Positions 1 to 36,216 of a DNA stretch of 36,216 nt are shown here, piece by piece. Position numbers and translations under genes: made by a program. The DNA lies in assembly GCA_027083445.1 (NCBI GenBank), contig JALWOP010000450.1, positions 1-36,216 of the forward strand, written 5' to 3'. The stretch comes from Planctomycetota bacterium. GTDB lineage: Bacteria > Planctomycetota > UBA1135 > GCA-002686595. The notes under the pieces were generated by a model, which was not told where the DNA came from, ran no database searches, and worked only from the letters and a program-made list of their open reading frames with translations. Each line of letters opens with the position of its first letter. The stretch's first letter is position 1.

Positions 1-2
1 TC

Positions 3-1049
3 TCCTTCCTTGGCCCCGGTGGTGAACCTCTTTCCGCCGAGCTCGACCTGCCCGTCGGCCCGCCGCGCGCCTTTGCTCTCTTCACGCACTGCTTCGCCTG
101 CGACGGGGATTTGCCCGCTGCCAGGCTCATCAGCGAAGCCCTCTGCAGGCGCGGCTTCGCGGTTCTGCGCGTGCAAGAGAATCCGGCCCAGTCGACCGGC
201 ACCCAGGAACTGGCGGCGATCCTCGTCAGCGCCGCCAAGGAACTCGCGAAACAGCACTCGCTCCCGCGGCTGCTCGTCGGGCACAGTCGGGGCGGAACGG
301 CGGTACTCGAAGCTGCGGCCGAACTGCCGGCGACCGAGGCTGTGGTCACCATCGGCGCACCGGCTCCGGCGGCCCTCGCCGAGGGCGAAGCCTTACGCCT
401 CGATGCCGGTCTGCTCGTCATGCACTCGCCGGTCGACAAGGTCGTCGCCATCGACGAGGCTCGCCGGATCTACGAAGGTGTGCACGGATTCAAGAGCTTT
501 CTCTCCCTGGCCGACGCCGACCACACACTCTCTCTTCGGGAGGATGCGGACTATGTGGGGACGATGATCGCATCCTGGGCCCACCGCTACGTCTCCTTCG
601 CCTCCATGGAAGAGAGGGCACCCAAGGAGGGGCGCGTCGCCGTCGAGGAGTGGGACCGGCCCTACACCAACCGGGTCCTCGCCCGCAGGCATACCTGGCT
701 CGCTGACGAACCCAAGGAGCTGGGCGGCCTCGATGCGGGGCCGAACCCCTACGAACTCCTCCTCGCGGGCCTCGGCGCCTGCACCTCGATGACCTTGCGC
801 ATGTACGCGGCACGCAAGCGCTGGCCGCTCGAACACGTTCGAGTCGAGCTTGCCCATTCCAAGATCCATGCAGAGGACTGCGCCGAGTGCGAAACCCGGG
901 AGGGGCATGTCGACCGAATCGAACGGGTAATCGAGCTGCGCGGCGACTTGGACGCAGATCAACGCGCCCGCCTACTGGAGATCGCGGATCGCTGCCCGGT
1001 CCACCGCACCCTCATGGGTGAGAAAGAGGTGCGTACCTCCCTCGCCTGA
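3..1049 (+). CDS. bifunctional alpha/beta hydrolase / OsmC family protein (5' partial)
   Basis: The reading frame is open from base 3, so the start lies before the window; probably only a few residues are missing. The N-terminal half is an alpha/beta hydrolase: an FTHCFAC segment (bases 81-101), a GHSRGG nucleophile elbow with Ser at 285-287, and a VVTIGAPAP stretch. The C-terminal half (from about base 650) is an OsmC/Ohr domain with both family cysteines, GACTS (Cys at 780-782) and DRCPVH (Cys at 993-995). OsmC domains use a Cys pair to reduce organic or fatty-acid hydroperoxides; the hydrolase half presumably acts on an ester or acyl substrate, unknown here. This two-domain fusion is a recurrent bacterial architecture. 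No signal peptide is visible in the part seen, so a cytoplasmic site is likely. It converges on the VWA gene with only 9 bases between the two stop codons. Confidence 0.9.
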   Translation, partial: SFLGPGGEPLSAELDLPVGPPRAFALFTHCFACDGDLPAARLISEALCRRGFAVLRVQENPAQSTGTQELAAILVSAAKELAKQHSLPRLLVGHSRGGTAVLEAAAELPATEAVVTIGAPAPAALAEGEALRLDAGLLVMHSPVDKVVAIDEARRIYEGVHGFKSFLSLADADHTLSLREDADYVGTMIASWAHRYVSFASMEERAPKEGRVAVEEWDRPYTNRVLARRHTWLADEPKELGGLDAGPNPYELLLAGLGACTSMTLRMYAARKRWPLEHVRVELAHSKIHAEDCAECETREGHVDRIERVIELRGDLDADQRARLLEIADRCPVHRTLMGEKEVRTSLA

Positions 1050-1058
1050 GAAGGGCCC

Positions 1059-2624
1059 TCAGCCACCGACCTGAATCAGGTCACCACCGGTACCCTCTGC
1101 GAGTGCACGCAGGGTCCCGTCACTGTGGGTGCCCAGGAAGACACAGTGAATGCGCACCCGCATGAGGTCGCGGATGCGCGGGAGCAGGGGTGCGACCCAG
1201 CCCTTGCCCTCCTCGGTCACCCCGTCGCACAAGACGATGAGCGTGTCGGCCTCGACCTGCTGCGGGTCGAAGCTCTCCTTCTCCCCGAGCCCAAGCGCCA
1301 GCTCCACGGCGGGACGCAGGTAGGTCCCCCCATCTGGAGTGCGCCGCAGCAGGGACTCCCGTGCCCGCTCGAGGTTCTTGGCGGTTGCGGGCACCAGTTC
1401 GCGACTCGAAAGCAGCGGAGTGTCCGAAAAGAGAACGACATTGAAGCGCGTGGAAGGACCGGAGGCCTGCAGGAAGCGCAGCATCTGATCGACGGCCTCC
1501 TCGTAGCGGGAGTGGCCGGTCGTGCCCCACTCATCGGACATGGAACCGGATCGATCGATCACGAAGGTCACCTGGTCGGAGACCGGCTGCAGGCCGAAGA
1601 AAGAGGCTCGGGTTCGCGCCGTCTGAGCGCCGGCCTCCAGGGGCTCCCCAAGGGTCGTGCGCCCCTGACGCACGGCTGCCCACCAGGTGGCCCAGTTGCG
1701 CGGGTCACGACCGATCGACCGGCCACTGATGCGGCGCAGCTCCCGCAATACATCATCCAGGATGCGGCGCGAGCCGTGCCCGCGCTCCTCGCGCCGCGTC
1801 CAGGCGGAGAGGGCCTCGAGCAGGAGCGGAACCCCACGCTCGGGTGCCAGTCCCTGGGCCAGTTCGATCGCGCGCGAAGCGTCGCGCCAATCCGTGGAGA
1901 GCAGGGAAACCCGCAGACGCTGGGAGAGCCGGTCTGCCGAGCGCGGGGCCAGCGAGGAGCGGTTCTCCTGGATGCGTCGCAGTAGGAGCGTATAGGGGTG
2001 ACGAGCAGCCTCGCTGGGAACCGTCTTGCCGAGCAGGCCGACGAGGAGATTGTCCACAGCCGCATCCGGCCAGGTGACCAACTCATCCATCGCCCGCGGC
2101 CAGAGTGGATCCGCCGGGTCGCGGCCGACCGTCAGGAGAGCCTGCTTCAACGCAACCTGGCGGCGTGGAGCCAAGAGATCCACCGCCGCCAGTCGCAAGG
2201 AGAGCTCGCGGGCGGGGCGAACGACCACCTCCTGGGTGATCCAGAGCAAGAGATCGTTCCCACCTTCCCCCGCGAGGGCCCGAACGAGGAGCGCACGTGC
2301 CCCCCTGCGAACCCGGCCCAGGTCGGCTGGGCTCGGTCCCCCTCGGTGTTGCTTCGGCCCAGGGTCTGGCTCGGCGGTGAGCTTCAGCAGAAGCTCCGCC
2401 GCCTCATCCCGCTTTGGAGAAGACCCGCGCAGGGCCGCCTCCGCTCCCTCTAGAGCACGGCTGAACTGCTCCTCAGCCCCGTTCCAGAATGAGTGTTCCC
2501 GTTCCCAGTGGCGTTCGAACGAGCGCAGAGCATCCAGAGAATCGGCACCCCCGGGCACGACCTGGGATCCGCCGGGCCAGGATCCAGAGGGGACGAGGAG
2601 CGACCAGAGGAGCACGAGCAACAT
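1059..2624 (-). CDS. secreted von Willebrand factor A domain protein
   Basis: This 521-residue protein starts with a hydrophobic segment (MLLVLLWSLLVPSGSW) that looks like a signal peptide. Residues about 25-300 are helical and Leu/Arg-rich, compatible with HEAT-like repeats. Residues 299-315 carry a GRDPRNWATWW motif that recurs in the HEAT protein at 20001-21404. The C-terminal third is a VWA domain with a complete MIDAS start, D357-R-S359-G-S361, and a downstream GGTYL that can supply the MIDAS Thr. A metal-dependent ligand-binding role outside the cytoplasm is inferred; the ligand is unknown. The start is fixed by an in-frame TAG six codons upstream. The gene lies 111 bases downstream of the M16 protease gene on the same strand and may be co-transcribed with it. 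Confidence 0.85.
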   Translation of the reverse strand: MLLVLLWSLLVPSGSWPGGSQVVPGGADSLDALRSFERHWEREHSFWNGAEEQFSRALEGAEAALRGSSPKRDEAAELLLKLTAEPDPGPKQHRGGPSPADLGRVRRGARALLVRALAGEGGNDLLLWITQEVVVRPARELSLRLAAVDLLAPRRQVALKQALLTVGRDPADPLWPRAMDELVTWPDAAVDNLLVGLLGKTVPSEAARHPYTLLLRRIQENRSSLAPRSADRLSQRLRVSLLSTDWRDASRAIELAQGLAPERGVPLLLEALSAWTRREERGHGSRRILDDVLRELRRISGRSIGRDPRNWATWWAAVRQGRTTLGEPLEAGAQTARTRASFFGLQPVSDQVTFVIDRSGSMSDEWGTTGHSRYEEAVDQMLRFLQASGPSTRFNVVLFSDTPLLSSRELVPATAKNLERARESLLRRTPDGGTYLRPAVELALGLGEKESFDPQQVEADTLIVLCDGVTEEGKGWVAPLLPRIRDLMRVRIHCVFLGTHSDGTLRALAEGTGGDLIQVGG

Positions 2625-2735
2625 GATGCGACCCCCACCCTAGGCCGTCCTCCCCTATCTATCGAGGGGCTGTTTGTCGAATGCCTTTCTAGTTCCGCAT
2701 GCAACTCGGGAGGACTGTACGACCCCCATCCCTAC

Positions 2736-5435
2736 TCAGTCTCCCGAGGGCCGCCCGCTGCCGTCGACCAGGACCGGGGCCGGTAGATCGAGTTGCTTCA
2801 GGTCCGCCAGGATCCGCTTCGCATCACCAACCAGAACCAGGACCGCGCGCGACAGATCGCCCACCTTCGGGGAAACCGCGCGCAGATCCTCGGCGGTGAG
2901 GCCGCTTTGGCGCTCCAGTTCATCGGCAAGGTCTTCGACGCCACGCCCGAAGCGTGCGAGTTCCGCCCCGGTCGTGACCAACCCGTCGAGTCCCGCAAAG
3001 TCCTGGATCACCCCCAGGCGGGCGTGGGCGATGGCCTTGCGGGCCTCGTCCTCCGTCACATCACCCTCCCGCAGACGCGCGAATTCCTCGAGGAAGGCGG
3101 CCACACCTTCGCCGGTATGCCCCGCTTGGATGCGTGCCTGGGCGATGAGATAGGCGCCACCCCGAGCCCGGACGCCGGCCGCCTGCGCGCCGTAGGTAAT
3201 GCCCCGTTCCACCCGCAGGTTGACGTTCAAGCGACTGGTGAAGCTGCCCCCAAAGAGGGTGACGACCAGGTCGTGCAGGGGCCGCTCGGGGTCGTTCTCC
3301 AGTACGGTAGGCAACTGGAAGCGCACGACCGTCTGGGTCGCACCCGGACGGTCGAAAACCAGGACGTGCATCCCGTCGATCGCCGGAGGATCGATCGCGG
3401 GACGCTCGTGGCGGCCCGACGGGGAGAGTAACCCCTGCCACTGTCCGAAGACCCGATTGAGCTCCGCCTCCAAGGCCTCGCGTTCCACGTCCCCCGCGAC
3501 CAGCAGCCTGGCACCCTCGGGGCGCAGGATGTCCGAATAGAAGGCGACAAGCTCGTTCAGCTCAATCGTCTGGGCCTCCTCGGTCGTACCCCGGATCAAC
3601 CGGCCGTAGGGGTGTTCCGGTCCAAAGAAGGCTCGTAGCGCGATACGGCGTGCGATGACCATGGGATCCTGCTCCGACAGGGTCAGATCGGCCAACCGCT
3701 CACGCTTGACGCGCTCCCACTCCGCAGCATCGAAGCGCGGATGCAGAACGGCATCCGCCATGAGATCGAGGCTCTGGGAAAGCTCACGGGAGAGAGCAGC
3801 GAGATGCACGCGGGTCACATCGCGCTGAACGTCGACCTCCAGTTCGCCGCCCAAGCGATCGAGCGCGTCCGCGAATTCCGCCGCAGTGCGCGCTCCCGCC
3901 CCACGGGTCATCAAGGTTCCGGCGAGATCCATCATGCCCGCCTTGCCCTGGGGGTCCTGGCCGGATCCCACGGGCAATTGCAGAATCAACTGGACCAGGG
4001 GTAGGGAATCGCGCTGCCAAAACTGGACCTCGATCCCGTTCGCGAGCTTGAACTCGATCGGTGCGGGAGGATGAAAGGCCTTGGGGGGAAGCGGCTGGGG
4101 CCGCTCGGCGAGGGGATCCTCGGCGGGAGGCGGGGCGGCGGGCAGGACGCGCTGGATGCGTCGCGGCCGGCCCACGACCTCGGCCAGGGTTCGACGCAGG
4201 CTCTCGGGGGTGGCCGAACGGTAGCGCTGGAGGTCGTTCGCGAACCAGTCCGGCTCACCGAAGTAGGCCTGATAGAGGTTGAGCTGATCCGCTACGGCCT
4301 GGATCGAGTCCAACCCCCGCAGGTTCGAAGCCTCGACCCTCGCCTGGGCGCGGGCGAGTTCCTCTCGAGACGGACCCTCCTCGACGAAGGCGTCGATGAC
4401 CTCCTGTATCGCCCCTTCCAACTCGTCCAGGTCGACTCCCTCCCTGGCCAAGGCGGTCACGGTGAAGCTCGAGCCCAGGCGGCGCGACTCCTGATGCGCC
4501 TCGACATCCTCGGCGAGCCCGCGCCGTACCACCAGTTCCTGGTACAGGCGACTAGAAACCCCGCCGGCCAGAAGAGTCGCTGCTAGATCGAGCTCGGCAT
4601 CCGCCTGGGTCAAAAAGGGGGGGCTGTGCCAGAGGAACCGGGTCTGGGCAAAGGGAGCCTCCGGGTCCACGAGGGAAACGGTTCGGTCACGCTCGAAGAC
4701 CACCGGTGGCGCCTCCCGGTGGGTCGGGTCGGATCGGCGTGGGATCGCGCCGAAGAGACGTGTGATGCTCTCGCGCACGGCGATCGGGTCGAAGTCACCA
4801 GCCACCACGAGGCTGGCGTTGTTCGGTACGTAGTACTCCGCGAAAAACTCCCGCACGTCATCCAGGGTGGCCGCCTCGAGCTCCGCGTGACTGCCGATGA
4901 CGGGATCGTGATAGGGATGCCCCTCGGGGTAGAGCAGGGGGAAGCTCGCCAGGTAGGCGCTCTCATAGGGCACGCCCTCATAGGACTGGCGCAGCTCGTT
5001 GCGCACGACCTCGCGCTCGGCGTCGAGCTTCTCCTGGGTCACGTTCGGTCCCAGGGCTTGCATGCGATCCGCTTCGAGCCAGAGCAAGAGAGGCAAGAGC
5101 TCTGCGGGCCCCTCATCGTAGTAGTTCGTGTAATCCTGACCCGTGGAGGCATTGTTGGAGCCCCCCCCGGCCTCCATCCAGTCGTCGAAACTCGAGCCCG
5201 GAACACGCTCGGTTCCCCGGAACATCAGGTGCTCGAAGAGGTGGGCGAATCCGCTGCGACCAGGCGCTTCATCCTTGGCTCCAACGTAGTACCAGGTGTT
5301 GACCACGACCTGCGGCAGCGAGTGATCCTCGTGCAGGATGACGGTCAAACCGTTGTCGAGCTGAAACTTCTCATAGCTCACATGTTGAGCGAGGGCGGGC
5401 GTTCCCAGCAGGAGCAGGGTCGAGAGGAGGCGCAT
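2736..5435 (-). CDS. M16 family (insulinase/pitrilysin-type) zinc protease, two-domain fusion
   Basis: This is a secreted protease of 899 residues with two consecutive M16 units. The first has the inverted zinc motif HLFEH (H65, E68, H69) followed by an EREVVRNE stretch (about 140-147) that supplies the third ligand. The second unit, from about residue 450, has AGMMDLAG where the zinc motif would be and is the usual inactive partner half. Together they should form the clamshell that degrades peptides. I chose the ATG at 5435 because it directly begins a signal peptide (MRLLSTLLLLGTPALAQ) and lies one base after the stop of the upstream dimethylargininase-like gene. An ATG at 5444 and a GTG at 5462 would overlap that gene. 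It is the last member of an M1-DDAH-M16 run. Confidence 0.93.
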   Translation of the reverse strand: MRLLSTLLLLGTPALAQHVSYEKFQLDNGLTVILHEDHSLPQVVVNTWYYVGAKDEAPGRSGFAHLFEHLMFRGTERVPGSSFDDWMEAGGGSNNASTGQDYTNYYDEGPAELLPLLLWLEADRMQALGPNVTQEKLDAEREVVRNELRQSYEGVPYESAYLASFPLLYPEGHPYHDPVIGSHAELEAATLDDVREFFAEYYVPNNASLVVAGDFDPIAVRESITRLFGAIPRRSDPTHREAPPVVFERDRTVSLVDPEAPFAQTRFLWHSPPFLTQADAELDLAATLLAGGVSSRLYQELVVRRGLAEDVEAHQESRRLGSSFTVTALAREGVDLDELEGAIQEVIDAFVEEGPSREELARAQARVEASNLRGLDSIQAVADQLNLYQAYFGEPDWFANDLQRYRSATPESLRRTLAEVVGRPRRIQRVLPAAPPPAEDPLAERPQPLPPKAFHPPAPIEFKLANGIEVQFWQRDSLPLVQLILQLPVGSGQDPQGKAGMMDLAGTLMTRGAGARTAAEFADALDRLGGELEVDVQRDVTRVHLAALSRELSQSLDLMADAVLHPRFDAAEWERVKRERLADLTLSEQDPMVIARRIALRAFFGPEHPYGRLIRGTTEEAQTIELNELVAFYSDILRPEGARLLVAGDVEREALEAELNRVFGQWQGLLSPSGRHERPAIDPPAIDGMHVLVFDRPGATQTVVRFQLPTVLENDPERPLHDLVVTLFGGSFTSRLNVNLRVERGITYGAQAAGVRARGGAYLIAQARIQAGHTGEGVAAFLEEFARLREGDVTEDEARKAIAHARLGVIQDFAGLDGLVTTGAELARFGRGVEDLADELERQSGLTAEDLRAVSPKVGDLSRAVLVLVGDAKRILADLKQLDLPAPVLVDGSGRPSGD

Positions 5436-5436
5436 A

Positions 5437-6210
5437 TCAAGCATCGAGGATGATGGAGGCACAGGTCACGGTGGCGCCCATGCGGTGAAACTCGGAGAGT
5501 CCCACCTCGAGGATGTCATAGCCCAGGCGGGAGAGGTGTTCGTTGGTACGGGGGTAGGCGTCCGAGCAGATGAGGTGCTTGCCAAGAGCCAGGACGTTGG
5601 CCGCCCCCCACCCTTGCTCGACCGTCTCGACCTGCTCCACGCCCTTGACGCGGCCCAAGTCGAGGTTCGCAGGGGTGACCAGGATACGTCCTCGATCCAG
5701 ACGGGTCATCGATTCGCAAAGGCAACTGCCGGCGCGGACCTCGACCGCCTTGACGACGTAGCCGTAGGCGAGCACCCCCAGAGCGAGAGCCTTCAGTCCC
5801 GCATGGTTCGTGCGCCCGGACTGGCCCACGTAGAGCACCTCGTCCATGGCGCAGACGTCACCGCCGTCGAGGATGGCCGGGGCCTCCAGACGCAGGCAAG
5901 CTCGATCCGAGACCAGGCTGCGCTCGATGTCGGCAAGCTCGCTACGCCTCCCCACCGCGCGCGGGCGCGTCAGTATGGTCACTTCGGGCAGGACGATCGC
6001 CGTGTCCTGCACGCGAAAGGCCTCGGGGTGACCCGGAAGGGGGTCGAGAACGCAGGTATCGACGCACGCACTACGCAGTACCCTCACGTACTCCCGGTGC
6101 TGGTCGAGGAGCCTCTCGGCATCCACGGGCCGGCGGGGATCGGCGCGGACTCCCTGCAAGTCCTCCAGAGCGGGGCGGCGACAGAGCGCGCGCATCTCAC
6201 CCGTTCTCAT
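5437..6210 (-). CDS. dimethylarginine dimethylaminohydrolase (DDAH)-like protein with altered active site
   Basis: This 257-residue protein follows the bacterial DDAH fold along its length: LDQHREYVRVL, TILTRPRAVGRRSE, APAILDGGD, YVGQSGRTNHAG, SDAYPRTNEHLSRLGY, and catalytic Cys C250 in TVTCAS. DDAH hydrolyses N-methylated arginines to citrulline and methylamines with a Cys-His pair. In Pseudomonas DDAH (recalled) the catalytic His lies in VLHLKT; here the aligned segment reads CLCESM, putting C165 at the His position. The substrate-binding Glu before Asp is Q68 (VQD), and the KxDGG loop before the catalytic Cys is MGAT. It may be a divergent enzyme of the amidinotransferase superfamily or an inactive relative. 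No signal peptide is seen. The ATG at 6210 overlaps the upstream aminopeptidase gene by 14 bases; ATG 6195 is an alternative. Confidence 0.85.
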   Translation of the reverse strand: MRTGEMRALCRRPALEDLQGVRADPRRPVDAERLLDQHREYVRVLRSACVDTCVLDPLPGHPEAFRVQDTAIVLPEVTILTRPRAVGRRSELADIERSLVSDRACLRLEAPAILDGGDVCAMDEVLYVGQSGRTNHAGLKALALGVLAYGYVVKAVEVRAGSCLCESMTRLDRGRILVTPANLDLGRVKGVEQVETVEQGWGAANVLALGKHLICSDAYPRTNEHLSRLGYDILEVGLSEFHRMGATVTCASIILDA

Positions 6211-8068
6211 TCAAGATGGCCTCGACCCTCCCTGCCGACACCGGGTGATAGCCGGGGCGCGCACGTTCGAAGATCTCGCGGGCACGCTCGCGTCCACCGG
6301 GGCGCTGTACCAAGGCCCGATAGAGCGGGCCCAAGTACTTGAAGCGCCCCACCTCGATCAAGAAAGACTCGAGGCGGGCATCGATGCCCGCGTAGCCGGA
6401 GGCGATACCCCGCTCGAGCCAGGCCGCGAGGATCTCCGCGTTGCCGCTCTGGGTGAACCCAAAGGCCTGATCGAGAAGGGCCAGGGTTTCGGCATCCGTG
6501 TCGGCAGGGAGGTGCCGAATGAAGGCCAGCCATTGAGCGGTGACCCAGCCGGCTGTCTCCAGCTCCTTCGGAGCTGCGCCTTCCGCAAGGCGCTCGAGCT
6601 CTTCGTCCACCTGCTCGAGAGCCGGCGATTCGAAGTGGGGTGCATCCTGGGGCAGGCCCACGCCCTCGAACCAATCGGTGAGGTCAATCGCACCGGGTGG
6701 GAGGCGCTCGGCGAGGAAGCTCTCCAGATCGGACGTCGTAACCGACTGGAAGGCGTGTCCGTCGAACCACTCGCGCAAGAGGAGGTCGAACTCCCTCCGC
6801 CCCAGGAGCGCTTCGAGACGATGCAGGAACAAAGCCCCCTTGTTGTACGGAACGCCGCTGAAACCTTCGTCGGGGTGCTTGCCCGTCAGGTTGGTGTGCA
6901 GCACCGTCTGCCAGGCCTGCATCTCCTGCATCTCCCGTTCGAGTCCTTCCCCGGCGAGCACCTCATCCATGCGCACCCGCTCCAACCCGTAGAGCGCCTC
7001 CATGATGCGTCGCTCGCAATAGACGGTGAAGCCTTCGTTGAGCCAGAAATCGCTCCAGGTGGCGTTCGTTACCAGGTTGCCCGACCAGGAGTGTGCCAAC
7101 TCGTGGGCCACGACCGAGACCAACGAACGATCTCCGGCGATGACGGTTGGCGTCAGGAAGGTCAGGGTGGGGTTCTCCATGCCGCCATAGGGGAAGGCGG
7201 GGGGCAGAACCAAGAGGTCATAACGCCCCCAGCGGTAGGGGCCGAGGATCCCCTCCGCGGTCGAGACCATCTCTTCGAGATCGGCGAACTCCTCGGCGGC
7301 CGCATCCACGAGGCTCGGAGCGGCATAGACGCTGCACCGCTCCGAGATCGGACGCTCCTCGATCTCCCCGCAGGCCAGGGCGATCAGGTAGCAGGGAATC
7401 GGCCGGGTCATCTCAAAGGACCAGACCAGGCGCTCCTCGTCGATGCCGTCGTCCTGGACCAGCTCCCGGCTGCCACCGCGCCGATCCGCACTCATCAGCA
7501 CGGTCAGCGGGCGGGGCGCGATGATGTTCGCATCGTAGGTGACGCGCACGCCGGGGGTGTCCTGGCAAGGAATCCACGAGCGCGTCAGAATCGACTCGCC
7601 CTGGGTGAAGAGGTAGGGATGTTCTCCGCCGGCCATGGCGGGCGAAAGGAACTGCAGAGCCTCTGCCCCCTCGCCGGTGCGGTAGCGCACTCCGACTTCA
7701 TCGTCGCCGTCGCGCAGGGTGATGCGCAGGGCACGGCCCAAGCGATCCACCGCGGGCTCGAGGCTCCATTCACGGGGCCGACCATCCGCTCCCTCGACGC
7801 CGAGGATCTCCAGGGCCTGGGTATCGAGGACCAGGGTGTGACTACCCGCCCCGCGCGAGAGCTTCAAGATCGCCCGCCCCTTGAGGCGCTGCTCGGCGAA
7901 CAGGATCTCGAGGTCGAGTTTGATGTGCTCGACGCGAACTTCAGCGGGATTGGAGAGGCTGTGCTCGTCCTTCACGATGGCTCGGGACTCCGAAGAGGTG
8001 CTGGAGGGCGCCCCGGACCCGCAGGCCAGAAGCAGGAGCGGCGTGACAACCGAAATCAGGGCCTTCAT
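6197..8068 (-). CDS. M1 family aminopeptidase lipoprotein, leukotriene A4 hydrolase type
   Basis: This zinc aminopeptidase has 623 residues. Motifs in order are the GGMEN exopeptidase signature, then HELAH (H322, E323, H326) and the third zinc ligand E345 in WLNEGF, giving HExxH-x18-E. The surroundings (PCQDTPGVRVTY, PYGGMENPTLTFLTPT, GNLVTNATWSDFWLNEG) are those of the leukotriene A4 hydrolase branch of M1, and the all-helical C-terminal third fits that family. It should remove N-terminal residues from peptides. The ATG at 8068 is preferred over a GTG at 8092 because it directly begins a lipoprotein signal (MKALISVVTPLLLLAC) with a lipobox Cys, so it is probably membrane-anchored and periplasmic. 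A TAAGCT hexamer lies 7 bases before this ATG. First gene of the run continuing into the DDAH-like and M16 genes. Confidence 0.93.
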   Translation of the reverse strand: MKALISVVTPLLLLACGSGAPSSTSSESRAIVKDEHSLSNPAEVRVEHIKLDLEILFAEQRLKGRAILKLSRGAGSHTLVLDTQALEILGVEGADGRPREWSLEPAVDRLGRALRITLRDGDDEVGVRYRTGEGAEALQFLSPAMAGGEHPYLFTQGESILTRSWIPCQDTPGVRVTYDANIIAPRPLTVLMSADRRGGSRELVQDDGIDEERLVWSFEMTRPIPCYLIALACGEIEERPISERCSVYAAPSLVDAAAEEFADLEEMVSTAEGILGPYRWGRYDLLVLPPAFPYGGMENPTLTFLTPTVIAGDRSLVSVVAHELAHSWSGNLVTNATWSDFWLNEGFTVYCERRIMEALYGLERVRMDEVLAGEGLEREMQEMQAWQTVLHTNLTGKHPDEGFSGVPYNKGALFLHRLEALLGRREFDLLLREWFDGHAFQSVTTSDLESFLAERLPPGAIDLTDWFEGVGLPQDAPHFESPALEQVDEELERLAEGAAPKELETAGWVTAQWLAFIRHLPADTDAETLALLDQAFGFTQSGNAEILAAWLERGIASGYAGIDARLESFLIEVGRFKYLGPLYRALVQRPGGRERAREIFERARPGYHPVSAGRVEAILNENG

Positions 8069-8075
8069 TGGGCCT

Positions 8076-8081
8076 AGCTTA
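8076..8081 (-). promoter_or_regulatory. candidate -10 element (TAAGCT), leaderless-type, for the M1 aminopeptidase
   Basis: TAAGCT fits the TANNNT pattern and ends 7 bases before the ATG at 8068. That spacing would put the transcription start at or next to the start codon. No clear Shine-Dalgarno or -35 sequence accompanies it. Support comes from the same arrangement at several other genes in the window. Confidence 0.4.
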
Positions 8082-8111
8082 GAGAACCCCACCGAACCCT
8101 GCCGTCGGGGG

Positions 8112-9437
8112 GAAGCCGAACGAGGAGCCGGAGGGCTGGGGAATCGCTTCGGTGCCCACCGAGCCGCCCCCGATCACCGCTTCCACCACCCTGGGTAACC
8201 CGCGGGAAGGAGGGAGCTAGAACCAGTCCATGCGCTCCTTCGCGGTGATCGGCCTCCTCGCGGTCATTCTCCTGGCCTGCCTCCTTACGCGGGGCGACAT
8301 CCTCACCCGCCGGCAACCGGAGACCACCTCGATCTCCGAGGGAGTGGGCGGCAGCCCCGCGCTGCAAGGGGGGCGAGCGCCTCTGGAGGCCGAACGCCGG
8401 GATGCGGCGCAGGGCACACCGCCATCCGTGGACGGGGCCGGCCCACGGGACGAGGCCTCCGAGAGCACATCCTCTACCCTCGACCTCTTCGTCTTCGATT
8501 CACGCACCGGCGCCCCGGCCGCTGCGCGGGTCAGCTTTTGGGGAGCGCAGGTGGGAGCGGGGGGGGAACGACTACCCAGCGGACTGCGGACGGTCGAGGT
8601 TCCCACCGGAGGGTTGCGGCTGGAAGCATGCCCGGCCGGCTCCTACGAGGCGGTCGTCCACGAGAGCGCCACTACGGAGCCGGGCCCCCAGACCTTCGAG
8701 GTCGAGGGACTCTACACGCGCGTCGATCTCTCCCTCGATCCTCCCCGTGACTTTGGATGCCGACTCCGTGTTCGCGATGAGCGCGGTCGCATTCTCTCCG
8801 ACATCGAGGTCAAGCCCGGTCCCCAGTTCGAGAGCTACTACCTCCCCGACGCGATCCCGTCCGGGGAGCTCGAGGCCTTTCGGAATCCCGACCCCGACGA
8901 GTTGCCTGAGAGCTTGGAGGACCTCCTGGAATATACGGAATACACGGGAGGCTCTCTCGACTCCGCGAGATCGTGGAGCCACCGCCATGCCGTGGACGGC
9001 TGGTTCGACTTCGGTCGTTTCAGTCAGGCGAGCCAGGGGACCTCCGCCGGTGCCTACTATCAGTTGCGCCGCTCCCTGGGAGATGGCCTCTACACCCTCT
9101 GTGAGCTTCGGATCGACACCAAGGAGGCTCCTCCCCCTTCCGAGGAGGAAATCCCCTTCGACCTGGTCGCCGTCCTGCCGGACACCGAGTTCGTGGTCGA
9201 ACGCATCCGGCTCCCCGACGGTCGCACGGGAGACGATGTGCGCGACTTCATCCGGATCGAGAGCGATGCCCTACCCGTGGCGCAATGCAGGTATGCGGGT
9301 GATCCCTGGAGGAGCGTCCCGCTCGAGATCAAGATCCAGGTCCCCGGATTCACCGCTTGGCAAACCACGGTCCGTGCCGGGGAAGCCCTGACGGGGCTCC
9401 CAAAGGAGATCAAGCTCGAGAAGGCCCCGCCCCGCTA
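8112..9437 (+). repeat. tandem duplication, copy 1
   Basis: The sequence from about 8112 is repeated directly from about 9438 at an offset of 1324-1330 bases. It includes the noncoding leader (GGAGGGCTGGGGAATC and GGGAAGGAGGGAGCTAG in both copies) and the whole coding sequence. The boundaries are approximate, set where GAAGCCG occurs in both copies. Confidence 0.85.
8218..8223 (+). promoter_or_regulatory. candidate -10 element (TAGAAC) before tandem paralog 1
   Basis: TAGAAC lies 6 bases before the ATG at 8230, at the same place as TAGGAT before the second copy. It matches TANNNT imperfectly because the last base is C. A purine-rich AAGGAGG is also present (8207-8213), but 16 bases from the ATG, too far for a normal ribosome-binding site. 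Confidence 0.25.
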
Positions 9438-9438
9438 G
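8230..9438 (+). CDS. envelope-anchored protein of unknown function, tandem paralog 1
   Basis: I do not recognise a named family in this 402-residue protein. The N-terminus is a hydrophobic anchor (MRSFAVIGLLAVILLAC), readable as a membrane segment or as a lipobox ending at Cys17. Since the paralog has LLVC there, a membrane anchor is the safer reading. A low-complexity linker of about 60 residues follows. Then come beta-rich stretches, STLDLFVFDSRTGAPA and LRVRDERGRILSDIEV, that resemble carboxypeptidase-regulatory-like or transthyretin-like beta-sandwich domains (inference). The C-terminal segment ends IKLEKAPPR. The paralog at 9554-10768 is very similar, with divergence concentrated in residues about 20-80 and 205-245. 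It is transcribed away from the M1 aminopeptidase. Most likely an extracytoplasmic structural or binding protein. Confidence 0.8.
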   Translation: MRSFAVIGLLAVILLACLLTRGDILTRRQPETTSISEGVGGSPALQGGRAPLEAERRDAAQGTPPSVDGAGPRDEASESTSSTLDLFVFDSRTGAPAAARVSFWGAQVGAGGERLPSGLRTVEVPTGGLRLEACPAGSYEAVVHESATTEPGPQTFEVEGLYTRVDLSLDPPRDFGCRLRVRDERGRILSDIEVKPGPQFESYYLPDAIPSGELEAFRNPDPDELPESLEDLLEYTEYTGGSLDSARSWSHRHAVDGWFDFGRFSQASQGTSAGAYYQLRRSLGDGLYTLCELRIDTKEAPPPSEEEIPFDLVAVLPDTEFVVERIRLPDGRTGDDVRDFIRIESDALPVAQCRYAGDPWRSVPLEIKIQVPGFTAWQTTVRAGEALTGLPKEIKLEKAPPR

Positions 9439-10763
9439 AAGCCGTGCGAGGAACCGGAGGGCTGGGGAATCTCTTGGGTGCCTGCGGAGCCTCCCAATCC
9501 CCTGTTCCACAACCCTGGGTAGTCCGCGGGAAGGAGGGAGCTAGGATCGATCCATGCGCTCCATTGCGGTCATCGGCCCCCTTGCGGCTATCCTCCTGGT
9601 TTGCCTCCTGACCCGGGGCAGCCTCCTTGCGACTAAGCGACCAGAGGCCGCGTCGGCATCCGAGGGAGTTCGCGGCACCCCCGCCTTTCAAGGAGGGCCA
9701 CCGGCTCTGGAAACCGAGCGCCGCAATGCCACACGCAGCGCGCTCCAACCAGGAGATGACAGTGACCCGCAGGACGAGGCCCAGGAAAGCGATCCGAGCG
9801 GAGAGGCCGCAACCTCCACCCTCGACCTCTTCGTCTTCGATTCGCGCACCGGCGCACCGGTCGCTGCGCACGTCAGCTTTTGGGGAGCCCAGGTGGGACC
9901 GGGGGGGAGCCGGCTACCCTCTGGACTGCGGACGGTCGATGTCCCCACCGGAGGATTGTGTCTGGAAGCCTGCCCGGCCGGCTCCTACGAGGCGGTCGTC
10001 CACGAGAGCGTCCCCGTGCGAACGGGCCCCCAGACCTTCGAGGTCAAGGGACTCTACACACGCGTCGATCTCTCCCTCCATCCTCCCCACGACTTTGGAT
10101 GCCGACTCCGTGTTCGCGATGAGCGCGGCCGCATCCTCTCCGACATCGAAGTCAAACCTGGTTTCCGGTTTGAGAGTTCCTACCTCCCCGAGGCGATCCC
10201 GTCCGATGGAAGCGAGACCACTCGGAACCGTAACCCCGGCGAGTTGCGCGAGGAGTGGAATGATCACCTGGAACACAAGGAAGATACCTCCGTCCGCAGG
10301 AACCAATGGAGCCACCGCCATGCCGTGGACGGCTGGTTCGATTTCGGTCGCTTCACCCAGGCGAGCCGGGAAGCCTGCGCCGGTGCCTACTATCAGTTGC
10401 GCCGCTCCCTGGGAGATGGCCGCTACACCCTTTGCGAGCTTCGGATCGATACGAGGGACGCTCCCCCTTCCGAGGAAGAACTCCCCTTCGATCTGGTCGC
10501 CGTCCTGCCGAGCACCCAGTTCGTGGTCGAACGCATCCGGCCTCCCGACGGTCGCACGGGAGACGACTTTCGCGATTTCATCCAGATCGAGAGCGATGCC
10601 CTACCCGTGGCGCAATGCAGGTATGCGGGTGATCCCTGGAGGAGCGTCCCGCTCGAGATCAAGATCCAGGTCCCCGGATTCACCGCTTGGCAAACCACGG
10701 TCCGTGCCGGGGAGGCCCTGACGGGGCTCCCAAAGGAGATCAAGCTCGAGAAGGCCCCGCCCC
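9438..10763 (+). repeat. tandem duplication, copy 2
   Basis: Second copy of the unit at 8112-9437. The last 179 bases shared by the copies (9255-9433 and 10585-10763) differ at only one position (9384 A, 10714 G), while other coding parts differ heavily. That mosaic pattern suggests gene conversion after the duplication. Confidence 0.85.
9542..9547 (+). promoter_or_regulatory. candidate -10 element (TAGGAT) before tandem paralog 2
   Basis: TAGGAT fits TANNNT and ends 6 bases before the ATG at 9554, the spacing expected for a leaderless transcript. The upstream AAGGAGGG is 16 bases from the ATG, as in copy 1. Confidence 0.4.
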
Positions 10764-10768
10764 ACTGA
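9554..10768 (+). CDS. envelope-anchored protein of unknown function, tandem paralog 2
   Basis: This 404-residue protein is the paralog of the gene at 8230-9438, with the same layout: hydrophobic N-terminal anchor (MRSIAVIGPLAAILLVC), variable acidic linker, then conserved beta-rich segments (STLDLFVFDSRTGAPV, GLRTVDVPTGGL, LRVRDERGRILSDIEV, WSHRHAVDGWFDFGRF) and an identical C-terminal stretch ending IKLEKAPPH. Cys17 is preceded by LLV, which is a poor lipobox, so a single-pass anchor is likelier than lipidation. The region around residues 210-250 (NRNPGELREEWNDH) bears little resemblance to the first copy, suggesting a fast-evolving loop or binding surface. No function can be assigned. It converges on the MFS gene. 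Confidence 0.8.
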   Translation: MRSIAVIGPLAAILLVCLLTRGSLLATKRPEAASASEGVRGTPAFQGGPPALETERRNATRSALQPGDDSDPQDEAQESDPSGEAATSTLDLFVFDSRTGAPVAAHVSFWGAQVGPGGSRLPSGLRTVDVPTGGLCLEACPAGSYEAVVHESVPVRTGPQTFEVKGLYTRVDLSLHPPHDFGCRLRVRDERGRILSDIEVKPGFRFESSYLPEAIPSDGSETTRNRNPGELREEWNDHLEHKEDTSVRRNQWSHRHAVDGWFDFGRFTQASREACAGAYYQLRRSLGDGRYTLCELRIDTRDAPPSEEELPFDLVAVLPSTQFVVERIRPPDGRTGDDFRDFIQIESDALPVAQCRYAGDPWRSVPLEIKIQVPGFTAWQTTVRAGEALTGLPKEIKLEKAPPH

Positions 10769-10806
10769 CTCCACACCGGCTCCGATCCGGCTCCGCGGAA
10801 GACGAG

Positions 10807-12399
10807 CTACGGACAGGCCGCCCCGTCATCGTGGGGAACGAGTTCGATCGGTTTGTAGCCCCCCTGCATGCGGAAGTAGAGAGCGATCAGGCCGAAGACG
10901 AGAAACAGGATGGCGGGGAAGCGGACCGAATACTTGAGAACGTCCCGGCCGCCCTGCTCATCCGCCTGGGCATAGGCCTCCGCGTAGCGTTCCCGCAGGG
11001 CGGGATCCGTCAGGGACTCGAGGTAGGCATCCTTCTCCTCGGGGATGATCGCCTCATGGGTCATCCCCAGGAAGCTGCGGGTCTCCGATGCCGCAGCCGC
11101 CAGCTCGGGAGCCGTCCTGCTGACCTGGTCGTGGATCGAGGTGTCGAAGGCCACCCCCAGAAGCTGGCCTCCGATGATCCCGGCCGAGAGCAGGCCGATA
11201 GCCGAGACGGTGTTCAGGGTCAACGCTCCCCCCTCGGGGTAGCGCTCGGAGGTGAAGCCCAGGACGCAAGGCCAGTAGTAGGTCTGTCCCAGGGCGTAAA
11301 GGACGAAGGCCAGGAAGATGGCCGCCCCGGTGGCGCCCGAGAGCCAGTAGAGACCGGCCGCGGAGAAGAGCCCGCTGATGCAGAGCAGGCCCGGCGGACT
11401 GAAAAAGCGCAGGATCCCGCCGGCGAAGACGCGCAGGACGAGCATGATCGAGGCGGAGAAGACCAGGGCCATGCCGGGGTTGATCGCGTGGCCCTCGAGC
11501 ACGGGCGTCATCAGCTTCTTGATCCACTGATCGGTCCCCAGCTCAGCGGTAGCGACGGGAATCATCAGGAGGCACATCAGGAAGAAGAGCGGTCGTCCCA
11601 AGCTGCGGACACCGAGTCCGAAGAGCGCGCCCACCACCGTGCCGGCGATGAGGCTGACCCAGAACCAGTTCTCCGGCGCACTCCAGGCGGTCAGAGCGGA
11701 GACCTGGTTCCCGATCTCGTAGATCATCATGAAGGCCGCCAGGGCCGCACTGAGAAAACCCACCTGTCGCAGCATGTCCAGGTAGGGCACCCCCGCCTGC
11801 ACGCGCTCGTCGACTGGGAAACGGCAGGGGCCGTACATGACGACGTAGAGAATGGCCGGCACCAGGATCCACAGGGCGTGGAAGTTCCAGGAGAGGGAGA
11901 CCACCTGGTCCGCTCCAATGATGAAGAGCGTCCCCAGGACGAGTCCCGCGGGCCAAGCAGCGTGCAAGATCGTGAGCCACTTGGTCTTCTCCTTGGGATA
12001 GACCGCGGCACAGATCGGGTTGATCACCGCTTCCACGATGCCGTGCCCGAGACCTGCGCAGAGGGCGAAGAAGTAGAGCGCGCCGTAGCTGTGAGCGAAG
12101 TAGGTCCCGATGCCCGAGGCTGCCTGGAGCAGGAAGGCCGCGTACATGGGCAACTTGTAACCCGTGCGGTCGACCACCAAGCTGAAGCCGATCATCGTGA
12201 TCGCGATCGGCCAGAGAGAGGCCCCGAAGACCTGACCGATCTGGTGGTTGGTCAGCTTCAGCGCTGCGCCGTAGATCGGCCCCTCGGCTACTCGGAAGGC
12301 GAAACCAACCCCCGCCGCGGTCAGGGAGAGGAAGCTGGCCCAGAAGAGCAGGCGTTTTTCCCGGGAGGTGAGGTCGGTACCGTGGACAGCTTCATTCAT
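10807..12399 (-). CDS. major facilitator superfamily transporter
   Basis: This polytopic membrane protein of 530 residues has about twelve hydrophobic segments spread over its length and a cytoplasmic N-terminus (MNEAVHGTDLTSREKRLLFW). The layout and the FSLVVDRTGYKLPMYAAF loop after the second helix match the MFS. The substrate is unknown. An unusual hydrophilic insert of about 70 residues (from FDTSIHDQ to GGRDVLKY) lies before the last transmembrane helix. The ATG at 12399 is chosen over a GTG at 12426 because the extra residues are not hydrophobic and an ATG is available. Neither has a clear Shine-Dalgarno. The gene is divergent from the TIGR03790 gene. Confidence 0.88.
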   Translation of the reverse strand: MNEAVHGTDLTSREKRLLFWASFLSLTAAGVGFAFRVAEGPIYGAALKLTNHQIGQVFGASLWPIAITMIGFSLVVDRTGYKLPMYAAFLLQAASGIGTYFAHSYGALYFFALCAGLGHGIVEAVINPICAAVYPKEKTKWLTILHAAWPAGLVLGTLFIIGADQVVSLSWNFHALWILVPAILYVVMYGPCRFPVDERVQAGVPYLDMLRQVGFLSAALAAFMMIYEIGNQVSALTAWSAPENWFWVSLIAGTVVGALFGLGVRSLGRPLFFLMCLLMIPVATAELGTDQWIKKLMTPVLEGHAINPGMALVFSASIMLVLRVFAGGILRFFSPPGLLCISGLFSAAGLYWLSGATGAAIFLAFVLYALGQTYYWPCVLGFTSERYPEGGALTLNTVSAIGLLSAGIIGGQLLGVAFDTSIHDQVSRTAPELAAAASETRSFLGMTHEAIIPEEKDAYLESLTDPALRERYAEAYAQADEQGGRDVLKYSVRFPAILFLVFGLIALYFRMQGGYKPIELVPHDDGAACP

Positions 12400-12557
12400 G
12401 GCGAGATGGCTGGGGACAGGGAACACGAGATCCGAAGGGGGCGCTCCGGATGGGCCAGCTTAGGGGACGACTACCCGGGCGCCGCGGGTCCTGCCAACGG
12501 AAGCCCCCCGCTGCAGCCTGAAACGAGAATCAATGAGGGCACACGGGAAAAGTCCTT

Positions 12558-12563
12558 TAGAGT
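12558..12563 (+). promoter_or_regulatory. possible -10 element (TAGAGT) for the TIGR03790 gene
   Basis: In the region between the divergent genes (12400-12608), TTTAGAGT occurs 45 bases before the ATG at 12609. It fits TANNNT but has no clear -35 partner. Here the mRNA would have a normal leader. Nothing else recognisable was seen in this 209-base gap. Confidence 0.2.
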
Positions 12564-12608
12564 GGTGGAAGCCCCCGCTCCTCCGTTTTCTCCCACCCCC
12601 CACCTGCC

Positions 12609-14975
12609 ATGCGACCGCTGCTTCTCCTTGGGGCCCTAGCGGCCCTCCACACCTTGGCACCCCACGCCGCGGCCCAGGATGCCGAGCGCGCCCTCCTGAT
12701 CGTCAATCCCGACAACGCGGAGAGTCGCTACGTCGCCAACTACTACGCCGCCGCGCGGGGCATCCCGGCGCGCAACGTGATCTACATGGATCCCGCGGCG
12801 GTCGACTATCAGACCTGGACCGACGTTCAACGCCACGCCTTCCTCGGCACCCTGCGCAACCGGGGCATCGAGGAGACGATCGATTTCGTCCTCGTGCCGC
12901 CGGGGAACGACTACCAAATCTCCGCGAACGGCTACGTCAGCGATCAGTGTGTCGCGGTCCACCGCTTCTCGGTCCCCTCCTGCTTCACCCTGGTGCATCA
13001 AGCCGACGAGATCCTCGGCGGCGTCAACTCCACCGGCGTCAACCAGTACAAGATCAACAGTTGGGGTCCCCGAGCCTTCGAGTCCCGCCTCTCCTGGTAC
13101 CAGGGTGATCCGAGCACGAGTTCCAAGGCTGAGAAGTATTTCATCGGCGGGATGATCGGCTGGACCGGCCAGAACGGAAACACCCTGCAGGAGGTGCTCG
13201 ACATGATCGACCGCAGCGTGGCGGTCGATGGGACGCAGCCCAGCGGCACCTACTACTACTGCGAGACGAGCGACACGACTCGCTCGAGCCCCCGGGATCC
13301 CTTCTACACGCCGGCGGCCAATGAGATCATCGCCCGCGGCGGTCAGGCCCAGCATCTGCTCGCGAACCTGCCCCTCGGCAACCACGACTGCTTGGGGGTC
13401 ATGACCGGACTGGCCAACCCGGCTATCGACGATCCCAACTTTTCGCTGCTCCCCGGTTCCTTCGCGGATCACCTGACGAGCTTCGCGGGTACCTTCAACA
13501 ACAACTCCCAGACCAAGATGTCGCGCTGGATCGCCAAGGGCGCCAGCGGCACGGCTGGGACGGTTGAGGAGCCCTGCAACTACGCGGGCAAGTTCCCCCA
13601 TGCACGCATGCACGTGGTCTACTTCCGGGGCTTGACCCTGGGAGAGGCCTGGTTCCGCAGCCACGGTTTCCGTCCCTACCAGGAACTCCTGCTCGGGGAT
13701 CCGCTGACGCGCCCCTTCGCCAAGCGTCCGACGGTCGACGTTCCCAGCCCCCCGGTCGGCCCCCAGTCCGGCACGATCAGCATCACTCCCAGCGCCACGG
13801 CCGTGGGTGGGTCGAACTCGATCGCAGAGATGACCCTCTTCGTGGACGGCCTTCCCGTCGAAGAGATCGCAGCGGGCAGCTTCACCCTCGATACCACCCA
13901 GTTCGCCGACGGCTGGCACGAGCTTCGAGTCCGCGCGGTCGACGCCAAGGTGTGGCGAAACCAGGCCAACTGGATCGGAAGCCTGGAGATCGACAACCAC
14001 GCCGGGGACATCACCCTCAGTTCCGCCGCCACCAGCGGCGACCTGGGAACCCTCTTTGCCTTGGATTACACCGCCAGCGGCAAGACCGTCGATCATGTGG
14101 TGCTCCTGCAACACGAACGCGTCATCGGTGCCTCGAACCAGACGAGCGGGACGATCTCGGTCTTCGGTCAGAACGTTGGTGCCGGTCAGACCTCGGTCGT
14201 CGCCGAGGCCCGCTTCACCGACGGATCCCTCGCCCGCAGCGCTCCGGTAGACCTCTCGGTCACCTTCACCGGCGGCGCTACGGGGAGCAGCGCACCGATC
14301 GCCTACGACTTCACCCTGCGCGTGCGTGAGGACCAGGCCTTCCTGGTCGATTTGCCGCTGACGGCCGACGATGACCCCGCCGCCATCACTGCGACCATCC
14401 TGAGCCAGCCCACCCAATCGACCCTGCTCGGCGGGAGCGGAACCTGGAGGGCTTACATGCCTTCGCCCACAGCCCTGGGCAGCGACAGCTTGACCTACCA
14501 GGTCACCGGGGCCGGTGGGACATCGAACGTGGGCACCATCACGCTCGAATACATCGACGTCGACGGCTGCCTCCCCGTGCAGCGCTACTGCATCGGGGCT
14601 CCCAACTCCGCCGGCTCCGGCGCGGTGATCGACTACACCGGCTCGGTTTCGGTCTCCGCCAACGACCTGGTCCTGCACGCCAGTGCCTGCCCCACCTCCC
14701 AGTTCGGCCTCTTCTTCTACGGCCCGGGGCAGGTGCAAACCCCCTTGGGTGACGGTTTCCTCTGCATCGGAGGCAGCATCGCCCGCTTCCCCATCACCCA
14801 GACCGACGCGGCGGGGACAGCGCTGCAGGTGGTGGACAACACGAATCTCCCCGCGGGCGGTGGCGCGCTGCTCCCCGGCACGACCCACAACTTCCAATTC
14901 TGGTTCCGCGACCCCAGCGCGGGAGGCGCGGGGTCGAACACCACCGACGCCCTCAGCGCGACCTTCTGTAACTGA
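12609..14975 (+). CDS. TIGR03790 family secreted protein with Ig-like and C-terminal Cys-bearing modules
   Basis: This secreted protein has 788 residues, with a signal peptide (LLLLGALAALHTLAPHAAAQ). Residues about 25-370 match the TIGR03790 domain, with ALLIVNPDNAESRYVANYYA and GIPARNVIYMDP near the start. That family is common in Planctomycetota and other envelope-rich lineages and has no known biochemistry. Beta-rich segments follow (about 375-560, Bacterial Ig- or cadherin-like), then a domain with DDDPAAITATI. The C-terminal module of about 130 residues contains DGCLPVQRYCIGAPNSAG, HASACPTS, GFLCIGG and a final FCN; the even spread of Cys suggests disulfides. It may retain or display the protein on the surface (inference). 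The downstream amidohydrolase starts 4 bases after its stop codon. Confidence 0.85.
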   Translation: MRPLLLLGALAALHTLAPHAAAQDAERALLIVNPDNAESRYVANYYAAARGIPARNVIYMDPAAVDYQTWTDVQRHAFLGTLRNRGIEETIDFVLVPPGNDYQISANGYVSDQCVAVHRFSVPSCFTLVHQADEILGGVNSTGVNQYKINSWGPRAFESRLSWYQGDPSTSSKAEKYFIGGMIGWTGQNGNTLQEVLDMIDRSVAVDGTQPSGTYYYCETSDTTRSSPRDPFYTPAANEIIARGGQAQHLLANLPLGNHDCLGVMTGLANPAIDDPNFSLLPGSFADHLTSFAGTFNNNSQTKMSRWIAKGASGTAGTVEEPCNYAGKFPHARMHVVYFRGLTLGEAWFRSHGFRPYQELLLGDPLTRPFAKRPTVDVPSPPVGPQSGTISITPSATAVGGSNSIAEMTLFVDGLPVEEIAAGSFTLDTTQFADGWHELRVRAVDAKVWRNQANWIGSLEIDNHAGDITLSSAATSGDLGTLFALDYTASGKTVDHVVLLQHERVIGASNQTSGTISVFGQNVGAGQTSVVAEARFTDGSLARSAPVDLSVTFTGGATGSSAPIAYDFTLRVREDQAFLVDLPLTADDDPAAITATILSQPTQSTLLGGSGTWRAYMPSPTALGSDSLTYQVTGAGGTSNVGTITLEYIDVDGCLPVQRYCIGAPNSAGSGAVIDYTGSVSVSANDLVLHASACPTSQFGLFFYGPGQVQTPLGDGFLCIGGSIARFPITQTDAAGTALQVVDNTNLPAGGGALLPGTTHNFQFWFRDPSAGGAGSNTTDALSATFCN

Positions 14976-14979
14976 GGCG

Positions 14980-16275
14980 ATGACGATCCTCGGGCTGCTG
15001 CCCCTCGTTCTCGCGAGCCCTTGGATCGGGGCTCCTCCCGCGGCGCAGGACACGGAGACGTGGCTGCGCTGCGGGATGGCCCTGGTGGTTCCCGGTGAAG
15101 CGCCCCGTCCCGAGGTCACCCTCGTCGTGCGGGAGGGGAGGATCGCGGCCATTCGGGAGGGCTATCCCCCCCTGGCCCCCGGGGCCCGGGCCGTCGATCT
15201 CCGCGAGGCTTTCGTCCTGCCGGGTCTGATCGACTGCCACACCCACCTCACCCACGAGCTCTCACGGACGAGTCGCCTCGAGCGGGTGGAAGAGAGCGAT
15301 GCGGATCGCGCCATCCGAGCGGTGGTCTATGCTCGGCGGACGTTGGAAGCCGGCTTCACGACCGTGCGCAATGTCGGCTCGAGCGGCGATGCGATTTTCG
15401 CCCTGCGCGATGCCATCGAGAAGGGGTGGATTCCCGGTCCGCGCATCCTGGCCGCCGGGGAGAGTCTCTCCCCCACCGGCGGGCACTCCGACGAGACCCT
15501 GGGGTACCGGGAAGACCTCTTTGAGCTGCCTGGGCCCGCCCTGGGCATCTGTGATGGGGTGGCGGAGTGTCGCAAGGGGGTGCGACTGCAAGTCAAACGC
15601 GGAGCGGACGTGATCAAGCTCGTCGCCACGGGGGGCGTGCTCTCGGCGACCAACGCAGGAACCGAACAGCAGTTCTTCGGGGACGAGCTGACCGCCATCA
15701 TCACCACGGCGCACTCCCTGGGTCGCAAGGTGGCCGCCCACGCCCACGGCACGCGCGGCATCCTGGCCGCCCTGCATGCGGGAGTGGACTCCATCGAACA
15801 CGGCACCTACCTGGACGATGAGGCGATCGCGCTTTTCAAGGAGACCGGGGCCTATCTGGTGCCCACCCTCTTGGCGGGGCAGACGGTGGTCGATCTCGCC
15901 CAGGACGAGGGCTACTTCCCCGCCGTAATACGGGAGAAGGCCCTGCGGGTCGGCCCGGTGCTGGCGGCTTCGCTCGGCAGGGCCTATCGGGCCGGCGTAC
16001 GCATCGCCTTCGGCACGGACAGTGGAGTCAGCCGGCACGGGGAGAACTGGCGCGAGTTTCCCCTGCTCGTGGCGGCCGGGGTCTCACCCGCGGACGCCCT
16101 GGTCTTCGCCACCCGCAACGCGGCGGACCTCTTGGGCCTGGACGATGTGGGCACGCTCGAAGTGGGTATGCGCGCCGACATCATTGCCCTCCCCGCCAGC
16201 CCCTTGGAGGAAATCTCCGCCCTGGGACGCGTCTCCTTCGTGATGCAGGCGGGCCGCATCGTCAAGGGGCCCTGA
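14980..16275 (+). CDS. secreted metal-dependent amidohydrolase (imidazolonepropionase/prolidase-like)
   Basis: This amidohydrolase-superfamily enzyme has 431 residues and a signal peptide (MTILGLLPLVLASPW). All metal ligands of the binuclear type are visible: H87-T-H89 in DCHTHL, the Lys that is normally carboxylated (K213, DVIKLVATGG), H254 and H256 (AAHAHG), H274 (SIEHGTY) and D347 (AFGTDSGV). The C-terminal part (NAADLLGLDDVGTLEVGMRADIIAL) is typical of the family. Relatives include Xaa-Pro dipeptidases and related exported hydrolases; the substrate is not determinable. The ATG at 14980 is chosen because it begins the signal peptide and has GAGG just upstream. The frame is open for another 297 bases, but only inside the preceding gene. 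Probably co-transcribed with the TIGR03790 gene. Confidence 0.92.
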   Translation: MTILGLLPLVLASPWIGAPPAAQDTETWLRCGMALVVPGEAPRPEVTLVVREGRIAAIREGYPPLAPGARAVDLREAFVLPGLIDCHTHLTHELSRTSRLERVEESDADRAIRAVVYARRTLEAGFTTVRNVGSSGDAIFALRDAIEKGWIPGPRILAAGESLSPTGGHSDETLGYREDLFELPGPALGICDGVAECRKGVRLQVKRGADVIKLVATGGVLSATNAGTEQQFFGDELTAIITTAHSLGRKVAAHAHGTRGILAALHAGVDSIEHGTYLDDEAIALFKETGAYLVPTLLAGQTVVDLAQDEGYFPAVIREKALRVGPVLAASLGRAYRAGVRIAFGTDSGVSRHGENWREFPLLVAAGVSPADALVFATRNAADLLGLDDVGTLEVGMRADIIALPASPLEEISALGRVSFVMQAGRIVKGP

Positions 16276-16389
16276 TTCCACCAGCCCTTGCCCCACACTG
16301 CGCGTCCGTGCCGGGCCGAGGCCCGCAGGCTGGCGAAGTTCACCGACGAAGAGGCGCCCGTCGGCAGAGCAGGGTAGCTTCTCCCGGGG

Positions 16390-16395
16390 TATCCT
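16390..16395 (+). promoter_or_regulatory. possible -10 element (TATCCT) before the zinc-ribbon/selenoprotein pair
   Basis: TATCCT lies 42 bases before the ATG at 16438, within the 162-base gap after the amidohydrolase gene. It fits TANNNT; no convincing -35 was seen. The rest of the gap holds nothing recognisable. Confidence 0.2.
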
Positions 16396-16437
16396 TTTCC
16401 CGGAGCCCGCAGCCCCGCCAGCCCCCCCTCCTCCTCG

Positions 16438-17100
16438 ATGAGCGACGCCTCCACTGCAGCCCCCGCCCGCCTGGAACGCTGCCCCAATTGCAACTCCAGG
16501 CTCCCGGAGACACCGGTCTCGATCTGCCCCTACTGTGTCTTCCCCCTGGGGACACGCACGGGCGAGACGAGCGTTGAGGGCGAGAGCCCGGCCCACGCCC
16601 GCATCCTGCGAGTTGCCGAGCACGCCAAATACCAGGAGACCCTCGCCATCGTGCCCCCCGAGAACCGGGAGTATCAGCGGGGGCGCTTGGCGATCTTCCG
16701 GGGCAAGGCGGCCCTGGTCGTCGCGGTGGCAGTGGTTGCGCTGGCAGCCCTTCTGGTAGGTGGCGCCTTGGCGGGCTATTGGCTCACCTGGGTAGGGGTG
16801 GCTGTAGCCGTCTTGGGAGTCGCCTGGATCCTCAAGGGACGGGCCGCCTGCAAGCGGGCCGTGGCCCTGCCGCTCCTGCGGCGACCGAGCATGATCCTGA
16901 ACCGCCGTAGCGAAACCGAGATCCGAGGCTGGAACGGAGAGACGACCTACTACTTCGAGCTCGAGTTTGAAGATGGGACCGTGGCGGAGTTCCGCTATCC
17001 CGGCCATGGCGCCAACGAGGAACCCTATACGAGCAACCTCCCGGGGGTGGCCTTCACCCGCGGCACGGACCTCTTGCTCTTCAAGCACATTCGGGTATGA
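16438..17100 (+). CDS. zinc-ribbon membrane protein, unknown function
   Basis: The 220-residue product has an N-terminal treble-clef-like zinc ribbon with two CxxC pairs (C15-PN-C18 and C30-PY-C33). A polar stretch follows, then a hydrophobic region at about 85-125 that could make two membrane helices. The beta-rich C-terminal domain (TYYFELEFEDGTVAEFRYPG, then FTRGTDLLLFKHIRV) resembles the DUF2500 type, in which a small soluble domain follows a membrane anchor; I am only moderately sure of that likeness. Its TGA stop overlaps the ATG of the downstream YtxJ-like gene (ATGA at 17097-17100), so the two are probably translationally coupled. Confidence 0.75.
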   Translation: MSDASTAAPARLERCPNCNSRLPETPVSICPYCVFPLGTRTGETSVEGESPAHARILRVAEHAKYQETLAIVPPENREYQRGRLAIFRGKAALVVAVAVVALAALLVGGALAGYWLTWVGVAVAVLGVAWILKGRAACKRAVALPLLRRPSMILNRRSETEIRGWNGETTYYFELEFEDGTVAEFRYPGHGANEEPYTSNLPGVAFTRGTDLLLFKHIRV

Positions 17101-17435
17101 GCCTCCCCACCGATCCCGCTGAAGCCCTCACGCTCCTACGAGAGGCCTCGCGCAGTCTCCCGGTCGTCGTCTTCAAGGCCTCCCCCACCTGACCGGTGAG
17201 CCTACGCGCCGAGGCCGAGTTCGATGCCTGGCGCGGGTCCCTCGGGGAGGGACGAGTGCAATCCCATCGTATCGACGTGCTCAGCCAGCGCGCTCTAGCC
17301 CGGGGATTGACCGCGGAGTTGGGCATCGACCACGAGTCTCCCCAAGCCCTCGTCTTCACCGATGGAGAACTCTCGGCCCACGCCAGCCACGCTGATCTGG
17401 TCCAGGCCTGGTTCCGCCAGAAGACCGGCTGTTGA
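17097..17435 (+). CDS. ytxJ: putative selenoprotein: YtxJ-type monothiol bacilliredoxin with in-frame TGA (Sec) at the active site
   Basis: Read from the ATG at 17097 with TGA 17190-17192 as selenocysteine, this is a 112-residue thioredoxin-fold protein. The residues before the TGA are VVVFKASPT and after it PVSLRAEAEFDAW, so Sec32 replaces the Cys of the family's KxSxxCPVS motif. Further family signatures follow in frame: IDVLSQRALARGLTAELGI, then DHESPQALVFTDGELSAHASHADL. YtxJ proteins (known family) are low-molecular-weight-thiol redox proteins linked to bacillithiol, acting on mixed disulfides through that one Cys. The only other Cys is the last residue (C112), a possible resolving thiol. 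Evidence against a plain nonsense mutation: the stop falls exactly on the catalytic codon, both flanks keep frame and conserved residues, and a SECIS-like hairpin follows. A GTG start at 17196 would give 79 residues lacking the first strand and active site. Start and upstream stop overlap (ATGA). Confidence 0.85.
17190..17235 (+). promoter_or_regulatory. Sec codon TGA and candidate bacterial SECIS hairpin
   Basis: After the TGA (17190-17192), CGCGCC (17205-17210) pairs perfectly with GGCGCG (17230-17235), and AGGC (17212-17215) with GCCT (17226-17229). One G (17211) is bulged. The ten-base apical loop (17216-17225, CGAGTTCGAT) contains a GT pair, as bacterial SECIS loops usually do. The loop begins 23 bases after the TGA, within the spacing known for bacterial SECIS elements. 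SelB with Sec-tRNA would bind here. GC-rich coding DNA can form hairpins by chance, so the support is its position and strength together. Confidence 0.65.
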
Positions 17436-17540
17436 ACCCCGATGTTGCACAAGCTCGTCCCGCCAGGCGGCCCCAGAACGCCCCCGGTGGTGACGGCGGT
17501 GCGCAGGCGACCATGAGGGGTGAAGGCTGCCGCGAATGGC

Positions 17541-18245
17541 TCACCAGTTGTGGCGCCGGCTGGTGACCTCCATCAACTTGAAGGGCCCGGGCTGGAAGGC
17601 GTCGTAGACGATGGTGGTCATCTTGAGGGTGTCGGCATCGACGAACTCGATCACCGTGTCGTAGGCCTGACGGATGCCGAGGGATGGATCCTCGGTCACC
17701 CCCGAGAGGGTCGCGGTCGAAGTCGCCTCATCAAAGGTTCCCCGCGCCTCCGTGGAGTAGGTTCCCATCGAGTCGAAACCGACCGAAGTGTACTCACCGC
17801 TGCGGCGGTCGAACCCCAGGTACTGCAGGGACTCCACCGAGTATTCACCCATGCCGGGGAAGGTGAAGGTCGTGCTTCCGCTGATGCGGAGAAAGCGTCC
17901 TCCAACCACCGACTCGTGGGTCATGACCGCCTTGGACTCCAAGGGCGGCTGACCGGGGGCGATCCACATCTTCACCTCGGCATCGAAGGTCCCCGCATAG
18001 GAGGTCAGGCGGGCGTGCTCCTCGCTGGGCTGCGCCAGCTCCATGGCGCGCACCTGCAGAGCCTGGCGCTCCGCGGGATCGAGGTCGATCAGGTTGCGCA
18101 GCGCCTGCTCGGGCTTGGCCTGCCCCGGTTTGACCTGTTCAGGCCTGGGCTGCTCGGGCTTGGGCTCGTCCTGTCGGGCGCTTCCGCGGGCGGTAAGAAG
18201 AAGCAGGGCCGGGGTCAGGAGAGCGAAGGGGAGGAGGTAGCGCAT
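17541..18245 (-). CDS. DUF1579 family secreted protein
   Basis: This exported protein has 234 residues. The signal peptide is MRYLLPFALLTPALLLLTARG. A low-complexity linker of Pro-Glu-Gln-Lys/Arg units follows (EPKPEQPRPEQVKPGQAKPE). Residues about 75-234 match the DUF1579 pattern: EEHARLTSYAGTFDAEVKMW near the start, VVGGRFLRIS, the YLGFDRRSGEYTSVGFDSMG core, then a C-terminal VTSRRHNW. DUF1579 proteins form small lipocalin-like beta barrels and are abundant in Planctomycetota; their function is unknown. The ATG at 18245 is preferred over a TTG at 18254. A TATCCT hexamer (18278-18283, minus strand) lies 32 bases upstream. It converges on the selenoprotein gene with 105 bases between, in which I see no clear terminator. 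Confidence 0.85.
   Translation of the reverse strand: MRYLLPFALLTPALLLLTARGSARQDEPKPEQPRPEQVKPGQAKPEQALRNLIDLDPAERQALQVRAMELAQPSEEHARLTSYAGTFDAEVKMWIAPGQPPLESKAVMTHESVVGGRFLRISGSTTFTFPGMGEYSVESLQYLGFDRRSGEYTSVGFDSMGTYSTEARGTFDEATSTATLSGVTEDPSLGIRQAYDTVIEFVDADTLKMTTIVYDAFQPGPFKLMEVTSRRHNW
18095..18170 (-). repeat. degenerate Pro-Glu-Gln-(Lys/Arg) coding repeat
   Basis: Within the DUF1579 gene, a short unit encoding variants of KPEQ/RPEQ/KPGQ recurs about five times in succession, seen as alternating GGGCTTGG, GGTTTGAC and GGCCTGGG blocks on the plus strand. It encodes an extended polar linker between the signal peptide and the domain, and its length could vary between strains. Confidence 0.55.
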
Positions 18246-18307
18246 GGTCGTCAAGGAGTGGGAAAGGGAGCCGCTCGAGGATAGCCGGGGCCCGGGGTAG
18301 CTGGGGT

Positions 18308-19489
18308 TCAGGGAGCGTATGCGGCAGCGGCGGCGGCCAGGGGATCACCGCCGACGGCCCATTCCTGGGCCTCGAGCGCCTCGCGCAGGGCGGCGAGGCA
18401 GAGGGTCACGTTGCGCCGTGTGGAGCCCGCGCCCATCAAGCCGATGCGCCAGGTGTTGCCCTGCATCGGACCGAGTCCGCCCCCGATCTCCATGCCGTAA
18501 CGCTCCAGGAGGTGGCGACGCACCTTTCCGTCGTCGACGCCGTCTGGAATGGCCACGGCGGTCAGGGGCGCCAAGCGCTCGCTCGGAGAGACGCGCAGTT
18601 CCAGCCCCATCGCCTCGAGCCCCGCCACCAGGGCGGCGGCATTCCGGGCATGACGTGCGGCGCGCTCCTCGAGCCCCTCCTCGAGCACGAGCCTGAGGGC
18701 CTCGTGCAGACCGAAGAGCATGTTGATCGGTGCCGTGTGGTGGTAGGCCCGCCCTCCCCCTCCGTCGGCGAACCAGTACTCCGCAATCATCGAGAGGTCC
18801 AGGTACCAGCTCTGTACCGGCTGTTTGCGCGCGGCAAGTCGATCGCAGGCGCGGGAGCTGAAGGAGATGGGGGCCAAGCCCGGAGGGCAAGAGAGGCATT
18901 TCTGGGTCCCCGAATAGGCCGCGTCCACGCCCCACTCGTCGAGGGCCAGTCGATAGCCCCCCAGGGAGGTTACGCAGTCGACCAGAAGGAGCGCGCCCAC
19001 CTCGCTGGCCACCTCTCGCAGGGGGGCGAGATCCTGCAGCGCTCCGGTGGAGGTTTCCGCATGGACAGCGGCGACCACGGCGTATTCCCCCTCCGCGGCG
19101 CTGCGCAGATCCTCGGCACGGAAGGTCCTCCCCCACTCCACGTGCGCTTCGGTCACCTGCGCCCCCAGCCGGCGCGCCACCTCGGCCATACGCGTCCCAA
19201 AGACCCCATTGATCGCGACCAGAATCCGATCCCCGGGCTCGAGAAGATTGACCAGACAGGTCTCCATGCCCGCGCTGCCCGTGCCCGACATCGGAATCGT
19301 GAGCCGGTTCTCGGTACCAAAGACCTCCCGCAACATCGCGCAGACCTGGTCCATGACCTCCAGGAAGGCCGGGTCCAGGTGACCGATGGTCGGAGCCGCC
19401 AGGGCACGTAGGACCGAGGGAGCAACGTCGGACGGTCCGGGACCGAGGAGGATCCGAGTGGGCGTCTCGAGAGGCGCGGGGTGGTTCAT
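18308..19489 (-). CDS. class V PLP aminotransferase, alanine-glyoxylate / serine-pyruvate type
   Basis: This cytoplasmic pyridoxal-phosphate enzyme of 393 residues has the hallmarks of the alanine-glyoxylate aminotransferase group: [17 protein letters not shown] at the N-terminus, [42 protein letters not shown] with the cofactor Asp, and the Schiff-base Lys K197 in [13 protein letters not shown]. The C-terminus has [18 protein letters not shown], the usual substrate-carboxylate Arg region. It would transfer an amino group from alanine or serine to glyoxylate (family knowledge; exact donor undetermined). The ATG at 19489 ([20 protein letters not shown]) fits the family N-terminus; the frame is open to a TTG at 19525. 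The neighbours do not suggest a pathway. Confidence 0.93.
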
Positions 19490-19515
19490 GCAGCGGAGAA
19501 TGACCCCCAGCCAGA

Positions 19516-19550
19516 CAGGGGTCAAGCCGCCGGGCAGGGGTCAAGCCGCC
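19516..19550. repeat. 16-bp direct repeat, period 19
   Basis: CAGGGGTCAAGCCGCC occurs at 19516-19531 and again, perfectly, at 19535-19550, in the 62-base gap upstream of the aminotransferase ATG and just after the stop of the small orphan gene. It could be an operator for the aminotransferase or simply a slippage duplication; I cannot decide. Confidence 0.5.
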
Positions 19551-19551
19551 T

Positions 19552-19932
19552 TCAGAGCGCTGGCAGGCGATAGAGCAGGGCCGGTTCCAAGCTGCCGTTG
19601 CCTTCGAAGGTACGCGGCCAGGGAGTCCGGCGACGCGCCACGGCGCGGGCATACTGCCGGGGCTCCTCGTGGTCGGGTTCGAGAGCCCAGAGATCGAGGG
19701 GCTGAAGCCCCTGCTCCGCTACCCGGCTGCTCTCCCAGGCATCGAGGAGCCGGGCAAGACCTGCCCGAAGGTCCGGACCGAACTCGGCCAAGCTGATGAC
19801 CAGGGCCCACTGGCCGCGGGTCGGCCGCAGGCGACGCCAGTAACAGGCGACCACGTTGAGGCGGTCGCGTTCCATGGCTTCCAGGAGGCAGTTGCCCGCT
19901 TCGACACGCTGGGGAGGGAGTAGGGAGTCCAT
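19552..19932 (-). CDS. small protein of unknown function
   Basis: This is a 126-residue protein that I do not recognise. It starts MDSLLPPQRVEAGNCLLEAM, has no signal peptide or membrane segment, and is rich in Leu, Arg and Ala, with predicted helices (RLNVVACYWRRLRP, GQWALVISLAEFGPDLRAGL). The frame is open upstream to 20097, but that part is Arg/Gly/Pro-rich and mostly antisense to the end of the HEAT gene's neighbourhood, so the ATG at 19932 is taken. It lies between the HEAT gene (68 bases upstream) and the aminotransferase gene on the same strand. A competing frame at 19541-20083 looks less protein-like. Confidence 0.5.
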   Translation of the reverse strand: MDSLLPPQRVEAGNCLLEAMERDRLNVVACYWRRLRPTRGQWALVISLAEFGPDLRAGLARLLDAWESSRVAEQGLQPLDLWALEPDHEEPRQYARAVARRRTPWPRTFEGNGSLEPALLYRLPAL

Positions 19933-20000
19933 ACGGCCACGAGACCCCCTCACCCCCGGATCGGTTGCGTTGGGAATGGAGGAAAAAGAGCCCGGGCCCC

Positions 20001-21404
20001 TCAGCGGCTCGCGGGGGGGGTGCCCACGCTGCGACGCTCCTCGTAGGCGCGCGCGCGATCCAGGGCTCGCCACTCCTTGCCATGCGCGCGCCACCACTCC
20101 AGCCAGGCCCGTGGATCGTTGCCCAGCCTCTGGCCCGTAAGCTGACGCAGGGCCGTCATCGTGCGCCGCAGTTCGACCACCTCGGTCATCTGGACGGTGG
20201 TACGCACGTCGAAGGAGACGCCTGAGGCCTGCACCGCCACGATTGGATCCGCCACCGACGCAGCCTGCGCGATCTCCAGGTCGTAATCCATGACATAGGC
20301 GGTCTGCAGGCCGGCAAAGAGGTTGGCGCGCGTTCCGGTATTCGCACCACTGCCGCCTCCCAGGGACGAAGCTCTCCTCGACAGATGGAGCATGAGGGGC
20401 TCAACCGCCGCCTCGAAACCCAGGTTCCCGAGCATCTCCGCGGCATTGGCGCGGACCGCTCCGTTTGGGTTCTCGAGGCCGCTAATGACCGGCAACAACA
20501 CCCCTACGTCACCCTCATCCCGCAGTGCGGCGGCCGCACTCCCGCGTACGTCGCTCCAGCTATCGAGCAGTCCACGCCGGACGAGAGCCCGGCCGAGAGC
20601 CCGGCCGAGAGCTCTGTCGGTCAGGCTGGAATAGAGCCGCCCCAGAGCGAAGGCGGCGAAGGCGCGTCGATGGTGCGATGGAGCGGTGAGTTCCCTCTCC
20701 AAGACCGCGCGTAGATCCAGTCTCCCCATGTAGTCCCGCAGGGCTTGGACGGCGACCTCTCGCCAGGCCGGCGAAGCGCCGGCACCGGCAAGCAGGGTCT
20801 CCTCGAGGGCTAGGGCCGGGTTGCCCCGGGCCTGCGAGGAGAGCTCGATCGGAACGCGCTCCTGCGCCAGCAGGGCGCGCACGCCCGCCGTATCCTTCGT
20901 CTCGGCCAGAATGCGATCGAGTTCCGCCACGGCCTCGGGGTAGAGACCGGCTGCGATCATCCAGCGGGCGAGTTCTTCCCGATGGCGCGGGTCGCGGTCG
21001 GGTAGATCCCGGCGCAGGGCCTCGGCCTGGGCCTGCACATCACGCAAGAGCCGAGCCCGACGGACCTCGACCGACAGGTCGCGCCAACCCCGGTGGTCGC
21101 GCACCTGCCAGATCCCCTCGGCGGTACGGCGGCTGCGGACTCGCAGAATCTCTCCCGAACCCAGGGTCAGGAGGCGCCGACGATCTGGATCCTGGAGCCT
21201 TGGCTCTTGGGAATGCATGGCCCCGATCGGGGCACTACCGACCTGGAACCCGCTCCCTCCCCGCTCTTCCTGGGCGTGGATCGGCGGTGCCGCAGCCACC
21301 CAGCCGGCGGTACAGAGCAGGAAGGTCAGGGCGCTCCTTCCGAGGCTCCCGCGTCCAAGGAGCGTGCCAAGAGGGAAACGACAGAAACTCGGTTTGGGGT
21401 CCAT
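20001..21404 (-). CDS. secreted HEAT-repeat protein
   Basis: This 467-residue protein has a long basic N-terminus followed by a hydrophobic segment and a likely cleavage site (SALTFLLCTAGWVAAAPPIHAQ). A conserved region with GSGEILRVRSRRTAEG comes first. Helical repeats from about residue 180 include clear HEAT/PBS-type units (DSWSDVRGSAAAALRDEGD, ENPNGAVRANAAEMLGNLGF). The C-terminal part has DVRTTVQMTEVVELRRTM, then LTGQRLGNDPRAWLEWW (about 420-436), a motif shared with the VWA protein at 1059-2624. HEAT solenoids bind proteins; the partner is unknown. TAGATT, fitting TANNNT, lies 8 bases before the ATG. Confidence 0.85.
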   Translation of the reverse strand: MDPKPSFCRFPLGTLLGRGSLGRSALTFLLCTAGWVAAAPPIHAQEERGGSGFQVGSAPIGAMHSQEPRLQDPDRRRLLTLGSGEILRVRSRRTAEGIWQVRDHRGWRDLSVEVRRARLLRDVQAQAEALRRDLPDRDPRHREELARWMIAAGLYPEAVAELDRILAETKDTAGVRALLAQERVPIELSSQARGNPALALEETLLAGAGASPAWREVAVQALRDYMGRLDLRAVLERELTAPSHHRRAFAAFALGRLYSSLTDRALGRALGRALVRRGLLDSWSDVRGSAAAALRDEGDVGVLLPVISGLENPNGAVRANAAEMLGNLGFEAAVEPLMLHLSRRASSLGGGSGANTGTRANLFAGLQTAYVMDYDLEIAQAASVADPIVAVQASGVSFDVRTTVQMTEVVELRRTMTALRQLTGQRLGNDPRAWLEWWRAHGKEWRALDRARAYEERRSVGTPPASR

Positions 21405-21412
21405 GGATCGAC

Positions 21413-21418
21413 AATCTA
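21413..21418 (-). promoter_or_regulatory. candidate -10 element (TAGATT), leaderless-type, for the HEAT gene
   Basis: On the minus strand TAGATT ends 8 bases before the ATG at 21404. It fits TANNNT, and no ribosome-binding site lies between it and the start codon, consistent with a leaderless mRNA. Confidence 0.4.
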
Positions 21419-21505
21419 TGCAGCGGCCCGGAGCCCCGGCCGGCCCCCACCGGTAGGCATCTCTTCCATCGGGTCTATCACCACCCCCCGATCCCGTTGC
21501 TGGAA

Positions 21506-21541
21506 AAGGGGAAAAAGTCCCCTTCAGGGGCTCCGAGCCCC
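21506..21541 (-). terminator. candidate terminator hairpins after the DPP-IV type peptidase gene
   Basis: Two inverted repeats lie just past the stop codon at 21555. GGGGCTCCGAGCCCC is at 21527-21541. AAGGGGA (21506-21512) pairs with TCCCCTT (21518-21524) around a five-base loop. On the minus strand the second stem ends in CCCCTTTTCC, a weak T-run. Position and orientation suit a terminator for the peptidase gene. Confidence 0.5.
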
Positions 21542-21554
21542 AGGGAATGCCCGG

Positions 21555-23753
21555 TCAGCGAGAGCCGGACCCCACCGCCTGCTCGAAGGCCCGCCCCACC
21601 TGCTCCTCGGCCGTCACCGGTCGCAGGTGCTCGCGGATCAGCCGCCACTCGGTCCGGCGTGCATGCCAGCGCTGCTCGCGATTGTGGATGCCGTGTCGGG
21701 ATTGGGGGTAGACCATCATCGACCAGCTATCCTTGCCGGCCAACTGCAGGGCGTAGGCCATCTGCATCAGGTTCTCCACGTGCACATTGTCGTCCATGAC
21801 CCCGTGGTGCATGTGCAGGAAACCCGAGAGGCTGCCGGCGTGCTCCAGACAGGAGCTGCGCTGGTACCCATCCGGGTTGCGGTCGGGTGTCGACATGTAG
21901 CGCTCGGTGTAGATCGTGTCGTACATCCGCCAGTCGTAGACCCCGCCGCCGGCGATCCCGAGGGCGAAACGGTCCGAAGCGAGGAGCGCGTAGGCGGTCA
22001 TGAAGCCGCCATAGCTGTAACCGGTGATGCCCACGCGGCTCCCGTCGGCCCAGGGATGCGCACAGAGCCAGTCGACGGCATCCTCCAGATCGGCGAGTTC
22101 GCGAACGCCGAGTTCCTTGTAGCAGGAACCGATCACCGCATGACCCTTGCCGCTGGCACTGCGAACGTTGACCTGCAGACAGACGATGCCGTTCTCGGCC
22201 AGGAACTGAGGCCAGGGATCCGAGTTCCAACGATTGCGTACCGAAGGGGCATCCGGGCCCGAGTAGGTCATCAGCCAGACCGGATGAGGTTCGCTTGCGT
22301 CAAAGGGCAGGGGCCGCAGGACCGCGGCATCCAACGGGAAACCGTCGCGTGCTTCGATGCGCACGACCTCCCAATCCGCGCGCGGGTAGCCCTGGGCGAC
22401 GGCCTCGCATTCGGGTGCGGTCGCCAGGCGATCGAGCAGGTCCCCGTCTGCATCGCAGAGCCGGACCTCCTCGGGCATGTCGAGAGCCGAGACGCGATCG
22501 AGCAGGTAACGCCCATCGGCACTGAATTGCACCCGGTGGGTCCCCCGGCCACGAGTCAGCCGAGTGAAGCCCTTGCCGTCGAGCCCGACGCGGTAGAGGT
22601 TGCGATCGATCGCCCCGTCGGCGCTCGAGTGGAAGTAGACCTGGCCCGCCTGCTCATCGACGCGGACGATGTCGCGCAGGGACCACTCCCCGGAGGTGAG
22701 AGCCCCCACCAACTTCCAGTCGGGGGAGTAGTGGTAGAGATGCTCGTATCCACTGCGAGCACTGATCCACAGAAAGCTCCCGTCCTCGAGCCAATGGGGC
22801 ATGGCGGGACGCTCCACCCAGGTCTCCGACCGCTCTTGAATCCGAGTCTCGTAGCGCCCGGTCTCGGGGTCGGCGACGTTGACGTCACACCAGGTTTGGA
22901 TGCGATCTTGCACCATGAAGAGCAACCGACCCCGGGGAGTCCAACCGACACGCACGATGAGTGGCTCCGCATCGGCATAGTTCGATAGATCGACCCAGAC
23001 CACCTGTCCGTCCGCGGCTCGAGCGATGCCCAGGGAGACCACCGGGTTGGGATCCCCCGCGAGCGGATAGTTGGTGACCTCGGGTTTGACGCGGAAGGTC
23101 TCCTTCTCGATATGGTCGACGAGCGTGAATTCGTGCACCGGCGACTCATCCAGGGAGAGGAAGGCGGCGTAGCGCCCGTCGGGTGAGAGCCATGAGCCGC
23201 GGAAATCCCCGCGGCCGTAGAGCTCTTCCTGGTAGACCCAATCGAGCTTGCCATTCAAGCGCTCGGGGCTCCCGTCCTCGGTCACGCGGCTCACCCGGGC
23301 GGTGGCCATGTCGACCAGATAGAGATCGTTCCCGCTTACCCACGAAGCGGTGGCGCCGTTCTCGGAGAGGGCGACCAGCTCACGGGGAGTCTCGGGATCA
23401 CCCAGTAGCTCGGTCACCCGTGCAGCCGCACTGGCCTCGTGCGGGGGATGGGGTTTTTCGGGCTCCGTCCGCGCCTCCGGCGCGGGCACCCGCTCCAGGG
23501 TGGTGAGGTCGACCCAGACCGCATCGTCCCCCTTCCCGATGACGACGTGCTTCCCATCCACGCTGAACTCCACCTTCGGCGCTCGGCGAGCGAAGCTGGG
23601 TGCCTTCCCTCGTCCGGAGGCCTGTTCGAGGGTCAGGGTGTGAGCCGGAGTCGGCTTGGGGAGCTCTTGGCCCGAGGCCAGGGAGAGCGCCAGAAGCGAG
23701 AGCGGGTAGATGGGGGTACGAATCACGGTTGCCTTCGCGGTGCCTTGGAGCAT
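21555..23753 (-). CDS. S9 family prolyl oligopeptidase, dipeptidyl peptidase IV type
   Basis: This exported serine peptidase has 732 residues. After a signal peptide (IYPLSLLALSLASG) comes an eight-bladed-propeller DPP-IV N-terminal domain, with LDWVYQEELYGRGDFRGSW carrying the Glu pair that binds the substrate amino terminus. The alpha/beta-hydrolase catalytic domain follows from about residue 480: S580 in GYSYGGF, D654 in VMDDNVH and H687 in SRHGI. It should cleave dipeptides, preferably X-Pro or X-Ala, from peptide N-termini outside the cytoplasm. The ATG at 23753 is chosen over a GTG at 23759 because a TATGCT element lies 8 bases upstream of it. It is divergent from the dehydrogenase fusion gene. 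Confidence 0.94.
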   Translation of the reverse strand: MLQGTAKATVIRTPIYPLSLLALSLASGQELPKPTPAHTLTLEQASGRGKAPSFARRAPKVEFSVDGKHVVIGKGDDAVWVDLTTLERVPAPEARTEPEKPHPPHEASAAARVTELLGDPETPRELVALSENGATASWVSGNDLYLVDMATARVSRVTEDGSPERLNGKLDWVYQEELYGRGDFRGSWLSPDGRYAAFLSLDESPVHEFTLVDHIEKETFRVKPEVTNYPLAGDPNPVVSLGIARAADGQVVWVDLSNYADAEPLIVRVGWTPRGRLLFMVQDRIQTWCDVNVADPETGRYETRIQERSETWVERPAMPHWLEDGSFLWISARSGYEHLYHYSPDWKLVGALTSGEWSLRDIVRVDEQAGQVYFHSSADGAIDRNLYRVGLDGKGFTRLTRGRGTHRVQFSADGRYLLDRVSALDMPEEVRLCDADGDLLDRLATAPECEAVAQGYPRADWEVVRIEARDGFPLDAAVLRPLPFDASEPHPVWLMTYSGPDAPSVRNRWNSDPWPQFLAENGIVCLQVNVRSASGKGHAVIGSCYKELGVRELADLEDAVDWLCAHPWADGSRVGITGYSYGGFMTAYALLASDRFALGIAGGGVYDWRMYDTIYTERYMSTPDRNPDGYQRSSCLEHAGSLSGFLHMHHGVMDDNVHVENLMQMAYALQLAGKDSWSMMVYPQSRHGIHNREQRWHARRTEWRLIREHLRPVTAEEQVGRAFEQAVGSGSR

Positions 23754-23761
23754 GAGCACTC

Positions 23762-23767
23762 AGCATA
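23762..23767 (-). promoter_or_regulatory. candidate -10 element (TATGCT) for the S9 peptidase
   Basis: GCTATGCT on the minus strand ends 8 bases before the ATG at 23753, consistent with a leaderless transcript. It lies about 50 bases from the opposing TATTCT element, forming a compact divergent promoter region. Confidence 0.45.
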
Positions 23768-23816
23768 GCGGCTGCCCCGGCCCACCTGCGTACGGGTCCG
23801 GTCAGGAGCCACGCGC

Positions 23817-23822
23817 TATTCT
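23817..23822 (+). promoter_or_regulatory. candidate -10 element (TATTCT) for the dehydrogenase fusion gene
   Basis: GCTATTCT ends 6 bases before the ATG at 23829, with no Shine-Dalgarno between. It mirrors the GCTATGCT of the divergent gene. Confidence 0.45.
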
Positions 23823-23828
23823 GAGCCC

Positions 23829-26800
23829 ATGCGATGGCCCCTGCTCCTCCTCCCGGCGCTCCTCTGCGCCTCCCTCTCCGCCCAGGACCTCTCCTCCTCC
23901 TTCGTCCTGCCCGAAGGACTGGCGCTCAGCCTCTGGGCGGAATCTCCCCAGCTCTTCAACCCCACGGCGATGGACGTCGATATGTGGGGCCGGGTTTGGG
24001 TCACGGAGGCGGTCAACTACCGCCAGTGGGACGGCCGCAACCCGGGCTTGCACCGCGAGGGCGGTGATCGAGTCGTGATCCTGGCCGACAAGGATGGGGA
24101 TGGTCGCTGCGACAGCTCCACGGTCTTCGTCCAGGACCCGGACCTGACCTCTCCGCTGGGGATCTGCGTCATCGGCAAGCGAGTCTTCGTGAGCTGCTCG
24201 CCGAACATCTTCGTCTACACCGATACCGATGGGGACGACCACGCCGACAAGAGGGAGGTGTTCCTTACCGGCTTCGGTGGGTTCAACCACGACCACGGCG
24301 TGCACTCGATCGTTGCGGGAGACGACGGCTGGCTCTACCTTGCCGTTGGGAATGCCGGCCCGCACATCGTGCGCGACAAGAGCGGCTTCGAACTGCGCTC
24401 GGGGAGCATCTACACCGGCGGCTCCCCCTACAACACCCACAACGAACCGGGCCTGGTCTCCGACGACGGCAGGGCTTGGACCGGTGGCCTGATGCTTCGC
24501 GTACGGCCCGACGGAACCCAGCTAGAGGTGGTCGCGGACAACTTCCGCAATCCCTACGAGATCGCCCGCGACTCCTTTGGGAACCTCTACACCGGCGACA
24601 ACGACGACGACGGGAACCGGTCCTGCCGCCTCGTCTGGGTCGCGGAGGGGGCCGACTACGGCTACTTCTCAGAGGATGGAACGCGCTATTGGCGTGCGGA
24701 TCGCCGCCCGGGCCAGAACACGCCGGACGCCCACTGGCACGTGGACGATCCGGGAGTCATGCCCCCCGGATCGATCACCGGGGCCGGAGCTCCCACGGGA
24801 GTCGCCATCTATGAGAGCCGAGATTCGAGTGACCCGATGGCCTCCTTCAATGGAGCGGTGCTCGATGCCGATGCAGGCGCGGGGCTGGTCTATGCCCACC
24901 TGCCCGAGCGGGTCGGCGCGGGGATCTTCCCCCGCCGTTCGGTCCTGCTCAACCACACACAGGATGGCGAAGGCGGTCGCTCACGCTGGTTCCGCCCGAG
25001 CGATCTCCTCGTTCTTCCGGACGGGTCGATCCTGGTGGCCGACTGGTATGACCCGATGGTCGGTGGACACGGTGCCGGAGACCGCGAAGCCTATGGACGC
25101 CTCCTGCGCATCGCCCCCCAAGGAGCACGCGACACCTGGGAAGTACCACCCCTGCGCCGCGCCACCCCCCAGGAGGTCGTACGTTTGGGTCTCTCGGGCC
25201 CACACGCCTTCCTGATCCAAGCCCTGGGTAGCCCCAGCCCCTCGATCCGGGCCACGGCCCGGGAGCGCCTTCTGGCGGACGGGGAGCTGGCCTTCGAGGA
25301 ACTGCGCAGCCTGGCCGGGGACGAGAACCCCCGCATCGCCGCCCGGGCGGTGCAGGCACTGGCCCTCCTGTCGGACGAGGGCCGCGAGTTGGTCGAAAAG
25401 GTACTCCTCCACCCCAGGGCGGAGATGCGTGCGGTGGCCCTGCGCTCCCTCGACAGCGAGGATCCAGCACGCCTCGCGCCCCACGTGCCGAGCCTCTCCC
25501 GGGACCAGGACCCCTATGTGCGCGCGACCCTGGCCCGGCTCCTGCGAGACTATGACCACGACCTGCGCCTGGCGGCGCTCGTCCAGCTCTCGAATCTCTA
25601 CCCCGGGGACGATCGCTACTACCTGGAGTCGCTGGGCATCGGTGCCGAGGGGTTGGAAGCCGAACTCCTCTCCAAGCTCGGCCCCCTGCGGGAGCAGGGC
25701 GAAGAGCGTTATCTGGAGATCCTCTGGCGCCTGCACCCCCCCGAGATGGTGGAGGAACTCGTCGCGGTCGCAAGCGACCCCGAGCGTCCGGCCGAGCTAC
25801 GCGCCCGCATGATCGATGCCCTGGCTTTCGTACCCACGCGGGAGGCCGCCGACGCGATGTTCATCCTGAGCGCCACCGGCCCCGCCGACCTGCGTGCCCA
25901 TGCCCGCTGGTGGTCTCGTCAGCGCGCGACGAACCTCTGGCGCGCCTTCGACTTCGAGTCGGAAAGCGATCCCAATCTCGAGGATGCCACCCGCGTTTTC
26001 GCCAGCGGAGTCCTGCGTGACCCCCGTGTGGTGGATATCGACGTCGACGTGACCGGCCACACCCACCTGATCCTGGTCACCACCGATGGCGGCGACGGCA
26101 ACGGCTGTGACTGGGCCGACTGGATCGCACCGCGCTTCATCCTGGAGGATGGCTCCGATACGCCCCTCGAATCACTGGGCTGGATCTTTGAAAGCCACGG
26201 TTGGGGGGAGTGCCGCTTTGGCAAGAACACTGAGGGCGGTCCCCTGCGCGTAGGCGAGGACGAATTCAGCGAAGGCATCGGCACCCATGCCGCCGCCCAG
26301 ATCGTGGTCCTGATCCCCCCGACGGCTGTTCGCTTCGTCGCCCAGGCCGGTCCCGATGCGGGTGGAACCTCGCAGGGGTGCGGTACTTCGATCGAGTTCC
26401 AGGTCTGGGTGCGCGGCAAGCCGGTGGGCGCCGAAACCCGGCGCTGGACCGAGGCCCTGCGGGCAGGGGATGTGGAACTGGCCCGTGAGATCGGCAAGGA
26501 CCCCGCCGGGGGATTGCTGCTCGTCGCTCTGGCCCAGGAGGGGGCCCTCTCCGATGAGGTGCGTGCGGCAGCCGGCGAGACCCTCTTCCAGAACCCCGAC
26601 CCGAGCGTGCGCGCCCTGGCGGCGGCCCACTTCCGGGTCCCCGGACAGGAAAAGGCTCTGCCCCCGCTCGATGAGCTCCTCTCGCTGCCCGCTGACGCGG
26701 GTCGCGGACGTGAGGTTTTCTTCTCGGAGCAGGCCTCGTGCAGCTCCTGTCACGCCTTCGAGGGGCGCGGCAACGACATCGGTCCGGACTTGACCGAGAT

Positions 26801-27695
26801 CCACGCCAAGTACGACCGGAGCCAGCTCCTCGATGCGATCCTGAACCCCTCGGCCGCGATCTCGTTCGGCTACGACACCTACGTCGTGCGCACGGTGGAC
26901 GGTCTGATCTACTCGGGCTTCATCCTCGCCGAAGGTGAGGACCTGGTCCTCAAGGACACCCAGGGACACCGCCACGCGATCCCCACCGACGAGATAGAGG
27001 TCCAGAAGAAGCAGGAGCTCTCGGTCATGCCCCAGGACGTGGCGAGGAACCTTTCGCCCCAAGAGCTCGCTGACCTGATCGCCTTCCTCTCGGCGTCCCC
27101 TCAGAGCGCGCCGCATTGGGGTGAGCCGATCGAACTATTCAACGGTCACGACCTCGACGGCTGGGTCGCCATCCCCTCCAACGAGACCCCCGAGGGTGGA
27201 GCCGTCTGGTCCGCGGGGGATGGAGTCTTGCACTGCACGGGCCACCCGATCGGCTATCTACGCACCGAGGCGGACTACGAGAGCTTTGAGCTGACCCTCG
27301 AGTGGCGTTTCCTCCCCGAAGAGGGCCCAGGCAACTCCGGTGTGCTTCTGCGCATGGTGGGCGAGGACAAGGTTTGGCCGAAGAGTATCGAAGCCCAGCT
27401 CCAGTCGGAGCATGCAGGCGATATCTGGAACATCGATCACTTTCCGATGGCCGTCGCTCCCGAGCGTACCCAGGGACGTCATACGCTGGCTCTGCTCCCA
27501 AGCAACGAGCGCCCCCTGGGGGAGTGGAACCGCTACCGCATCCGGCTCGACCGCCGCGAACTCACCCTGGAGGTAAACGGACTGGTGCAGAACCGCGCCC
27601 ACTGGTGCGAAGTGGTCCCGGGGAAGATCTGCCTGCAGTCCGAAGGAGCGGTGATCGAGTTTCGCAACATCGTCTTGCGCCCGATCCTCGACTGA
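23829..27695 (+). CDS. PVC-type membrane-bound dehydrogenase / HEAT / NPCBM / cytochrome c / 3-keto-disaccharide hydrolase fusion
   Basis: This exported multidomain protein has 1288 residues. Order: signal peptide (MRWPLLLLPALLCASLSAQ); dehydrogenase-like beta-propeller typical of Planctomycetota proteins (about 20-430; FVLPEGLALSLWAESPQLF, DGRCDSSTVF, GFNHDHGVHS, NPYEIARDSFGNLYTGDNDDDG); HEAT-like repeats (about 450-690); NPCBM carbohydrate-binding domain (about 705-865; GDGNGCDWADW, EFSEGIGTHAAAQIV); cytochrome c with heme motif C971-SS-C974-H975, GPDLTEI, and a Met (SVMPQDVA) as likely distal ligand; and a DUF1080/3-keto-disaccharide hydrolase domain (about 1100-1288; LFNGHDLDGWVA, GNSGVLLRM, WNRYRIRL, GAVIEFRNIVLRP). 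The set suggests oxidation of a sugar, electron transfer to the heme, and hydrolysis of the keto-sugar product (inference). Convergent with the CPBP gene with no bases between the stop codons. Confidence 0.93.
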   Translation: MRWPLLLLPALLCASLSAQDLSSSFVLPEGLALSLWAESPQLFNPTAMDVDMWGRVWVTEAVNYRQWDGRNPGLHREGGDRVVILADKDGDGRCDSSTVFVQDPDLTSPLGICVIGKRVFVSCSPNIFVYTDTDGDDHADKREVFLTGFGGFNHDHGVHSIVAGDDGWLYLAVGNAGPHIVRDKSGFELRSGSIYTGGSPYNTHNEPGLVSDDGRAWTGGLMLRVRPDGTQLEVVADNFRNPYEIARDSFGNLYTGDNDDDGNRSCRLVWVAEGADYGYFSEDGTRYWRADRRPGQNTPDAHWHVDDPGVMPPGSITGAGAPTGVAIYESRDSSDPMASFNGAVLDADAGAGLVYAHLPERVGAGIFPRRSVLLNHTQDGEGGRSRWFRPSDLLVLPDGSILVADWYDPMVGGHGAGDREAYGRLLRIAPQGARDTWEVPPLRRATPQEVVRLGLSGPHAFLIQALGSPSPSIRATARERLLADGELAFEELRSLAGDENPRIAARAVQALALLSDEGRELVEKVLLHPRAEMRAVALRSLDSEDPARLAPHVPSLSRDQDPYVRATLARLLRDYDHDLRLAALVQLSNLYPGDDRYYLESLGIGAEGLEAELLSKLGPLREQGEERYLEILWRLHPPEMVEELVAVASDPERPAELRARMIDALAFVPTREAADAMFILSATGPADLRAHARWWSRQRATNLWRAFDFESESDPNLEDATRVFASGVLRDPRVVDIDVDVTGHTHLILVTTDGGDGNGCDWADWIAPRFILEDGSDTPLESLGWIFESHGWGECRFGKNTEGGPLRVGEDEFSEGIGTHAAAQIVVLIPPTAVRFVAQAGPDAGGTSQGCGTSIEFQVWVRGKPVGAETRRWTEALRAGDVELAREIGKDPAGGLLLVALAQEGALSDEVRAAAGETLFQNPDPSVRALAAAHFRVPGQEKALPPLDELLSLPADAGRGREVFFSEQASCSSCHAFEGRGNDIGPDLTEIHAKYDRSQLLDAILNPSAAISFGYDTYVVRTVDGLIYSGFILAEGEDLVLKDTQGHRHAIPTDEIEVQKKQELSVMPQDVARNLSPQELADLIAFLSASPQSAPHWGEPIELFNGHDLDGWVAIPSNETPEGGAVWSAGDGVLHCTGHPIGYLRTEADYESFELTLEWRFLPEEGPGNSGVLLRMVGEDKVWPKSIEAQLQSEHAGDIWNIDHFPMAVAPERTQGRHTLALLPSNERPLGEWNRYRIRLDRRELTLEVNGLVQNRAHWCEVVPGKICLQSEGAVIEFRNIVLRPILD

Positions 27696-28637
27696 TCACG
27701 TGCCCCCGACCAGGATGACCAGGGTCGAGTTGTAGGCGAAGTGTGCCAGCATGCCCGGGTAGAGGCTGCCGGAACGTTCGCGCAGGTACCCCAGATAGAG
27801 CCCGAGGCCGAGGTGGAAGGGGAAGCCCACTGTCACACCATGAGCCAGAGCGAAGGCCGCCGCGGTGACGAGGATGCCGGTGGTACGCCCGAGGAGCGCC
27901 ATCAGCCGACCCTGAAGCAGGCCTCGGAAGGCCAGCTCCTCGAAGAGAGCCGGGGAGAGCCCGAAGACGAACAGGGCCCAGCCCAGACCGATCGACTGGC
28001 GCAGCTCGAGCACCGGATCGGCCAGATCGGGCATGGAGCTCACCAGCCATTGCCGCCAGGCGAGGGCCAACCCGGCGCTGCCCAGGGCGACGAAGAGAGC
28101 TTCGGCGTAGCGCAGCGGCCGAGCATCCCGCAGCCCCGCGAAGGCATAGGGCCCGGTGAGCGCGCAGACCACCAGGACCGCGATGCCCGAGACCAAGCTG
28201 GCGACGGGCATGGCCGCAGCCGCAGCGGAACCCGAGTAGAGCAGTTGGACGAGGGTGGCGGGTCCCGCCAGGGCGACCACGATCGCAGCCAACTCCAGAA
28301 GACTGCGGCTGGTCCAGGCTTGACGCGTGCGCAGATCGGCCTGGGAGAGGGATCCGGGTGCTCCTCCGCGGCGGGGATCGGGCAGGGGGTGGCGCGGCAC
28401 GACGACAGCCGGCTTTGCTTGCAGTTCTCTGGTGAGTGCATGGCTCGGACCGCGCAACTCCGCGGGCCGGACCGCGGGAACGGGGATCCAGACACCACAC
28501 TCGCAGCGAAGCCGGAAGCCCGCCATGTCCTGGTGGATCCGCCACCAGGTACGGCAAGAGGGACAACGTGTCTCAATACGTTCTTCGGGGCCCGGAGGAT
28601 GGGCGGCGGGCCACTCGCGCACGCGACCGGCGCTCAC
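27696..28637 (-). CDS. CPBP family intramembrane protease with N-terminal zinc ribbon
   Basis: This membrane protein has 313 residues. The N-terminus carries a zinc-ribbon-like pattern, C25-PS-C28 and C45-E-C47 (TRCPSCRTWWRI, RLRCECGVWIPV). About seven hydrophobic segments follow from residue 112. The CPBP (Rce1/Abi) motifs are complete: E233-E234-xxx-R238 in LFEELAFRG, H266 in AFALAHG, and H299-xxx-N303 in HFAYN. It is a likely glutamate-type intramembrane endopeptidase. The GTG at 28637 is taken as the start because it overlaps the upstream gene's stop as GTGA. The frame is open to 28898, but the extra part is Arg/Gly-rich and lies inside the upstream gene. Last gene of a four-gene coupled operon. 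Confidence 0.85.
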   Translation of the reverse strand: MSAGRVREWPAAHPPGPEERIETRCPSCRTWWRIHQDMAGFRLRCECGVWIPVPAVRPAELRGPSHALTRELQAKPAVVVPRHPLPDPRRGGAPGSLSQADLRTRQAWTSRSLLELAAIVVALAGPATLVQLLYSGSAAAAAMPVASLVSGIAVLVVCALTGPYAFAGLRDARPLRYAEALFVALGSAGLALAWRQWLVSSMPDLADPVLELRQSIGLGWALFVFGLSPALFEELAFRGLLQGRLMALLGRTTGILVTAAAFALAHGVTVGFPFHLGLGLYLGYLRERSGSLYPGMLAHFAYNSTLVILVGGT

Positions 28638-29566
28638 GGCCGACCCTCCTCGAGATCGAGGGAGAGAGTGCGCGCCACCATGCGCCCCGGCAGGGTCACC
28701 TCGAGGGTCGGCTCCTCCTCCGAGTCGAAGAGCAGGTGAGCCAGGCGTACCGACTGGGTGGCCAGGATGCGGCCCTCTCCGCTGCGCAGATGGATCCAGA
28801 TCTCGGAGCCGTCGGCCACGGCCCGCAGCGCCGCTCTTCGGGCCAGGGTTTCGGCGGAAGCGATGCGGCTCTCGACTTGCGCCGCGTCGTCCGGCCACTC
28901 GGGGCCGCGCCCGATGCTCACCTGGTAGTTGCCCCAGTGGGACTCGACCTCGACTCGGAGGAGCCCCTCGAACTCACCGAGTTCGAGTTCGAGCCCCGCC
29001 CCATCCCGTGCGGCGAGGCGATCGATCCACCCCTCCTTCCAGGCCAAGAGACCAAAGGTGAGCAAGACCAAGGCGCCGAGCCCTAGAGCGCGCCGCCGTT
29101 CCATGGGGGGCAACCCCAGTCCTTCCGAAGCGCGGGGGCCGTGACGATGGTCCTCCTGCGCCAACTCACGGGGACGGCTCACGCACTCGATCTGCCCACC
29201 CCGGGCGACGAAGAGGGTCTCCACCGCCAGGTCGTCGTAGACCTCGGTGCAGTGCAGGGTCGACTCGACGCTGGCGGGATCGGCCGACGAGGAGGCAATC
29301 TCATTCAGCCCTTCGAGTAGCTCCTCGGCCTTGGCGGAGGTCATCTGCTCCCCCTCGACCGTCCCCTCCTCGAAGAGCACGGAGAAGCGCCCGCCCTCTA
29401 GGGCCAGGTCCAGTCGGCAGAGCCCGAGGCGATTCGTCTGCTCCACGCTGCGACGCAGACGCTGGTCGTCCCCCCGTCGAGCCTCGAGGATGCCCCCGAA
29501 CCAGACGAAGCGCGGCGGTCCCTCGGGGACGATCCTCGGCTCCTCAGGCCTCGGCTCCTCAGGCAT
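28634..29566 (-). CDS. single-pass membrane protein of unknown function
   Basis: I do not recognise this 310-residue protein. Residues 1-155 are soluble and acidic, with a start rich in Pro-Glu (MPEEPRPEEPRIVPEG), a beta-rich FVWFGGILEARRGD segment, and RFSVLFEEGTVEGEQM. One transmembrane helix lies at about 160-177 (LGLGALVLLTFGLLAW). A second beta-rich soluble domain (about 190-310) contains SHWGNYQVSIGRG and ends in DLEEGRP. With no signal peptide, the N-terminal half is probably cytoplasmic and the C-terminal half periplasmic. Its ATG overlaps the stop of the GYF_2 gene by 8 bases (ATGCCTGA), and its own stop overlaps the CPBP start (GTGA). Confidence 0.75.
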   Translation of the reverse strand: MPEEPRPEEPRIVPEGPPRFVWFGGILEARRGDDQRLRRSVEQTNRLGLCRLDLALEGGRFSVLFEEGTVEGEQMTSAKAEELLEGLNEIASSSADPASVESTLHCTEVYDDLAVETLFVARGGQIECVSRPRELAQEDHRHGPRASEGLGLPPMERRRALGLGALVLLTFGLLAWKEGWIDRLAARDGAGLELELGEFEGLLRVEVESHWGNYQVSIGRGPEWPDDAAQVESRIASAETLARRAALRAVADGSEIWIHLRSGEGRILATQSVRLAHLLFDSEEEPTLEVTLPGRMVARTLSLDLEEGRP

Positions 29567-30110
29567 GCAGCTCCTCCATCAGGCCGGGAACGTCAGAGAG
29601 AGGCGTCCAGTCCTCGAGGACGCGCGCCCAAACGAGGGTCTGGGGGGTCAGCTCTCCCGCCTCCCACTGCGCACGAAAGGCATCGAAGGTGAGCGGGCCC
29701 CGGCGCTCCCGGGTTCGGTCCAAGTAGTACCACTTGGCTTCGATTCCTTCCGGTCCGAGCTGGGGTTGCGCTGAAACAGGGGGGGCCTCGAGCTCGGCAT
29801 GAGCTGTATCCATCCCCAGAGCTCGGTCGTGGGCACCGAGACGCCTCGCCGTCTGGGCATAGCGCGCATCGGCTACCGCGCGATCCTTCTTGAGCTGCTC
29901 CCGTAGGCGACGGTTCTCTAGCCTCAGCTCTCTCTCACGCTCCTCCTGGGCCTTCAGATCCGGGAGGACCAGGAGTCCGACCAGTCCGAAACAGGAGAAG
30001 ATGAAACCGATTGCGAACCAGCCGACGGCATTGCGTCCCCTGGAGTTGGCGATCATGGCACAGAGGACGCCGAACGAGAGGGAGACCAGGAAGGGAAGCA
30101 CGTTCTCCAT
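29559..30110 (-). CDS. membrane protein with coiled coil and GYF_2 (DUF4339) domain
   Basis: This protein has 183 residues. Two N-terminal hydrophobic helices (about 5-22 and 30-50) precede a charged coiled coil (about 52-85; EERERELRLENRRLREQLKK). The C-terminal GYF_2/DUF4339 domain (about 126-178) has KWYYLDRTRERRGPLTFDAF, the GELTPQTLVWARVLEDWTPL core and the following DVPGL. GYF-type domains bind proline-rich peptides; the adjacent gene product begins with a Pro-Glu-rich stretch that could be a partner (inference). The ATG at 30110 shares its A with the upstream stop (TGATG) and begins the first helix, so it is preferred over longer readings to 30188. Confidence 0.8.
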   Translation of the reverse strand: MENVLPFLVSLSFGVLCAMIANSRGRNAVGWFAIGFIFSCFGLVGLLVLPDLKAQEERERELRLENRRLREQLKKDRAVADARYAQTARRLGAHDRALGMDTAHAELEAPPVSAQPQLGPEGIEAKWYYLDRTRERRGPLTFDAFRAQWEAGELTPQTLVWARVLEDWTPLSDVPGLMEELHA

Positions 30111-30544
30111 CAGAAAGAGAGCAAGCGATAGATCCAGGCGAACAACAGGCTCGCGGCAAAGGTGTGGGTTCCGACGCGGAGCAGCCACCTATGACGCGCC
30201 GTTCGTCGACCCGCGCGCAGCAGGATGTCCAGATGGACGAGGATCCCCGCGACGCACAGAAAGACCAGGCCGATTCCTGCCCAGTTCAATTGTGCTGCCG
30301 CGGAGAGTTCCCCATGCAGGGTCAGGGCAACGCTGCGGGTCAGCCCACACCCGGGGCAGCCGGCGGGTCCAACCCACTCGCCCACGACGCAGCGAGGTCC
30401 GTGCAAACCGAAGAGGCTTGCACGGCCGGCCCTGACCTGGATCAGGGATCCGAGCAAGAGCACGGCCGCCAGGGTGGCCAGGGCCGCGCGGGAGCGAGCC
30501 TGATCCGCCGGGCAGGGCTGCGCGGAGGAGGTGAGCGGGGACAT
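30110..30544 (-). CDS. DUF2752 family membrane protein
   Basis: This 144-residue membrane protein has helices at about 20-35, 85-105 and 122-140. The DUF2752 signature is clear: GPAGCPGCGLTRSV (C63-PG-C66), followed by a second hydrophobic region. The family's function is unknown. First gene of a coupled run: its TGA shares a base with the ATG of the GYF_2 gene. TAGAGT lies 7 bases before its ATG, suggesting its own leaderless promoter in the 74-base gap after pilT. Confidence 0.85.
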   Translation of the reverse strand: MSPLTSSAQPCPADQARSRAALATLAAVLLLGSLIQVRAGRASLFGLHGPRCVVGEWVGPAGCPGCGLTRSVALTLHGELSAAAQLNWAGIGLVFLCVAGILVHLDILLRAGRRTARHRWLLRVGTHTFAASLLFAWIYRLLSF

Positions 30545-30551
30545 GGCCCCT

Positions 30552-30557
30552 ACTCTA
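30552..30557 (-). promoter_or_regulatory. candidate -10 element (TAGAGT) for the DUF2752 operon
   Basis: On the minus strand TAGAGT ends 7 bases before the ATG at 30544. It fits TANNNT at leaderless spacing and lies in the only gap between pilT and the four overlapping genes. Confidence 0.4.
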
Positions 30558-30618
30558 CGTCACGATCGCAGGTCCATTCGAGATTGCCCGCGGCCGCCTC
30601 CGACCCCGGGGGGCGACC

Positions 30619-31899
30619 CTAGCGGCGGCCCTTCTTGGCCTTGAACTGCTCGAAGGGATCCGCTTCGTAGTGGGGGTTCGCCCCATCCTGAGGTAGGGGC
30701 GCTGCCGGCTGATCGGCCTGCTGGCCCGGGATGAAGGAGGCGTCCGGCGTGGGCACCGCCCCCGCGGCCGAAGGACTGGGGGCGATCCCGGAGAGAGGCG
30801 CCTCGGCCCCGCCCACGGTGGAACCAGCCAGTCCCATGCCTATCTCGCGCAGGCGCTGGCTCAACCCATCCTTGTCCACAGCGCGCAGGTGGGCCTCCTC
30901 GGGAGTCACTTGACCCTGCTTGACCAGTTCGAGCAGAGAGTCGTTCAACAGCCTCATCCCCACCTTGCCGCCCATCTGCATGCTGGAAACGATCTGGTGG
31001 GTCTTGCCCTCGCGGATCAGGCTCGACACGGCACTGTTCACGACGAGGACCTCGAGCGCAGCTACCCGGCCCCCACCCTTCTTCTTGCACAGGGTCTGGG
31101 CGACGACCCCCTTGAGGGAGGTGGAGAGCATGGTGCGAATCTGCGCTTGCCGATCGGCGGGGAACTGGTCGATGACTCGATCGACGGTCGATGCAGCGGT
31201 CGTGGTGTGCAGTGTGCCGAAGACCAGGTGACCCGTCTCGGCCGTCTCGATGGCGATCTCGATGGTCTCCAGGTCGCGCATCTCACCGACGAGCACGATG
31301 TCGGGGTCCTCACGCAAGGCCGCCCGCAGGGCACGCTTGAAGCTCTGGGTGTGGCCACCCACCTCGCGCTGATTGATGAGGCACTTGTGGTCTTGGTGGA
31401 CGAACTCGATCGGATCTTCGATGGTGATGATGTGATCCGAGCGGTTCTTGTTGATCCAATCGACCATGGCCGCGAGGGTGGTCGACTTACCACTGCCCGT
31501 CGGGCCGGTGACGACGACCAGCCCCTTGGAGAGCCGGCAGAAGTCGAGGACTGCGGGAGGCAGGCCGAGATCCTCTACGGTCAGAATCTTTTCAGGAATG
31601 ACCCGGAACACCGCCCCAGGCCCACGATGATCCACGAAGAAGTTGCTCCGGAAACGGGCGAGGCCGGGAATCTCATAGGCGAAATCCGTGTCGCTCTCGC
31701 TCTCGAACTGCCTGCGGCTCGCCTCGGGACAGATCTCGTTCAAGACCTGTCGCATCTGATCCGGCGCCAGGATGGGGCACTCTTCCATCGGCATCATGTC
31801 GCCGTCCAGGCGCAGCATGGGCTTCTTGCCCGAGGTCATGTGCAGGTCGGAAGCGTTGAGCTCGACCATCCGCTTGAAGAGGGAATCGATCCAGGCCAT
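30619..31899 (-). CDS. pilT: type IV pilus twitching motility ATPase PilT
   Basis: This cytoplasmic secretion-type ATPase has 426 residues. The PilT N-terminal domain starts with NASDLHMTSGKKPMLRLDG. Walker A is GPTGSGKST (132-140), an Asp box (IITIEDPIEFVH) follows, Walker B is DPDIVLVGEMRD (about 198-209), and the His box is FGTLHTTTAASTVDRVID. These are the standard retraction-motor motifs. The C-terminus is about 70 residues longer than the conserved core and rich in Pro/Ala/Gly (SPSAAGAVPTPDAS), ending EQFKAKKGRR. No other pilus gene is in the window. A GAGG lies about 7 bases before the ATG, so this gene, unlike several neighbours, has a plausible ribosome-binding site. Confidence 0.95.
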   Translation of the reverse strand: MAWIDSLFKRMVELNASDLHMTSGKKPMLRLDGDMMPMEECPILAPDQMRQVLNEICPEASRRQFESESDTDFAYEIPGLARFRSNFFVDHRGPGAVFRVIPEKILTVEDLGLPPAVLDFCRLSKGLVVVTGPTGSGKSTTLAAMVDWINKNRSDHIITIEDPIEFVHQDHKCLINQREVGGHTQSFKRALRAALREDPDIVLVGEMRDLETIEIAIETAETGHLVFGTLHTTTAASTVDRVIDQFPADRQAQIRTMLSTSLKGVVAQTLCKKKGGGRVAALEVLVVNSAVSSLIREGKTHQIVSSMQMGGKVGMRLLNDSLLELVKQGQVTPEEAHLRAVDKDGLSQRLREIGMGLAGSTVGGAEAPLSGIAPSPSAAGAVPTPDASFIPGQQADQPAAPLPQDGANPHYEADPFEQFKAKKGRR

Positions 31900-32041
31900 G
31901 GAATCCTCACCGGGGTTGGTGCTGCGCGCCCCGAAGCGAGACGCGGTGGAGTTCCTATCGACTTCGAAGGAGTGGGACCTGAACCGCGATGTGCATTACC
32001 TCGTCCCGTCAAGCCCCCCACGGCCACCCCATCCAATGACC

Positions 32042-32073
32042 GGTGGGAGGGCGCCCCAGGGCGCCCTCCCACC
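32042..32073 (-). terminator. strong hairpin, probable terminator of the lipoprotein gene
   Basis: A perfect 15-bp inverted repeat, GGTGGGAGGGCGCCC (32042-32056) and its complement (32059-32073), is separated by CA. It lies 44 bases past the lipoprotein stop codon and upstream of pilT, both on the minus strand. No T-run follows on either side, so termination may not be of the classical type. The rest of the 217-base gap (31900-32116) shows nothing further. Confidence 0.55.
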
Positions 32074-32116
32074 TACTGAATCCCAGTCGACTCCGAGTCA
32101 GGGAGTCGTAAACGCC

Positions 32117-34477
32117 TCAGTCAGCGATGACTTCACCGTTGATGACGGCGGGCGGGTCGGTGACCGTGGGCTTGGTGCCGATGGCCGGTGTTTCGTAGAT
32201 GGCATCGGTCGGCAGGGTCAGGGCACTGGCATCCGTGATGTCCAAGGTCGGCGATCCAGCCGGATCCTCCTGCAAAACGCGCTCGATTTCGATGCCTCGG
32301 ACGACGTACTCCACGCCCGTCGGGCCCATCAGCGTGCCATCGGCCATGCTGAAGACGGGATACCAGCGATCCTCGTTCCCGTCGCCGTCCAGGTCGACTC
32401 CCTCGGAGGGAATCCCAAAGAGGTCGCCGGGACCATTGTACTGGAGCACGTACTTCTGACCGTCGTAGGTGCTGTCACCATTGCGGTCATTGGCGGTGGT
32501 GTGGGTGTAGAGGATTTGGATGGGCGGATCGAATTCGACCGGGGTTCCCGTGGAATCCTCAACCGCGGCGAGCTGGTTCCACGAGTTGGCTCCGGTCTCG
32601 TAGACATAGAACACATTGACGTTCCAGATATCCCAGACATTGGTCAGTCCTGTCAGGTCCTCCACGAGGGGACCGCTACGCATACCCCAGGTATAGGGAC
32701 CGGTACCGGGAACGACGCCATCCGCGAGGCCAACCTGAGTCAGGACCGAACCATCGTGGTTCGCGTCGTAGTAGAGCGTCAAGTCATTCTCTCCGAACCG
32801 GTACATGTGAGCATTCGCCACTGTGGTGTCTACGGCGTCCGGGAGATAGATGTTCCCCGCTTCCGCATCCGCCTGGGTAATGCCGCTGTCCAGGCACTCG
32901 ACGAGACCGTAGAGGTCGACATACCCTCCGCTCGCGTTCAGTAGCAGATCGCTACCACCCGTAACGAACTCCTGCTCGAAGTAGGTGACGAACGAATCGC
33001 CGTCGACGTAGGTCACGGGGCCGCCTAGGGCATCACTCCACATGTTGAGATAGCCTCCGGCCAGAGCCGGATCGATGACGGTCGGAGGAGTGATGGGATC
33101 CCAGGTTTCGGTCACGGTGTTCCAGATCTCGATGCGCCGGAAGTCGACACCATCGTGGTCCACGTGCAGTGAATCGCCGTTCTCCCACCACTGCAGCACC
33201 TGACCGGCCAGATCGGTGAGGGGCAGGCTCTCGCGCGTGTTCTTGATCAGCTTTCCGGGCGCCTTGACGACGGTATAGACCTCTCCGTCCATGGCGCTCT
33301 GGTCGTCGCGGGTGATCGTGTCGCCGTTACTGACGGTAACTCCGTCGGGTACCCACATCCCCCAGTATCCGATCCAGCCGTACTCACCACTTGCGGTTCG
33401 GAATCCAAACCCCGAGTTGTTTTCCACCTGGTTACCGGTCTCTGCATCGTAGAGGTTATAGCGGAAGACCCGATCGAGATAGGTGTCTCGACTGAGGGTG
33501 ACCGTCGTTCCGGGAACTCCGTCGAGGATCGGGCGACGTTGGACGTGGGTCGCATCGAAGACGACCTCCCAATCCTCGCTCACCTTGCCGGAGTCACCGC
33601 TACCGAAGTTCTCCCTGTGGGACCGCGAGATCCTGGCGGCACCCGAAGACTGATCCGGACGCATCTCGACGGCGATAGCGCCGAGCCAAGACGTATCCCC
33701 GGGGTTCGTGTGCGCGGCATCGACGTCACCAAACTTCTCGTAGAACTGGAAGCCCACGTTCCCCGAATTAGCCGGAGTCGTGCGCAGTCCTCCGTGCATT
33801 CCGGGGTCACTGGCGATGGACGAGTAGTCCGTCGGCGCGGCAAAGGAAAGCTCGAAGGCACCGAAGGGGTCTGTGCTGGAAACTCCCTTGGAAAGATCCA
33901 TCTTTCCGTAGATCAGACTCCCCCCACCCGGAGGACTATCACTGAGGGGGATCCACATCTTGACGATCTCGTCGGCGGTCGCAGAGGCCCGGCTCGAGTT
34001 GACGGTGTACAGAGCAAACTGCGTCGCTCCGCTGGCGGACTGACCGGTCGAGGAATCGTCCTCACTGCCGTTGTTACAGAGGGATTCGTCCACGAGTGCC
34101 GTGTAGTTGCCCTCGTTGACCATATCCGGGTAGGCCGTCATCGAGGTCAAGCACAGGATCAAGTTGATCGTGTCGAGAGACTCCATCGACGGGTCATAGA
34201 TGTAGAGGTTGGCTTCGTCCTGGACGTAGTCGGAACCCGGAGGGTAGTTCCCGGCACCGGGTGACCCGTTCCCGGTGTCACCATCGGAGGCGCCGCCTCC
34301 TCCGGAAGCGGTGTCGTCGGCCGTGACGACACTCACCTGGCTGGGGCCGGCCAGGCCCGAGACGGAAGTGGGAGCGGTTGAACCACCGCCGCCGCTGCAA
34401 GCGGCAAGGCCCGCTGCGCCCGCGAGGAGGGCGAGAGCCGGGACGAGGGAATGGGCGGGGAAAGAGGGGATACGCAT
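32117..34477 (-). CDS. large lipoprotein of unknown function
   Basis: This lipoprotein has 786 residues. The ATG at 34477 begins a signal peptide ending in a lipobox (ALALLAGAAGLAAC, then SGGGGS), so the frame's 20 upstream codons are ignored. A Gly/Ser/Thr/Asp-rich low-complexity linker follows. The body is acidic and beta-rich (YIYDPSMESLDTINLILCL, TQFALYTVNSSRASA). Several Asp-rich stretches resemble calcium loops: DANHDGS, DRNGDSTYD and DLDGDGNEDRW. I do not recognise the family; it is probably a surface protein of a type seen in several Gram-negative phyla. A strong hairpin follows the gene. Confidence 0.8.
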   Translation of the reverse strand: MRIPSFPAHSLVPALALLAGAAGLAACSGGGGSTAPTSVSGLAGPSQVSVVTADDTASGGGGASDGDTGNGSPGAGNYPPGSDYVQDEANLYIYDPSMESLDTINLILCLTSMTAYPDMVNEGNYTALVDESLCNNGSEDDSSTGQSASGATQFALYTVNSSRASATADEIVKMWIPLSDSPPGGGSLIYGKMDLSKGVSSTDPFGAFELSFAAPTDYSSIASDPGMHGGLRTTPANSGNVGFQFYEKFGDVDAAHTNPGDTSWLGAIAVEMRPDQSSGAARISRSHRENFGSGDSGKVSEDWEVVFDATHVQRRPILDGVPGTTVTLSRDTYLDRVFRYNLYDAETGNQVENNSGFGFRTASGEYGWIGYWGMWVPDGVTVSNGDTITRDDQSAMDGEVYTVVKAPGKLIKNTRESLPLTDLAGQVLQWWENGDSLHVDHDGVDFRRIEIWNTVTETWDPITPPTVIDPALAGGYLNMWSDALGGPVTYVDGDSFVTYFEQEFVTGGSDLLLNASGGYVDLYGLVECLDSGITQADAEAGNIYLPDAVDTTVANAHMYRFGENDLTLYYDANHDGSVLTQVGLADGVVPGTGPYTWGMRSGPLVEDLTGLTNVWDIWNVNVFYVYETGANSWNQLAAVEDSTGTPVEFDPPIQILYTHTTANDRNGDSTYDGQKYVLQYNGPGDLFGIPSEGVDLDGDGNEDRWYPVFSMADGTLMGPTGVEYVVRGIEIERVLQEDPAGSPTLDITDASALTLPTDAIYETPAIGTKPTVTDPPAVINGEVIAD

Positions 34478-34650
34478 AGATAGCAGGGAAATGCTGAAAA
34501 GGGGAACAGGAACCTCCACTGGGTTCCGCTTTCCCACTCCCTTCGGATGGGCCCTCCGGAGACCTGAAGTTCACCATGCCGTTCGGGCTTCCGCGCCCCG
34601 ATCTCCATTCGAGATCGGAGTACGAGAGGACCCTGCCGCGCGGAGTTCGC

Positions 34651-36216
34651 TCAGGCCTCTTCGAAGAACTGGCGCCAAACCGCCTCCGCCGGAGGCGGCG
34701 TCAAGAGGCTCCCCAGAATCAGGGCCGCTACCGAGGTCAAAGCCGCCGGGAAGGTCGGCTCGGAAAAGAAGGGGCCGAAGGTCCTTGGATCGAAGAGATC
34801 CCCAAGCCAGCCATGCCCCCAGGTCCAGAGGATCGTCACTCCGGCTCCGCCGAGGATCGAGAGCAGGGCGCCGGTCGCCGTGGCCCGCTTCCAAAGGAAG
34901 GCCGCCAGGAGGGCCGGCGTGATCGAAGCTCCGTAGATGTTGTAGGCGGTGAAGGCCGCGTCGAGGATGGTCTTGAACTGACTGACGAGCAGGTACGCGA
35001 CGGCCCCGAGAACAAGGACGAGAACACGGCTCACCAGCAGGATCGAGCGCTCCGTCGCCTGGGGAACGAGGCGCTGGTAGACGTCGCGGGTCAGGTTGGT
35101 CGCCGGGATGAGCAGGAAAGAGTCGGCGGTCGAGACGATGATGGCCATCATCGTGCCCACCAGGAGCAGGCCCAAGAGCAGGGGGAGCCCATGGAGCGCG
35201 ATGGTGGGAATGATCGATTCGGTCCCGTTCTTGAAAGCGTCCAAGGCCTCGGCAGGACTGCCTCCGCCGGCGAGGACCGCATCCCGGGCCTGGCCGGCAA
35301 CGTCGGGCAGGAGCTGCTGCCCTGTCGCCACGGCACCGGTCAGACCCAGGAAGGAAACGGCGGACTCGAGGACGACGACCCCCAGCACCCAGAAGAAGAC
35401 CGCCTTGCGGGCAGCCCCCCCGTTGCGTGCACTGAAGATACGCTGATACATGTTCGCATCCCCGAGCAGGAGCAGCATCGTGGGCACGAAGTAGCTCAAG
35501 GCCAGCACCGGGCCCGAACTGGAACCACTACGTTCATCCGCCCAGTGGCCCCACAGGCTCCAGTTCCCTGCCGCTTGTGCGGCGTGAACGACCTCGTCGA
35601 CACCTCCGACCTGATAGACCATGTAGGCCAGGGCGGCCAGGGTGCCGATCGTCATCAAGACACCGTTGACCACATCGGTGTAGACCACGGAGAACATGCC
35701 CGCGAGCACGGTGTAGGCAATGGCGAAGACCGCCGTGATGATGATGCCGACCTGCATGGAGATCTGGCCATCGGTGATGATCTCGAGCACCTTGCCCCCA
35801 CCCCGAAACTGATACGAAACGATCGTCAAGTAGGCGACAACGGTCGTCAGCATCGCTAGAAAGGCCGCCAGCGAGCCGTAGCGGGCCTGGAAGATGTCGG
35901 GGATGGTGACCTTGCCGAAGTTGCGAATGCGGCGGGCGATGAAGAAGACCAAGAGGATCCCGAGCCACGCTCCGCCGCTGGACCAAAGCCCCGCGGGTCC
36001 GTTGCGGTAGCCCAAGCCCGCCCCACTGAACAGGGAGCCGCTCCCGATCCACGTCGCGAGCAGACTGCCCACGAGGATGTACCAGGGCAGGGTGCGTCCC
36101 GCGACCATGAAGTCATCGCTGCCCTGGACCGAACGAGTCTTGTAGACGCCGACGCCGACCAGTGCGATCAGGTAGGCGAAGATGAAGGCTAGGTGGAGGT
36201 GGGAGGAGGCGGCGAT
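34651..36216 (-). CDS. sodium:solute symporter family protein (5' partial)
   Basis: This polytopic transporter is open to the window end; the 521 residues seen include the 36 codons before the first ATG (36108), which read as the end of helix 1 and the next loop (FIFAYLIALVGVGVYKTRSV, then QGSDDFMVAGRTLPW). This loop and ATWIGSGSLFSGAGLGYRNG are characteristic of the SSS family near its first sodium site. About thirteen hydrophobic segments follow, with IVSTADSFLLIPATNLTRDVY as the usual conserved stretch around helix 8. The substrate is not evident. The true start lies beyond 36216. Confidence 0.92.
   Translation of the reverse strand: MAASSHLHLAFIFAYLIALVGVGVYKTRSVQGSDDFMVAGRTLPWYILVGSLLATWIGSGSLFSGAGLGYRNGPAGLWSSGGAWLGILLVFFIARRIRNFGKVTIPDIFQARYGSLAAFLAMLTTVVAYLTIVSYQFRGGGKVLEIITDGQISMQVGIIITAVFAIAYTVLAGMFSVVYTDVVNGVLMTIGTLAALAYMVYQVGGVDEVVHAAQAAGNWSLWGHWADERSGSSSGPVLALSYFVPTMLLLLGDANMYQRIFSARNGGAARKAVFFWVLGVVVLESAVSFLGLTGAVATGQQLLPDVAGQARDAVLAGGGSPAEALDAFKNGTESIIPTIALHGLPLLLGLLLVGTMMAIIVSTADSFLLIPATNLTRDVYQRLVPQATERSILLVSRVLVLVLGAVAYLLVSQFKTILDAAFTAYNIYGASITPALLAAFLWKRATATGALLSILGGAGVTILWTWGHGWLGDLFDPRTFGPFFSEPTFPAALTSVAALILGSLLTPPPAEAVWRQFFEEA

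Follow-up and report, generated by a model that had tools for sequence, protein, structure and literature searches.

The closest described system to the gene reported here is the bacilliredoxin BrxC (YtxJ) of Bacillus subtilis and Staphylococcus, a thioredoxin-fold protein of about 110 residues whose one catalytic residue lies in a TCPxS-type motif; it also has a HESPQA motif and occurs in hosts with BshC. BrxC of B. subtilis de-bacillithiolates Gap, BrxB, and Bdr (reviewed in PMC8945050). The second point of comparison is provided by the selenocysteine (Sec)-containing glutaredoxins and thioredoxins with UxxC and UxxT motifs (PMC13188914), which have the thioredoxin fold, carry Sec N-terminal on the active-site helix, have Cys homologues in relatives, and are assigned to PF00462, PF00085, PF13192, and other families. 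The 2026 inventory of prokaryotic selenoproteins comprises 119 families and subfamilies, and BrxC/YtxJ, bacilliredoxin, PF11009, and TIGR04019 are all absent from it (PMC13188914); the suggestion of the earlier note that YtxJ may not be among the established selenoprotein families holds against this inventory. We found no literature joining 'selenoprotein' with 'bacilliredoxin' or 'YtxJ', and an earlier mention is possible in the Deng 2026 survey. That survey (Cell Rep), which the inventory cites, reportedly covers groundwater and contains unvalidated candidates.

We analysed a 36,216-nt stretch of planctomycete DNA (hereafter the window) and identified in it a gene for a monothiol-type bacilliredoxin (BrxC/YtxJ) whose sole catalytic residue is, we are highly confident, selenocysteine (Table 1). 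The encoded protein shares the fold, the size, the position of the single catalytic residue, the HESPQA motif, and the BshC-containing host with BrxC, but Sec, encoded by UGA, replaces the catalytic Cys. Like the Sec glutaredoxins and thioredoxins, it carries Sec N-terminal on the active-site helix of a thioredoxin fold and has Cys homologues in relatives; unlike them, it belongs to PF11009 and has the motif UPVS, and the Sec-form BrxC of a congeneric species (G001) is without any second Cys. A known redoxin family is very probably present here in a Sec form that is served by an ordinary bacterial Sec system. With the family missing from the 2026 inventory, this is most likely the first Sec-containing bacilliredoxin, in which one planctomycete genus has exchanged the sole catalytic residue of a monothiol-type, bacillithiol-dependent redoxin for Sec. 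If true, the selenoproteome gains a family and selenium use is joined to bacillithiol redox chemistry.

Table 1. Features of the Sec-form brxC locus and of selD in the source genome (G000); coordinates refer to the window unless a locus or contig is named.
Feature	Position	Strand	Basis
Sec-containing BrxC/YtxJ gene	17097..17435	+	translation, PF11009 match, AlphaFold2 model, PDB fold match
In-frame TGA, probably read as selenocysteine	17190..17192 (codon 32)	+	TGA also in G001; Cys in homologues
Candidate bacterial SECIS hairpin	17205..17235	+	CGCGCC.AGGC-(CGAGTTCGAT)-GCCTGGCGCG
selD, itself a selenoprotein gene	L010:1501-2439 = G000 contig C365:6730-7668		in-frame UGA and SECIS-like hairpin
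Upstream gene, function unassigned	16438..17100	+	two Zn-ribbon-like CxxC pairs, then hydrophobic stretches
DUF1579 protein, convergent neighbour	17541..18254	-	PF07617, 88.4 bits

The open reading frame starts with ATG at 17097, ends with an ordinary TGA stop at 17433-17435, and encodes 112 residues with U at residue 32 (MSLPTDPAEALTLLREASRSLPVVVFKASPT-U-PVSLRAEAEFDAWRGSLGEGRVQSHRIDVLSQRALARGLTAELGIDHESPQALVFTDGELSAHASHADLVQAWFRQKTGC). The TGA at codon 32 is its single internal stop, and stops are present in each of the other two forward-strand frames across the gene. With a residue placed at the TGA, the product matches PF11009 (BrxC) over residues 9-101 (64.9 bits, E 6.6e-18; cut-off 24.2 bits). 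With Cys scored in place of Sec, TIGR04019 (YtxJ) gives 66.7 bits, which is below the model cut-off of 77.25 bits and sets the gene apart from BrxC (YtxJ) proper; we therefore claim membership in the Pfam family and not strict YtxJ equivalogy. The U32 motif FKASPT-U-PVS replaces the sole catalytic Cys of KxSxxCPxS, and the TGA aligns with a Cys (column 32) that does not vary in any of the 16 Cys-form sequences of alignment A1. No second BrxC was found among the matches of the source genome, whose assembly is ~87% complete.

The gene is also encoded in G001, the protein of which is 62% identical to the window BrxC and has its TGA at the identical codon (FKASPT-U-PVS), and neither of the two genes contains any other stop or frameshift. 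Comparison of the window gene with that of G001 yielded a dN/dS of 0.13 before the TGA and of 0.31 after it, which indicates that both halves of the Sec-form gene are under purifying selection. A Cys-form brxC disrupted by a nonsense change, real or introduced in sequencing, would fit with the draft state of both Sec-form genomes (477 and about 850 contigs) and with the single base change that separates TGC from TGA, but the TGA at the matching codon in G001 makes a base or sequencing error in the window very unlikely, and the shared TGA together with purifying selection on both sides, persisting past the stop, makes gene decay very unlikely. Moreover, the stop falls on the only codon at which Sec would be expected, and the genome has every Sec gene. 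A pseudogene is thus nearly refuted and we consider it extremely improbable. The earlier note had read the TGA as a replacement of the redox Cys with family motifs and frame kept on both sides, had considered Sec a simpler explanation than random nonsense, and had named stray stops or frameshifts in a close relative as contrary evidence; the alignment to the invariant Cys, the PF11009 match across the single internal stop, and the intact G001 gene with its TGA at codon 32 bear this out. Termination at the UGA with a shorter protein made from GTG 17196, whether or not a leader peptide of 31 residues precedes it, draws on the presence of that GTG after the TGA in the window. The corresponding codon in G001 is however GTC, hence the GTG start is not conserved, the residues before the TGA are themselves conserved and selected, and the product would, judging by the structural model, be left without the first strand of the thioredoxin fold and without the catalytic residue. 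We give such a downstream start almost no credence. Gene callers would either truncate BrxC at this codon or begin it farther along, and the active site would be lost.

Readthrough of the UGA could in principle insert an amino acid other than Sec, namely Trp, Cys, or Gly, through a reassigned code or a suppressor, and reassignment of UGA is known in some lineages. Against this, TGA is the stop codon of seven of the eight assigned window genes and of the Sec-form gene itself, which argues that UGA is not reassigned, and the source genome contains a complete Sec system. It comprises selA (474.5 bits) and the adjoining selD (341 bits) on contig C365, selB on contig C453 (320.9 bits, over the cut-off; 357.9 bits combined with its neighbour), and tRNA-Sec (75.6 bits), which is also called by ARAGORN with the anticodon TCA. 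The selD gene bears a similar in-frame TGA at its CAGU-AAK site (CAG-UGA-GCAGCCAAG), followed by a SECIS-like hairpin (TCACGCA-GGTCT-TGCGTGA) with the loop GGUCU 32 nt past the UGA. SelD is a selenophosphate synthetase and, unlike BrxC, belongs to a known selenoprotein family; since it likewise has an in-frame UGA where homologues have Cys and a hairpin after it, it serves as an internal positive control. We therefore regard insertion of another amino acid as very unlikely. The two checks proposed in the earlier note, for homologues at the U32 position and for Sec machinery in the source genome, returned Cys in relatives and TGA in G001 for the former and selA, selB, selD, and tRNA-Sec for the latter, so that its proposal of a Sec form of the YtxJ family is supported by the Sec genes, the TGA of G001, and the PF11009 match. 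In G001, selA is present and the CAGU-AAK site of selD likewise carries TGA; a search of this 72% complete assembly for tRNA-Sec gave no hit. Across the planctomycete family, 74 of 81 genomes encode tRNA-Sec, which indicates that the Sec trait is old in this family, and with tRNA-Sec nearly universal there, more unlisted selenoproteins may exist.

A PF11009 protein is encoded in 30 of the 81 family genomes, and an internal stop occurs only in the source genome and G001. Searches with PF11009 revealed no further internal stops in the 154-genome class set, in an even sample of 392 phylum genomes, or in 23 genomes of another class. A contig search of a wider genome collection retrieved only two planctomycete loci, both of the Cys form, a plasmid search two distant ytxJ, and a search of viral contigs no BrxC homologue. 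Profile searches covered genomes of this phylum, and a Sec-form BrxC outside it is possible. Forty-six extracted Cys homologues have TGC or TGT at the codon aligned with U32, the motif used for extraction having admitted only C or U at that position. In the phylogenetic tree the two Sec proteins form one clade (support 100/97) within Cys orthologues of the same family. This placement, together with the shared upstream gene, points to a single replacement of Cys by Sec in an orthologous gene, and the restriction of the Sec form to two genomes of one genus likewise indicates a single evolutionary event. The Sec form and its close Cys orthologues in a shared genomic setting are a clean natural pair for studying what benefit Sec gives an enzyme without a resolving cysteine. 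Three genomes of the family tree (G008, G068, G071) have two BrxC copies each, which belong to different subgroups.

A hairpin follows the UGA in both Sec genes (CGCGCC.AGGC(C)-loop-(G)GCCTGGCGCG), with the loop 23-24 nt past the UGA and G within the first two bases of the loop. In the window the apical loop spans 17216-17225, starts 23 nt past the UGA, and has G as its second base. We scanned the two Sec genes and the 46 Cys genes with limits that reflect bacterial SECIS geometry, i.e., a loop of 3-14 nt that starts about 16-37 nt after the codon and has G in its first two bases. The Sec genes took ranks 1 and 2 of 48, with hairpins of -20.8 and -16.3 kcal/mol versus a mean of -4.9 (sd 4.4) in the 46 Cys genes. 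A small apical loop bearing G has been described for the SECIS (PMC1088965), and the selD SECIS candidates of the source genome and G001 provide an internal comparison for the BrxC hairpin. Between the window and G001, synonymous change in the 14 codons past the UGA amounts to 1/9, in comparison to 29/55 in the remainder of the gene (p 0.03); an equally low synonymous fraction (0.12 or less) was found in 4 of 240 Cys-Cys pairs. Synonymous resampling of the hairpin gave p 0.16 for the window and 0.075 for G001, neither significant alone, and dinucleotide shuffles of the post-UGA stretch gave z-scores of -1.36 (51 nt) and, for the window, -0.68 (48 nt). The shuffle z-scores are unimpressive and the case for Sec was therefore not rested on the SECIS; two Sec forms are too few sequences for covariation of the hairpin. 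The candidate hairpin is likely to be the SECIS in both genes, for which the comparison with synonymous resampling is only suggestive.

The AlphaFold2 model of the window protein (pLDDT 95.4) has a thioredoxin fold in which residue 32 immediately precedes helix 33-48, where thioredoxin-fold proteins have their catalytic residue. The best fold match in the PDB is 3iv4 (TM 0.72), which is also the nearest solved relative by sequence (E 3.8e-7) and has a Cys that aligns with U32. The G001 protein contains no Cys at all and the only Cys of the window protein is its last residue, which is unconserved; with no conserved Cys in either Sec form, Sec must act alone, like the single Cys of BrxC. Both Sec forms differ from BrxC further in having A where the Cys forms carry W in the WHxSH motif, and their binding site may differ, possibly as an adjustment of the pocket. 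BshC is encoded in the source genome (286.7 bits, over the cut-off) and in 71 of the 81 family genomes, and was not found in the incomplete assembly of G001. Its presence in the source genome indicates that bacillithiol is probably made and that the substrate system is probably there.

We infer that Sec is incorporated at residue 32 and that the Sec form is catalytic. SelA would convert Ser-tRNA-Sec to Sec-tRNA with selenophosphate supplied by SelD, and SelB would carry the Sec-tRNA to the in-frame UGA under the direction of the hairpin located 12-43 nt downstream. U32 lies at the N-terminal end of helix 33-48, and its selenolate may then attack mixed disulfides of proteins with bacillithiol (protein-S-S-bacillithiol), whereby bacillithiol would move onto U32 as a Se-S adduct. 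This adduct could be resolved, as with the Cys form, by free bacillithiol or by the bacillithiol disulfide reductase (Bdr). The usual advantages of Sec are a lower pKa, faster exchange, and easier rescue from over-oxidation.

The upstream gene and the Sec gene overlap, the TGA stop of the former sharing bases with the ATG of the latter. A homologue of this gene is located directly before brxC in G001 (64%) and at loci L112, L114, L115, L050, and L051; several Cys-form genomes of the family have this arrangement. Its product has no Pfam match and is possibly a functional partner of BrxC. The convergent DUF1579 neighbour is likewise kept beside brxC in G001 (L109), with an identity of 46%. At 23829-27695, the window encodes a 1288-residue protein that combines DUF7133, HEAT repeats, NPCBM, cytochrome c, and a 3-keto-disaccharide hydrolase domain.
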